64,000 bases of DNA, from assembly GCA_902511575.1 (NCBI GenBank), contig CABXFU010000001.1:1-64000 (forward strand), written 5' to 3'. The translations under genes and the position numbers were made by a program. The notes beneath the pieces are model-generated. The model saw only the letters and a program-made list of their open reading frames with translations. It did not search any database and was not told the origin of the DNA. Positions 1 to 64,000 of the stretch are shown here, one piece after another (positions within the stretch are counted from its first letter, which is position 1; every line of letters starts with the position of its first letter). Origin of the DNA: an uncultured SAR86 cluster bacterium (GTDB taxonomy: Bacteria > Pseudomonadota > Gammaproteobacteria > Magnimaribacterales > D2472).

Positions 1-1
1 T

Positions 2-1105
2 GGCAGTAGCAGTAGTTCCTCAAGCAGTAGCAGTTCCTCTGGCAGTAGCAGTTCCTCATCACCAGGCTCTTCGGAAGGAAGTTCAACTGGCATGCAAAGC
101 ACAGCAAGACGTTTTGATGTCTATATGGCAGGTATTATTGGGTTTCAGGATGACGAATCAGCAAACGATCAATTAGCTTCAATCAGAACACAAGCTTCTA
201 ACTTACCAGAAATAATCTATTTTTCATCCCTTGGTGATGTAGAGCTAGAAGCACCACTGAGTATTGCAGCTTTCCCAACAAATAATTTCACAACAAATTG
301 GAGCAAAGTTGATACTGGTAACTGGGTTCTTAGTTTTGGCGATGAGTTTCTCACTAATACACCTGTTACGTATACTTCTCGGTCTGAATTCAGTATGAAT
401 CTTCAAGATGATGGTGCCCAGATTGATGGAGGCTCTGCAGGTAATGCAGATAGTATGAGTGGTCTATTTGTAAGCTATAACAGCTCAGATTCAACTGATG
501 TAGATCTTTACCAATCTATGCCAGAGAACACGAGCTATTCAACTTGGGGGTTCTGGAGCTTATCTGCCTCAGATGCTGCTAGTGCAACAGACTCAGTTAG
601 TGCTTCGGTGAATACTGGTTTTTGGGTGGCAGGCGAGGGAATTTCTTTTAGTGATCTTCCTACTTCTGGCTCTGCAAGTATGAGCGGCACTGCTTTGATG
701 GATGTGGCTTATCGCTATGATCAATCTGGTTCTAACTATGGTGTTCAAAGATATCAAACAACGGCTGATGTAGCTGCAACTTTTAATTGGGGCTCTAGTA
801 GCTGGTCTGGCACTATGACTGTTAGTAATTTTGATCAAGATAACCCGATAGTAAGCAATGCAGGCTTTACATCTTTCTTATTTGAACTTGATCCAAGTTC
901 AAATACTTTTTATAGCGCTGATTCAACTGATGTTTTAGACAATGCTTGGCAGGGTGGTGCTTCTGTAGCTGGGCAATTTTTCGGAGACTCCTCACCTGAG
1001 CAAACTGGTGGGACTATTAATATGAATCTTTATAAATCTGGCTCCACTGATACGAGCGGTGCAAATGATTTTTATGTTGCAGAGGGCATTTACCTACTTG
1101 ATTAA
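2..1105 (+). CDS. Surface/secreted protein, C-terminal part (5' end outside window); Ser-rich linker followed by a TbpB-like beta-barrel region
   Basis: Frame stays open to the window edge upstream of the listed ATG at 92 (GSSSSSSSSSSSGSSSSSSPGSSEGSSTG-MQST...). C-terminal 'GQFFGDSSPEQTGGTINM' resembles the closing strands of transferrin-binding-protein-like barrels. Confidence 0.6.
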   Translation, partial: GSSSSSSSSSSSSGSSSSSSPGSSEGSSTGMQSTARRFDVYMAGIIGFQDDESANDQLASIRTQASNLPEIIYFSSLGDVELEAPLSIAAFPTNNFTTNWSKVDTGNWVLSFGDEFLTNTPVTYTSRSEFSMNLQDDGAQIDGGSAGNADSMSGLFVSYNSSDSTDVDLYQSMPENTSYSTWGFWSLSASDAASATDSVSASVNTGFWVAGEGISFSDLPTSGSASMSGTALMDVAYRYDQSGSNYGVQRYQTTADVAATFNWGSSSWSGTMTVSNFDQDNPIVSNAGFTSFLFELDPSSNTFYSADSTDVLDNAWQGGASVAGQFFGDSSPEQTGGTINMNLYKSGSTDTSGANDFYVAEGIYLLD

Positions 1106-1295
1106 ATTTTCATATATAGAGGCAAATACTCTGCAAAAGTGGCTTTTAATTAACTAGAGAACTCATAATCCAAATATAAATTATTTACATTTTCCGACAA
1201 AATATCGGTTTTCTGTTTATTTTTTGATAAAATATCGATTTATTTATTATTAATTTCATTATTTATTTTTATAAACATTGACTTACTGCTCTAAT

Positions 1296-3371
1296 ATGAA
1301 AAATCTATATCTTTATATCTTAACTTCAACATTTATCTTGGCTGGCTGTGGCGGCGGAGGGGGTGGCGGGGGCGATAGCGCAGGTCCAGCACCAACATCA
1401 GTTATATTAACAATAGGACTAACATCTTTTTCCACAGATGAAGATACAACTTATAGAGGTGTATTAAATGCAACAGCAAATGAAACGGTTACATTAAATT
1501 ACGATATTACATCATCTCCTGCAAATGGAGCTCTTACATTATCGTCCAATGGGAATATTGAGTACAACCCTAATACAAATTTTTTTGGTTCTGATGAATT
1601 TCAATACTCGGTAACTGCTGCTGGAACAAATGTTACGAAAAGTGCAACAGTTAGTATTTCAGTTAATCCAGTTAATGACCCACCTTCAATCACACTAACT
1701 CAGCTTGCTGCAGATGATAGTACAGACTACCCTCTTTTTATTTCAGACTCTGGTTTGCTTGAGGTAGCAATCAACATAGATGATATTGATAATGAAACAT
1801 CATCTTTGACAATTGAAGCTTCAAGCTCTCAGGGCGATATTGAACTTAATTACGATACTGTTCAGTCGACCTCTTCTGCAATAATTGATTTATCTCAAAT
1901 CAACCTATCTGGCAAAGTTGATATTATATTAACAGTTAGTGATGAAGAGTATTCTGTCTCTGATACTTTGAAATTATGGTATGCAAAAAAACTGATCACC
2001 GAGGATGAAAATCTTGTATATACCCTCAAAGGAAATAATTCAGATCCTTCAAGGAAAATTAATAAAGCACTAATAGTCGATTCAATGACAAGTAATTTTA
2101 TCTTACAAGCAGTTAGAGCTAGCTTCAAAGAACTCATTCGTTTCATTGGAGCAAATGACCTAGATGTTTTTATTGACAAATATTTCAATATTTTAGTAAT
2201 TGAATATCCCATTGGCTCATCATCTAGCCTTGGAGTGGAGATTGGTTGCAATGAGACAGATGAAGATATATTTTGTTTTGAAGCAGATTTTATTCAGCGT
2301 GTGAAAGGTGAAACCGCAAAATATTTTAATGATGTTGATGATTATTCCGTTATTACAGGAGTTGATGGAAGAGGCGCTGCATCTGTAAACGACAAGCTTA
2401 GCGTGCAGCCATTAATCAGTGATGATGAAACTGAAATAAATGATCTTTTATACACACTCAAGCATGAGTTTGGCCATACATTTATGGATTTAAATGATGA
2501 GTATACAGATGATTTTAATGTTCTATTTGAATGTATTGATACTACTGATTTACCTGAGCTAGAATGCGGTAACGTTGATAGTACTCCAAACACTTCAACT
2601 CAAAATACTCCTGAGAGCATAAGGTGGAATCATCATTTTACAGATATAAATAATGTGCCTGGTTATGACGAGGCTAACTCTATTACTGGAATCGGTATTT
2701 ATGAGGGCACGTATTATGGAACAGAAGATACATATAGACCATCTTATGAATCTATAATGAATGGCGGGGTTGATAATTCTGATGTTACAGATTATCGGCT
2801 TAGCAGAAAAATAGATAAAGGTGTTGAGTGGGATGCTATAGGTCAAGAAGTTTTTGAGATCAAGTCTTTAATTAATCAAGGAATGCATGATATTAATGTT
2901 GACTTTGATGATAACGGAAATGTAATTGTTACACATGGATTAAATGTATCAGAAAGCGACTATAGTATTAATTGGTATATCGATGGAGTGTTAGACGACT
3001 CCTTGATTAACAACCCATCAGTAACTTTGACGAAAAAAGAATCTGGAGTTTCTTCAGTTGCTTATAGAATTTCTTCCTTAGGCAACACAAAAATTGTAGG
3101 CACTGATGATCCGGCTAAAATCAGAGACTTTTATGATGGACTTTTAAGCAGCTATCCTGATTTTTATTATTGTCGCGAGTCATATATTGATACAGAAGGA
3201 TACAATCAACCCTATTGCAAAGTTACAGCCAGAGTATGGACAACAAGCAGCTCAGTATTTCCTGTTTTTGAAGCCACAATAGATGAAGCGATGAACTATC
3301 CTGACGTTACTTATTTGATTGAGCTGTCTGGTCTTGGAGCTCAATACGCTATTAGATGGGAGAACTTTTAA
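1296..3371 (+). CDS. Lipoprotein with cadherin-like N-terminal region and M64-type (IgA peptidase-like) zinc metallopeptidase domain
   Basis: Lipobox LAGC followed by GGGGGGGG; 'NPVNDPP' cadherin-like signature; 'HEFGHTFMDLNDEY' zinc motif. ATG at 1296 preferred over TTG at 1278. Confidence 0.7.
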   Translation: MKNLYLYILTSTFILAGCGGGGGGGGDSAGPAPTSVILTIGLTSFSTDEDTTYRGVLNATANETVTLNYDITSSPANGALTLSSNGNIEYNPNTNFFGSDEFQYSVTAAGTNVTKSATVSISVNPVNDPPSITLTQLAADDSTDYPLFISDSGLLEVAINIDDIDNETSSLTIEASSSQGDIELNYDTVQSTSSAIIDLSQINLSGKVDIILTVSDEEYSVSDTLKLWYAKKLITEDENLVYTLKGNNSDPSRKINKALIVDSMTSNFILQAVRASFKELIRFIGANDLDVFIDKYFNILVIEYPIGSSSSLGVEIGCNETDEDIFCFEADFIQRVKGETAKYFNDVDDYSVITGVDGRGAASVNDKLSVQPLISDDETEINDLLYTLKHEFGHTFMDLNDEYTDDFNVLFECIDTTDLPELECGNVDSTPNTSTQNTPESIRWNHHFTDINNVPGYDEANSITGIGIYEGTYYGTEDTYRPSYESIMNGGVDNSDVTDYRLSRKIDKGVEWDAIGQEVFEIKSLINQGMHDINVDFDDNGNVIVTHGLNVSESDYSINWYIDGVLDDSLINNPSVTLTKKESGVSSVAYRISSLGNTKIVGTDDPAKIRDFYDGLLSSYPDFYYCRESYIDTEGYNQPYCKVTARVWTTSSSVFPVFEATIDEAMNYPDVTYLIELSGLGAQYAIRWENF

Positions 3372-3898
3372 TGAAAAATATACAAATAATAATCCTAAGC
3401 TCGCTATTTATAGCTCTACTTGAAGGGAATGATCAAGAGATTCAAAACTTTCAAAATCAAATTACTGAAAAAAAAGATGAAGCGATCTCCCTAAATATTG
3501 ACTTTAACCCCCATACATCACAAATCAAATTATCATTGCCTAGATTAGATTTAATTAAGAGAAAAGATATAGGTATTTCAGATACAAATTATAAAAATGA
3601 TTATGAGAAATCAAGATTTAAAAAACAAATATCTTCAATCCCAAGATCCAGTCAATTTATTATTCACTTAGATAACAATGATAAGATTTATAAAATAACA
3701 AATGTAGGTAATATTTTTGCTTTAGATGTATCACATACTAGGGCTCATGAGAAAAAATTAATACACTCACACTCATCTAGCGCCACTTTAAATTTGAGTG
3801 CCATGGATTTGCGTCAAAATACTTCAATCATATTAGCTACCAAAGAAATAGAGTCTTTTAAAGTTCTTGAAGCTGTTTCATTTGGTCGTAAACCATGA
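3371..3898 (+). CDS. Hypothetical secreted protein
   Basis: ATG overlaps the upstream stop (TAATG); hydrophobic N-terminus MKNIQIIILSSLFIALL. Confidence 0.55.
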   Translation: MKNIQIIILSSLFIALLEGNDQEIQNFQNQITEKKDEAISLNIDFNPHTSQIKLSLPRLDLIKRKDIGISDTNYKNDYEKSRFKKQISSIPRSSQFIIHLDNNDKIYKITNVGNIFALDVSHTRAHEKKLIHSHSSSATLNLSAMDLRQNTSIILATKEIESFKVLEAVSFGRKP

Positions 3899-3935
3899 TT
3901 TTTACTTAAAGAAAACCTAGAACTATGTTTTAACC

Positions 3936-3955
3936 CCAGCATTTGCATTTGCTGG
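3936..3955 (+). terminator. Possible weak hairpin downstream of the accessory operon
   Basis: CCAGCA-tttgcatt-TGCTGG inverted repeat; poor U-tract. Confidence 0.25.
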
Positions 3956-3974
3956 CTTTCAATCAATCAGAGCC

Positions 3975-4018
3975 CTCATAATCCTTGGTCGGAGGTTCGA
4001 GTCCTCCCGGGCCCACCA
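3975..4018 (+). pseudogene. 3' half of a tRNA gene (CAT anticodon, Met or Ile2 type), truncated; candidate att site
   Basis: CTCATAA loop, then T-arm GGAGG-TTCGAGT-CCTCC, CGGGCCC-A-CCA 3' end. No matching 5' acceptor strand (GGGCCCG) or D-arm upstream. Confidence 0.75.
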
Positions 4019-4033
4019 TTCCTAATAGCAAAA

Positions 4034-4507
4034 TTATTTTTGGTTTATTTCAGCGTAGACTTCGCTTGTGCCATCTTTAAAGAGGATTAAAACTTTGTAT
4101 GGCATCAATCGATCTCCGACTTCCATTCCAGGGGATCCTATAGGCATACCAGGTACTGACAATCCAATGGCGTTAGTATTTTTCTCAGAGAGAAATTGTG
4201 CAATATATTTGCTTGGGACATGCCCCTCAAAAATATAGCCATCTTCAGAGACCGCGGTATGACATGATCTATATTCTGGCTTAATATTAAATTTCTCTTT
4301 GATCTCCACCAGGCTTTGATGGTCTTTTGTGGCTGGATTAAAACCATTACTTTCAAGATGCTTGACCCATTTCTTGCAGCACCCACAAGTTGGAGTTTTA
4401 TGAACTAATAGTGAAAACTGATTATCAATTTCCTGACCTTGAAGTTCAAAGGCGCTCAATGTAATTGAAAATACAAAAAATATTTGGCTAAAAAATTTAA
4501 TATTCAT
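4034..4507 (-). CDS. DUF411 family protein (putative metal-binding)
   Basis: 'HKTPTCGCCKKWVKHLESNGF', 'CHTAVSEDGYIFEGHVP', 'VPGMPIGSPGME' family signatures; N-terminal signal. Confidence 0.85.
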   Translation of the reverse strand: MNIKFFSQIFFVFSITLSAFELQGQEIDNQFSLLVHKTPTCGCCKKWVKHLESNGFNPATKDHQSLVEIKEKFNIKPEYRSCHTAVSEDGYIFEGHVPSKYIAQFLSEKNTNAIGLSVPGMPIGSPGMEVGDRLMPYKVLILFKDGTSEVYAEINQK

Positions 4508-4547
4508 TGCCCTATGATACCAAGAATTAGATTGAAGAACTTTAAGC

Positions 4548-5966
4548 TCACGGCATAATCACCGCTTTAGTTTCTAGGCACTCTTCTAGACCATGAAGAC
4601 CATGTTCTCTGCCATTACCAGAAGATTTGTAACCCCCAAAAGGTGCTCCTGTTCCTCTCGCACCGCCATTGATAATGACTTGTCCTGCTCTAATTTTTCT
4701 TGCAACTTTGTTAGCATGCTCGGGTTCACCCTGAACGTATCCGGCTAACCCATATTCAGTATCATTGGCCATCTCGATCGCTTGCTCTTCTGAATCATAT
4801 TTAAGAATTGATAAGACTGGACCAAAAATTTCCTCTCTTGCAATGGTCATGTCATTGGTGACATTTGCAAACACAGTTGGTTTTACATAGTACCCTTTTT
4901 CATAACCCTCAGGCTTTTCAATGCCACCAGCAACCAAGGTTGCCCCTTCCTCAATGCCAATTTTGATCATTCTAAGGATCTTTTCATACTGAGGTTTGTT
5001 CGCAATAGGGCCAATTCTAAATTCTCCCTGTGGATCACCAACAGTTGTACTATTTGCAGTTTGAGCAGCAACTTCGACAGCTTTCTCATAATTTTTCTCA
5101 GAAACCAACATTTTTGTTGGCGCATTACATGACTGTCCTGAGTTTAAGAAGCAATGCCCGGCACCACCTTTCACAGATTTCTCAAGATCCGCAACATCAT
5201 CCAGAATAATATTTGAGGATTTGCCCCCAAGCTCTTGATGCACTCTTTTCACAGAAACAGCAGATGCTTGCGCTACTGCAATTCCAGCTTCGGTTGATCC
5301 TGTAAAAGACATCATGGCAACATCTGGATGGTCTGATAAGGCAGCTCCTACAATCGGACCATACCCATTCACTACATTAAACACACCTGCTGGCACTCCG
5401 GCTTTGTCAAATATCTCGGCAAGCAGGAGTGCACAATATGGAGAAATTTCACTAGGCTTCAACACCATAGAACATCCAGCCGCAAGAGCAGCTGATGCTT
5501 TGGTAGTAATTTGATTCATGGGCCAATTCCATGGGGTTATCATTCCAATAACACCAATAGGCTCTCTTATTAATGTGTAGTCACCTTCTTTTTTTTCAAA
5601 TTCATATTCTTTTAGAGCATCCAAAGTTTCATGTAAATTTTTAATTCCTGTTGATGCTTGGGCTTTTTGTGATAACCAGGTAGGAGCACCCATTTCTTCT
5701 GTAATAACTTGGACTAAATCATCATAGCGATTTTCATATTCGGTAATAATATTATTTAAGATATCAATGCGATCTTCTTTTGAGCTAAATTGATATGTTT
5801 GAAAGGCATCAGATGCTGCTGATACTGCTTTATTGATATCCTCTTTTGTTCCAGAAGTAACATGCCCTATGAGCTCTTCATTTGCAGGATTGATAATCTC
5901 AATTCTTTCCTTTGAATCTGATTCAACCCATTGACCGTTTATATAGAAATTTAATTTATCTTTCAT
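4548..5966 (-). CDS. Aldehyde dehydrogenase family protein
   Basis: 'FTGSTEAG', 'HQELGGKSSNIILDD', 'NSGQSCNAPTKML' catalytic Cys motif. Confidence 0.93.
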   Translation of the reverse strand: MKDKLNFYINGQWVESDSKERIEIINPANEELIGHVTSGTKEDINKAVSAASDAFQTYQFSSKEDRIDILNNIITEYENRYDDLVQVITEEMGAPTWLSQKAQASTGIKNLHETLDALKEYEFEKKEGDYTLIREPIGVIGMITPWNWPMNQITTKASAALAAGCSMVLKPSEISPYCALLLAEIFDKAGVPAGVFNVVNGYGPIVGAALSDHPDVAMMSFTGSTEAGIAVAQASAVSVKRVHQELGGKSSNIILDDVADLEKSVKGGAGHCFLNSGQSCNAPTKMLVSEKNYEKAVEVAAQTANSTTVGDPQGEFRIGPIANKPQYEKILRMIKIGIEEGATLVAGGIEKPEGYEKGYYVKPTVFANVTNDMTIAREEIFGPVLSILKYDSEEQAIEMANDTEYGLAGYVQGEPEHANKVARKIRAGQVIINGGARGTGAPFGGYKSSGNGREHGLHGLEECLETKAVIMP

Positions 5967-6051
5967 AAGAAGCCCTATTTATTTAATAGCAATCCTAACA
6001 AATTTTTAGTTTAAGTTGGTGTAATACTTGACTCAAAGTATGTTCAAAGAA

Positions 6052-7251
6052 TTACCATGAGCGGGTAATCTGTATAGAGTTGCTAAGACTGTCACTTGGC
6101 AATCCTAGTGTCTTTGATATTTCTTCAAAAACATCGCTTATGAATCCATTGGGTTCTATGTGACCAGCTTCAGGTGCTAATACTCCAACTTCATTTATTC
6201 GACCCTCTGCCAGCATCTTAATGCCACAAGCCAATGGAATGCCAGTAATCTCTCCCATGCCTATATTTTTAATTTGTTCATTCATATCTGAGTCTTCTGT
6301 ATCACTTGGTATGCAAACTCCCACACTTGCAGGCATTCCATTTTTGATGCCATGAGCAAAACCATACATCACTGGAGGATAATCAACGCCTTTATGTCTC
6401 TTTTGACTCGATTGCTCGCCTTCTAGAAAGGAAAATAAATGCGCTGCCTTTTCCTTGCTGAGCAATCTCAAGTTTACTAAACTCATGATAAATTTGAGGA
6501 TGAAAAAGTCAGCATGACCCCCATGAGCGAGATTGATTGAGTCTTGTAGTTTAGGAAAATAATGTGGGAAAGTTACTGCCTCAGGATGGCCAAATATATT
6601 CCCATTAAAATTAGTTAATCCTGGATATTTGACGTTAATTTTCTTAAGGGGTCTGACCATTTTAAACTCTCCATCTTGGAATACTTTAACTCGCCCCGTC
6701 ATCTGTTCAACTCCATGCATCATGGCTGCATTTTCAGATTGTTGCATTGCATTTTCATCTAGCGAGGTTCCACCAATATCCCACCCTGTATAGACTGTAG
6801 TTACTTCATCTAATTCGCGTATAGCAATGAGCGCCATCAAATTAGTTAGTCCAGGGCTCGCACCCAATCCAATCGTAGCTGACACGCCAGCGGATTTAGC
6901 TTTTACATCAAGCTTCATCATATCGATCGTTGGTTCCCAATCGTCACAAATATCAATGTAGTTACAACCTGAAGATATTGCTGCTGAAAGGATTGGAGCT
7001 CCAAACTTAAAATAGGGGCCACATGTATTTACCACAATATTAATATGTTCCATGGCTTGTTTAAGCGCACTAGCATCATTGACATCAAGCCGAATGGCAG
7101 AAACTTTGTGATTTAAACTATCCGCAAAAACTTCGGCAGTCTCCTTATTTATATCGGCGATGATGATTTCTTCAATTGCGCTATAGTTTTGTATGGCTCT
7201 CATGGCATAACGACCCATGCTTCCACAACCACCTATTGCAAGTATTTTCAT
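6052..7251 (-). CDS. Saccharopine dehydrogenase-like NAD(P)-binding protein
   Basis: N-terminal Rossmann 'ILAIGGCGSMGRYAMRAI'; 'VVNTCGPYFKFG'. Confidence 0.82.
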   Translation of the reverse strand: MKILAIGGCGSMGRYAMRAIQNYSAIEEIIIADINKETAEVFADSLNHKVSAIRLDVNDASALKQAMEHINIVVNTCGPYFKFGAPILSAAISSGCNYIDICDDWEPTIDMMKLDVKAKSAGVSATIGLGASPGLTNLMALIAIRELDEVTTVYTGWDIGGTSLDENAMQQSENAAMMHGVEQMTGRVKVFQDGEFKMVRPLKKINVKYPGLTNFNGNIFGHPEAVTFPHYFPKLQDSINLAHGGHADFFILKFIMSLVNLRLLSKEKAAHLFSFLEGEQSSQKRHKGVDYPPVMYGFAHGIKNGMPASVGVCIPSDTEDSDMNEQIKNIGMGEITGIPLACGIKMLAEGRINEVGVLAPEAGHIEPNGFISDVFEEISKTLGLPSDSLSNSIQITRSW

Positions 7252-7313
7252 AATTTACTCCAAACCTTATTCACTTTATTATCAGGTAATAAATAACTCA
7301 ACAATTTTTTATT

Positions 7314-8501
7314 ATGGAAAAAGATATAGACATTATCATTTATGGGGCCACCGGGTTTACTGGAAAACTTTGTGTTAAATATTTTCAATCATTAAATACA
7401 ACAGTCACCTGGGCAATGGCTGGAAGAAACTTAATAAAGCTGCAAAAGGTTGCTGATGATCATCAAGCAAAAGTAGAAATTTTATTAGCTGATTCAGATG
7501 ATGAAAGTGCTTTAGATAACTTAACTTCAAGAGCAAGGGTGATTTTATCGACAACCGGACCTTTTCATAGATATGGATCTAAATTGGTAGCATCTTGTAT
7601 CAAGAATCATGCTCATTATGTAGATATTACTGGTGAAAACTTTTGGGTTAAGGGTTTAATAGAGAAGCATCATGCAGAGGCATCAGCAAAAGGTATCAGA
7701 ATTATTCCTTCATGTGGATTTGATTCCATACCATCTGATTTAGGAGCATTTTTTTCAGCTCAAGCTATTGGTAAACCAATTAAAAGAATTGAATCATTTC
7801 ATTCTTATAAGGGAGGCGCATCAGGAGGAACTCTTGAGACAATGTTCTCAATGGGAGAATTAGATCTTGGTGATGATCTCACAAATCCATTTTTACTCAA
7901 TCCAAAAGACTCTTACTCTGATGAGCAAATGCAACTGAGCAGCGACAGAGTTGGCATTGCAAAAAAATCTGAAATTAATGCATGGTCTGGGCCTTTTATC
8001 ATGGCCACTGCAAACACTAGAGTCGTAAGAAGAACGGAGGCATTACTTGCATTAAGGCAGGAATCTTATGGCCCTGATTTTACTTATCAAGAACATGCCT
8101 TTCACAAGAGTTGGTGGAGTGCAGCAAAATCACTTGTCTTAACTGGACTCTCAGTTTTAATACTTCTGTCTCCCTTGAAGAGATTGGTAAAGCCTTTCTT
8201 GCCAAAGCCTGGAGAGGGGCCGTCTGAGACTGTCCAAGAGAATGGATGGTTTGATTGTAAATTTATTGTTGAAGCAAATGATGGCACTAAATCAGTTTTT
8301 AATATGAATGGAAAAGGAGATCCAGGATATAAAGTTACTTCAAAATTAGTTTCTGAATGCGCACTATGTTTAATTGAAGATCAGGACACGCTGCCCGGTG
8401 GAGGCGAATATGGTGGCATTCTTACAAGCGCCTCTGGTTTAGGTGAATCGTTGATCGCAAGACTTAAGAGAGTAGGAATAAACTTTGAAGGACCTCTATA
8501 A
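7314..8501 (+). CDS. Saccharopine dehydrogenase / trans-acting enoyl reductase-like protein
   Basis: 'IIIYGATGFTGKLCVKYF', 'STTGPFHRYGSKLV', 'CGFDSIPSDLG', hydrophobic segment in the C-terminal half. Confidence 0.85.
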   Translation: MEKDIDIIIYGATGFTGKLCVKYFQSLNTTVTWAMAGRNLIKLQKVADDHQAKVEILLADSDDESALDNLTSRARVILSTTGPFHRYGSKLVASCIKNHAHYVDITGENFWVKGLIEKHHAEASAKGIRIIPSCGFDSIPSDLGAFFSAQAIGKPIKRIESFHSYKGGASGGTLETMFSMGELDLGDDLTNPFLLNPKDSYSDEQMQLSSDRVGIAKKSEINAWSGPFIMATANTRVVRRTEALLALRQESYGPDFTYQEHAFHKSWWSAAKSLVLTGLSVLILLSPLKRLVKPFLPKPGEGPSETVQENGWFDCKFIVEANDGTKSVFNMNGKGDPGYKVTSKLVSECALCLIEDQDTLPGGGEYGGILTSASGLGESLIARLKRVGINFEGPL

Positions 8502-8548
8502 ATTATGTACAGATCAATTAAGCTAGTAGTTACTTAATTATTTTTTAG

Positions 8549-9070
8549 GTGATGAGCATGAAGCGAGCTTTAATTCTTTTAATATTATTTTCAATGAATA
8601 CCCATGCGATGCCCTTAGATGAGCCTCAAGCCTGGCAAGGAGTTACTGATCAGGTTATGGGTGGAGTATCTAATTTAGCTATAAGACATGCTGATGGAGT
8701 ATTTTATATGAGTGGCAATGTTTCAACTGATAATAATGGTGGCTTTGTAAGACTTTCAAATAGAATCAATATTAATAGCAATGATTTCAAGGGCATCAAG
8801 TTCAAAGCCAAAGGTAATAATGAAACTTATGAAATTCATGTAACTCTGAAGGGTTTAAAAATTCCTCCATGGTCATATTTCAGTCAAGGATTTGATGTAA
8901 ATGATGATTGGCAAGAGTACGAAATATTTTTTAAAGATTTGAAAAGAAGTTCTGGATTCTCAGCCGCACCAATGAAGGCAAAAAATATTAGAGATTTGAG
9001 TATTGCAGGATTCGGAAGAGACTTTAAAGTAGATCTAGCAATTAAAGAGATTAGCTTGATTTCTAATTAA
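8549..9070 (+). CDS. CIA30 (NDUFAF1-like) family protein
   Basis: 'WQGVTDQVMGGVSN' start motif and 'GGFVRLSN' typical of CIA30 domains; signal-like N-terminus. Confidence 0.8.
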   Translation: MMSMKRALILLILFSMNTHAMPLDEPQAWQGVTDQVMGGVSNLAIRHADGVFYMSGNVSTDNNGGFVRLSNRININSNDFKGIKFKAKGNNETYEIHVTLKGLKIPPWSYFSQGFDVNDDWQEYEIFFKDLKRSSGFSAAPMKAKNIRDLSIAGFGRDFKVDLAIKEISLISN

Positions 9071-9071
9071 T

Positions 9072-9248
9072 TTAATCCTTAGCATTCTTTTCAAACTCTT
9101 TTAGATATTTCTCATAGTCTTCCCAATCGTGAGGAGTTCCTGCTCTGGGTTTTTCCATTTTGCTAGCCCGATCCAAGGCCTTGGTTGAAAGTTTGCTTGG
9201 GCTTTCTTTTAATAATTTTCGAAATGTTTTTTTTATTAAATTTTTCAT
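9072..9248 (-). CDS. Small hypothetical protein (58 aa), not in supplied ORF track
   Basis: Translation by eye: MKNLIKKTFRKLLKESPSKLSTKALDRASKMEKPRAGTPHDWEDYEKYLKEFEKNAKD*. Starts directly after the stop of the 9249..9539 ORF. Confidence 0.55.
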   Translation of the reverse strand: MKNLIKKTFRKLLKESPSKLSTKALDRASKMEKPRAGTPHDWEDYEKYLKEFEKNAKD

Positions 9249-9539
9249 TTATCGATTAAGAATTTTAAGAAGTTTTTTCATGAAACGTTTTAATGTTTTT
9301 GCAGATTCCCTTTCACTGGTTGTTTCAATGACCTCAGACTGAGAATACCCATCCCAAAAAGTTATTTGATCGTATTGTTTAAATTTCTTTAATTCCAAAG
9401 AAGCTGGGTCTAGATTTTGCTCATCTATTAAATAAATTTTTATCTGATCTTCATCTAATGAAATACTGATATTTTCAAATGTTGAAAAATAAGATTTGTA
9501 CAGATTCTCAACTCGCTGATTAAAGGTGAAGGCCTGCAT
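9249..9539 (-). CDS. Hypothetical protein
   Basis: 96 aa ORF adjacent to the 9072..9248 ORF on the same strand. Confidence 0.55.
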   Translation of the reverse strand: MQAFTFNQRVENLYKSYFSTFENISISLDEDQIKIYLIDEQNLDPASLELKKFKQYDQITFWDGYSQSEVIETTSERESAKTLKRFMKKLLKILNR

Positions 9540-9592
9540 AAATTAATTGTGATACTTTAAACGTATAAAGATCATTGTTCTCTATGCCTGGC

Positions 9593-10021
9593 TCACTCCG
9601 AAGAAACTGAATCTCTAAGCTCTTTAATTTTTTCTAAGCTAACTTTATCTTTAAAACTCATAATTATTGCTGCGATAGACAATATTAATATTGCTCCAGC
9701 TTCACCTAAAACAACTAAAGCACCCATTTCTTTACTTTGCATAACAATCAGTCTGCATAAAGCTGTAATTGCAATAATGATTGGAAGAGTCACAGGAATT
9801 CTATTGGTGCTATAAAAAGCTCCTACCATCCCAATAATTTCTGCATATATAAAAAGCATAAATAAATCTGGCAGGGTAATTTCTTGCGCCAAGACCATGT
9901 CAAAAATATACAAAGCAGATGCAATGCAGGTAGCTATTCCAATAATGGCTAAAAGTAATTTTTCACTTGCAATGGTTGTCCAGTGCAAACTTTTTGTAAG
10001 TTTTGATTGCGAGTCATTCAT
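9593..10021 (-). CDS. PsiE-like (phosphate-starvation-inducible) membrane protein
   Basis: Four hydrophobic segments and PsiE-like 'LFMLFIYAEIIGMVGAFY..NRIPVTLPIIIAITALCR'. Confidence 0.75.
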   Translation of the reverse strand: MNDSQSKLTKSLHWTTIASEKLLLAIIGIATCIASALYIFDMVLAQEITLPDLFMLFIYAEIIGMVGAFYSTNRIPVTLPIIIAITALCRLIVMQSKEMGALVVLGEAGAILILSIAAIIMSFKDKVSLEKIKELRDSVSSE

Positions 10022-10145
10022 AAATTAATCATACCAAAGGAATATAGAATGAAATATTTTTTTTACTGAAAAGTTAAAATTCTGGCGCCTGAATATTTAT
10101 TGTAGTAAGTTAAAATTAAACATTAGATAGTTCAATAATAGACAT

Positions 10146-11831
10146 ATGATACTGACAAAGAAAAATAGGATTCAGACTTTTACTGAAAAAGGTTGGTGGG
10201 GAAAAGATACACTATATTCACTATTTCAAGATGCTTTAACTTCTTGCAAGGATCAAGAAGCCCTTGTTGATCCTGAAAATCGTGAGGACATTACAGGGGA
10301 TGCTCCTAAGAGACTATCTTTTGATGACATAGACAAAACTGTTGAAAGATATGCAACTATATTTTTTGAGCAAGGCTTAAGGAAAGATGATATTGCCATC
10401 ATTCAATTGCCAAATGTTGTCGAGTTGCCGATGGTTTACCTGGCTTTGTCAAAACTTGGAATTATTTGTTCACCCATTCCAATGCAATATGGTGCATACG
10501 AAATAACTAGCATCATAGCCGAGACGAAGCCTAAGGCTTTTATCAGTATAGAAACCTTTAACAACAATGCCCATGCTGAACAATTTTCCTCGATATTTAA
10601 TAATGGTGAGGTTAATTTTGCATTGGGTGAAATTGAGAATTTCATTAACTTGCATGATTCCAATCCTACTGACGAGTCTTATGAATCTCAGCAATCATAT
10701 GCTTTAGATAACCAAATCACTGCAAATGATATTTTTACTATCTGTTGGACCTCTGGCACTACTGGAACCCCAAAGGGTGTTCCGCGTAGCCATAATCTTT
10801 GGCTGCCAATGGCCAAAGCTGCAGCATTTGTCTCTGAAACTGAGGAGGGTGACACGTTACTTAATCCTTTTCCCATGATAAATATGGCCAGCATTGGGGG
10901 CTTTTTATTCAATTGGTTGTTATGTAAGGGCAAGCTTGTACAGCATCATCCTTTTGATTTGAATGTTTTTCTGAATCAAATTTCAAGCGAGGATGTTAAA
11001 TACACCATCGCTCCACCTGCCATTATGAATATGCTGCTAAATAATCCAGCTATCTTGGATCAGCAAGATTTGAGCAGCTTAAGATGTATTGGGTGTGGCG
11101 GAGCCCCATTATCAGAATGGATGGTCGAGTCATTTCAAAATAAATATAACTTAACCGTACAAAATATTTTCGGTTCAAATGAAGGTGCAACTCTGCTAAG
11201 TGCTCGAAATGAGATTGAAGACCCTCATTTACGTGCGCAATATTTTCCTCGTTTTGGGGTAGAGGGTTTTGATTGGAGTAACCCAGTGTCAAAATTAGTA
11301 AAAACAAAATTGATAAGTGTCGAGACGAATGCTGAAATAACTGATCCAGGCCAACCAGGAGAATTGCTCATTTCAGGCGCCACAGTTTTTGATGGGTATT
11401 GGAATGCTCCAGAAGCCAATGCAGAGGTATTTGACGAAGCGGGTTTTTTTAGGACTGGTGATTTATTTGAAATTTCACCAGAAGATACTCAAATGAGATT
11501 CTACAAATTTTGTGGTAGATGCAAAGATCTGATCATTCGAGGCGGGATGAACATTTCCCCAGAGGAGTTAGACAATCTGCTGAGCTCTCATCCTAAAATG
11601 CTGGAAGTTGCAGTAACTGGCTATGAAGATGATATTTTGGGAGAAAAAGTTGGAGTTGTAGCTGTGGTTGCAGAGGGTGACACTATATCTTTAGAAGAAA
11701 TAATAGAGTTTCTCAAAGACCAACAGATCGCAAAGTATAAAATGCCAGAAGATCTAAGGTTGATCGATGTTTTGCCAAAAAATCCTGTTGGTAAAGTTTT
11801 AAGGCGAGAACTAAAAGATTTATTTAATTAG
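10146..11831 (+). CDS. Acyl-CoA synthetase / AMP-dependent ligase
   Basis: 'CWTSGTTGTPKGVPRSH' P-loop; 'FFRTGDLFEI'; 'GRCKDLIIRGGMNISPEELD'; 'NPVGKVLRRELKD'. Confidence 0.92.
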   Translation: MILTKKNRIQTFTEKGWWGKDTLYSLFQDALTSCKDQEALVDPENREDITGDAPKRLSFDDIDKTVERYATIFFEQGLRKDDIAIIQLPNVVELPMVYLALSKLGIICSPIPMQYGAYEITSIIAETKPKAFISIETFNNNAHAEQFSSIFNNGEVNFALGEIENFINLHDSNPTDESYESQQSYALDNQITANDIFTICWTSGTTGTPKGVPRSHNLWLPMAKAAAFVSETEEGDTLLNPFPMINMASIGGFLFNWLLCKGKLVQHHPFDLNVFLNQISSEDVKYTIAPPAIMNMLLNNPAILDQQDLSSLRCIGCGGAPLSEWMVESFQNKYNLTVQNIFGSNEGATLLSARNEIEDPHLRAQYFPRFGVEGFDWSNPVSKLVKTKLISVETNAEITDPGQPGELLISGATVFDGYWNAPEANAEVFDEAGFFRTGDLFEISPEDTQMRFYKFCGRCKDLIIRGGMNISPEELDNLLSSHPKMLEVAVTGYEDDILGEKVGVVAVVAEGDTISLEEIIEFLKDQQIAKYKMPEDLRLIDVLPKNPVGKVLRRELKDLFN

Positions 11832-13063
11832 GTAGTTCCCACTACAAAACTAACAACCGTTGTGGCACTTCCGCCAATATTTAAAGTTGATATATTCTTT
11901 GCATTTTCAATTTGGTACTCACCCGCATGATCTGTGCATTGTTTGTAGCAATCTAGTAGCATCCTGACGCCCGTTGCACCCACTGGATGTCCCAAACCAA
12001 TCAGTCCACCACTAGCATTAATTGGGATTTTGCCGCCAATCTCTATTTCACCTGATTCAATAGCTTTCCAGCTCTCTCCAGGTTTTGTAATGCCAAAATG
12101 ATCAATTGCCATATATTCAGTTGATGTAAAGCAGTCATGAGTCTCAATACCATCTATATCAGCTACACCTTGCATTCCAGCTCTTGAAAAAGCATCATCA
12201 ATTGCTTTTTTTACATGTGGAAAAATGTGGTCTTTATTTTGACTAAAATCGATTTTTTCTTGATATGTTATGGGACCCGTTTGATGGCCCCAGCCTTTAA
12301 TATAGGGAATTGAATCAATGTCTATTGATCTTGCTTGAGCATATTCTTTAGCTTTTTTTGCACTTGCTAAAAAAATAATAGCAGCCCCATCTGTTACCTG
12401 GCCGCAATCCATTTTTCTAGTTCTGCCCTCGATCACAGGATTAGCATGATCTGATCTTGTAAAAGTATCTGATTCAAAAGTCCAACCTCTAGTTTGAGAG
12501 TTTGGATTTTTTTTGGCATTGCCAAAGTTTATCTCTGATATTTTTGAAAGATGATCTTCATTGATGCCATATCTTTTATCATATTCATTAGTAAGCTCAC
12601 TAAACATGTGTGGCCAAGGATATTGAATGCCTTGGCATTCAAAACCTGATCGCATTGCAGGGCCTCCAATATTTTGAGCCGCCTGCTCTCCTGAAACATT
12701 CCTCATTTGTTCAATGCCCAAGACTGCAGCTAGCTCATATCTACCCGATTCAATTTCAGCACAAGCAGCCAATGTTGCAATACTTCCAGAAGCACATGCT
12801 GCCTCATGTCGTGAAGAGGGCAGCCCAAAAAAGTCGGGATGCGAGGAGACAAAAAAACCACCTAAATGGCCTTGATTGCAAAATAATTCAGCAGTGAAAT
12901 TACCAACATGGGCAACATCAATATCTTTAGCCTCTAAATTAACAGAAGATAATCCTTGCGCAATTGTATTTTCGAATACATCCATAAGGTCCAATTCATT
13001 TCTGTGCCAGTTCTGAGCAAAGTCAGATTGATAGCCCCCTAAGATATATACGCGTTCTTGCAT
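11828..13063 (-). CDS. Thiolase family protein (SCP2-type acetyl-CoA acetyltransferase-like)
   Basis: 'HEAACASGSIA', 'ETHDCFT', 'INASGGLIGLGHPVGATG'. Confidence 0.88.
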   Translation of the reverse strand: MQERVYILGGYQSDFAQNWHRNELDLMDVFENTIAQGLSSVNLEAKDIDVAHVGNFTAELFCNQGHLGGFFVSSHPDFFGLPSSRHEAACASGSIATLAACAEIESGRYELAAVLGIEQMRNVSGEQAAQNIGGPAMRSGFECQGIQYPWPHMFSELTNEYDKRYGINEDHLSKISEINFGNAKKNPNSQTRGWTFESDTFTRSDHANPVIEGRTRKMDCGQVTDGAAIIFLASAKKAKEYAQARSIDIDSIPYIKGWGHQTGPITYQEKIDFSQNKDHIFPHVKKAIDDAFSRAGMQGVADIDGIETHDCFTSTEYMAIDHFGITKPGESWKAIESGEIEIGGKIPINASGGLIGLGHPVGATGVRMLLDCYKQCTDHAGEYQIENAKNISTLNIGGSATTVVSFVVGTT

Positions 13064-13166
13064 TTAATAATTATATGCATGATTGTCTAACATTCAAAAG
13101 AAAAACCTAAGTGAGTAATAATAAGAAACTTGTACTAAACTTAAATTTAGATTTTTATAAGATCCT

Positions 13167-14069
13167 ATGCAAAATAATAAGTTAATTGATCGATTGCGAT
13201 TACCAGTAATTGTTGCTCCTATGTTCTTAGTTTCAGGACCAGATTTAGTAATTGCGAGCAGTAATGCAGGGTTGATCGGTTCTTTCCCAGGGCCAAACGC
13301 AAGAACAGCAGAGGAGCTTGAAGAATGGATGCATCAAATCAATAAATCCACTTCTAATACTTGGGCATTTAACATGATCACGCATAAGACTTATGATCGG
13401 TTTTCAGAGGAGCTGGATTTAATAAAGAAGTTCCAACCTAAAATTGTTATTACCGCCTTGGGTAGCCCGGAAAGAGTTATTGAAGCGGTTCATGGTTATG
13501 GAGGACAAGTGATAGCAGATGTTAATAACATTAGTTTTGCGCAACGATGCGCTGAGATGAATGTTGATGGAATGGCGCTCATCTGTCATGGAGCAGGAGG
13601 TCACACTGGCCAACTTTCCCCATTTTCATTTAGCTCATATGTAAGAGAGTTTTTTGATGGTCTTATAGTTTTATCGGGCTCCATTTCTACTGGAAAGCAC
13701 ATTAAAGCAGCTCAATTATTAAGTGCAGATCTTTGCTATATGGGCACAAGGTTTATTTCGGCTCAAGAAAGCAATGCAGTTGATGAATATAAATCCATGA
13801 TTATTAATTCAAACTATGATGATTTAAGAATGACCAATCTGTTTACTGGAGCTCAAGCTTATTACCTAAAAGATAGTATTATTAATAATAATTTAGATCC
13901 GGATAACTTAGACTCAAATACAGACGGTTTTAATGTCTCAGCATCACAGGATAAAATTAGTGCATGGAAGGATATTTGGTCAGCAGGACAAGGCGTTGGT
14001 TTAATTAAAAATATAGAAAGCGTAGAATCTATAGTAGAAGAGCTTGAATCTGAGTTCTTGCAGGGGTAG
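13167..14069 (+). CDS. Nitronate monooxygenase family protein
   Basis: 'RLPVIVAPMFLVSGPDLVIASSNAGLIGSFP', 'ICHGAGGHTGQLSPFSF' FMN-binding family signature. Confidence 0.88.
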   Translation: MQNNKLIDRLRLPVIVAPMFLVSGPDLVIASSNAGLIGSFPGPNARTAEELEEWMHQINKSTSNTWAFNMITHKTYDRFSEELDLIKKFQPKIVITALGSPERVIEAVHGYGGQVIADVNNISFAQRCAEMNVDGMALICHGAGGHTGQLSPFSFSSYVREFFDGLIVLSGSISTGKHIKAAQLLSADLCYMGTRFISAQESNAVDEYKSMIINSNYDDLRMTNLFTGAQAYYLKDSIINNNLDPDNLDSNTDGFNVSASQDKISAWKDIWSAGQGVGLIKNIESVESIVEELESEFLQG

Positions 14070-14072
14070 AGC

Positions 14073-15527
14073 ATGGAAATTAAAAAAACAAATACTATTA
14101 AACCTTCCATAAAAACTCATGACCACCCATATCTTAAGGATGCATGGGTGCCAAATTATGATGAGTATGAGGTTGCTGATCTTCAAGCATTAGATGAAAT
14201 ACCTGAAGATATAGCAGGAGCCTATTTTAGAAATACTGAGAATCAAGTTCATGAGCCCATTGGTCGATTTCACCCCTTTGATGGCGATGGGATGATTCAT
14301 TCAATTAATTTTGATAATGGCAAAGCAAATTATGTAAATAAATTTATTCGAACAGAAGGTTTTTTGGTTGAGCAAGAGATGGGAAAATCAATGTGGGCTG
14401 GTCTGATGGAGAGAACAGGCTCATCCCTATTGCCAGGATGGGGAGCTCAAGGTGGAATTAAGGATTCATCTTCAACAGATATAATAGTTCATGCTGGAGA
14501 GCCACTTTCAACATTCTACCAATGTGGTGAAGGCTATAAGTTAGATCCATATACACTAGAAACTCAAAATAAGGCATCTTGGGTTCCCGAAGGGGGGTTA
14601 TCTGCTCATCCTAAGGTTGATTTGGCAACAGGCGAGCTAATGTTTTTTAATTATTCAAAGCAAGCACCATATTTGAATTATGGGGTGGTTGATAAAAATC
14701 AAAATCTAAAACACTTAATACCAGTTGAACTGCCTGGTCCGAGGCTTCCTCATGATATGGCTTTTAGTAAAAACTATTCAATTATTAATGATCTGCCTCT
14801 TTTTTGGGATCAAGAGATGCTTAAAAAAGGAATTCATGCCACAAGATTGCATGACTTGCCTTCAAGATTTGCAGTCATTCCAAGATATGGTAACCCTGAG
14901 GATATTCAATGGTTTGAGGCTGATCCAACCTATGTGCTGCATTGGAATAATGCATATGAGGTAGGTGATGAATTAATCTTAGAGGGATACTTTCAAGAAC
15001 ATCCTTGGCCAGAAAATTTTGTAGATGCTCCGCCAGGTTTAGAACGTATGATGGCTTTTTTAGATTTCTCGCTATTAAAACCAAGACTGCATAGATGGAA
15101 GTTTAATTTAAAAACTGGAGTTACAACCGAAGAAGATATTTGTAATGAAACGATAGAGTTTGGAGTTATTAACCAGCATATTGCTGGAATTGAGCATCGA
15201 TATACTTACAGCATGATTCCAACCAAGGGGCATTTTACCTTTGACGGTATCACCAAGCATGATCATCAAAAAAATTCTCTAAGTAAATATGTTTTTCCAG
15301 AGCATATTTTTATCAGCGAAGTAAGTTTTGCACCAAAAACAGGCGCCATTGATGAAGATGATGGATATCTGATCACTATCAGCAATGATGTTAAAGAGAA
15401 GAGCTCGTCTTGCTTATTGTTTGATGCTAAAAATCTTGAAGATGGCCCAGTTTGTAACATTCCTTTACCACATCAGATATGTTCAGGTACGCATGCTACA
15501 TGGGCTCAAAAAAGCGACTTAAAGTAA
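14073..15527 (+). CDS. Carotenoid cleavage oxygenase family (RPE65 / lignostilbene dioxygenase-like)
   Basis: 'GRFHPFDGDGMIHSI'; candidate iron His residues in 'SAHPKVD', 'LPHDMAFSKNY', 'VLHWNNAYE', 'GTHATW'. Confidence 0.9.
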   Translation: MEIKKTNTIKPSIKTHDHPYLKDAWVPNYDEYEVADLQALDEIPEDIAGAYFRNTENQVHEPIGRFHPFDGDGMIHSINFDNGKANYVNKFIRTEGFLVEQEMGKSMWAGLMERTGSSLLPGWGAQGGIKDSSSTDIIVHAGEPLSTFYQCGEGYKLDPYTLETQNKASWVPEGGLSAHPKVDLATGELMFFNYSKQAPYLNYGVVDKNQNLKHLIPVELPGPRLPHDMAFSKNYSIINDLPLFWDQEMLKKGIHATRLHDLPSRFAVIPRYGNPEDIQWFEADPTYVLHWNNAYEVGDELILEGYFQEHPWPENFVDAPPGLERMMAFLDFSLLKPRLHRWKFNLKTGVTTEEDICNETIEFGVINQHIAGIEHRYTYSMIPTKGHFTFDGITKHDHQKNSLSKYVFPEHIFISEVSFAPKTGAIDEDDGYLITISNDVKEKSSSCLLFDAKNLEDGPVCNIPLPHQICSGTHATWAQKSDLK

Positions 15528-15534
15528 AAAATAC

Positions 15535-16734
15535 ATGAATCCTGTATATATTGTTGATTCCATTAGAACGCCTAGAGCTCGAGCGAATCAAAAAGGTGGA
15601 TTGAGCCAGATTAATCCTTATGAATTATTGGATGTTTTATATAAAGATATTGAGCAGAAAAATTTTCTAAATTTAAACTCTATCGATGAGGTCATATTAG
15701 GCTGCGTCACTCAACATGGTGAGCAAGCAGGTAATATTGCAAAAACCTCTGCACTATATTCTGGATATCCAGATTCAATTTCAGGGCTTACAGTAAATAG
15801 ATTTTGCTCTTCCAGTCTGGATGCAATTAATCTTGGACAATTAAAAATTCAGTCGCAGCAAGCAGATAATGTAATTGCTGGTGGAATCGAAATGATGTCA
15901 AGGGTGCCCATGCTCTCAGATGAAGCGGCAATTTGGAATGATATTAATATAGCCGGCCAAGCAAAAATTTTTTTAATGGGAAGTGGAGCTGATCTGATAG
16001 CAAGTCTTTTTAATATTTCTAGACATGATGTAGATATGCAAGCATTAAAGTCACAGCAAAAAGCATTAAATGCTCAAAAAAATGATCACTTTAAGTCAAT
16101 TGTTCCAGTAGTAAATAAAAGCAAATCGATTCATTGTGCTCATGATGAGTGCATAAGATCAGATACAAGCCTTGAAAGCTTGGCCTTATTGGCTCCAAGT
16201 TTTAAAGAGCTTGGAGAGCAGGGAGTAGATCAAGCTCAGTTAAACCTTTTTCCTACCTTGGAAGAAATTTCACATGTTCACACTGCAGGTAATTCTCCTG
16301 CAATGGCAGATGCAGCTTCCATGACATTGCTCTCAAATAAGAAAATGCAGGATGATGGGCAGAAAGCTAGAGCAAAGATTATTTCTGTTGCCACTGTGAA
16401 TGATGATCCTTTGTTAGTGTTATCAGGTTGTATGCTAGCTACACAAAAAATACTTGCACATAATAATCTTCGAGTTTCTGATATAGATTTATTTGAGATT
16501 CATGAGGCCTTTGCTTCCACAATGATTCATTGTCAGCAAGAATTAAATATAGATGATAATAAGCTTAACGTTAATGGGGGCTGCATTGCTCTTGGTCATC
16601 CGATGGGAGCAACGGGCTCTATCATGATGTCCACGCTCATTGATGAGCTTGAAAGGCAAGACCTCTCAACTGGCATTGTTGCAACCAGCGGCGCAGCTGG
16701 TGCAGGAACCGCCATTTTAGTTGAAAGATTATAG
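15535..16734 (+). CDS. Thiolase (acetyl-CoA C-acyltransferase family)
   Basis: 'NRFCSSSLDAI', 'EIHEAFAS', 'GGCIALGHPMGATG'. Confidence 0.9.
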   Translation: MNPVYIVDSIRTPRARANQKGGLSQINPYELLDVLYKDIEQKNFLNLNSIDEVILGCVTQHGEQAGNIAKTSALYSGYPDSISGLTVNRFCSSSLDAINLGQLKIQSQQADNVIAGGIEMMSRVPMLSDEAAIWNDINIAGQAKIFLMGSGADLIASLFNISRHDVDMQALKSQQKALNAQKNDHFKSIVPVVNKSKSIHCAHDECIRSDTSLESLALLAPSFKELGEQGVDQAQLNLFPTLEEISHVHTAGNSPAMADAASMTLLSNKKMQDDGQKARAKIISVATVNDDPLLVLSGCMLATQKILAHNNLRVSDIDLFEIHEAFASTMIHCQQELNIDDNKLNVNGGCIALGHPMGATGSIMMSTLIDELERQDLSTGIVATSGAAGAGTAILVERL

Positions 16735-16737
16735 GCT

Positions 16738-16766
16738 AAAAAAAGCCCCACTATAAAGTGAGGCTT
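16738..16766 (-). terminator. Rho-independent terminator for the minus-strand TonB receptor gene
   Basis: On minus strand: AAGCCTCACT-TTAT-AGTGGGGCTT followed by a T run; one mismatch in the stem. Confidence 0.75.
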
Positions 16767-16787
16767 CAAGACAGCTATTTAGTTTGA

Positions 16788-19076
16788 CTAAAAATTATAA
16801 TCAAGCTTTACAGCTATATTTTTTGGACGAGCATAAATAGCATCATATGCTATTCCATCAAGTGCTCCACCTGAAGCAAGTCTAACAAATGTTCTTGCTA
16901 AAGGAATAGTTCCACCAACAACCTTAATGCGCTCGTCAGTCAAGTTGTCTCCAATTAATGATATTCTCCACTTGCCATCAGAGCTTGTTAAACCAAGCAC
17001 CAACCCAACTTTTGAGTAACCACTTTCTTTAATATTTTTATCAAGGTTGGTTGTAATAAAGTATTCTGAAGAATAATCAACATTTAAATTGGCATCAAAT
17101 GACCAATTATTTGATAAAACAGTATCGTATGCAAAGCCAGCATTAGCCGTATCTTCAGGAGCAAGAATGACGCTAGCACCAGACCTATCGCAATAAATAC
17201 CATTTGTTGCAGTCTCACCATATGCACACTGACTATTTTTCCAGTCAGTAAATTTATAGTCTAGGCTAGCCATAGATGCATAGAATTCCAAGCCGTCAGT
17301 AATAAGATACCTACCTTGCATTTCAAAACCATCTAACTCAGCGGCTGAAGCATTTCCAACTTTAAATCCTAATACACCATCAAACACACTAGTTTGAAGG
17401 TCATCATATTCAGTTGTGAAATACGTGAAATCAAATGAAGCTCTATCTGATTTCATTTTATAGCCCCATTCAATATTTGTTGCTTCTTCTTCTTCAAACT
17501 CCCATCCACCTTCACTTGAAACTAAAGGAGTTCCTGGTATCGAGTTACCTCTAATATCAAACCCTCCCGCTTTTGAACCCTGTGTGTAAGAAACATACAT
17601 TTGAGAGTTATCTGATAAGTCATAGCTTAATCGTACCATTGGATCAAAAGAGTTTTCGCTTCTGCTGCTTGCTATATCATGCGGACCCACATTCAAAACA
17701 CCTGCCCACAAAGCATTCAGCAATGGAGAGCCAGCCAATGCTGTACCAGTTCCATCTAAAGTCAACTTTCTACTTCCATCTTTATCTTCATTGGAATACC
17801 TTGCTCCAACTGTTAATCTCCAATTGCCTTCAAGGTTAATATCAGCTTGACCAAAAACAGAAAACATATCAGAAGACTGCGCATAAAGTCTGTCCCAGTT
17901 AGTTCCTACCAATAAAGAAACTGGAGGGCCTGCAAGAGCAAGAAAAGAGCCTAGTGGAACATAATCAGTAACATCAACATCTGCAGTTTGGAAATATGCG
18001 CCTATGATGTAATCAACATTTTCACCACCAGGTGAGGTATATCGAATTTCTTGAGACCACTGATCATACTTTTCTGTTTGATTTGTACCATCTAGAATTT
18101 CTAGGCCAACATAATCAACGTCAAGAACTTCATATGAATCGTATTCAACATGTCCTGTGATAGAGGTTAGAGTCCCACCACCATCCATTGGGTAGTTAGC
18201 GGTTAATACAAAGTTGTCCATAGTATTTTGACTAAAGGTTTCTCCACTAGATCTAACCCAGTTTTCTGTTGTTTCCACTGCGATGGGTCCAGCAAACACA
18301 AGACCATAACCATCTTGTGGTGCAATAGCTTCCATGGCATAACCCACAGAATCAAAGTCTGCTGTCTCAACTTTAAGATTGTAATCAACATCTCCGGATG
18401 TCCATGCAAGCTGCCCTCTGATATATGTTTCATCTCTTTGGGGCTCAACTCTTTTCATTCTTGTATTTGTGATCCAACCATCCATCTCTCTAGTTGAAAC
18501 AGTCAACCTTCCAAGAAGATTGTCAGATAGAGCACCAGATAAAACCAAGAGTGATTGATCTTCACCATGCTCAGATTCATGAGATGTAGAAAATTTTCCC
18601 TCAAACTCTTCGGTTGGCTTTGCAGATGTAACGCTTACAGCTCCACCAATTGCATTTTTACCAAATAAAGTGGGTTGGGGGCCTCTCAAAACCTCAACTC
18701 GCTCCAGATCAACCAGCGGAGTTCTGGCTAATTGACTTCTTGGGTAAACAATTCCATCAAAATTCATTGGCACAGATTGCTCGAAGCCTTTGTTTGCACC
18801 AGACCTTACTCCACGAATGGATATTGAGGTATCAATTTGAGTCTCAACAACCATAAAGTTTGGGACAGAGGCTGAAAGTGATTGAAGATTATCAACACTT
18901 CTATCAGCTATATCTTCCCCAGAAACAGCTGAGACAGAAATTGGAACATCTTGCAGACTCTGCTCTCTAATTTGAGCAGTAACCACAACTTCTTCAAGAA
19001 CTTGTGAAAAAGTAGATGGTGATGAAATTAATAATATTGCTACAAGAGCAGCATTTATTTGGCGTGAATTAAACAT
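16788..19076 (-). CDS. TonB-dependent receptor
   Basis: Signal peptide; 'LEEVVVTAQIREQSLQDVPISVSAVSG' plug start; 'ERVEVLRGPQPTLFGKNAIGGAVSV'; C-terminal beta-strand ending in F. Confidence 0.93.
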   Translation of the reverse strand: MFNSRQINAALVAILLISSPSTFSQVLEEVVVTAQIREQSLQDVPISVSAVSGEDIADRSVDNLQSLSASVPNFMVVETQIDTSISIRGVRSGANKGFEQSVPMNFDGIVYPRSQLARTPLVDLERVEVLRGPQPTLFGKNAIGGAVSVTSAKPTEEFEGKFSTSHESEHGEDQSLLVLSGALSDNLLGRLTVSTREMDGWITNTRMKRVEPQRDETYIRGQLAWTSGDVDYNLKVETADFDSVGYAMEAIAPQDGYGLVFAGPIAVETTENWVRSSGETFSQNTMDNFVLTANYPMDGGGTLTSITGHVEYDSYEVLDVDYVGLEILDGTNQTEKYDQWSQEIRYTSPGGENVDYIIGAYFQTADVDVTDYVPLGSFLALAGPPVSLLVGTNWDRLYAQSSDMFSVFGQADINLEGNWRLTVGARYSNEDKDGSRKLTLDGTGTALAGSPLLNALWAGVLNVGPHDIASSRSENSFDPMVRLSYDLSDNSQMYVSYTQGSKAGGFDIRGNSIPGTPLVSSEGGWEFEEEEATNIEWGYKMKSDRASFDFTYFTTEYDDLQTSVFDGVLGFKVGNASAAELDGFEMQGRYLITDGLEFYASMASLDYKFTDWKNSQCAYGETATNGIYCDRSGASVILAPEDTANAGFAYDTVLSNNWSFDANLNVDYSSEYFITTNLDKNIKESGYSKVGLVLGLTSSDGKWRISLIGDNLTDERIKVVGGTIPLARTFVRLASGGALDGIAYDAIYARPKNIAVKLDYNF

Positions 19077-19173
19077 ATTTAACCTATTTAAATTAATTAA
19101 AAAATATAAAAAAATGATAACGTAAAATGCTCTTAAAGCCTATTTTTTTTCTATAAAGTAAAATTTTAAGGAT

Positions 19174-20205
19174 CTATTGCCTTATTGCATCAATCATAAC
19201 CTTCACCTTGCTTGGGTTGATGTCAGGTGTAATGCCATGACCAAGATTGAAAATAAATCCTGGGTATTCACTCATGATACTGCAAATTTTTTGTGTTTCA
19301 TTCCAGATCAATTCATCAGATTCAAGTAAAACTTTTGGATCAAGATTTCCTTGAATTGCATATTGATTTTTTAATTTTTTAGCAACCCTATCGATATCCT
19401 CTTGCCAATATAGGCTCACGCAAGAAATATCTGCAAAAACCAAGTCATCAATTTTTATCTTTGGAGCTTTTTCAAACAAAATGATAGGAATATTTGATGT
19501 AACTGGATCGGCTTTGAGAAGGCTGGTAAGCCTTTGAGTATATTGCAAAGAAAATTTTTCTAACTCATTCTCTAACAATAAATCTGCCCATGAATCAAAA
19601 ATCTGCAGTGCATTTACTCCACTCAAAACTTGCTGCCTTAAATATTCGTAACAAGCATTGCTGAGAATTTCCAAAAACTCATGCAGCTCTTTTGGATGTT
19701 CTTTCATGAAACTTTTTGTTTTATTAAAATCTTTCGAACCTCCGCCTTCAATTGAGTATGCAGCTAGTGTCCATGGGCTCCCGCAGAATCCTATTAAAGG
19801 AAGATTATTCGGCAAAATTTTTTTGGTTTCTTCCACTGCCTTAAAAACATAATCGAGAGAGTTGACGTCAAATCGAGTTAATCTTTTAATATCTTGAGGT
19901 GACGAAATGGGATTGCTGAATTTAGGACCTTCTCCCTCATGAAATGCCAAACCAAGATTTAGAGCATCAGGAATAGTTAAAATATCTGAGAAGAGGATTG
20001 ATGCATCTAAATCAAAGCGATCAATTGGTTGCAATGCAAGTTCTGCGCATGTTTTTGGCTGTTTGCACATATCTAAAAAATTGGTGTAATTTTTTCTAAT
20101 TTCTTGATATTCCGGCAGGTACCTGCCTGCTTGTCGCATAAACCATACTGGTGGAGTTGAGTTATCTTGAAGGTTAAGCGCCTTTATAAATTTAGAATTT
20201 TTCAT
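19174..20205 (-). CDS. hemE: Uroporphyrinogen decarboxylase
   Basis: 'PPVWFMRQAGRYLPEYQEIR', 'ILFSDILTIPDALNLGL', 'FNLGHGITPDINP'. Confidence 0.96.
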   Translation of the reverse strand: MKNSKFIKALNLQDNSTPPVWFMRQAGRYLPEYQEIRKNYTNFLDMCKQPKTCAELALQPIDRFDLDASILFSDILTIPDALNLGLAFHEGEGPKFSNPISSPQDIKRLTRFDVNSLDYVFKAVEETKKILPNNLPLIGFCGSPWTLAAYSIEGGGSKDFNKTKSFMKEHPKELHEFLEILSNACYEYLRQQVLSGVNALQIFDSWADLLLENELEKFSLQYTQRLTSLLKADPVTSNIPIILFEKAPKIKIDDLVFADISCVSLYWQEDIDRVAKKLKNQYAIQGNLDPKVLLESDELIWNETQKICSIMSEYPGFIFNLGHGITPDINPSKVKVMIDAIRQ

Positions 20206-21882
<1,677 letters not shown>

Positions 21883-21896
21883 TTAGTTCTGCGTGG

Positions 21897-21920
21897 TATG
21901 TATGACATAGTATGACATTA
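21897..21920. promoter_or_regulatory. Direct repeat in the gltD/gltB divergent intergenic region
   Basis: TATGACATAG TATGACATTA at 21901-21920, 10-bp period, in the 57-nt gap between divergent starts. Confidence 0.35.
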
Positions 21921-21930
21921 TTGTGTTAAT

Positions 21931-24900
21931 ATGTATAACTTAATGCCGCAACAAAATACAAATATATCGCTATATCACGAATCTCAAGCTAAGGATAATT
22001 GTGGCTTTGGGCTCATAGTTAACCGACATGGAACTCAAAATAGAGATGTTGTAAAACGTTCTATTGCTGGTCTAACGAGTATGACACACAGAGGAGCAAT
22101 CGGAGCTGATGGCAAAACTGGAGACGGTTGCGGTCTTTTGTTTGATTTAAACCAAACCTTTTTTCAAAAGCAACTCAGAAAAGAGCTAAAGATCAAATTG
22201 CCTGAATTATTTGGTATTGCCCAAATTTTTTCATCGGCTGCACTAAAAAAAGACTTGCCAGCAATCAAAGAAATTCTTCAATCTGAAAATCTAGTTTTTG
22301 AGTGCGTTAGAGAGGTACCCATCAACACATCTGTTCTTGGAGAAATAGCGCTTGAATCATTGCCAAAAATTAATCAGATATTTATAACGCCCATTTCAAA
22401 AGATTTTAACAAGGAAAGATTTGAATCCTGTCTTCTGCAGGCTAGAAAGAAGATTGAAGAATTGCATAACAATGATGAAAAGCTATACATCTGCAGCATG
22501 TCGAGCCAAACAATTGTTTACAAAGGCTTGATGCTGCCGGATGCAATAAGTAATTTTTATAAAGATATTGCTAAAAAATCATTTACTGCCAAGGTTTGTT
22601 TATTTCATCAACGATTCTCTACAAATACTCAGCCAAGATGGCATTTAGCCCAACCTTTTAGGCTTCTTGCGCACAATGGTGAAATCAATGCAATCAGAGG
22701 AAATAGAAATTGGGTTAAAGCTCGAGCCTCTAAATTTTCCACTCCCCTTATTCCAGGCATCAGTCAGTTCAAATCTCTCGTTAATGAAACAGGATCTGAT
22801 TCATCAGCTTTGGATAACATGATTGAATTGTTAGTGAAGGGCGGGATTAATTTCTTTAGATCTATTCGAATGGTCTTGCCGCCCGCTTGGCAAAACATTC
22901 ATACAATGGATCCTGAAGTTAGAGCTTTCCATGAATATAATTCAATGCATATGGAAGCTTGGGATGGTCCTGCTGGGATTGTCATGTCAGATGGAGAGTG
23001 GGCAATCTGCGTTTTGGACAGAAATGGATTGCGGCCTGCGAGATACCAAGTGTTATCCAATGGAATGATTACCGTAGCCTCTGAAACTGGCATTTATCCC
23101 GTTGCTGATGAGGAGATTTTACAAAAAGGACGTCTTAGTCCTGGTGGAATTTTTGCAGTAAATACTGAATCTGGAGAAATCTTAGATCAAAAGATTATTG
23201 ATGACCAACTTAAACATGGTAAACCTTATAGGGATTGGTTAAAAAAATCTGCGATTTATCTTGAATCCACTCTAGATGCATTTGAGGGTCCGGGCATAAA
23301 GAAAATTCCACATTCTGAATTTATCAAGTCATCAAAACTTTTTTCTTTATTTAATGAAGAAAGAGTGTCTGTAATAAAACCTCTTGCACTCGATGGTCTT
23401 GAGGGCACAGGCTCAATGGGCGATGACACTGCTTTAGCAATGTTAAGCTCAATGCCGAGATCTATATATGACTATTTTAGACAACAGTTTGCCCAAGTAA
23501 CAAATCCGCCAATTGACTCTCTCAGAGAGTCCAGCGTTATGTCATTGGAGGCATGTTTTGGTCCTGAGTTGAATATCTTTGAAGAATCTAAAGATCATGC
23601 CAGGAGAATTGTCAGTACATCTCCTGTTCTTTCGCACAAAAAACTTTCAGCGTTATTAAAAAATCCATATTTCTCTTCCAAAAACTTTGATTTGCAATAT
23701 TCACCCAAGTCAAATCTCAAGGATGCTTTGAACACACTAACAAAAAAAGTAGTTTCTGCTGTGCGCAAGGGAGAAATTATCATTCATTTAAATGAGAAGT
23801 TGCCAGATGGCAATAAGCTTTCAATCAATGCTTTACTTGCAGTAGGCTGCATACATCAAGAGTTGGTAAGACTGGGTCTCAGATCAGATGCTAACTTAAT
23901 AGTAAGTTCTGCTACTGCCAGAGATACTCATCAAATTGCATGCTTGCTGAGTTTTGGAGCAACGGCTGTTTTTCCATGGCTGGCTTTTCAAACAATTCTA
24001 GATTTAACACACCGCAAGGAACTTAAGGGTAGTCCAACAGCAAATTGCGCAAAATATCGCAAAGGTATTAATAAAGGCCTTTTAAAAATTATTTCTAAAA
24101 TAGGCATCTCTACAATATCCAGTTATCGCGGATCTCAATTGCATGAGATTGTTGGCTTAAGCTCGGATATCGTAGATTTATCTTTTACGAATACTGTTAG
24201 CAGGGTGGGGGGCAAAACTTTTGAAGATCTTGATATTGAAATGCGATCTTTAAATAAATATGCAAATTCAAATGTAAGTGAAATTGGCCTGGGCGGACTA
24301 TTAAAATTTGTCCATGGTGGTGAATATCACACTTATAATCCTGAGGTTGTAAAAAAACTCCAAGAAGCAGTTAGCACAGGATCTAATAAAGTATATCGAG
24401 AGTATGCTGACCTAGTGAATCATAGAGATCCTGCAATGCTTAGAGATTTAATGAAACTTCACTTTCCCTCAAAACCAAAAAAGGTTAAGCCATACGATAC
24501 AAAACATTTATTAAAGAAATTTGATTCCGCAGGCATGAGCCTTGGTGCTTTATCTCCAGATGCTCATGAAACATTGGCTGAGGCCATGAATAGCATGGGA
24601 GCAAGATCAAATTCTGGAGAGGGTGGCGAAGCCAAAGAAAGATATGGCACTTCTAAGATGTCAAAAATAAAACAAGTTGCATCTGGTCGCTTTGGTGTCA
24701 CCCCTGAGTACCTAGTAAATGCAGAGGTTTTGCAAATTAAAATAGCGCAAGGCGCTAAACCAGGAGAGGGTGGACAACTTCCAGGAGGCAAAGTCAATGC
24801 CTTAATTGCTAAGCTCAGATATTCAACTCCTGGCATCACTTTGATTTCACCTCCACCTCATCATGATATCTACTCAATTGAGGATTTGGCTCAATTAATC

Positions 24901-26391
24901 TTTGATCTTAAACAAGTAAATCCAAAAGCATTGGTTTCAGTAAAATTGGTATCTGAGCCAGGCGTAGGAACAATTGCAGCTGGTGTTGCTAAGGCATATG
25001 CAGATCTGATCACTATATCTGGTCATGATGGTGGAACGGGCGCAAGTCCGCTATCTTCAATTCGTTATGCAGGTTCTCCATGGGAGCTTGGTTTATCTGA
25101 GGCCCATCAAGCTTTAAGAGCAAGCAATTTACGACATAAAGTTAGATTACAAGCCGATGGTGGATTGAAAACAGGCTTAGATGTGGTTAAGGCAGCAATT
25201 CTTGGTGCAGAATCCTTTGGTTTTGGTACCGGGCCAATGATCGCAATGGGTTGTAAATATTTACGAATTTGCCATCTTAATAATTGTGCTACTGGAGTTG
25301 CAACTCAAAGAAGAGATATTATTGACCATCACTACATCGGTGAGAAAGAGCGAGTTATCAACTACTTCACATTTATTGCAAATGAAGTCCAAGAAATTTT
25401 ATTAAAATTGGGAGTTCCTAACCTCGAATCCATTATTGGTCAAACACAATACTTAAAAGATATTACACAAGAAAATCCTTCTAGAGAAAATATAGATTTA
25501 TCTCCAATTTTGTATTCTGATCAAAAATCAACTGCCCCTCATTACTGCAATACCTCGTCAAATGACCCATGGGATAAAGGCAATTTAAATGCAAAGATTC
25601 TGCAAGATGTAAGATCTTCAATCTCAAAGGAGCATTCATCTGATTTTTATTATGAAATTTCAAATCGTGATAGATCCGTTGGAGCTCAAGCTTCTGGCTT
25701 GATCGCCTCTTTGTATGGTGAAAAGGGGTTGAAACAAAAACAAAACCTTAATTTTACTGGCTCTGCAGGCCAAAGTTTTGGTGTTTGGAATGCTGCTGGC
25801 CTAAATTTAAAATTAAATGGCGATGCCAATGATTATGTTGGCAAAGGCATGAATGGCGGAAAGATTGTCATTTCGAGCTCTGCTGAATATGCCTCCCAAG
25901 ATTCTCCAACTGTCTTAGTTGGCAATACTGCATTGTATGGCGCAACCGGTGGCGAGCTATACGTTGGTGGCTGTGTTGGTGAAAGATTCGCGGTAAGAAA
26001 TTCTGGAGCCTCAGCTGTTATTGAGGGTGCAGGAGATCATTGTTGCGAGTATATGACGGGTGGACATGTAACTGTTCTCGGAAATGTAGGCTCTAATTTT
26101 GGAGCAGGAATGACTGGCGGTTTTGCATATGTTCTTGATACAAAGAGAAGGTTTTTTGATCAATGCAATCGCAGTCTTATTAACTTAGATAGAATTGTGA
26201 GCGAAGAAATGGAATCTCATAGAAAATTTTTAAAACAAATCCTTGCCCGTCATATTAAAGAAACTAAAAGTGAGAGGGCGAAATTAATATTAGATGAATT
26301 TGATAGATACGAGCCATCATTTTGGTTGGTGTCACCTGCTGCCTTAAATATCCAAGATCTATTAAAAGCAACCACAGCTAATGCTGCTTAA
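21931..26391 (+). CDS. gltB: Glutamate synthase large subunit
   Basis: 'DNCGFGLIVNRHG' class II amidotransferase Cys; 'GRFGVTPEYLVNAEVLQIKIAQGAKPGEGGQLPG'; 'GHDGGTGASPLSSI'; C-terminal GXGXG repeats. Confidence 0.97.
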   Translation: MYNLMPQQNTNISLYHESQAKDNCGFGLIVNRHGTQNRDVVKRSIAGLTSMTHRGAIGADGKTGDGCGLLFDLNQTFFQKQLRKELKIKLPELFGIAQIFSSAALKKDLPAIKEILQSENLVFECVREVPINTSVLGEIALESLPKINQIFITPISKDFNKERFESCLLQARKKIEELHNNDEKLYICSMSSQTIVYKGLMLPDAISNFYKDIAKKSFTAKVCLFHQRFSTNTQPRWHLAQPFRLLAHNGEINAIRGNRNWVKARASKFSTPLIPGISQFKSLVNETGSDSSALDNMIELLVKGGINFFRSIRMVLPPAWQNIHTMDPEVRAFHEYNSMHMEAWDGPAGIVMSDGEWAICVLDRNGLRPARYQVLSNGMITVASETGIYPVADEEILQKGRLSPGGIFAVNTESGEILDQKIIDDQLKHGKPYRDWLKKSAIYLESTLDAFEGPGIKKIPHSEFIKSSKLFSLFNEERVSVIKPLALDGLEGTGSMGDDTALAMLSSMPRSIYDYFRQQFAQVTNPPIDSLRESSVMSLEACFGPELNIFEESKDHARRIVSTSPVLSHKKLSALLKNPYFSSKNFDLQYSPKSNLKDALNTLTKKVVSAVRKGEIIIHLNEKLPDGNKLSINALLAVGCIHQELVRLGLRSDANLIVSSATARDTHQIACLLSFGATAVFPWLAFQTILDLTHRKELKGSPTANCAKYRKGINKGLLKIISKIGISTISSYRGSQLHEIVGLSSDIVDLSFTNTVSRVGGKTFEDLDIEMRSLNKYANSNVSEIGLGGLLKFVHGGEYHTYNPEVVKKLQEAVSTGSNKVYREYADLVNHRDPAMLRDLMKLHFPSKPKKVKPYDTKHLLKKFDSAGMSLGALSPDAHETLAEAMNSMGARSNSGEGGEAKERYGTSKMSKIKQVASGRFGVTPEYLVNAEVLQIKIAQGAKPGEGGQLPGGKVNALIAKLRYSTPGITLISPPPHHDIYSIEDLAQLIFDLKQVNPKALVSVKLVSEPGVGTIAAGVAKAYADLITISGHDGGTGASPLSSIRYAGSPWELGLSEAHQALRASNLRHKVRLQADGGLKTGLDVVKAAILGAESFGFGTGPMIAMGCKYLRICHLNNCATGVATQRRDIIDHHYIGEKERVINYFTFIANEVQEILLKLGVPNLESIIGQTQYLKDITQENPSRENIDLSPILYSDQKSTAPHYCNTSSNDPWDKGNLNAKILQDVRSSISKEHSSDFYYEISNRDRSVGAQASGLIASLYGEKGLKQKQNLNFTGSAGQSFGVWNAAGLNLKLNGDANDYVGKGMNGGKIVISSSAEYASQDSPTVLVGNTALYGATGGELYVGGCVGERFAVRNSGASAVIEGAGDHCCEYMTGGHVTVLGNVGSNFGAGMTGGFAYVLDTKRRFFDQCNRSLINLDRIVSEEMESHRKFLKQILARHIKETKSERAKLILDEFDRYEPSFWLVSPAALNIQDLLKATTANAA

Positions 26392-26392
26392 T

Positions 26393-27466
26393 TTAGTCTT
26401 GAAGGCCTTTCTGTAGACTCTTGGCATCAAATGAATTTGTCACAACTGCATTTGATAATTTATTCAACAGGACAAGATTTAATTTCCCTGCTTTAATTTT
26501 TTTATCTCTAAATATATATGGTTTTAGTTCTCTGTATTTATATTGCTCGAGAGATAAATCAAATTCAAAATTTTGTAATAAAGCAATAACTTCCTTATGT
26601 TCTTTTTCAGAAATAAGATTTTCTAAAAAGGAAATTTTAGAAGCCACCTTCATTCCTTTGGCGACAGCCTCTCCATGGAGGATTTTTTTATATTTACCAT
26701 GTGCTTCAATGGCATGCCCAAACGTATGTCCAAAATTTAAAATTGCACGAATACCATTTTCCTTCTCGTCCTTGGTCACAATCATTGCTTTGGTTTGAAG
26801 AGATAAAAAAATTATCTCTTCAATAATTTTTTGATCCTTTAATAATATTTTTTTAGTATATTTTTTCAGTAACGAAAAAAGAGATTTATTTTGAATGAAG
26901 GCATATTTAATGACCTCTGCTAATCCAGCTTTGAACTCTCTATTCGGAAGTGAGTTAAGCACAGTTGTATCGATAATGACTTCTTTTGGGTTATAAAATG
27001 CTCCAACAAGATTTTTGCCCGCTACAATATTAATAGCAGTCTTGCCTCCCACAGAAGAATCCACCTGAGCAAGAAGAGTTGTCGGTATTTGTATAAATTG
27101 AATGCCTCTTAGGTAAGAGCTGGCAACAAAACCCGAGATATCTCCAATCACTCCGCCACCAACAGCCACTATTAGATCTGTTCTATCAAAATTATTATCT
27201 GCTAAAAAATTAAGTATTTTTTGAAAGTTTTGAACAGATTTAGCTTGTTCTCCATGCTTGAGGATGATTTTAAAAACTCTAGTTGATGGTTTGCAAACGG
27301 CAGCAACTTCTCTCACTATCTTTGAAGGCACTCCATCATCTGAAATGAGAAGAGTTTTATTATGGTTTTTAAGAAGAGGGGCAAGATTTTTTTTAGAAAT
27401 AGCATTCTTGCTAATCACAATCCTGTATTTATTTTTTCTTTGACCTGCAAATAGCTCTTTAGCCAT
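26393..27466 (-). CDS. aroB: 3-dehydroquinate synthase
   Basis: 'VAVGGGVIGDISGFVASSYLRGIQFIQIPTTLLAQVDSSVGGKTAIN', 'LNFGHTFGHAIEA'. Confidence 0.96.
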   Translation of the reverse strand: MAKELFAGQRKNKYRIVISKNAISKKNLAPLLKNHNKTLLISDDGVPSKIVREVAAVCKPSTRVFKIILKHGEQAKSVQNFQKILNFLADNNFDRTDLIVAVGGGVIGDISGFVASSYLRGIQFIQIPTTLLAQVDSSVGGKTAINIVAGKNLVGAFYNPKEVIIDTTVLNSLPNREFKAGLAEVIKYAFIQNKSLFSLLKKYTKKILLKDQKIIEEIIFLSLQTKAMIVTKDEKENGIRAILNFGHTFGHAIEAHGKYKKILHGEAVAKGMKVASKISFLENLISEKEHKEVIALLQNFEFDLSLEQYKYRELKPYIFRDKKIKAGKLNLVLLNKLSNAVVTNSFDAKSLQKGLQD

Positions 27467-27968
27467 AATTTTTAACTAGCTTAACAATTTCATTTGCAAC
27501 ATCAGAGCCACTCTTATTTTCAGTATTGATTATGTGATCCGCAACCTCTTCATAAAGAGATTGTCTAGATTTCTGGAGATCCGCGAGGACTTTTTCTGGA
27601 TCTTTATCTTTTAATAAAGGCCTATCTTTATCTTTAGCTGTTCTTTCAACCTGAGTGTTTAATGGAGTATGTAGATAGAAAACAGTGCCTCTTGATGCTA
27701 ATAGTTCTCTATTCTCTTCCTCAATTACAATGCCGCCACCCGTAGCAAGAACTATAGAATTCAAGGCAACCATTTCCTTTAATGTGGCAGTTTCTCGTTT
27801 TCTAAAACCTGCTTCACCCTCAATATCAAAAATCCAATCTATTGTGACGCCTGTACTATCCTCAATCTTTGCATCAGTATCATGAAAATCTAAAAATAGC
27901 TCGCCAGCCACAATCTTTCCTACAGTGGTTTTTCCCGAGCCCATGGGGCCAACAATAAAAATATTCAT
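27459..27968 (-). CDS. aroK: Shikimate kinase
   Basis: 'IFIVGPMGSGKTTVGKIVA' Walker A; 'FHDTDAKIE'; 'FRKRE'; 'VLATGGGIV'. Confidence 0.95.
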   Translation of the reverse strand: MNIFIVGPMGSGKTTVGKIVAGELFLDFHDTDAKIEDSTGVTIDWIFDIEGEAGFRKRETATLKEMVALNSIVLATGGGIVIEEENRELLASRGTVFYLHTPLNTQVERTAKDKDRPLLKDKDPEKVLADLQKSRQSLYEEVADHIINTENKSGSDVANEIVKLVKNYG

Positions 27969-28076
27969 ACTTAGTTTTTTAAGTTGCTGATTCTATCATT
28001 TATAGGGGTAAAATAATTCTAATTCATGTATCAAAATATTTTTGAGTTAAGGTAAAAACATAATCATTTAATTTGT

Positions 28077-30512
28077 ATGTTTGTTAGATTAATAAATTGG
28101 GCATTAGTTGCTGCACTTATTGGCACCCTTGCAGCAATCTTGACCATTGGCATGGGATATTTTCTTATTAAACCCAGTCTTCCTGAAATTAACTTAGTTG
28201 ATGAAGATGTATTGCAAATACCTTTAAAAGTCTTAACGTCTGATGGGATATTAATCGGGGAGTTTGGAGATCAAAAAAGAAGAACGATAGAGTATGAGCA
28301 AATTCCACAGAATCTTAAAAATGCATTTTTAGCAGCAGAAGATGATCAATTTTTTGAGCATGGTGGCGTAAGGATCCCATCGTTTATTAGAGCTTTTTAC
28401 CAGATGATTCAATCTGGAGAAATTGTGAGCGGTGGCGGCACAATTACAATGCAGGTTGTCAGGGGGTATTTATTATCTAGAGAGCAAAAAATTATTCGAA
28501 AAATTAAAGAAATCTATCTAGCTTTTGAATTAGAAAGTTCTGCAACAAAAGAAGAAATTTTTTCCTTATATTTAAATACTATCTTTTTAGGCAATCGAGC
28601 ATATGGGGTGGAGGCTGCAGCAAATAAATATTTTTCTAAATCTATCAATGAGTTGACTCTTGCCGAATCTGCATTAATTGCATCATCAGCCCAACTTCCT
28701 TCAAGAATTAACCCTATTCGCTCTCCTGACAGATCTATTATCAGGCGTAACTGGATTTTGGGAAGGATGTATAAGCTTGGATATATTGGTAGGGCGCAAT
28801 TCTTACTTGCACAATCTGAACCAATAAACCTAACTCAATTAGATTCAAACTTTTCATTAGATGGACGATATATTGCTGAAATCACTAGGCAAGCAATGAT
28901 TGATAGATATGGCTTATCAGTCTACAAGGATGGATTATCAGTTATCACCACAATAGACTCTTCACTTCAGCAAGCTGCTCTTGAGAGCGTAGCAAAAAAC
29001 TTGTATGACTATGATAAACGTCATGGCTGGAGAGAGCCTATAAACCTCCTATCAAAAATTTCTGATTCAATATTTGAAGAATTACAAACTGGTAATTTAG
29101 ACATTCTGTATGAAGAATCCAATACCCTAGATGAGCTGAGCATGAAGCAGCTCAATATATCAGTTATTAGAGATTTTTTTGAAGAATTTATGAATTTAGA
29201 TCAACATTCGGGTGGAATAGTCATTGATGTAAAGCCTGAAAGGATTATCTATCTTAATAATTCCTTTCAATTAGAAAGTTTATTTTGGGATGAATCATAT
29301 AAATGGGCTAGAAGAAAAATTGATATTAATAAACTTGGTCCCAGACCTCAAAATTTTTATGACATTCTTCGTAAGGGAGATTTGATCTATCTATCTGAGC
29401 AAAATGGAAATTACTATCTTGACCAAGTCCCTGATGCTGAAGTTGCATTTATTTCTACAGATCCATCTAATGGCGCAATTAAGACTTATATTGGTGGATT
29501 GAATTTCTCAAAAAGTAACTTTGATAGAGTCAAACAATCATATCCTCAAGCGGGCTCGAGCTTTAAGCCATTTATTTATGCCTCTGCTTTTGCGAATGGC
29601 TATAAAGCATCAGATAAAATAAATGATGCCCCCATAATATTTGAAGACTCTAATTTAGAGAGTAGCTGGAGACCTGAAAATTATACAGGTAAATTTTATG
29701 GACCTATTAGACTCAGAGAAGCCTTAGTTCAGTCAGTGAACTTAGTTTCTATAAAGTTATTACGAGAAATGGGAATTCCATTGACGCAAAATTATTTATC
29801 AAAGTTTGGCTTCTCTTCATCTAGGCTGGCTCCAGATTTATCATTGGCACTTGGATCATCAAGTTTTTCTCCAGCAGAGATGGTGCGGGCGTATAGCATT
29901 ATGACTAACTCTGAGGATCCTAAAGATTTATTTTTTATAGAGCGAATAGAAGATAGAAATGGAAAGACTATTTTTCAAAATTCTCAAACAGAAAATAAGA
30001 AAAAAAATATTGATGCTTTTCCATGGTTTCAAACCCAGCTTACAGAGGAAATAAAGCCTTTTTATTTACTGCCCCCCCTCTCAAAGAAATCACTGGAACC
30101 AATTGATCCCAGAGTAACTTTTATTACAAAAGATATTTTACGTGAGGCTCTATCAAGAGGAAGCAACGGAAGAAAAACTCAAGTCTTAAGAAGGAGTGAC
30201 ATTGCAGGAAAGACTGGAACAACCAATGATGCGATCAGCACTTGGTTCTCAGGTTTTCATAATGATTTGGTAAGCACTGTATGGGTTGGAACTGATGATT
30301 TCTCTTCTTTGGGAGATAACGAATTTGGATCGAGCATCGCTTTGCCTGCTTGGGTTGATTTTATGAAAAAAGCTCTCACTAACTTGCCTGAAGAAGATTG
30401 GAAAATTCCTAAAGGTCTCTCTTATGTGAGAGTTGATCGTGAAACAGGCCAGCCAGTTGATGAAAATAGCAAAAATTCTTACTTTGAACTTTTTTTAGAT
30501 GAAGAAATTTAG
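28077..30512 (+). CDS. mrcA: Penicillin-binding protein 1A (bifunctional transglycosylase/transpeptidase)
   Basis: 'AAEDDQFFEHGG', 'GGGTITMQVVRG', 'AGSSFKPFIYASA', 'AGKTGTTND'. Confidence 0.94.
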   Translation: MFVRLINWALVAALIGTLAAILTIGMGYFLIKPSLPEINLVDEDVLQIPLKVLTSDGILIGEFGDQKRRTIEYEQIPQNLKNAFLAAEDDQFFEHGGVRIPSFIRAFYQMIQSGEIVSGGGTITMQVVRGYLLSREQKIIRKIKEIYLAFELESSATKEEIFSLYLNTIFLGNRAYGVEAAANKYFSKSINELTLAESALIASSAQLPSRINPIRSPDRSIIRRNWILGRMYKLGYIGRAQFLLAQSEPINLTQLDSNFSLDGRYIAEITRQAMIDRYGLSVYKDGLSVITTIDSSLQQAALESVAKNLYDYDKRHGWREPINLLSKISDSIFEELQTGNLDILYEESNTLDELSMKQLNISVIRDFFEEFMNLDQHSGGIVIDVKPERIIYLNNSFQLESLFWDESYKWARRKIDINKLGPRPQNFYDILRKGDLIYLSEQNGNYYLDQVPDAEVAFISTDPSNGAIKTYIGGLNFSKSNFDRVKQSYPQAGSSFKPFIYASAFANGYKASDKINDAPIIFEDSNLESSWRPENYTGKFYGPIRLREALVQSVNLVSIKLLREMGIPLTQNYLSKFGFSSSRLAPDLSLALGSSSFSPAEMVRAYSIMTNSEDPKDLFFIERIEDRNGKTIFQNSQTENKKKNIDAFPWFQTQLTEEIKPFYLLPPLSKKSLEPIDPRVTFITKDILREALSRGSNGRKTQVLRRSDIAGKTGTTNDAISTWFSGFHNDLVSTVWVGTDDFSSLGDNEFGSSIALPAWVDFMKKALTNLPEEDWKIPKGLSYVRVDRETGQPVDENSKNSYFELFLDEEI

Positions 30513-31081
30513 CTTTTAAAAATACTGTTAGAAATGAGTGACCAATAATTCTCAATATAACTGCTAGGAATTTCCTTGAATTTATTTCTAATAAACCTAG
30601 AAATAATTCCTTCCATTATTGAAGTAATTAGATGGGCGCTTTGACCTGCCGGAAGTTGCAAAGAATCTTTTTTCGAAGCTAGTAATTGTTTGATCGAAAG
30701 CTCCAATCTTTCATAGAATTGATTCACAGAGTCTATTACATTTTGCTCGCTTGGTCCTAATGCCTCACGAGATAAGATGCGCGCAAAACCTTTATTTTTT
30801 TCTAGAAATATTGCATAAAAAAAGAATATTAATCTAACTTTTTCTTCAGCCTCAATTTTGCTATCTTTTTTAATTTCTCCAACTTTTTGAAAAATTGTTT
30901 GATCGCAGAATGTGAATAGCTCCAAGAAAATAGACCTTTTACTCGGAAAATGCCTATAGAGAGCAGCTTCAGTTATTCCGCTTTCAGCTGCAAGAACAGC
31001 TGTTGTAATTTTTGTTGCATCTCTTTCTTCTAAAAGCTTTGCTAAACTCTGAAGAATAATTTGTTTTCTGTCTTTTGACAT
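30509..31081 (-). CDS. slmA: TetR-family nucleoid occlusion factor SlmA-like
   Basis: 'ITTAVLAAESGITEAALYRHFPSKRSIFLELFTFC' HTH and SlmA-like C-terminus 'FARILSREALGPSEQNV'. Confidence 0.85.
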   Translation of the reverse strand: MSKDRKQIILQSLAKLLEERDATKITTAVLAAESGITEAALYRHFPSKRSIFLELFTFCDQTIFQKVGEIKKDSKIEAEEKVRLIFFFYAIFLEKNKGFARILSREALGPSEQNVIDSVNQFYERLELSIKQLLASKKDSLQLPAGQSAHLITSIMEGIISRFIRNKFKEIPSSYIENYWSLISNSIFKS

Positions 31082-31085
31082 AGCT

Positions 31086-32459
31086 TTAGCTTATATCAAC
31101 CTTAATTGTTTCATCAATTAATTTTAATTGATTAAGAAACATATTTTTTATTTCCTTTAATCTAGAAGAAGTTTTAGCTTCAAACCTAAGGACAAGTTTC
31201 GGAGTTGTATTTGACGCCCTGATTAAGCCCCATCCATCATCAAAATCGACTCTCAACCCATCAATGGTAACTTTAGAGCCTCCCTTAAATTGAGCTTTAT
31301 TTACAAAATCTTTTACTATTTTAAATTTCTTTTCTTCTTCAACATTAATATTTAATTCAGGCGTAGAGTAGGCTTTGGGAAGTTCATTGAGCATAGAAGA
31401 GAGCGGCATGTCTAAACTATTAATAATTTCTAATAATCTAAAAGCGGAATAATGACCATCATCAAAACCATGCCACTTATCATTAAAAAAAATATGACCA
31501 CTCATCTCGCCGGCGAGTGGAGCATTGGTTTTTTTAAGAGTATTTTTAATATGAAAATGACCTGTTGCAGACATTAATGGGATACCCCCAGCCTGATTGA
31601 TAATATTGCTAAGTAAATTTGTACACTTCACGTCAAAAATTATTTCTTTACCAGGATAATTTTTTAAAACATCTTTAGCAAAGATCATCATGAGTTGATC
31701 TGGAAAAATAATGTCTCCTTCTTCAGTTACAACTCCCAGCCTATCTCCATCTCCATCAAAGGCTATTCCAACATCAGCGGAATTTTCTTTTACTGCCTGA
31801 ATTAAATCTTGGAGGTTCTCTTCTTTTCCAGGATCAGGGTGATGATTGGGGAAGTTCCCATCAATCTCGCAATATAGCTCGATCACTTCGTAACCTAATG
31901 AACGTATTAGTTTGGGAGCAATTTCACCAGCTGCACCATTTCCACAATCTAGAACAACTTTAATTTTTTTTGTTTTCTTCGTGCTTTGTGATGATACTTC
32001 TTCAATGTACTCATCCATTAAATTTTTCTTATAGATTTCCTTGCCAGCATTTCTTTTATTGATTGGCGCATCAGAAAGCAAGCCCAAGATCTCAAGACCT
32101 GATATAGGAGAATCGTTAATTACTATTTTAAATCCATTATAGCTCTTTGGATTATGACTCCCGGTAATCATGATTCCAGATTTTGAAGGCAGTTGTTTAG
32201 CTGCATAATATAGTAAGGGGCTTGTAACTATCCCAATATTCACAACATTGATTCCATTGGTTTGAAGTTGTGTAGAAAGGAGTTTTAATATCTCTTCTCC
32301 TGACAGTCTTCCGTCTCTGCCAAGAGCCAGCTCATTGATATTTTCTTCATTGCATTTTTTTGCGATTGCAAGCGCAATGGATTTAATCGAAACTTCGTTT
32401 ACTTGAGAGGGCACAATTCCTCTGATGTCATATTCTCTGAAAATGGATTCGTCAATCAT
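31086..32459 (-). CDS. algC: Phosphomannomutase/phosphoglucomutase
   Basis: 'FREYDIRGIVP', 'GIMITGSHNPKSYNGFK', 'IAFDGDGDRLGVV', 'GEMSGHIFF'. Confidence 0.93.
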   Translation of the reverse strand: MIDESIFREYDIRGIVPSQVNEVSIKSIALAIAKKCNEENINELALGRDGRLSGEEILKLLSTQLQTNGINVVNIGIVTSPLLYYAAKQLPSKSGIMITGSHNPKSYNGFKIVINDSPISGLEILGLLSDAPINKRNAGKEIYKKNLMDEYIEEVSSQSTKKTKKIKVVLDCGNGAAGEIAPKLIRSLGYEVIELYCEIDGNFPNHHPDPGKEENLQDLIQAVKENSADVGIAFDGDGDRLGVVTEEGDIIFPDQLMMIFAKDVLKNYPGKEIIFDVKCTNLLSNIINQAGGIPLMSATGHFHIKNTLKKTNAPLAGEMSGHIFFNDKWHGFDDGHYSAFRLLEIINSLDMPLSSMLNELPKAYSTPELNINVEEEKKFKIVKDFVNKAQFKGGSKVTIDGLRVDFDDGWGLIRASNTTPKLVLRFEAKTSSRLKEIKNMFLNQLKLIDETIKVDIS

Positions 32460-32525
32460 AGGAATTTTAATTTCATTATCGGGGTTGTTTTGTCATAATA
32501 ACTGAGACTTAAAACCATACACAAC

Positions 32526-33446
32526 ATGTTTCTTAATACTGACTCAAAATTCATCTGGCTTAATGGAAGTTTTCAGCCATTCAATGAAACAAATATCCAT
32601 CTTTTGTCTAATACGCTGCATTATGGAATGGGTGTTTTTGAGGGTGTGCGAGCCTATGAAACAGCAGATGGCGGCGCCATCTTCAGATTAGATGATCACA
32701 CCAAAAGACTATTTGATGCTGCATCCAAAATTAATATTTCAATTCCTTATTCGATTCCTGATTTAACTCAAGCGCAGAAAGCAGCAATGATTAAAAATAA
32801 TCTTCAGGAGGGCTATATTCGTCCGATTGTCTTTTTGGGTAGTGAATCAATGGGCTTAAGATCTCAAGACGCTCTTTCGGTAAATGTTGCAATTGCGTGT
32901 TGGGAATGGCCATCATATATGGATCCAGAGGCCAAGAGGAATGGTATTTCAGTTGTTAAATCTCCATTTCAGCAATATGACAATCCCTTATATTCAAACA
33001 ATAAAATTATTGGCACATATGTTAATTCGATTATGGCTGTTAATGATGCAATTTCCAAAGGAGCGGAAGAAGCGATATTGTTGGATAAAAATGGTTTTAT
33101 CTCTGAGGGTAGTGGTGAAAACTTGTTTATAGTTAAAAATTCAAAGTTAATGACACCCACAACAGATTATTGTTTGAATGGAATTACCAGGCAAAGTGTT
33201 ATAACTATTGCTCAAAATCTCCAATTAACTATAGAGGAGAAGAATTTAACCTTTGAAGATTTATTATCTGCAGATGAGGCTTTTTATTCAGGAACAGCAG
33301 TTGAGATTACACCCATAACAACTGTTGATGGATCAAAAATAGGCAGTGGTTGCATTGGACCAATCACCGATCAACTCCAAGGCAAGTATTCCGATATAGT
33401 TTATGGGCGTGACGCAAGCTATTCACATTGGCTCACTGCAATTTAG
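32526..33446 (+). CDS. ilvE: Branched-chain amino acid aminotransferase
   Basis: 'TLHYGMGVFEGVRAYE', 'GFISEGSGENLFIV', 'EAFYSGTAVEITPI'. Confidence 0.95.
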   Translation: MFLNTDSKFIWLNGSFQPFNETNIHLLSNTLHYGMGVFEGVRAYETADGGAIFRLDDHTKRLFDAASKINISIPYSIPDLTQAQKAAMIKNNLQEGYIRPIVFLGSESMGLRSQDALSVNVAIACWEWPSYMDPEAKRNGISVVKSPFQQYDNPLYSNNKIIGTYVNSIMAVNDAISKGAEEAILLDKNGFISEGSGENLFIVKNSKLMTPTTDYCLNGITRQSVITIAQNLQLTIEEKNLTFEDLLSADEAFYSGTAVEITPITTVDGSKIGSGCIGPITDQLQGKYSDIVYGRDASYSHWLTAI

Positions 33447-33457
33447 TCTTATAAGAA

Positions 33458-34702
33458 TTGGATCAAAAATTAAACATTGCTATTTGCAGCTATCGAAGCG
33501 CACCTTTTGGAGGTGGCCAAGGCATATTTGTTTTTGAATTATCCAAGGCATTGAATAATTTAGGTCATAAAGTAGATGTTATTTCAGGACCACCATATCC
33601 CCACCTTGAAAACAGCATAAAGTTAATTAAATCTCCAGGCTTAAATTTATTTAGTACTTTTAACTTTCAAGAAAGACTAAAAATTTTTTTAGAAAAAAAA
33701 AGTAAGTCTGCAGATGATTGGTATGAATTTATTTCAGCACTGCTGGGAGGGTTCCCAGAACTAAAGACATTTGGAAACAGGGCTCAAACCATTCTCAATG
33801 AATCTTCATATGATGTCGTGATCGATAATCAATCACTTAGCCATGGAATGATCGAGGTTCAAAAAAATATGCCCCTAATTGAAATTATTCACCACCCCAT
33901 TACAAAAGATTATCGTTATGATATTCAATTTTCTAAGGGCTTTATCCAAAAAATTTCTAAATGGAGATGGTTTTCTTTTTTAAAAATGCAAAAAAGGGTA
34001 TCTATAGAGTTAAAGGTGATTTCTACACCATCACATAATTCAAAAAAAGACATTGCAAAGGATTTTGGTGTGCTCGAAAAAAATATTTCAGTCATACCCA
34101 ATGGCATAGATCATGCAAGTTTTATTCCCATGCAGGACATTAAAAGAGTTCCATCACAAATTATCACAACAGCTAGCGCAGATGTTCCACTTAAAGGTCT
34201 AGATTTTACCCTTCATGCTGTTGCTAGATTAAAAGCCGATTATCCAAAATTAAAATTAGTGATCATTGGCGCGCCCAGACCTGGCGGCCATACAGAGAGA
34301 TTAATTAAAAAATTGCAAATTGATCAAAACATTTTATATAGATCAAACCTTACCAGACATGAGATAGCCGTTGAATATGCAAAAAGTAATATTGCTATAG
34401 TTAGCTCTCTCTATGAAGGTTTTGGGTTTCCTGTTGGGGAAGCTATGTCTTGTGCTATACCTCTTATAGCAACCAATGTTGCATCTATTCCAGAAATCAC
34501 TGAGTCTTTTGCTGAACTCATCCCAGCCGAGAGCGCAGATGCAATAGAATTAGCTATTAGACAGATTTTTACAAATCCTCAAACCAATCAATTTAGAGCA
34601 GATGCTGGCAGAATGCATATAATAGAGAACTTTAATTGGCAAAAAATTGCAAAGTTATACGAAGACTTAATTTACAAAACGATAGATGAATTCAAATGTT
34701 AA
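33458..34702 (+). CDS. Glycosyltransferase family 4
   Basis: TTG start; 'GGGQGIFVFELSKALNNLGHKVDVISG', 'VIPNGIDHASF', 'SSLYEGFGFPVGEAMSCAIPLIATNVASIPEI'. Confidence 0.9.
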   Translation: MDQKLNIAICSYRSAPFGGGQGIFVFELSKALNNLGHKVDVISGPPYPHLENSIKLIKSPGLNLFSTFNFQERLKIFLEKKSKSADDWYEFISALLGGFPELKTFGNRAQTILNESSYDVVIDNQSLSHGMIEVQKNMPLIEIIHHPITKDYRYDIQFSKGFIQKISKWRWFSFLKMQKRVSIELKVISTPSHNSKKDIAKDFGVLEKNISVIPNGIDHASFIPMQDIKRVPSQIITTASADVPLKGLDFTLHAVARLKADYPKLKLVIIGAPRPGGHTERLIKKLQIDQNILYRSNLTRHEIAVEYAKSNIAIVSSLYEGFGFPVGEAMSCAIPLIATNVASIPEITESFAELIPAESADAIELAIRQIFTNPQTNQFRADAGRMHIIENFNWQKIAKLYEDLIYKTIDEFKC

Positions 34703-35400
34703 CTTTTAGCTTGCAAGAGATAGCGCTTGAGCCAAACTCAAAAGTTTTAGATGTGGGGTGTGGAGAGGGACGTCATATTTTTGGATCTTTGCATGAATTT
34801 CCTGATGTCCATTGTGTTGGTTTGGACCAGGATGTCCCTTCATTAAATAAATGTAAGGAAGGTTTAGAGTTTTTTAAGGAGCTGAATTCTGGCTCTACTA
34901 TTTTTATGCAAGGCTCTGTATATAGACTTCCATTTGATGATAATACTTTTGATCTTGTAATTTGTTCAGAGGTGCTAGAGCATCTTCATGATTACCATGC
35001 AGCAATTGATGAAATTTATAGAGTTCTAAAACCGGAAGGTAAATTTCTACCTAGCGTTCCTTCGTATTGGCCTGAAAAAATTTGCTGGTCTCTCTCAACG
35101 GGCTATCAAAATATGCCTGGCGGCCATGTAAGAATTTTTAAAAAGCGTCAATTGATCAATGAAATCTTAGATCATGGATTTAAGTATGATCATGCTGAAA
35201 GATTTCATGGCTTGCACAGCGCCTATTGGTGGTTAAGATGTATTTTTTGGAAAACTCAAGATTCAAATTACCTAGTAAAGATATATAAAAAATTTCTTGA
35301 ATATCAAATTTTACAAAGTCCAGCATGGCTGAATAATCTTGAAAAAATTCTTAATCCTATTTTTGGAAAAAGCATTGCATTTTATTTTGAAAAAAAATGA
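34696..35400 (+). CDS. Class I SAM-dependent methyltransferase
   Basis: 'KVLDVGCGEGRHIF', 'LPFDDNTFDLVICSEVLEHLHDYHAAIDEIYRVLKPEG'. Confidence 0.92.
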   Translation: MLTFSLQEIALEPNSKVLDVGCGEGRHIFGSLHEFPDVHCVGLDQDVPSLNKCKEGLEFFKELNSGSTIFMQGSVYRLPFDDNTFDLVICSEVLEHLHDYHAAIDEIYRVLKPEGKFLPSVPSYWPEKICWSLSTGYQNMPGGHVRIFKKRQLINEILDHGFKYDHAERFHGLHSAYWWLRCIFWKTQDSNYLVKIYKKFLEYQILQSPAWLNNLEKILNPIFGKSIAFYFEKK

Positions 35401-36440
35401 AAGAATTTCCGAATACATCTCATATTGACCCTAGTTCTTTGGATGGGTTGAACCATTTAGGCAAGTTTTTAGAAGATACTCAGCTTTTATCTGGTGCCAT
35501 TCCCTCGAATCAGGATGGCTCACATGATCCTTGGGATCATCTTGAAGCTGTTATGGGCTTAGCTACTTTAGGCTTTAAGGATCAAGCTCTTAATGGTCTT
35601 CAGTGGATGGTAGCTAATCAAAATGAAGATGGCAGTTGGTATAACCTTTATCAGGATGAAGAGCCATTAGAGCTAAATAAACAGACTAATTATGCATCAT
35701 ATATTGCTGTTGCAGTTTGGCACTTTTATTTGCTTAATAACAATATTAATTTCCTTCAAAATTTTTGGGAGCCAGTTAAAAAAGGTATTTTATTCTCTCT
35801 TTCTCTTCAACATAGCAATGGAGCTATTGCATGGAATATTGATGAGTCTGAAAAAATTGATGAAGACTATTTATTAACTGGTTGTAGCTCCATTGCGAAA
35901 AGTCTAGAGTGTGCAATAGCAATTTGCCAAGTTTTGGAGCATCAAAGCATTGAATCAGAATGGAGAGATGCACATTCAAAATTGATAGTTGCTCTTGAAA
36001 ATCCAGCAGAAATTTTTGACCTAAAGAAAGATCGAAGCAGGTTTTCAATGGACTGGTATTACCCAATCTTGGGTGGCATTAATTCTAAACAACGAATAAC
36101 CTCTCTAATAGAGAACATTAAAGATTCTTTTTGGATTGAAGGCCTTGGAATCAAATGTGTTTCAGATGAACCATGGGTAACTGTTGCAGAGACCAGTGAA
36201 TGCTCTATTGCATACAAAAAAATTGGTGAAGATAAGATTGCATCAGAACTGCTTCTTAATGCTATTGCCATAGTTGATAGAGAGGGCATACCTTACATGG
36301 GCTGGCAATTTTATGAAAATATTTATTGGCCAGAAGAAACGCCATCATGGACTTCCGCAGCATGCATTCTTGCAGCCGATGCAAACAATCAACTCACCCC
36401 TGGTGCAGATTTATTTATAAAGCAACAATTTAAGCTTTAG
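35397..36440 (+). CDS. Alpha-toroid (prenyltransferase/terpenoid-cyclase-like or glycosidase-like) protein of unknown function
   Basis: 'DPWDHLEAVMGLATLGFKDQALNGLQWMVANQNEDGSWYNLY' QW-like repeat; ATGA overlap with upstream methyltransferase. Confidence 0.7.
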   Translation: MKEFPNTSHIDPSSLDGLNHLGKFLEDTQLLSGAIPSNQDGSHDPWDHLEAVMGLATLGFKDQALNGLQWMVANQNEDGSWYNLYQDEEPLELNKQTNYASYIAVAVWHFYLLNNNINFLQNFWEPVKKGILFSLSLQHSNGAIAWNIDESEKIDEDYLLTGCSSIAKSLECAIAICQVLEHQSIESEWRDAHSKLIVALENPAEIFDLKKDRSRFSMDWYYPILGGINSKQRITSLIENIKDSFWIEGLGIKCVSDEPWVTVAETSECSIAYKKIGEDKIASELLLNAIAIVDREGIPYMGWQFYENIYWPEETPSWTSAACILAADANNQLTPGADLFIKQQFKL

Positions 36441-37035
36441 TAAGGCAAACAATCGTATCAACTCGTTCGTAAAGTTGAAAACCTTCTGTTAGAGCTTTTT
36501 GATAAATTAGATATGGTGCTTGTCCGCCGTCTTCAGGTTTTTCATAAATATCATGAATGACCAATGCGCCATTAGAATGGAGCTTGGAGCTCCAATTATC
36601 ATAATCATTCACCGCAGATATTTCAGTATGACTTCCATCAATAAACAAAAGCCCTAATTCAGCCCTCCATGAAGACGCAATAGAATTTGCATTTGCAAGA
36701 ATGGGGACCACCCATTTACTTTCATCAAACTGCTGAAGATTAGCTTGCATCAAAGGCACCGTATTCACTCGGCCTAATTTTTTATCATAAATCTCTGGAT
36801 CAAAATACTTTTCACCGAGTTGGTGTTCTTCTGAACCAGAATGATGATCTATTGTATAAACCAGTTCATCATGAATTGCGCTTCCAGCCGCGATGTATAG
36901 AGCAGACTTTGCACCAAAGGTACCAATTTCAAGTGCAGGCCCATATTGAGAAAACTTTTCTGCCCATTTTGTTAATGCTAAGCCTTCATGGCTAGGCATG
37001 AAGCCCTTGAGATTATCTAATTGTTCAAAGTCCAT
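36430..37035 (-). CDS. Class I SAM-dependent methyltransferase (Methyltransf_24-like)
   Basis: 'GPALEIGTFGAKSALYIA', 'LGLLFIDGSHTEISAVNDYDNW', 'GALVIHDI'. Confidence 0.82.
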   Translation of the reverse strand: MDFEQLDNLKGFMPSHEGLALTKWAEKFSQYGPALEIGTFGAKSALYIAAGSAIHDELVYTIDHHSGSEEHQLGEKYFDPEIYDKKLGRVNTVPLMQANLQQFDESKWVVPILANANSIASSWRAELGLLFIDGSHTEISAVNDYDNWSSKLHSNGALVIHDIYEKPEDGGQAPYLIYQKALTEGFQLYERVDTIVCLTKA

Positions 37036-37036
37036 A

Positions 37037-37891
37037 TTATTTATAAAAGTTTTTTCCTAATGTTGATTTAAACCTTCTATGCATCCAAAGATATTCAGCA
37101 GGATGTTGCAGAATCTTTTCTTCCATTAAGTTATTAATTTTCTGTGCCAACTTTATTGAATTTAGTCCTACATGATCAATTGATTCTATCTGAAGAACTA
37201 ATGTTTTATTTTTGTAATATGAATTTATAAATAATAAATTTGCATTAGTAGCATCAATAATCTTTCTTGTTGTGGTGATAGTAGCTGCCTCTTGATTGAA
37301 AAACTCTAATTTCACAGAATGATCCCATCCATAATCTTGATCTATTGCATACATGACATTCTTTCCTGCTTTAAGCCATTTCATAAATTTTCGTGGATTA
37401 TTCTTATCTGCCGTATCTTTAATGCTAGAAAGCCGACCTTTATTTTGGATTTTATTCATTGAAGCAGAATTATGTTTTCTGCTTACACCATATACCTCTG
37501 CATTCATGGCAAAAAGTCGGGCATCCAACTCTAAATGTTGAGAGTGCTTAAAAATGATTAAGTTTCCTTTATTAGAGTTATTGTTAGACAAATGATCTAT
37601 CCCAATGACATCATAATCAACCTTGCTTTGTATTTTCTTATCTGACCAAAACCATGCGATGCCTGTTTCAATGAATGATCTTCCCAGGTGCAAAAAATTA
37701 TCCCGCAAGAGCTCTTGTTGTTCTGCTTTTGAGAGTTCTGGAAAGCATGCTTCTATGTTTGCTTGAGCAATTTTTTTTCTACTCTTAGCTAAAATAAATA
37801 GGAGATTGCCACAGAGTCTTCCTATTGCCGGATGCCATGAAGTTGGTAGATGGCTAAGACCTTGCCATAATGTCATCATTAATCTGATCAA
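37037..37891 (-). CDS. LpxL/HtrB-family lipid A acyltransferase-like protein
   Basis: 'LPTSWHPAIGRLCGNLLFILAKSRKKIAQANIEACFPELS', 'FKHSQHLELDAR' HX4E-like motif. Confidence 0.85.
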   Translation of the reverse strand: MIRLMMTLWQGLSHLPTSWHPAIGRLCGNLLFILAKSRKKIAQANIEACFPELSKAEQQELLRDNFLHLGRSFIETGIAWFWSDKKIQSKVDYDVIGIDHLSNNNSNKGNLIIFKHSQHLELDARLFAMNAEVYGVSRKHNSASMNKIQNKGRLSSIKDTADKNNPRKFMKWLKAGKNVMYAIDQDYGWDHSVKLEFFNQEAATITTTRKIIDATNANLLFINSYYKNKTLVLQIESIDHVGLNSIKLAQKINNLMEEKILQHPAEYLWMHRRFKSTLGKNFYK

Positions 37892-37952
37892 TATTATGAG
37901 TACATAAAAATTAAAGAATGTATTATTACATTAATTTAGATATACCTTTTAT

Positions 37953-39523
<1,571 letters not shown>

Positions 39524-39528
39524 ACTAA

Positions 39529-40482
39529 TTGAAACTGATTAAGAAACCCATAATATTTCTTCTAGGTCCCACTGCATCTGGGAAGACCGACTGGGCCATT
39601 AACTGGCAAAATCAATTTGAAGCCCTAGAAATTATAAGCGTAGACTCAGTCATGGTTTATAAGGAATGCAATGTTGGATCTGCTAAGCCTTCATATGCAA
39701 CCTTAAAAAAACATCCTCATCATTTAGTTAATCATGTTTCTTTGGATTCTATATTTTCTGTAGCAGATTTTTATGATTCAGCCATGAAGCTGATTGATGA
39801 CATACATACGAGAGATAAGATCCCATTAATGGTTGGAGGCAGCATGATGTACTTTAATCTTCTGAAAAAAGGAATAAGCACTCTTCCCTCGGCTGATCGG
39901 ATTCTGCGTGATGAGTTAGAGAAAAAAATTCTTACTGATGGAGTGGATGTCTTGCATGCAGATCTAAGCAGGCTTGATCCTGAAGCAGCAAAAAATATTG
40001 ATTCTCAAGACTCTCAAAGAATTATAAGAGCAATCGAGATTATCTCTTCAACAAGCATGAGCTTGAGTGAAAATCTTGCATCTGAACAGACTCCCGGATT
40101 AAAAGAAAAGTACTCATTAATTGAGTTTGGAATTTTTCCTGTGGAAAGAGCAAAACTTCATGAAAGAATAGAGTCTAGACAAGAGACATTGGTTGGAGAT
40201 AATTTGCTCGAGGAAATAGTGAATATTCAAAATATTTTTGATATTTCTGAGGAACATCCCGCAATGAAAGCAATTAATTATAGACAAGGATTGCAAGTAG
40301 TTGCGGGCAAGTTAGAACAGTCTAAATTATTTGAAAAGTCTCTTTTTGCTACACGTCAATTTGCTAAAAGACAGTGTACTTGGATGAGAGGATGGGAAAA
40401 TTTGATCTATTTTGATCTTCATCAAGGGGAAGAAGCTGCTGAGCAACTAAAAAAGCAACTTAATTTGCTTGAAATCGTTTAA
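39529..40482 (+). CDS. miaA: tRNA dimethylallyltransferase
   Basis: TTG start; 'IIFLLGPTASGKTDWAI', 'EIISVDSVMVYKECNVGSAKPS', 'PLMVGGSMMYFNLLKKG'. Confidence 0.95.
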   Translation: MKLIKKPIIFLLGPTASGKTDWAINWQNQFEALEIISVDSVMVYKECNVGSAKPSYATLKKHPHHLVNHVSLDSIFSVADFYDSAMKLIDDIHTRDKIPLMVGGSMMYFNLLKKGISTLPSADRILRDELEKKILTDGVDVLHADLSRLDPEAAKNIDSQDSQRIIRAIEIISSTSMSLSENLASEQTPGLKEKYSLIEFGIFPVERAKLHERIESRQETLVGDNLLEEIVNIQNIFDISEEHPAMKAINYRQGLQVVAGKLEQSKLFEKSLFATRQFAKRQCTWMRGWENLIYFDLHQGEEAAEQLKKQLNLLEIV

Positions 40483-40542
40483 TTCTTAGGATTTACCCCC
40501 AAATTAAATTTATAATTAAATTTTACAATTATAGGTATCTAC

Positions 40543-41580
40543 GTGAATTGGGATAATCAAAACAATCAAGACCCTTGGGGCAGAAAAGATCAAGATGAAG
40601 TTTCGTTTGATGACTTAATAAAAAAGTTTTCTGTCATGTTTGGAAAACAAGGTTCCGGCTCTAATGGATCTTCTGGTGGAAATGGATTTAATTTTCCAAC
40701 AAAAAAAGCTTTTTTGTATGGTTTTTTTGGATTACTAGTCATTTACGCAAGTATGTCTATTTATCAGCTAGACTCTCCAGAAAGAGCAGTTGTTCTAAGG
40801 TTTGGTGAGTATTATGAAGAGACAGGAGAAGGCTTAAACTTCATGTTGGCTGGAATTGATGAAAGATATGTAGAAAATGTTGCCTTAACTAGACGTTATT
40901 CACAAACAGCAAACATGCTTACCAAGGATGAAAACCTAGTTGATGTAACTATTTCTGTGCAATACCGAATAAAAAATTTAAAGGATTTTGTTTTGAATGT
41001 TCGCGATCCAGAAAGTAGTCTTAGAGAAGCGACAGAAAGCTCATTACGTCATGTTGTTGGAGATAATACCCTTGAGGAAACATTAACAACAGGCCGTGAA
41101 ATGATTGCCCAAGATGTTGATTCAAGGTTGCAAAGCTATCTCGATTTATATGCCACTGGGCTTGTAGTGCAACAGGTCAACATAGAAAAAACTGATCCAC
41201 CTTCAGCTGTAAAAGCTTCATTTGATGATGTTGTTGCAGCAAGAGAGGATAAAGAAAAATTGCAAAATGAAGCTGATCGATATGGTCTTTCTATCGTCCC
41301 AGAAGCTCGAGGTCAAGCATTTGCTAGAATCCAGGCAGCTGAAGCATACAGAGAGGAAGTTGTAGCTAATGCAGAGGGTGAAGCTGTGCGTTTTGATAAG
41401 CTATTAGCTGAGTATGAAAAAGCACCAAAAGTGACGCGGGATCGACTTTACTTAGATGCCTTGCAAGGTCTATACAGTAATTCAACTAAAGTATTGATGG
41501 ACGTCGAGGGAGGCAATAACTTGATGTACCTTCCATTAGATAAAATTCTTGAACAAAATAGATCACAGGAGGAAGACTAA
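40543..41580 (+). CDS. hflK: FtsH protease activity modulator HflK
   Basis: GTG start; 'MNWDNQNNQDPWG', TM segment, 'QLDSPERAVVLRFGEYYEETGEGLNF' SPFH domain. Confidence 0.95.
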   Translation: MNWDNQNNQDPWGRKDQDEVSFDDLIKKFSVMFGKQGSGSNGSSGGNGFNFPTKKAFLYGFFGLLVIYASMSIYQLDSPERAVVLRFGEYYEETGEGLNFMLAGIDERYVENVALTRRYSQTANMLTKDENLVDVTISVQYRIKNLKDFVLNVRDPESSLREATESSLRHVVGDNTLEETLTTGREMIAQDVDSRLQSYLDLYATGLVVQQVNIEKTDPPSAVKASFDDVVAAREDKEKLQNEADRYGLSIVPEARGQAFARIQAAEAYREEVVANAEGEAVRFDKLLAEYEKAPKVTRDRLYLDALQGLYSNSTKVLMDVEGGNNLMYLPLDKILEQNRSQEED

Positions 41581-42449
41581 TGACTAAAGGAATGAATCTC
41601 TTAGTTCTTGCGGGACTTATTCTTGCAATAATACTAAACAGCATATTTGTTATTGATGAAAAAGAAGATGGGATTGTGTTTCAGTTTGGTGAAGCTATCA
41701 AATCCGACCTTCCAACTGGCTTAAATTTTAAATTACCGATTATCCAAAACGTAAAAAAATATGACTCAAGGTTACAGACTTTAGATGAAGAGCCAAATAG
41801 AATCTTAACAGTTGAGAGTAAATATCTTATTGTTGACTCGTTTGTAAAATATCGAATTACAAACGTTCGAACCTTTTATGATGCAACCAGTGGAAGTTTT
41901 ATTAACTTAAATAATTTGCTTGGACAAAGAACTGCATTTGAGCTGAAAAATCAATTTGGTCGAAGAACAGTGACCGAATTAGTTTCAGGAGAAAGAGACC
42001 AGTTGATGAGCGACATGCGAGATAATTTAGGAAATTCTGTATCTGATCTAGGCATAGAGATTATTGATTTTAGAGTTAAAAGAATCGATTTGCCGCCTGA
42101 ACTAAGTAACTCTGTGTATGAAAGAATGCGCTCTGAAAGAAACAGATTAGCTGAAGAATTACGTGCTGAAGGAAATGAACTTTCTAATGAAATCCGTTCA
42201 ACTGCAGACAAAGAAAGAGTTATTATTCTTGCAGAAGCCTATAAAACTTCTGAAGAAATAAGAGGAGAGGGCGACGCTACAGCAGCAGCAATCTACGCAG
42301 AATCATTCTCAAGAGATCCAGAATTTTATGAGTTTACTCGAAGCATGAAAGCTTATGATGCAACTTTTAATAATAAGTCAGATGTTTTGGTTATCGATCC
42401 TAAATCTGATTTCTTCAAATACCTCAATAAGTCAAAAGGCAATAACTAA
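41580..42449 (+). CDS. hflC: Protease modulator HflC
   Basis: 'FVIDEKEDGIVFQFGEAIKSDLPTGLNFKLPIIQNV', 'MRSERNRLAEELRAEG'; TAATG overlap with hflK. Confidence 0.95.
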   Translation: MTKGMNLLVLAGLILAIILNSIFVIDEKEDGIVFQFGEAIKSDLPTGLNFKLPIIQNVKKYDSRLQTLDEEPNRILTVESKYLIVDSFVKYRITNVRTFYDATSGSFINLNNLLGQRTAFELKNQFGRRTVTELVSGERDQLMSDMRDNLGNSVSDLGIEIIDFRVKRIDLPPELSNSVYERMRSERNRLAEELRAEGNELSNEIRSTADKERVIILAEAYKTSEEIRGEGDATAAAIYAESFSRDPEFYEFTRSMKAYDATFNNKSDVLVIDPKSDFFKYLNKSKGNN

Positions 42450-42455
42450 CATCCC

Positions 42456-43679
42456 ATGAGCAATAACACCCTTATCTTGGGCTTGCAATGGGGTGATGAG
42501 GGTAAAGGAAAAATTGTAGATGCTTTGGCAGAAAGTTCTGAGGCAGTATGTCGTTTTCAAGGCGGTCATAACGCAGGCCATACACTCAAAGTTGATGGTG
42601 AACAAAAAGTTCTTCATCTAGTCCCATCCGGCATCCTTCACCCATCAGTTCATTGTGTCTTGGGTAATGGTCTTGTTTTATCTCTTCCAGCTTTAGCTAA
42701 AGAAATAAAGGAATTACAAGAGAGTGATATTAATTTTAAAGACCGTTTTTATATCAGTGAAGATTGTTCATTAATCTTGCCTACTCACACAGCAATTGAT
42801 CAGGTTCGAGATAAAGAGGAAGGTATTGGGACAACCGGTAGAGGAATTGGCCCAGCTTATGAAGACAAGATTGCTAGACGTGCAGTGCGTTTTGGAGATT
42901 TAAAAAATCTTGAAGAGCTCAAGATAAAATTATCAACATTGGTTAATTATCACAATCAAATTTTACAGAATTTATATAATGCCCAACCTATAGCTTTCGA
43001 GAATGTCTTGGAAGAGCTGACCAGCAATATAGATCTTTATAATAAATATCATTGCAAAACTCAGGATCTCTTAAAGCTTTGGGTAAAACAGGGCAAGAGC
43101 ATTCTTTTTGAAGGTGCGCAGGGTTCTATGCTAGACATTGATCATGGCACCTATCCATATGTCACTTCTTCAAGTACTACTGCAGGTGGCTTATCTTCAG
43201 GTTTGGGAGTGGGCCCGCGATATATTGATTCTATTTTGGGCATTACCAAAGCATATACTACTCGTGTTGGTGAGGGGCCTTTTGCTACTGAGTTATTTGA
43301 TTCCAACGCAGAGCAACTGGCAAAGATTGGACATGAATTTGGTGCAACAACAGGCCGCCCAAGAAGATGTGGATGGTTGGATTTGAAAGCATTAGAAACG
43401 ATTGTTTTTATCAACTCTGTCACCAATCTATGCATCACAAAATTAGACGTTCTAGATGGCTTTGAAGAAATTCAAGTGTGCATTGACTACGATCAAAAGC
43501 AGCAACCTATTTATAAAACATTTTCTGGTTGGAAGCAGGATACATCCAATGCTAGGTCTTTTAATGATTTACCTAAAGCTGCTCAGGAATATATACTATT
43601 TATTGAAGAAACCTTGGATTGTCCTGTTGGCATAGTTTCGGTGGGACCATCAAGAGATCAAACAATTTATAGAGATTAG
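42456..43679 (+). CDS. purA: Adenylosuccinate synthetase
   Basis: 'LGLQWGDEGKGKIVDAL', 'GTTGRGIGPAYEDK', 'TTGRPRRCGWLDL'. Confidence 0.97.
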   Translation: MSNNTLILGLQWGDEGKGKIVDALAESSEAVCRFQGGHNAGHTLKVDGEQKVLHLVPSGILHPSVHCVLGNGLVLSLPALAKEIKELQESDINFKDRFYISEDCSLILPTHTAIDQVRDKEEGIGTTGRGIGPAYEDKIARRAVRFGDLKNLEELKIKLSTLVNYHNQILQNLYNAQPIAFENVLEELTSNIDLYNKYHCKTQDLLKLWVKQGKSILFEGAQGSMLDIDHGTYPYVTSSSTTAGGLSSGLGVGPRYIDSILGITKAYTTRVGEGPFATELFDSNAEQLAKIGHEFGATTGRPRRCGWLDLKALETIVFINSVTNLCITKLDVLDGFEEIQVCIDYDQKQQPIYKTFSGWKQDTSNARSFNDLPKAAQEYILFIEETLDCPVGIVSVGPSRDQTIYRD

Positions 43680-43700
43680 CTTCATCTATTCTGGAGAGAC

Positions 43701-45932
43701 ATGAAAAACCTTCTAATTTCACTCGTTCTGCTTTGTATTTTTACTGTAGTTATTTTTTTTGGAGGCGCCGTTTTAAAAGTCTTTGGAACATTGGATGGAC
43801 CTGGAGTTATAGAAGGAAGAGTTCTTCCAGAACAAGCAATTCAAGATAGATCCACTAGGATCAATGTGGTGAAATCAGATTTAGAGGTTTTGGATGACAA
43901 ACAAATTCTCTTTGGCGATCTTCATGTTCATACAACCTATTCAACAGATGCATTCATGTGGTCTTTACCCTTTATGAACGGTAAAGGGGCTTCACCATTA
44001 GCTGATGCATGTGATTACGCAAGATTTTGTTCAGCTTTAGATTTTTGGTCCATTAATGATCATGCTGAAGCAAGCACCCCAAGAAAATGGCTGGATACCA
44101 AACAAAGCATTCAACAATGTAATAATTTATCAGAAGGAACAGATGATTTGGTTAGCTTCTTAGGATGGGAATGGACTCAAGTTGATCCGAATCCAGAAAA
44201 TCATTATGGGCATAAAAACGTTATTTTTTTAGAAACCGATGATGCTGTGGTACCACCAAGAGCCATTGGTTCAGGAGGAGTTGCTCCATTAGTTATGAGA
44301 CTTGGCTTGCCTTGGACCATGTCAGCTTTGCCTGCAACTTTAGATTTTAAAAATAGAGACAGATTCTTTGCATTTGATAAATTCTTTGACGAAATCCAAG
44401 CAACACCTATATGCCCTGAAGGAGTAAATACCAGAGATCTCCCTATAAATTGTTATGAGGAGGCAACCAATCCAAATATTTTGTTCCAGAAATTGAAAGA
44501 TTGGGATACACCCTACATGGTCATTCCGCATGGGACTACTTGGGGGTTTTATACTCCACCAACATCTGATTGGAAAAAACAATTAACAGATTTTAAGGAC
44601 GATGAATCTCAATTTTTATTTGAGATATATTCTGGTCATGGCAACTCAGAAGAATACAGAACTTGGAATGATTCAGACATTGATCTAAACGTTGAACTTT
44701 TTTGTCCTGATGAAACTAAAGATTTCTTACCAACCTGCCAGCAAGCAGGCAATATTATGGCTGAAAGATGTCAAACCTCTGGGATGGATGATCAAACTTG
44801 TAAGTATTTAGTAGATCAAACAAAATTATTTGCGGCTCAAATGGGCTCAACAGGATATGCTGCAGTGAATGAAACAAATCCAGATGATTACTTAAATGCC
44901 GGACAATGCAATGATTGTTTTTTGCCGTCATTTAACTATAGGCCTCTAGGCTCTGCTCAGTATGTTTTAGCATTAAGTGATTTTACTGATAAAGAAAACC
45001 CACAACGTTTTAAGTTTGGGTTTATTGGTTCAAGCGATAATCATGGCGCTCGGCCTGGTACCGGATTCAAGGAAATTGATCGACTTTTTAATACTGAGGC
45101 TAATGGCTTCAATGATCCATTTTATGAAAAAATGAGTGATTTAAGGCGCCCTAAAGGTGAATTAGAACCATCTTATGTTGATTTAGGTAATACTAACTTG
45201 ACCAGCATTATGGATTTGAATATTGCCACTGATGCTGAAAGACAAAGTGCATATTTTATGTCAGGAGGACTAGTCGCTGCTCACTCAACATCTCGAAAAA
45301 GAGAATCAATTTGGGATGCTCTAGAAAGAAAAGAAGTTTATGCAACCTCGGGACCAAGAATTCTTTTATGGTTTGATGCAGAAACTCAATCCGAATCTTT
45401 ATCAATGGGCTCAGAAGTTGAGAGCAATCAATCACCGGTATTTACTGTAAAAGCAGCAGGCTCTCTTAAACAAAAACCTGGCTGTCCTGACTATAGCAAC
45501 AATGGATTAACAAAAGAGCGTTTAGATAAGATCTGTAATTCAGAATGTTACAACCCCAGTAATGAAAGAAGAGTGATTACCCGAATTGAGGTTATTAAAA
45601 TTTTGCCACAACAATATGAAAATGAACCAGTCGAAGGACTTGTAGAAGATGTATGGAAGACCTTCCCCTGCAATAGTACGAGTTGCAAGGTGTCATTTGA
45701 AGATGAGCAATTCTCAATTGGTCGAAGAGATGCTGTTTATTATGTAAGGGCTATTGAAGAGCCCTCGCTAAAGCTTTCTGCTGATCCGTTGGGATGTGAA
45801 TTTGATGAAAATGGTAAATGCATTAAAACTCAAATATGCAGAGTGGGGGTTCATGAGAATAGGGGAGACTGTCTTGCACCAGCTGAAAATAGAGCTTGGT
45901 CTAGCCCAATTTATGTTAACTACCCTTCCTAA
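43701..45932 (+). CDS. DUF3604 domain-containing exported protein
   Basis: N-terminal signal/TM; 'ILFGDLHVHTTYSTDAFMW', 'FWSINDHAEASTPRKW', 'GFIGSSDNHGARPGTGFKEI'. Confidence 0.88.
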   Translation: MKNLLISLVLLCIFTVVIFFGGAVLKVFGTLDGPGVIEGRVLPEQAIQDRSTRINVVKSDLEVLDDKQILFGDLHVHTTYSTDAFMWSLPFMNGKGASPLADACDYARFCSALDFWSINDHAEASTPRKWLDTKQSIQQCNNLSEGTDDLVSFLGWEWTQVDPNPENHYGHKNVIFLETDDAVVPPRAIGSGGVAPLVMRLGLPWTMSALPATLDFKNRDRFFAFDKFFDEIQATPICPEGVNTRDLPINCYEEATNPNILFQKLKDWDTPYMVIPHGTTWGFYTPPTSDWKKQLTDFKDDESQFLFEIYSGHGNSEEYRTWNDSDIDLNVELFCPDETKDFLPTCQQAGNIMAERCQTSGMDDQTCKYLVDQTKLFAAQMGSTGYAAVNETNPDDYLNAGQCNDCFLPSFNYRPLGSAQYVLALSDFTDKENPQRFKFGFIGSSDNHGARPGTGFKEIDRLFNTEANGFNDPFYEKMSDLRRPKGELEPSYVDLGNTNLTSIMDLNIATDAERQSAYFMSGGLVAAHSTSRKRESIWDALERKEVYATSGPRILLWFDAETQSESLSMGSEVESNQSPVFTVKAAGSLKQKPGCPDYSNNGLTKERLDKICNSECYNPSNERRVITRIEVIKILPQQYENEPVEGLVEDVWKTFPCNSTSCKVSFEDEQFSIGRRDAVYYVRAIEEPSLKLSADPLGCEFDENGKCIKTQICRVGVHENRGDCLAPAENRAWSSPIYVNYPS

Positions 45933-46359
45933 GCCATTCAGCTTGATTTGTTTTTAACCAATCGTCGAGTTTTGCATTTACAAATTTATAAGAATTTGGA
46001 TTAGAAAATTTCTTTGCTAGGCGTATACATTCATCAATAACTACAGGATGAGCCAGCTCATTAGCGCGTATCTCCACTATTCCAAGCCACAAAATAGCTT
46101 CATCTATAATCTCTAAATTTTCACCTTCATTATTCTTTAGATTTCTTGTGATCCCTTTTAAGTCATCTGATTGTTCAAAAATATTTTCTAATCTTTGTTT
46201 GAAATAATTAAAGCTTATCTTTTTGGGTGTATTTTCTTTTAGGAATTGATCTATAAGAGAGTTTAAATTTGATTCATGAAATATGTATTGATAGATTGCT
46301 TGTACCAAGCACTCTCGTGTTTGAAGTTCTTGTTTGTACTTTCCAAGATTTTTAGACAT
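45916..46359 (-). CDS. nusB: Transcription antitermination factor NusB
   Basis: 'RECLVQAIYQYIF', 'DEAILWLGIVEIRANELAHPVVIDECIRLAKKFSNPNSYKFVNAKLD'. Confidence 0.9.
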   Translation of the reverse strand: MSKNLGKYKQELQTRECLVQAIYQYIFHESNLNSLIDQFLKENTPKKISFNYFKQRLENIFEQSDDLKGITRNLKNNEGENLEIIDEAILWLGIVEIRANELAHPVVIDECIRLAKKFSNPNSYKFVNAKLDDWLKTNQAEWLRKGS

Positions 46360-46361
46360 CT

Positions 46362-46808
46362 TCAGCTCAGCATTTCAACAAGTGATTGTGCAATTTCTTT
46401 ACCTTTATTTAATTTTGATGAATCAGTTCGCTCTTGAGCTTGAGATAAATTTTCAGCAGCAATTAAGCCAAAGCCAATGGGCTTATTTGCATTCACACTC
46501 ACTTGCATTAATCCATGAGCTGCTGACTCAGATATGAGTTCATAATGTGTTGTTTCGCCTCTAATGACCACTCCATATGCAATGACTCCATCTGCATCAG
46601 CTAATTCTCTTTGCGCTGCATGGACAAGTTCCCATGCGCCAGGAACATTTACAGTTTTGATGTTGGTGAAACCAAGCTCTTCTAAATGTGCTTTGCCAGA
46701 CTCCAATAATTCATCAACAAGTGCGGCATTCCATTTTGATGCAACTATAGTAATTTTTTTATTAACATCAATTTGTTTTGACGAGAATGTGAATCCATCT
46801 TTGCTCAT
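46362..46808 (-). CDS. ribH: 6,7-dimethyl-8-ribityllumazine synthase
   Basis: 'IVASKWNAALVDELLESGKAHLEELG', 'VPGAWELVHAAQ', 'GVVIRGETTHYELISESAAHGLM'. Confidence 0.95.
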   Translation of the reverse strand: MSKDGFTFSSKQIDVNKKITIVASKWNAALVDELLESGKAHLEELGFTNIKTVNVPGAWELVHAAQRELADADGVIAYGVVIRGETTHYELISESAAHGLMQVSVNANKPIGFGLIAAENLSQAQERTDSSKLNKGKEIAQSLVEMLS

Positions 46809-47881
46809 TGTTCAAACCCCGTGACTTCAAGATCAAATCCAGACAAGGATGGATATTTTACTGGGGTTCCAAGCAATGTAATGTGCTGCAATCCAAGCTC
46901 TTTAAGAATTTGTGACCCTATGCCCACAGTCTTTGTTTCCGGCTTAACAGATGATTTTGCTCCCTTAAGGTCATTCATGACTTCGTCAGCGTCTTGATAA
47001 TTACCTATTAAAAGCAAAACACCGCATTCTTCTTTTCCAATTCTTTTTAGAGCCTTTTCTAGATTTAATCTTTTGCCAAATTCTTCAATACCAATTAAGT
47101 CGTGCAATGTATTAGGAACATGAACCCGAACAAGCGGAGAATCAGATGTGGAAAGATCGCCTTTCACAAAAGCTAAGTGGAGATTATCAAAGATGCTGTC
47201 TCGCCATGCAGAAAGGTCAAATTGAAGACCATCAATTTCAACAGATTTTGAGTATTCCAGATGAACAGATTTTTCTTTGAGAGTACGATAGTGAATTAAG
47301 TCAGCTATTGTCCCAATTTTCATTTCGTGAATTGAGGCAAATTTTATTAAATCATCTCTTCGAGCCATGCTTCCATCGTCATTCATGATTTCGCATATCA
47401 CACCAGCTTCTTCAAGTCCTGCCAGTCTTGCCAAATCACATGCAGCTTCTGTATGACCCGCTCGACTTAAGACTCCACCTTCGAAGGCTCGCAATGGGAA
47501 AATATGACCTGGTTGAACTATATCTCCTGATTTGGCATTTTTTTTCGCTGCAGCAATGATTGTTTTGGCCCTATCTTCAGCAGAGATACCTGTGGAGATG
47601 CCTTCAGCAGCCTCAATGGAAACAGTAAACCCAGTACCATGTTTGGCTCGATTATTGTTAGTCATCATGGGAAGATTAAGTTGATCACATTTTTGAGGAG
47701 ATAAGGGCAAACATACCAAGCCTCTTGCTTTGCTAATCATAAAGTTGATTTTTTTATCATCAACTAACTCAGCAGCGCAAACTAAATCACCTTCATTTTC
47801 TCGATCTTCATCATCTAGCAAAATCACCATTTTGCCAGCTGCGATATCCTGAATGATTTCTTCTGTAGTATTAAATTCCAT
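46805..47881 (-). CDS. ribB: 3,4-dihydroxy-2-butanone-4-phosphate synthase with degenerate GTP cyclohydrolase II-like C-terminus
   Basis: 'MVILLDDEDRENEGDLVCAAE', 'RAKHGTGFTVSIEAAEGISTGISAEDRA', 'RAGHTEAACDLARLAG'; C-terminal domain lacks the Cys ligand motif seen in the RibA at 59961. Confidence 0.92.
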   Translation of the reverse strand: MEFNTTEEIIQDIAAGKMVILLDDEDRENEGDLVCAAELVDDKKINFMISKARGLVCLPLSPQKCDQLNLPMMTNNNRAKHGTGFTVSIEAAEGISTGISAEDRAKTIIAAAKKNAKSGDIVQPGHIFPLRAFEGGVLSRAGHTEAACDLARLAGLEEAGVICEIMNDDGSMARRDDLIKFASIHEMKIGTIADLIHYRTLKEKSVHLEYSKSVEIDGLQFDLSAWRDSIFDNLHLAFVKGDLSTSDSPLVRVHVPNTLHDLIGIEEFGKRLNLEKALKRIGKEECGVLLLIGNYQDADEVMNDLKGAKSSVKPETKTVGIGSQILKELGLQHITLLGTPVKYPSLSGFDLEVTGFEQ

Positions 47882-47917
47882 TTGTCTTATATATAGGCAT
47901 TAAATGCTTAAAAACAA

Positions 47918-49030
47918 TTAAAGATTGTTATTGTAGTAAGTTGTCTTTATGTCCTCTTTAAATCTCTCCAGTCTAACCATCTTTAATTTAATTGATGTTT
48001 TTATGGCGCCAGGAGGATTAACGCTCAAAGCTTCTTTACTTCCTTTGCCTAAAAACATGGGGGCAGTATATAGCACCAATTCATCAAATAAATTATTAGC
48101 AATAAATGCATTTAAAGTTTTCTGACCACCTTCAACCAAAATACTAGATATATTTCTATCTAAAAGATCTTGCAGAAATTCTTCAAGAAAATTTTTTCTC
48201 TTATATTCTAAATACTCCACATTTTTAGACTTTTTGGCTGATTGCCTAGATCCAATAATAACTTTTGAATTATCAGTAAAAATTTTGTTAACTTTTTTTG
48301 ATTTCTTCAAGTTACCTAGGATAATTTTTACTGGTTGCACAATTGCCTCACCTTTAGCCAAACCTAACTCATTCTTCGTTAATCTAACTGTTAGCGCAGG
48401 GTTGTCATGTTCGGCCGTATTTCTTCCCACTAGAATCCCTTTAACTTTTGATCGAATATGATGACTATTTTTGCGCGATTCAGGATTGGTGATCCAGTTG
48501 CTTTCTCCGCTTTGGAGGGCTATTTTCCCGTCAAGTGATTGAGCACTTTTAAGGATGATGTAGGGACGAGATTTTTTTTGATTGGTAAAAAAAACTCGGT
48601 TCAATTCTTTGCATTCATTCTTGAGTAGGCCAACACTTGTTTCAATACCATTTTTTTTAAGTAATTTAATCCCTCGCCCATTAATTTTTGGGTTTGGATC
48701 AAGCGTTCCACAAAACAACTTTTTAATCTGATATTCAATTAAAGCATTCGAGCAGGGAGGAGTGTTTTTTTCAATTGAGCATGGTTCAAGGTTTACATAG
48801 ACATTAGATCCAGCAATAAGTTTAAGAGCTTTCTTAGCACCAAATTTTTTCTTACAGTTTTTTATGGCATTAATTTCAGCATGATCTTTGCCATATTCCA
48901 TATGCCATCCTTCACCAATTATTTTATTGTTTTTGACAATGACGCAACCAACCATAGGATTTGGTTGAACTTTGAGTTGACCTTTCTTTGCAAGCTTAAT
49001 GGCTCTAGCCATAAAGTCTAGGTCTTTCAT
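47918..49030 (-). CDS. ribD: Bifunctional diaminohydroxyphosphoribosylaminopyrimidine deaminase / 5-amino-6-(5-phosphoribosylamino)uracil reductase
   Basis: '[28 protein letters not shown]', 'HAEINAI', '[21 protein letters not shown]'. Confidence 0.95.
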
Positions 49031-49506
49031 TTTTTCTTTTTTGTTCTCTTTGGTTTTTCTTTTGATAAAGAAGATATTTCTTCGGCAAACTCTTTGATGT
49101 CCTGGAAGTCACGATACACAGATGCAAATCTTACATAGGCAACCTGATCAACACGTTTTAAATTTCGCATAACAATCTCACCGAGTTGACGTGACGGTAT
49201 CTCTCTTTCGCCGAGCTGGCGAATTTCAGTCAAAATACTACCAAATACCCCATCAACTTCCTCAGCAGATAAAGGTCTTTTTTCCAGAGCTCTCAGCATT
49301 CCGCCTTTCAGCTTGACTCCATTAAATGGCTGTCTTTCTCCGTCACTTTTAACAATTCTGGGTAAAGCAAGATCGGCGGTCTCAAAGGTTGTAAACCTAG
49401 CATGACAAACTTCGCATTCTCTTCTTCTTCTAATCTGGGAGCCATCACCAACAAGTCTTGAATCAACAACTTTGGTATCTTGAGCTTGGCAGAAAGGGCA
49501 AAACAT
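49027..49506 (-). CDS. nrdR: Transcriptional repressor NrdR
   Basis: '[42 protein letters not shown]' zinc ribbon plus ATP-cone. Confidence 0.97.
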
Positions 49507-49508
49507 AT

Positions 49509-50783
49509 TTATTTATATACTGGAAACCTGTTACACATTTCAACCACCTGATTCTTGATTGAATTAATTTTATCAGCATTACCAAGGTCAAGAACAATAT
49601 CACAAATCCAATTAGTTAATATTTCTACCTCACCACTCCCAAAACCCCTTGTGGTAATAGCAGGTGTTCCCAATCGAATCCCTGAAGTAACAAATGGTGA
49701 CTGAGGATCGTCCGGAACAGCATTTTTATTTACCGTTATATTTGCTTGTCCTAAGGCTTGCTCACAATCTTTGCCAGTCAATCCCTTGCTTCTTAAATCC
49801 ATGAGAACAATATGATTGTCAGTTTTGCCAGATACAACATCGATGCCTCTGTCCTGAATAACCTTGCACATGAGTTTTGCATTATCAATTACCTGTTGAA
49901 TGTATAGCTTGAAATCTGGCTCAAGAGCCTCCTTAAAACATACAGCTTTAGCTGCTATCACGTGCATAAGCGGTCCGCCTTGAGACCCTGGAAATACAGC
50001 TGAGTTTAATTTTTTTTCTAGAGCTTCATTTGATTTTGCAAGAATAATTCCTGATCTGGGACCTCTTAAGGTTTTATGAGTTGTAGAAGTCACTACATCA
50101 GCATAGGGCACTGGTGAAGGATATAGTCCAGCAGCAACCAATCCAGATACATGAGCCATGTCGACAAGAAAATAAGAACCCGTCTCATCCGCAATATCTC
50201 TAAAAATTTCCCAATCTATAGTTCCTGAAAAAGCTGAAAAGCCGGCAATGATCATTTTTGGATTATGTTTTTTTGCTAAATCTCTAACATGATCATAGTC
50301 AATATCATGTGTTTTCGGATGAAGGCCGTATTGGAAAGCAGTGTAGTTTTTTCCTGAAAAATTAACTTTTGCTCCGTGAGTTAAATGACCTCCTTGATCA
50401 AGGCTCATCCCTAGAATCGTATCATTGGCTTCAAGCATAGCTAAAAATGCAGCTGCATTTGCTGAGGATCCTGAGTGAGGCTGAACGTTTGCATAATCAG
50501 CTTTAAAGAGCTCTTTCGCTCTATTTATTGCTAGTTCCTCAGCTATATCAACATGCTCACAACCACCGTAGTATCTTTTGTTTGGATAGCCCTCTGCATA
50601 TTTATTTGTCAGCAATCCCCCTTGAGCTTCCATTACTCTCTGGCTGGCATAATTTTCAGATGCTATTAGCTCTATGTGTTCTTCTTGACGGGTAGACTCT
50701 TTATCAAGGGCCTGCCAAAGTTCCGTATCATATGTTTCTATAGTTTGTGAATTAGCAAAGATTGAATCAGCTTGAGATTCCAT
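49509..50783 (-). CDS. glyA: Serine hydroxymethyltransferase
   Basis: '[44 protein letters not shown]', '[15 protein letters not shown]'. Confidence 0.97.
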
Positions 50784-50844
50784 TGGTTACTCCAAAATAT
50801 TAATAATTTTAATTAAAAAGCTTGAGAATCTTATTCTAAATTAT

Positions 50845-51498
50845 CTATGGCTTCTTGTGGGAAAAAGGACGTGATCTTTTGGGAAAAGTTGCTCTGCAAA
50901 TTTTACAAGTTACCCCGTGACATTGTTGGGCTTGGCAGAATTCTCTTCCCCAAAATATGATTTGCAAGTGGAGCTTATTCCAGGAATCTTGAGGAAAGAT
51001 TTTTTTTAGATCTTGTTCGGTTTGCTGGACATTTTTTCCCTTGGTTAGACCCCATCTTTGAGCCAGTCTATGGATATGGGTATCTACCGGAAATGCAGGA
51101 TGTCCAAACCCCTGACTGATAACCACTGAGGCGGTTTTATGACCCACTCCTGGAAGTTTTTCTAGTGCCTTTATGTCTTCGGGAACTTCTCCATTGTAGG
51201 AATCGCATAAAATATTGGAGAGCTCATGTATGGCTTTGGATTTTTGAGGCCCTAAACCACATGGCTTAATAATGTCATATATTTCCTCTGGACTTTTGGT
51301 TCTCATATCTTTTGGATTATCTGCCAGTTGAAAAAGCTTAGGCGTTACCTTGTTAACTCTTTCATCCGTGCATTGAGCAGATAATAAAACTGCAACCAAT
51401 AGCGTGAAATTATCTTGATGATCAAGTGGTACAGGAGTTTTAGGGTAATGTGCCTCTAAAATTTTTAGCACAATCGATGCTCGCTCTGCTTTTCTCAT
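50845..51498 (-). CDS. nth: Endonuclease III
   Basis: 'LLVAVLLSAQCTDERVNKVTPKLF', 'LEKLPGVGHKTASVVISQGFGHPAFPVDTHIHRLAQRWG'; atypical Cys spacing at the C-terminus. Confidence 0.92.
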   Translation of the reverse strand: MRKAERASIVLKILEAHYPKTPVPLDHQDNFTLLVAVLLSAQCTDERVNKVTPKLFQLADNPKDMRTKSPEEIYDIIKPCGLGPQKSKAIHELSNILCDSYNGEVPEDIKALEKLPGVGHKTASVVISQGFGHPAFPVDTHIHRLAQRWGLTKGKNVQQTEQDLKKIFPQDSWNKLHLQIIFWGREFCQAQQCHGVTCKICRATFPKRSRPFSHKKP

Positions 51499-51661
51499 TA
51501 TTTAAACTTTAGTTAGCAATATCAGCCTTATCTTATAATTCAAATTTTTGAATATTCGCCATATTAATAGTCATTGATTTGACTAATTAATACCTTTAAC
51601 ATCTTTACACAATGTTTTACTTTTACAAGTAATCAACGGTTAATTTCATCGCAAAAATTTA

Positions 51662-52783
51662 ATGCAAGACTACAACACAGAACATCCTTTTGATCTCACC
51701 TTATCTGAGGAGCAGCAAATGACCTGGGACATGCTCAGAAAATTTGCTGAAACTGAGCTTCGTCCCCATGCAAGGCAAGCTGAGAGTGATGGTAGGCCTA
51801 GCGATAAATTGCTTGAGAAAATTAAATCCTTAGATCTTATTTCTCTTATTATTCCTGAAGCATACGGTGGCATGGGATTAGAACAAGATGCTGTTTCAAA
51901 TTCTTTGGCGCTTGAGGCGCTTGCCTATGGAGATCTATCACTAGCAATGTCTATTTCTGTTCCTTTGTTGGCAGCGCAAATTATTTCAGAGCATGGCAGT
52001 GAAGAACAGAAAGCGGAACTTTTACCTGAGCTTGTTAATGGTTCTATCTTTCATGTGGGTCTTGGGATTAATAATGCTTTGCTTGCGACTGATCCATATC
52101 AATCAAGCGTTGTTGCGGATGAGAGTGCTGAAGAAATTACTCTGAATGGATCGAAAACCGGTGTTGCTTTTGCGGATGAGGCTAAAACTTTTTTAATTTC
52201 TGCTTCCAATGAATCAGGCGAATGTAATCTATATTTCGTCAATAAAGATCAAGAAGGGGTTGAGCTTGAGCAAAAAGAATTTATGGGCTTGAAGGGCGTG
52301 CCTTTATCACAAATTAATTTATCTAATTGCAAAATTAATGCTTCGCAGAAACTCGGTGGACATAATTACTCTATTAATTATGAATCGCTAGTAGATTCTT
52401 CTCGAATCGGTATGTCAGCTTTAGCGCTAGGAGTTTGCCAAGCAGTTCTAGATTATGTTGTTCCATATACCAATGAACGAGTTGCTTTTGATGAACCTAT
52501 TTCAAACCGACAGTCGGTGGCTTTTATGATTGCTGATATGGCAATTGAAACCGAGGCCTTAAGATTAATGGTGTATAAATCCTCTGCCTTAAAGGACCTT
52601 GGTGAAGACTTTCATAAGCAGGCATCACTTACATATCGATTTGCTGCCCATCATGGAATGAAAATAGGAACCGATGGCGTGCAATTGCTTGGAGGTCATG
52701 GTTTTACTCATGAGCATCCAGTTGAACTTTGGTACAGAAATTTAAGAGCCATTGGCATATTTGAAGGGGGCGCAGGAGTTTAA
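51662..52783 (+). CDS. Acyl-CoA dehydrogenase family protein
   Basis: 'PEAYGGMGLEQDAVSNSLALEALAYGD', 'QLLGGHGFTHEHPVELWYRNLRAIGIFEGG'. Confidence 0.9.
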   Translation: MQDYNTEHPFDLTLSEEQQMTWDMLRKFAETELRPHARQAESDGRPSDKLLEKIKSLDLISLIIPEAYGGMGLEQDAVSNSLALEALAYGDLSLAMSISVPLLAAQIISEHGSEEQKAELLPELVNGSIFHVGLGINNALLATDPYQSSVVADESAEEITLNGSKTGVAFADEAKTFLISASNESGECNLYFVNKDQEGVELEQKEFMGLKGVPLSQINLSNCKINASQKLGGHNYSINYESLVDSSRIGMSALALGVCQAVLDYVVPYTNERVAFDEPISNRQSVAFMIADMAIETEALRLMVYKSSALKDLGEDFHKQASLTYRFAAHHGMKIGTDGVQLLGGHGFTHEHPVELWYRNLRAIGIFEGGAGV

Positions 52784-52784
52784 A

Positions 52785-53984
52785 ATGATACATCCACTTT
52801 TACCTAATCAATTACAAAAGACTCAAGAGACCATGAGAATGGCAGCAGAGTTTATATTGCGTCCTATTTCTCGAAAATATGACAAAGCAGAGCATGAACC
52901 ACCCTTGGAAATGGAGCAGCTCAATCAAGCTGCTGCAGCACAAAAAAAAGAAAGCGGAATGGGTGATGACTCTGTTAAATCAATGGATTTGGGCGGAAGA
53001 AGTCTTTGGGCTGTTATCTCTTTAGAGCAGATGTGTTGGGGTGATGTGGGATTATTTCTTGCTAGACCAGGGACTGGATTAGGGAATGCTGCCATTATGG
53101 CGGTTGGCAACCCAGACCAAAAAGCTTTATGGGGAAAAAGATGGGCTGCCATGGCTATAACTGAGCCTGCTGCTGGTTCAGATTCAAAAAATATCTCAAC
53201 AACTGCTGTTTTGGAAGGAGACGAGTGGGTTTTAAATGGCGAAAAGATTTATGTCACCGATGGAGATCGATGTGATTGTGTTGTTGTTTGGGCAACCTTA
53301 AATAAAGACATGGGCAAAACAGCAATCAGATCCTTTATTGTAGAAAAAGGCACGCCAGGATTTACCGTTGCAAGGCTTGAGAAAAAATTAGGTATCAGAG
53401 CCTCTGATACTGCCACTTTAATTTTTGATAATTGTAGGATCCCTCGTGAAAATTTGCTTGGTGGCAAGGAAGAGATTGAGACGGACATCAACGCAGCAAA
53501 AAAATCATTTGGCGGAGCAATGCAAACCTTTGATAATACGCGTCCCATGGTTGCTGGCATGGCTATTGGGCTTGGCCAAGCTGCTCTTGATATGACCAGA
53601 GCTCTTCTTTCTGAAGAGGGCTATGAAGATAACTTTGGTGGATCCATGCATACCCAAACAGCTATACAGAGTGAGCTTGAGATGCTTGAAGCAGAACTAG
53701 AAGCAGCCAGATTGCTTGTTTATAAATCAGCTTGGATGATGGACAACAAAATGCCTAATTCAAAAGAAGCATCTATGGGCAAAGCGAAAGCCGGCAGAAT
53801 TGGCAATAGGATTTCTTTAAAATGTGTTGAAATATGCTCTATGCAGGGCTTTTCAGAGGATCATTTGCTTGAAAAGTTTTCTCGTGATTCTAAAATTCTT
53901 GATATTTTTGAGGGCACTCAACAAATCCAGCAACTGATTGTTGCAAGGCAGGTTTTGGGCAAGAGCTCATCACAGCTAAAATAA
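52785..53984 (+). CDS. Acyl-CoA dehydrogenase family protein
   Basis: 'MAITEPAAGSDSKNISTTAVLEGDEWVLNGEKIYVTDG', 'SKILDIFEGTQQIQQLIVARQVLG'. ATG at 52785 preferred over TTG at 52752. Confidence 0.92.
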   Translation: MIHPLLPNQLQKTQETMRMAAEFILRPISRKYDKAEHEPPLEMEQLNQAAAAQKKESGMGDDSVKSMDLGGRSLWAVISLEQMCWGDVGLFLARPGTGLGNAAIMAVGNPDQKALWGKRWAAMAITEPAAGSDSKNISTTAVLEGDEWVLNGEKIYVTDGDRCDCVVVWATLNKDMGKTAIRSFIVEKGTPGFTVARLEKKLGIRASDTATLIFDNCRIPRENLLGGKEEIETDINAAKKSFGGAMQTFDNTRPMVAGMAIGLGQAALDMTRALLSEEGYEDNFGGSMHTQTAIQSELEMLEAELEAARLLVYKSAWMMDNKMPNSKEASMGKAKAGRIGNRISLKCVEICSMQGFSEDHLLEKFSRDSKILDIFEGTQQIQQLIVARQVLGKSSSQLK

Positions 53985-54113
53985 GTAGAATTTATCTTAC
54001 TTATAAGTAAAAAATATAATAAAAATAGCAACCCCATTACCATTGCAATGCCTTTGCTATTAGGTATATCATTGTTTCACTAGTTCAAACAATCAACTTT
54101 AAGGGGGAAGATT

Positions 54114-56993
54114 ATGAACAGATATTTCTATGCTTTTTTATTAGCATTTTCATTTAGCGCAGTTCCAACAATAGCTCAAGAGAATTCAGCTCGTGAGATT
54201 GAAGAGGTTGTTATTACTGCTTTAAGAAAAGAAACAAATCTCCAAGATACTGCGATTACAATTACAGCGATCACAGGAGCTGATCTTGAGGTTAAACAAA
54301 TTGAAAACTTTGAGGATCTTCAGTTTGCTGTTCCAACATTAGGCTTCCAAAAAGGAGCTTACTCAGGTGCTGGTATTACTCTAAGGGGTATCGGTAACTT
54401 TGCAGTTGGAAATTCCACCAGTGCAAGTATCGGTTACTTCTGGAATGGTCAAACCGCATCTGCTAGTGGTCTTTATGAGCAAGAATTTTTTGATGTTGAG
54501 CGTGTAGAGGTTCTACGTGGACCTCAAGGATCACTGTTTGGCGCGGGAACAACTGGTGGCTTGATTCAAATGATTACTAAAAGACCTGATGCTGAAGCAG
54601 GTGGCTACCTAAAAGCCGATGTTGCTGATTATGATTCATTGCGAATGGAAGGAGCGATTAACCTCCCTCTAACTGATAAATTGAGATCAAGATTTGCATT
54701 TGCTTCACTTCAAAGAGAGGGTTTTGTAACTAACTCTCACACAGGCAATAAGCTTGATGATAGAAACACTCAAGGCGCTAGGATGTCTTTTGAGTATGAT
54801 TATTCAGATGACACAACCATGACTTTGATCTATGAAACAACTCAAGCAGATGACAACAGACTAAGAGCTGCCAGACAATACTGTAAGCAAGATACATTCT
54901 TTGGTTGTAGCCCATATGAAAATGGCAATGATGCGGTTTGGTCACCGGGTAGTTACGGTCATTGGGTCCCTTACATTCAGTTCCAGAACACAGCCTTAGA
55001 CTATACGATTTACGAGAATAATCCTTCAGCTGACTTAAGAAGTGTTAATCTTGATTTCGAACCAACTCATGAGGCTACGCTTCAGAACACTGTATTTGAA
55101 ATAAACAGCGCTCTATCAGACACCATGAACATGGTATTTACTTATTCATACCATACTAGAGAGTATGAAGATTTTGCTGATTATGATCATTCTGTATCAG
55201 TGGTTCCATATGCCATGGGTCCTATTACATCTAATATTTTCTATGATACAACCAAAGGCAACATGGCTGGCGCAGGTCTAGGCATGAAAACTTATACAAG
55301 TGATCAGGCTATGGATAGATCTTTTAATGAGTCTGAGTGGGAACAGTATGAACTAAGATTCTCATCTGACTATGATGGTTCTTTTAACTTCACTTTTGGT
55401 CTTTTCACTTCTGCTAGTGACAGTGAAACCAATTACAACATCGGAACGCCATACATGAATTACTGGAGTGATGTTTCAACTGGACCAGTTGGTGCAATTT
55501 TCCCTGATGCAGCTCCTTATGGAGGAACTCCATTCTGGTTGGGTTGGTTCCAGACTTTACCAGTTGCTTCTGCGCAAGCAACTCAACTTGTCTTAGCAGG
55601 ATTATTACCGCCAGCTCAGGCGCAAGGCTACACATTAAATATGGCTAAAAATGGGGGTATAGCTAATGCCAATGCAAGTATTGGACCAATGCATTTAGCT
55701 GAATGGCAACAGTACTTCCATGTTGACAGTAACCTCAATAGAAGCAGCGAAGCTATATATGGTGAAATGTATTTTGATCTAAGTGATTATACAACTGTGA
55801 CAGTTGGAGGTCGTTATACAGAGTTTGAAATTAATAGTAAGGCATTTAACTCTTTACTTGACCTACAAAACCAAGGTGCTGGCTATTACGGAAAAGTAAA
55901 ACCAGCTCCAATACCTAGAAGTTATGCTGCAGAAGAATCAACTTATAAGCTAGGTATTGACCATCAGCTTAATGAAGATCAACTTCTATATGCAACTTAT
56001 TCAACTGGGTTCAAGCCTGGTGGATTTAACACCACTGATATCGAAGGTTTAGTTAATTTTGATTCAGAAGTTGCGAATGTATTTGAGGTAGGTTTAAAAA
56101 GCACTCTCATGGAAGGAGCTCTTCAATTAAATGTATCTGCATACACTAATGATTATGAAGGCCTCCAGCTTTCACAAATTGTTAATCGTGCCTCAATTAA
56201 CCAAAATGCTGATGTAACAATTGAGGGTATAGAAGCAGAATTTACATTATTGTTATCTGATACCTTGATCATTGACGGTTTTGTATCTCATACAAGCACA
56301 GAAATTGAGGATTTCCAGTCTGTTGATCCATTGAACATTAATCAGGCTACTAAAAAACTTCCGCTTCCAGCAGGAGCGACAGGCTTCTTGTCAGACTTTG
56401 CACCTTTGGCAGCAACTTGTAATCCATTGGTTTTTGTAGGACAGGCAGCGCCTTCTGCTAATTGTTCTTTAGGATTAGCTGCTTCTAATGCATTGCTTGG
56501 AGCGCTCGTTTTATATGCGCCTACTGATGCTGGGTATGTATTTAAATCTTTTGGACCTTTGTGTACACAACCATTCTTTGGTTTAGATTCAACAACACTT
56601 CCATGCCCAATCACAGATGGAGTTGAAGCAGATTTATCAGGAAATTCTCTTCCTATGGCTGCAGAACTTAACTACAGACTTGGTGTTACTAAGTTTGTTG
56701 ATACATCTGCTGGATCATGGGCGTTCAGAATGGATTATTCATACAGAGATGATTATTACAGTACTGCATTCAACAGACCTCGAGGTTACATTGAGGATGT
56801 AAGTCTAATTGATTTATCTGTTAAATATACTCCTGTTTCTGAGGCTTGGTTTGTTGGAGCCTACGTAAGGAACATGACTGATGAAGATCATATTTATGCA
56901 TACTACTCAACGGATGTAACTGTGGGTGGTTTCCAAAATGGTGTTGCCATTGATCCAAAAATCTTTGGTATTAACTTTGGAATGAATTTTTAA
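54114..56993 (+). CDS. TonB-dependent receptor
   Basis: Signal peptide; 'IEEVVITALRKETNLQDTAITITAITG'; 'FFDVERVEVLRGPQGSLFGAGTTGGLIQMITKRP'; C-terminal 'FGINFGMNF'. Purine-rich RBS AAGGGGGAAG upstream. Confidence 0.94.
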   Translation: MNRYFYAFLLAFSFSAVPTIAQENSAREIEEVVITALRKETNLQDTAITITAITGADLEVKQIENFEDLQFAVPTLGFQKGAYSGAGITLRGIGNFAVGNSTSASIGYFWNGQTASASGLYEQEFFDVERVEVLRGPQGSLFGAGTTGGLIQMITKRPDAEAGGYLKADVADYDSLRMEGAINLPLTDKLRSRFAFASLQREGFVTNSHTGNKLDDRNTQGARMSFEYDYSDDTTMTLIYETTQADDNRLRAARQYCKQDTFFGCSPYENGNDAVWSPGSYGHWVPYIQFQNTALDYTIYENNPSADLRSVNLDFEPTHEATLQNTVFEINSALSDTMNMVFTYSYHTREYEDFADYDHSVSVVPYAMGPITSNIFYDTTKGNMAGAGLGMKTYTSDQAMDRSFNESEWEQYELRFSSDYDGSFNFTFGLFTSASDSETNYNIGTPYMNYWSDVSTGPVGAIFPDAAPYGGTPFWLGWFQTLPVASAQATQLVLAGLLPPAQAQGYTLNMAKNGGIANANASIGPMHLAEWQQYFHVDSNLNRSSEAIYGEMYFDLSDYTTVTVGGRYTEFEINSKAFNSLLDLQNQGAGYYGKVKPAPIPRSYAAEESTYKLGIDHQLNEDQLLYATYSTGFKPGGFNTTDIEGLVNFDSEVANVFEVGLKSTLMEGALQLNVSAYTNDYEGLQLSQIVNRASINQNADVTIEGIEAEFTLLLSDTLIIDGFVSHTSTEIEDFQSVDPLNINQATKKLPLPAGATGFLSDFAPLAATCNPLVFVGQAAPSANCSLGLAASNALLGALVLYAPTDAGYVFKSFGPLCTQPFFGLDSTTLPCPITDGVEADLSGNSLPMAAELNYRLGVTKFVDTSAGSWAFRMDYSYRDDYYSTAFNRPRGYIEDVSLIDLSVKYTPVSEAWFVGAYVRNMTDEDHIYAYYSTDVTVGGFQNGVAIDPKIFGINFGMNF

Positions 56994-57013
56994 TTCTTCA
57001 TTTTAGATATAAT

Positions 57014-57043
57014 AAAGCCCGGATTATTTCCGGGCTTTTTTTT
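57014..57043 (+). terminator. Rho-independent terminator after TonB receptor gene
   Basis: AAAGCCCGGA-TTATT-TCCGGGCTTT followed by TTTTT; perfect 10-bp stem. Confidence 0.92.
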
Positions 57044-57044
57044 G

Positions 57045-57362
57045 ATGAAAATTTTTACCAAACGATTTAATAGGATCCTTGCCAAACTTCAAGAGAGTTT
57101 TTTGGAAGAAAATCGTGAAAATAAAAAAATGCTTGATACGTATCTAAAATTTGTTGAAGGTTCTGTTACTGAGCGTGAATTAGAGTTAGCTAACTCTCAA
57201 CTACAACAAATCCTTAAAAATCTTGGTTTAGGCATATTATTAATTTTGCCTTTTAGTCCAATTACTTTGCCATATATATTCTCAAAAGCTAAAGAGCTAA
57301 ACATAGATTTAATACCAAATTGGTATAAGTCTTTAAGTAATGACGACGATCGTTTAGAATAA
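57045..57362 (+). CDS. LETM1-like domain small protein
   Basis: 'LGLGILLILPFSPITLPYIFSKAKELNIDLIPNWYKSL' resembles the LETM1 core hydrophobic motif; ATG at 57045. Confidence 0.6.
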   Translation: MKIFTKRFNRILAKLQESFLEENRENKKMLDTYLKFVEGSVTERELELANSQLQQILKNLGLGILLILPFSPITLPYIFSKAKELNIDLIPNWYKSLSNDDDRLE

Positions 57363-57388
57363 CTCGTTACTAATTTTGGAGTATAAAA

Positions 57389-58582
57389 ATGAAAACAGCA
57401 GTTATCGTAGATAGTGTAAGAACTGGTCTTGCTAAATCACATCGCGGAGGCTTTAACATGACTCGTCCAGATGATATGTTGGCTCACATTATCAATGGAA
57501 TGTTAGACAGAAATCCTAATTTACCCCCTGAAATGGTTGAAGATGTCATCATGGGTTGTGGTAATCCTGAGGGCGCAATGGGACATAACATTGGTAGAAA
57601 TGCTGCGGTCCTATCCAATCTTCCCCTGACAGTCGGAGGTACAACTGTTAATCGTTATTGCTCTTCTGGATTGCAATCTATTTCTATGGCTGCAAGCCAA
57701 GTTATGGCAGGGTGCTATGACACAGTCATCGCTGGTGGTGTTGAGCAAATTACTATGCTTTCTGGCAAGCAAAATATGGATGGTTTTGTAAATGAGAAAT
57801 TAGCAGAGAGTCATCCTGGTATTTACCATCCAATGGGTATTACTGCTGAATGCGTTGCTAATAGATATAACGTTTCAAGAGAGACTCAAGATGAGATTGC
57901 TTTTGAAAGTCAAAAGAGAACAGCGGCCGCTCAAGAAGCAGGTAAGTTTACTGATGAGATAATCCCTATGGATACAAAAATGATGCTCATGAACAAAGAA
58001 ACAGGTGAATCTAAAGAAGTTGATTACACAGTTGATAAAGATGAGTGTAATAGACCTGGAACAACTTTAGAGGGCTTGGCAACATTGAAGCCAGTCTTTG
58101 ATCCTGAAAATGGATCAGTTACTGCTGGTAATTCTTCTCAACTTTCAGATGGCGCCTCAGTGACACTTGTTATGAGCGAAGAAAAAGCTCTTGAACTAGG
58201 TTTAAAACCAATGGCTTATTTTAGAGGATTTACAACCATGGGCTGTGAACCAGATGAAATGGGAATTGGACCAGTCTTTTCTGTTCCTAAGCTTTTAAAA
58301 TCCCACAATATGAGTGTTGATGATATTGATCTTTGGGAGCTCAATGAGGCTTTTGCAGTGCAAGTTGCATATTGTCGAGATCAACTAGGCATTCCAATGG
58401 ACAAACTCAATGTGAATGGCGGCTCTATTTCAATTGGACATCCTTTCGGTATGACAGGATCAAGACAAGTTGGTCATATTGTTCGTGAGCTGAATAATCA
58501 AGATAAGCAATTTGGTATTGTGACTATGTGCGTTGGTGGCGGAATGGGCGCAACTGGCTTATTTGAAAGATACCCAAGTTAA
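57389..58582 (+). CDS. Acetyl-CoA acyltransferase (thiolase)
   Basis: 'NRYCSSGLQSISMAA', 'WELNEAFAVQ', 'NVNGGSISIGHPFGMTGSR', 'MCVGGGMGATGLFE'. Confidence 0.94.
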   Translation: MKTAVIVDSVRTGLAKSHRGGFNMTRPDDMLAHIINGMLDRNPNLPPEMVEDVIMGCGNPEGAMGHNIGRNAAVLSNLPLTVGGTTVNRYCSSGLQSISMAASQVMAGCYDTVIAGGVEQITMLSGKQNMDGFVNEKLAESHPGIYHPMGITAECVANRYNVSRETQDEIAFESQKRTAAAQEAGKFTDEIIPMDTKMMLMNKETGESKEVDYTVDKDECNRPGTTLEGLATLKPVFDPENGSVTAGNSSQLSDGASVTLVMSEEKALELGLKPMAYFRGFTTMGCEPDEMGIGPVFSVPKLLKSHNMSVDDIDLWELNEAFAVQVAYCRDQLGIPMDKLNVNGGSISIGHPFGMTGSRQVGHIVRELNNQDKQFGIVTMCVGGGMGATGLFERYPS

Positions 58583-59492
58583 TATAAGTTCAGAGTTTTC
58601 AATTATTAAGAAGTATCTATCAGGCATAGGTACTTCTTATTTAAATACCAATGGCATTAATCTTGCCGGTGGTGATGACTGCGCTGTAATTGCGGCCAAT
58701 CCAAAATTACTCATTAGCACTGACACGTGTGTGGCCGGTGTTCATTTTTTAAACTCTATGCCTGCAGAATCAATTGCTTACCGATCTGTTGCAACTGCTC
58801 TAAGCGATATAGCAGCGATGGGCGGTAACCCAGTTGCCTTCAATCTTTCTTTGGTTATGCCGAAATTTCATCCTGACTGGATGAAAGCATTCAGAAAAGG
58901 ACTACAAAAAATTTCTAAGGAGTTTAAGCTCCCATTGATTGGCGGTGATCTTGTAAAAGGTCCTTTGCAGATCAGCGTCACAGTATTGGGCAAACCTGAG
59001 AAAAAAATCTTACTAAGATCTAATGCTCAACCTGAGGATATATTATGTTTATCTGGTGCTCTGGGCTCTGGATATATTGGGTTAAAAGAATACAAGCGAA
59101 GTGGTGAGCTAAACAATAAAACCAAGCCTTATTTATTCCCCTCAGCTCAAATAGATTATGGGCGCATAATTGCGAGCATTGCTTCCTCTGCCATAGATAT
59201 CTCTGATGGAATAATTCAAGATCTTTCTCATCTCGTTTCGAGCTCTGGAGTTGGATGTCATCTTGATCTAGAACAAGTACCTGTAGCTGATAAAAAATAT
59301 TCTAAGCAATGTTTAGAGTTTGGAGATGACTATCAACTATTATTCACAGTACCCCCGAAAAAATTATCAGTGCTTCAAGCTAAACTCAATTCCTACAAAA
59401 AAAAATGTCATACTATTGGCATTATGGGCGGCAAAAAATTAACACTTTCGAACAACAAGGGCTCAATAAAAAATTGGGATCATTTTCAGTAG
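58563..59492 (+). CDS. thiL: Thiamine-phosphate kinase (start uncertain)
   Basis: 'EFSIIKKYLSGIG', 'GDDCAVI', 'STDTCVAGVHF', 'ALSDIAAMGGNPVAFNLSLVMP', 'GGDLVKGPLQISVTVLG'. No ATG near the expected start; TTG 58563 or non-canonical ATA 58584. Confidence 0.88.
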   Translation: MKDTQVNISSEFSIIKKYLSGIGTSYLNTNGINLAGGDDCAVIAANPKLLISTDTCVAGVHFLNSMPAESIAYRSVATALSDIAAMGGNPVAFNLSLVMPKFHPDWMKAFRKGLQKISKEFKLPLIGGDLVKGPLQISVTVLGKPEKKILLRSNAQPEDILCLSGALGSGYIGLKEYKRSGELNNKTKPYLFPSAQIDYGRIIASIASSAIDISDGIIQDLSHLVSSSGVGCHLDLEQVPVADKKYSKQCLEFGDDYQLLFTVPPKKLSVLQAKLNSYKKKCHTIGIMGGKKLTLSNNKGSIKNWDHFQ

Positions 59493-59493
59493 A

Positions 59494-59955
59494 ATGAATT
59501 TTCCAAACTTAAAAAAACCTTCCCATCTTTTTGCTACATGGTTTGGTGTAGGTTTAATACGACCAGCACCAGGCACTTGGGGTAGTTTGGTTGCCTTACT
59601 TATTTGGTATTTTGCAGAGTTTTTGCATTCATCAATTCATATCGTTTTACCAATTTTTATTTTATTTTCTTGGCTAGTATGCTCTCAAGCATCTCAAGAC
59701 AGCCAATCTAAAGATCACTCTTCAATTGTTATCGATGAAGTAGTAGGAATGCTTGTAGCTTTATCTTTTGTCGCTCATGAAATTATTATTTACTTGTGTG
59801 CTTTTTTGCTTTTTAGGTTGTTTGATATTTGGAAGCCTTGGCCGATCTCTTGGGCAGACAAAAATGTAGAAGGAGGCCTGGGCATTCTTCTTGATGATTT
59901 AATAGCAGGATTGTTTGCCGGTGGTATAATTTACGCAATTTTTATCTACATTTAA
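59494..59955 (+). CDS. pgpA: Phosphatidylglycerophosphatase A
   Basis: '[24 protein letters not shown]', '[12 protein letters not shown]', '[34 protein letters not shown]'. Confidence 0.95.
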
Positions 59956-59960
59956 ATCAA

Positions 59961-60545
59961 TTGAATAGCTGTAAATTTGTTTCTGAATCAGAATTGCCAA
60001 CAAAGTTTGGTGATTTTACTATTTCAGCTTTTGAAGAACCAAATGGTAAAGATCATATAGCTTTAACTATTGGTGATATTCATAATCAAGATGCTGTGAT
60101 GTGCAGGGTCCATTCTGAATGTTTAACTGGAGATGCATTGCATAGCCTAAGGTGTGATTGTGGTCCTCAATTACAATCGGCCCTAAAAATGTTGGCTGAA
60201 AATAAATCTGGAATTCTCTTATATTTAAGACAAGAGGGCAGAGGTATAGGCCTGGTCAATAAAATCCGAGCATATGCTTTGCAAGATCAAGGTCATGATA
60301 CAGTTGAGGCTAATGAATTGTTGGGCTTTCCAGCAGACTTAAGAGAATATAATATTTGCCTGGATATAATGCAGCATTTCAATATCACCTCAGTGAATCT
60401 CTTAACAAATAATCCAAAAAAAGTAGATGCCTTAGAAGAGGTTGGCATCAAGGTCCTGAAAAGGACTTCTCTTCATGAAGGTGCCAATGAAAAGAACCAA
60501 AATTATCTCGATACCAAAAGAGATAAGATGGGTCACTTAAGATAA
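59961..60545 (+). CDS. ribA: GTP cyclohydrolase II
   Basis: TTG start; '[24 protein letters not shown]', '[33 protein letters not shown]'. Confidence 0.95.
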
Positions 60546-62404
60546 GTGTCTTTTATTTTCGCAAGAATTCCTTTTTTATCCAGACCAGTCATTTCTAGCA
60601 TTTCAGCTCGACTGGCATGCTCAATAAATTCATCTGGGATACCGCACATGATGATTTGATGTTTCATTTTATTTCCTTGAGCCCATTCACTAACTGCTGA
60701 GCCTGCACCGCCAGATATGGCACCATCCTCAATAGTGATTATTACTTTTTTATCATGTGAATGTTCAGTAATTAATTCTTCATCTAGAGGCTTAACAAAT
60801 CTCATATCTAATAAAGTAGCATTTAGCTCTTGAGCAACTTCCTCTGCCGTTTCTATAAGTGCTCCAAAATTCAGTACGAGCATGTCTGATTCTTGGATAT
60901 TCATAACTCTTCCTTTGCCAATTTTTACTGGATTAAGCTCAAGCTCTATGGATGAGTTAATTCCCCCACCTCTTGGATACCTTACGGCAGCGGGACCATT
61001 ATGCAAAAATGCAGTTGTCAGCAATTTTCTTGCTTCATTTTCATCTGCTGGGACTGCAACAATCATGTTCGGAATGCACCTAAGATATACAAGATCATAA
61101 TTACCAGAGTGAGTAGGGCCATCCTCACCAACCAACCCAGCTCGGTCAATTGCAAATAGAACATTAAGATTTTGTAATGCTACATCGTGGATTAATTGAT
61201 CATAAGCACGTTGAAGAAAGGTCGAGTAGATTGCCACAACAGGCTTTTTTTCCTCACATGCCATTCCCGCAGCAAGTGTTACTGCATGCTGTTCAGCAAT
61301 AGCAACATCAAAGAATCTTTCAGGAAATTCTCTGCTGAAATTGACAAGACCAGAGCCTTCACGCATGGCAGGAGTAATTGCCATTAATTCTTTATCTTCA
61401 TTGGCCATATCCACAATCCATTGCCCAAAAACATCTTGATATTTCGGCCCATTTGTTTTTTTAGATGCATCCAATGGTTTTATTTTTCCAATGGCATGAA
61501 AGCCTATTCTGTCTGCTTCTGCAGGATCCAAACCCGCACCTTTTTTTGTAATTACATGCAAAAATTGTGGACCTTCAAAGTCTTTCAAATTGCGTATCAC
61601 TGTCATCAATTCATTAATGTCATGACCATCGATTGGACCGATATAATTAAGCCCTAATTCTTCAAAGATACTTCCAGGAGCAACCATAGCTTTCATTTGA
61701 GTTTCCACTTTTCTTGCTATGTGGTGAGCCTGAGGAAGATTTTCTAAAAAACTTTTTCCACTTTTTCTTATTCCCTTGTAGACTTTTGACGCCCAGATTC
61801 TTGAAAAATAATTATTTAGCCCCCCAACATTCTCTGAGATAGACATATCATTATCATTAAGAATAATTAACATATTGGGTTTAATATGGCCTGCATGAGC
61901 TAAACCTTCAAATGCCATTCCGGCTGTCATAGCTCCATCACCAATCACAGCTACAACCTTTTTATTTGTATCTTGGTTGGCAATCGCCATGCCAAGCGCA
62001 GCGCTTATTGATGTGCTGGAGTGACCGACTCCAAAAGCGTCATATGGACTTTCTTCTCGATTTGGAAATGGAGCTAATCCATCTTTATGACGAATTGAAG
62101 TAAGAGTATCTTTTCTTCCAGTAAGAATTTTATGCGGATAGGCTTGGTGACCAACATCCCAAATTATTTTGTCATCGGGAGTATCGTATAGGTACTGTAA
62201 GACAACCGTAAGCTCAACTACCCCAAGACCTCCACCAAGATGGCCACCGCTTTGACCAACACTGTATAGCATATGCGCTCGCACATCATCAGCTAATGTC
62301 TTGAGCTCTATGGGAGTTAAATTTTTAATGTCTTCAGGCAAGTTTACTTTGTCTAAAACTAGTGTCTTAGGAGGGCTGGTTGGAATTTCAGAGAATATTT
62401 TCAT
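60533..62404 (-). CDS. dxs: 1-deoxy-D-xylulose-5-phosphate synthase
   Basis: '[23 protein letters not shown]', '[14 protein letters not shown]', '[22 protein letters not shown]', '[28 protein letters not shown]'. ATG at 62404 preferred. Confidence 0.97.
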
Positions 62405-62405
62405 C

Positions 62406-63275
62406 TTAACTCTTTCTTTCAACCATAAATTTAGCTAATGCAAGCAGTTCGCCCACTTCATCATTATTGAATGAACTTTCTAATTTAGAAATACACGCAT
62501 TTGATAAAGCATGCGCTTGATCAATGGATGCTTGTTTACCAAAGGCACTGACATAGGTTAATTTTTCATTTACCAAGTCTGATTGGTTGCTTTTTCCTAG
62601 CGTGGTTGAATCTGAAGATACCTCTAATACATCATCGATAATCTGAAAAGCAAGACCAAGATCTCTACCAACCTCATCCAAAACTTTTAGTTGGTTTTTT
62701 TGTTTTTCATTTCCTAGATGAGGCATTGTCATTGCAACTCTGATTAACTTTCCTGTTTTCAGCTCATGAATTTTTTTAATATCATTGTATTCATTTTTTT
62801 CAGCATCTAAATCATATTGCTGACCTAAAATCATGCCTTCGTGCCCGCATGCATCAGCAAGGGCCTTGATTGATGCAATTTTTTGCGAATCGGTTATTTC
62901 AGGTGATGCAACAATATTCTCATAAGCTAAAGCTTGCAATGCATCCCCAGTTAAAATAGCTGTAGCTTCATTAAATTTTATATGGTTTGAAGCTTGCCCT
63001 CTTCTCATCTCATCGTTATCCATTGATGGCAAGTCATCATGAATTAAAGAGTAGGTGTGCATGAGTTCAATGCTAGCGGCCATATCAATTAATGCTGAAT
63101 TAGAAATTTCTTTATTTAAATTTCCAGAGGCAAAAATTAAACCGGCTCGTATACATTTACTATCTGCTAGAGCTGAATATCGCATGGAAGAAGCTATTTT
63201 ATTGGTATCTGGGAGCAGGGCATCTATTCGATTGAATACTTTTTCTTTGCATTCAGATAGAAAGCTTAAAGACAT
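62406..63275 (-). CDS. ispA: Polyprenyl (farnesyl) diphosphate synthase
   Basis: 'ELMHTYSLIHDDLPSMDNDEMRRGQASNHIKFNEATAILTGDAL', 'FQIIDDVLEV'. Confidence 0.95.
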   Translation of the reverse strand: MSLSFLSECKEKVFNRIDALLPDTNKIASSMRYSALADSKCIRAGLIFASGNLNKEISNSALIDMAASIELMHTYSLIHDDLPSMDNDEMRRGQASNHIKFNEATAILTGDALQALAYENIVASPEITDSQKIASIKALADACGHEGMILGQQYDLDAEKNEYNDIKKIHELKTGKLIRVAMTMPHLGNEKQKNQLKVLDEVGRDLGLAFQIIDDVLEVSSDSTTLGKSNQSDLVNEKLTYVSAFGKQASIDQAHALSNACISKLESSFNNDEVGELLALAKFMVERKS

Positions 63276-63285
63276 AGATCCAATC

Positions 63286-63504
63286 TTAGCTATCCAGGTC
63301 TACTGAATCGCCGCTATCTAAAAGTTTTTTTACTTTTAACTCAGCTGCAGAAAGCTGTTTCTGACATTCCTTAACTAAACCAATCCCTTCTTCAAAAGAT
63401 TTAACGCTATCCTCTAAGCTCACATCTCCATCCTCAAGCTTGGCAACAATTTGCTCAAGTTTTTTAAGAGATGATTCAAAATTCACTGTATCTTTTTTTG
63501 TCAT
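63286..63504 (-). CDS. xseB: Exodeoxyribonuclease VII small subunit
   Basis: 'FESSLKKLEQIVAKLEDGDVSLEDSVKSFEEGIGLVKECQKQLSAAELKVKKLL'; dxs-ispA-xseB order. Confidence 0.95.
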   Translation of the reverse strand: MTKKDTVNFESSLKKLEQIVAKLEDGDVSLEDSVKSFEEGIGLVKECQKQLSAAELKVKKLLDSGDSVDLDS

Positions 63505-63538
63505 GCTTTATTGTAACCGATGCTATTTTTTTGGGCAC

Positions 63539-64000
63539 TTAACTCGCTGTTTTAAATAGACCAAATCTATTTTGAAGCCACGCTTTAACTCTAGATGGAA
63601 GTATGAGTGCGGCAGGGGTAAAAATTAAAGTTAATACTGTGCTAAATGATAGACCAAACACAATTGATGATGCTAATAATGTCCACCACTCAACAACCCG
63701 GCTACCTATTAATATTTCTCTCGACAACACATCAATGCTTACACCCACTGCAAGGGGAAGAAGGCCAAAAATGGTTGTTGTGGTTGTTAATAGAATCGGT
63801 CTCAGGCGCTGTTTGCAAGCTTTCATAATTACCTCTTCTTTTGAAAGATTTGGAAATTCTCCGGTTAATCTATTAAATGTATCGATAAGAACAATATTGT
63901 TATTCACAACTATTCCTGACAAAGCAACAATTGCAATTCCATTCATAGTAGTACTGAAGGGTTTTCCCATGATCATAAGGCCTATCAAAACACCAACCAC
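63539..64000 (-). CDS. RND efflux transporter permease, C-terminal part (runs off window)
   Basis: 'GIVVNNNIVLIDTFNRL', 'ACKQRLRPILLTTTTTIFGLLPLAVG' typical RND TM region; open at window end. Confidence 0.88.
   Translation of the reverse strand: MVGVLIGLMIMGKPFSTTMNGIAIVALSGIVVNNNIVLIDTFNRLTGEFPNLSKEEVIMKACKQRLRPILLTTTTTIFGLLPLAVGVSIDVLSREILIGSRVVEWWTLLASSIVFGLSFSTVLTLIFTPAALILPSRVKAWLQNRFGLFKTAS

Follow-up and report, generated by a model that had tools for sequence, protein, structure and literature searches.

The 64,000-nt stretch of DNA analysed here (the window), which forms the start of contig C1 of an uncultured SAR86 genome (G000; 1.39 Mb, 25 contigs, 83% complete), most probably records a site-specific island insertion at the anticodon loop of tRNA-Met(CAT), with half a tRNA gene left as the displaced original 3′ end (probability about 0.88). 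We observed both ends of the island, its empty site, the identical island in a second lineage and recurrence at the same tRNA. SAR86 is among the most abundant uncultured bacterial groups of the surface ocean. Its genomes are small and hold almost no dedicated integrases, and one tRNA gene used repeatedly to acquire surface and metal-handling genes offers a concrete, mappable route of gene gain.

At positions 3975–4018 the window reads CTCATAATCC-TTGGTCGGAGGTTCGAGTCCTCCCGGGCCCACCA, comprising a 7-nt anticodon loop with CAT at 3977–3979, a variable region, a T-arm (GGAGG/TTCGAGT/CCTCC), the 3′ acceptor strand CGGGCCCA and then CCA; the 5′ acceptor strand and D-arm are missing. This bears out the first-pass annotation, which had described these 44 nt in the same terms. 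Neither ARAGORN nor Rfam (gathering threshold) called a tRNA anywhere in the window, indicating that the half is truncated. A BLAST search aligned it with the intact tRNA-Met(CAT) of its own genome (98% identity over 47–48 nt, E = 1.1e-16), a match beyond chance, and that gene (C19:1369–1445, minus strand) is the sole other strong copy in the 1.39-Mb assembly. The match opens with the first base of the anticodon loop, and one nucleotide is deleted from the half, in G000 as in G004, an independent SAR86 single-cell genome (AG-313-N18). A 12-nt anticodon-loop match inside the island (1161–1172) was considered as a second attachment remnant and rejected, being compatible with chance.

Table 1. 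Features of the window at and around the tRNA half
Feature	Position	Strand	Basis
Predicted right part of the island (rest on C19 and in the contig gap)	1–3974	.	Comparison with G004; absent from the empty site
Giant surface protein, C-terminal part: Ser/Gly-rich repeats, then a domain with a weak TbpB_B_D match	2–1105	+	
Palindrome CCGACAAAATATCGG, probable operator of the island TetR	1194–1208	.	
697-aa putative lipoprotein, Ig/cadherin-like domains and a sub-threshold peptidase M64 match	1278–3371	+	
180-aa secreted-like protein, family unknown, last island gene	3356–3898	+	
Element side of the attachment site, ending in 9 nt ATCAGAGCC directly 5′ of the anticodon-loop core	3957–3974	+	Comparison with G004 and G018
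3′ part of tRNA-Met(CAT), anticodon loop to CCA	3975–4018	+	Sequence reading; comparison with the intact tRNA and empty sites
DUF411 protein, first backbone gene	4034–4507	−	19 nt after the intact tRNA in G009 and G010
Aldehyde dehydrogenase (ALDH), backbone	4548–5966	−	

Two relatives, G009 and G010, have an empty site, at which rpoD, (yrbL), one intact tRNA-Met, a 19-nt spacer, DUF411 and ALDH follow one another without interruption. The flank 3′ of the window's half (TTCCTAATAGCAAAATTATTTTTGG...) is the one that follows the intact tRNA in both genomes, and the post-CCA sequence TTCCTAATAGCAA[A/G]ATTATTTTTGG is common to all three. The 5′ side of C19 matches G010 across rpoD, yrbL and the tRNA, ending just past CCA. 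From this comparison, the ancestral order was rpoD-yrbL-tRNA-DUF411-ALDH, and the insertion falls between the anticodon loop and the half. This fragment is best read as the distal attachment site and as the 3′ end that the tRNA gene originally had in the chromosome, and the intact tRNA on C19 would now have an element-borne 3′ end. Positions 1–3974 would then be the right part of the island, and 4019 onward the backbone. Base composition did not separate them (island 35.7% GC, backbone 37.0 ± 1.4%). The same layout had been predicted from the window alone, with the island to the left, the surface genes of 1–3.9 kb inside it and the DUF411/ALDH side in the backbone, and the relatives that lack the island agree with it: the surface genes are absent from the G009/G010 empty site and near-identical in G004, and the DUF411 side sits directly behind the intact tRNA. 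Nor are these genes conserved at the locus; relatives of the cadherin/M64 gene occur in many genomes from other SAR86 genera, but among the sampled members of its own genus the gene is found elsewhere only in G004.

The empty site also bears on the idea that the half is a random tRNA pseudogene or a fragment brought by a phage, with no attachment site. T4-like viral contigs do bear an identical full tRNA-Met, but the exact start at the anticodon loop, the retained chromosomal 3′ flank and the divide between island and backbone refute this explanation, to which we give next to no credence. IMG/VR matches to the 3′ tRNA sequence were considered as attachment sites and rejected, as they are full phage tRNA genes. 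On two T4-like contigs (L123:1874–1950 and L124:7551–7627), the tRNA-Met(CAT) is identical to the one in this SAR86 genus and neighbours a tRNA-Arg, which suggests that these may be phages of this host group.

The occupied site of G004 has both junctions at the same bases as that of G000. Island DNA is 99.7% identical between the two genomes in every segment, against 90–97% in the flanks, with 12 differences over positions 1–3974 and 3–10% divergence beyond 4019. On the right, differences resume at 4063, 45 nt from the half; on the left, they resume 116 nt ahead of the tRNA. The comparison shows a block between the tRNA repeats that, judged by these divergences, has its own history. Shared junctions together with this identity contrast argue strongly against an assembly or binning chimera, which might be suspected because the window starts at a contig end in a low-complexity repeat and C19 is just 3,164 bp long; with the junctions reproduced in a single-cell genome whose flanks are diverged, a chimera is in practice refuted and we hold it to be highly improbable. 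Alternatively, the island may have moved between lineages by homologous recombination through its flanks, the tRNA repeat being the record of an old insertion. The very low divergence within the island fits such a transfer, as do the first 500 bp of the right flank, which at 3% are slightly less diverged than the later flank, but the exchanged stretches would have had to stop almost precisely at the attachment site on either side, and we consider this route improbable.

Contig C19 holds rpoD, a yrbL-like gene, the intact tRNA, a gene for a TetR-type regulator and the start of a TPR/Slam-type gene, at which the contig ends. It is not joined to C1 in G000, nor are the corresponding contigs joined in G004, in which each of the two contigs breaks off within the giant gene, adjacent to its repeats. 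We infer a physical linkage of C19 and C1 across the gap from the empty-site order, a two-site palindrome and the gene order of a second locus. The palindrome, CCGAYAAAATRTCGG, occurs exactly twice in the assembly, at C19:631–645 (in the tetR–slam interval, at the slam promoter) and in the window before the cadherin gene. At the second SAR86 locus, tetR, slam and the giant gene stand in a row, the last as one open reading frame of 2,050–2,160 aa, which matches the end of G004:C35 in its first part and window positions 92–1105 in its last. By homology, the gap of about 6 kb in G000 would be filled by one giant surface-protein gene, and the usual length of that gene gives an estimate of about 11 kb for the whole island. 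The first-pass annotation had expected an intact tRNA-Met(CAT) with the same 3′ end outside the window; the gene is there and its orientation fits an island lying to the left, but it sits on a separate contig and its place upstream depends on the linkage just described.

The island would then hold, in order, the gene for the TetR-type regulator, a divergent Slam-type outer-membrane gene and the genes for the giant protein, the cadherin/M64-like lipoprotein and the small secreted protein. The Slam-like protein has TPR domains and a PF04575 match below cut-off (E = 0.0017). The giant protein, whose gene adjoins slam, combines a FecR-like N-terminal part, Ser/Gly repeats and a C-terminal part that matches the TbpB barrel weakly and below cut-off (PF01298, E = 0.0016), and is a probable, still putative, Slam substrate. 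Compared with the second-locus copies in the same genus, the island Slam, giant protein and TetR are about 75%, 51% and 44% identical, and G000 and G004 each carry both sets. The promoter palindrome is of the type TGATAAATTGTCA at the second locus and CCGATAAAATGTCGG in the island; since the two differ, control by the island TetR is probably limited to its own two operons. This regulator had no relative in IMG/VR. A TAA flag in the second-locus (C9) TetR copy was considered as the sign of a pseudogene and dismissed, because it fits a normal stop codon. The locus recurs in SAR86 (L169, L173, L174, L178 and others), each time as tetR, slam and a giant cadherin-repeat protein of about 2,050–2,160 aa with a TbpB-like C-terminal part; it has the look of a Slam-type system for surface proteins in free-living bacteria of the ocean.

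The insert is bounded by direct repeats, the intact tRNA and the 3′ fragment, which lie on one contig in G001, G018 and G021 and on separate contigs in G000 and G004. In G000, G004 and G018 the fragment begins at the first base of the anticodon loop. The 9 nt before the core recur in G004 and in the unrelated G018 cassette, and this pattern matched in 3 of 107 SAR86-family genomes. On the insertion reading, incoming DNA would have brought its own 3′ tRNA copy, so that the tRNA beside rpoD and yrbL was restored with a 3′ end from the element, and the original one was pushed away to become the half. Strand exchange in the anticodon loop, most likely by a tyrosine recombinase, would have taken place between the chromosomal tRNA and a circular form with the 3′ tRNA copy. 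The enzyme class, its supply in trans and the circular form are steps that we infer.

A nearby integrase had also been expected, and here the result went the other way. The genome has two PF00589 genes (300 and 302 aa), which we take to be XerD- and XerC-like; the assembly holds only these, and no integrase was found in the assembled parts of the island, about 6 kb of which fall in the unsequenced gap. The rest of the genus yielded just two more PF00589 matches, a 529-aa integrase (G018) and a fragment (G012). Across the SAR86 family, three integrase-family matches were found in 11 of 107 genomes and two or fewer in the others, as expected for XerC and XerD. We lean, by a little, towards a recombinase that acted in trans and was not encoded by the island. 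If it was instead an autonomous integrative island, inserted by the same mechanism, its integrase would have been lost after insertion or would lie in the contig gap, leaving it now immobile. The gap could hold unseen genes, an integrase included, in a genome that is 83% complete, and the 1-nt deletion that the half has in both G000 and G004 is what an ageing site might show. However, the two G004 contigs that end inside the giant gene leave little room, the contrast between a 99.7% identical island and flanks differing by 3–10% suggests recent movement, and three other, fully assembled cassettes at the same site also lack an integrase; we regard an autonomous origin as rather unlikely.

Those three cassettes run from the intact tRNA to the 3′ half on single contigs, measure 1.2–1.6 kb and contain one gene each: a GST-like gene in G001, a gene for a 330-aa protein in G018 and a CobW-like gene in G021. 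None contained an integrase. G012 shares with G021 the tRNA and the neighbouring FG-GAP gene and lacks the CobW cassette. In other relatives the interval from the tRNA to ALDH holds zinc-transport or other genes, with no detectable half. In G016 (L081:8617–13519) and G020 (L084:5605–10507), zinc ABC transporter-like genes, a CobW-type GTPase and a WD40 protein lie between tRNA-Met and DUF411; beside the tRNA, G020 carries a further CobW gene, which in G016 seems reduced to a scar. On contig C30 of G007 (L072:5273–5330), tRNA-Met is intact up to the anticodon loop (CTCATAA) and is followed by unrelated sequence to the contig end 400 nt on, which may reflect either a disrupted tRNA or a misassembly.

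The halves of G021 and G001 are each accompanied by two pairs of 8-nt repeats spaced 11 nt apart (GGTAACCA and AGTTATCA). Across the 107 genomes, the combined repeat pattern was found only at these two sites and at a third in G048, which belongs to another SAR86 genus, about 600 bp past its tRNA-Met; a reversed control pattern gave three scattered matches. On an IMG/VR contig (L195), this motif also flanks a tRNA-Lys whose neighbour is an integrase with an Arm-DNA-bind domain, and the G018 integrase gene has similar paired repeats of its own upstream, which is why we read the repeats as integrase arm sites. In G018, the tRNA part and the 57 nt that follow, with a GTGAACACC pair, recur behind the half, the pattern expected when elements that share one attachment site insert in tandem. 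Within 220 bp of each of its ends, the window's own island showed no paired arm-type repeats. In G048 (L202, about 8280–8922), tRNA-Met is followed by small open reading frames and a GGTAACCATATGGTAACCACAAAGTGAGTTATAAAAT stretch shared with G021; there is no 3′ half, and a photolyase-like gene comes next.

Tentatively, the tRNA-Met of SAR86 may collect minimal cassettes, made of cargo and a phage-type attachment site with arm sites and no integrase, that a phage or plasmid recombinase or the host Xer system inserts in trans. If true, this would amount to an integron-like gene-exchange site for streamlined SAR86 genomes. No helper integrase for the tRNA-Met cassettes was identified. The contig with the 529-aa integrase (G018:C7) was considered and rejected in this role, since its paired repeats are of the GGTAGCA type and those of the G018 cassette of the GTGAACACC type, and it has no tRNA-Met fragment. 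This contig (L125; 7,952 bp) encodes, besides the integrase (Arm-DNA-bind and catalytic domains) with paired GGTAGCA repeats upstream, a run of small secreted proteins; similar genes lie near the integrase fragment in G012:C5, and G018:C7 is possibly a SAR86 mobile element.

The SAR86 island has the structure by which tRNA-targeted islands are defined, integrase excepted. As in the islands catalogued by Islander/TIGER, an intact tRNA and a displaced 3′ fragment stand in direct orientation and the element restores the tRNA, and the anticodon-loop crossover is their subsite A (PMC4383910). Islander drops candidates without an integrase and those shorter than 2 kb (PMC4383910); in contrast to that set, the SAR86 cassettes were found without an integrase, and three are just 1.2–1.6 kb long. 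Standard island finders that require an integrase would miss these tRNA-Met insertions. Tycheposons of Prochlorococcus and Methylophilaceae, as described in PMC10872708, have a tyrosine recombinase and span 4–200 kb; they resemble the SAR86 island in their streamlined marine hosts, a tRNA-Met(CAT) border and cargo genes, but the recombinase that this description includes was not found in the SAR86 island outside the unsequenced G000 gap. The SAR86 site also resembles fGI-2, an additive flexible genomic island of Ca. Methylopumilus, in which the last 20 nt of tRNA-Lys recur between cassettes that start from 330 bp and one gene (PMC10872708). Both sites have recurring copies of the end of one tRNA and variable cassettes; they differ in tRNA and lineage, and the anticodon-loop crossover, empty sites and arm repeats were mapped in SAR86. 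CALINs, integrase-less hitchers, likewise have no recombinase of their own between sites and are thought to be moved in trans, but they use integron attC sites (PMC11389934), whereas the SAR86 site is a tRNA gene with phage-type attachment sites. The insertion itself is ordinary, a textbook route of gene gain; its repeated, integrase-free form in SAR86 deserves attention.
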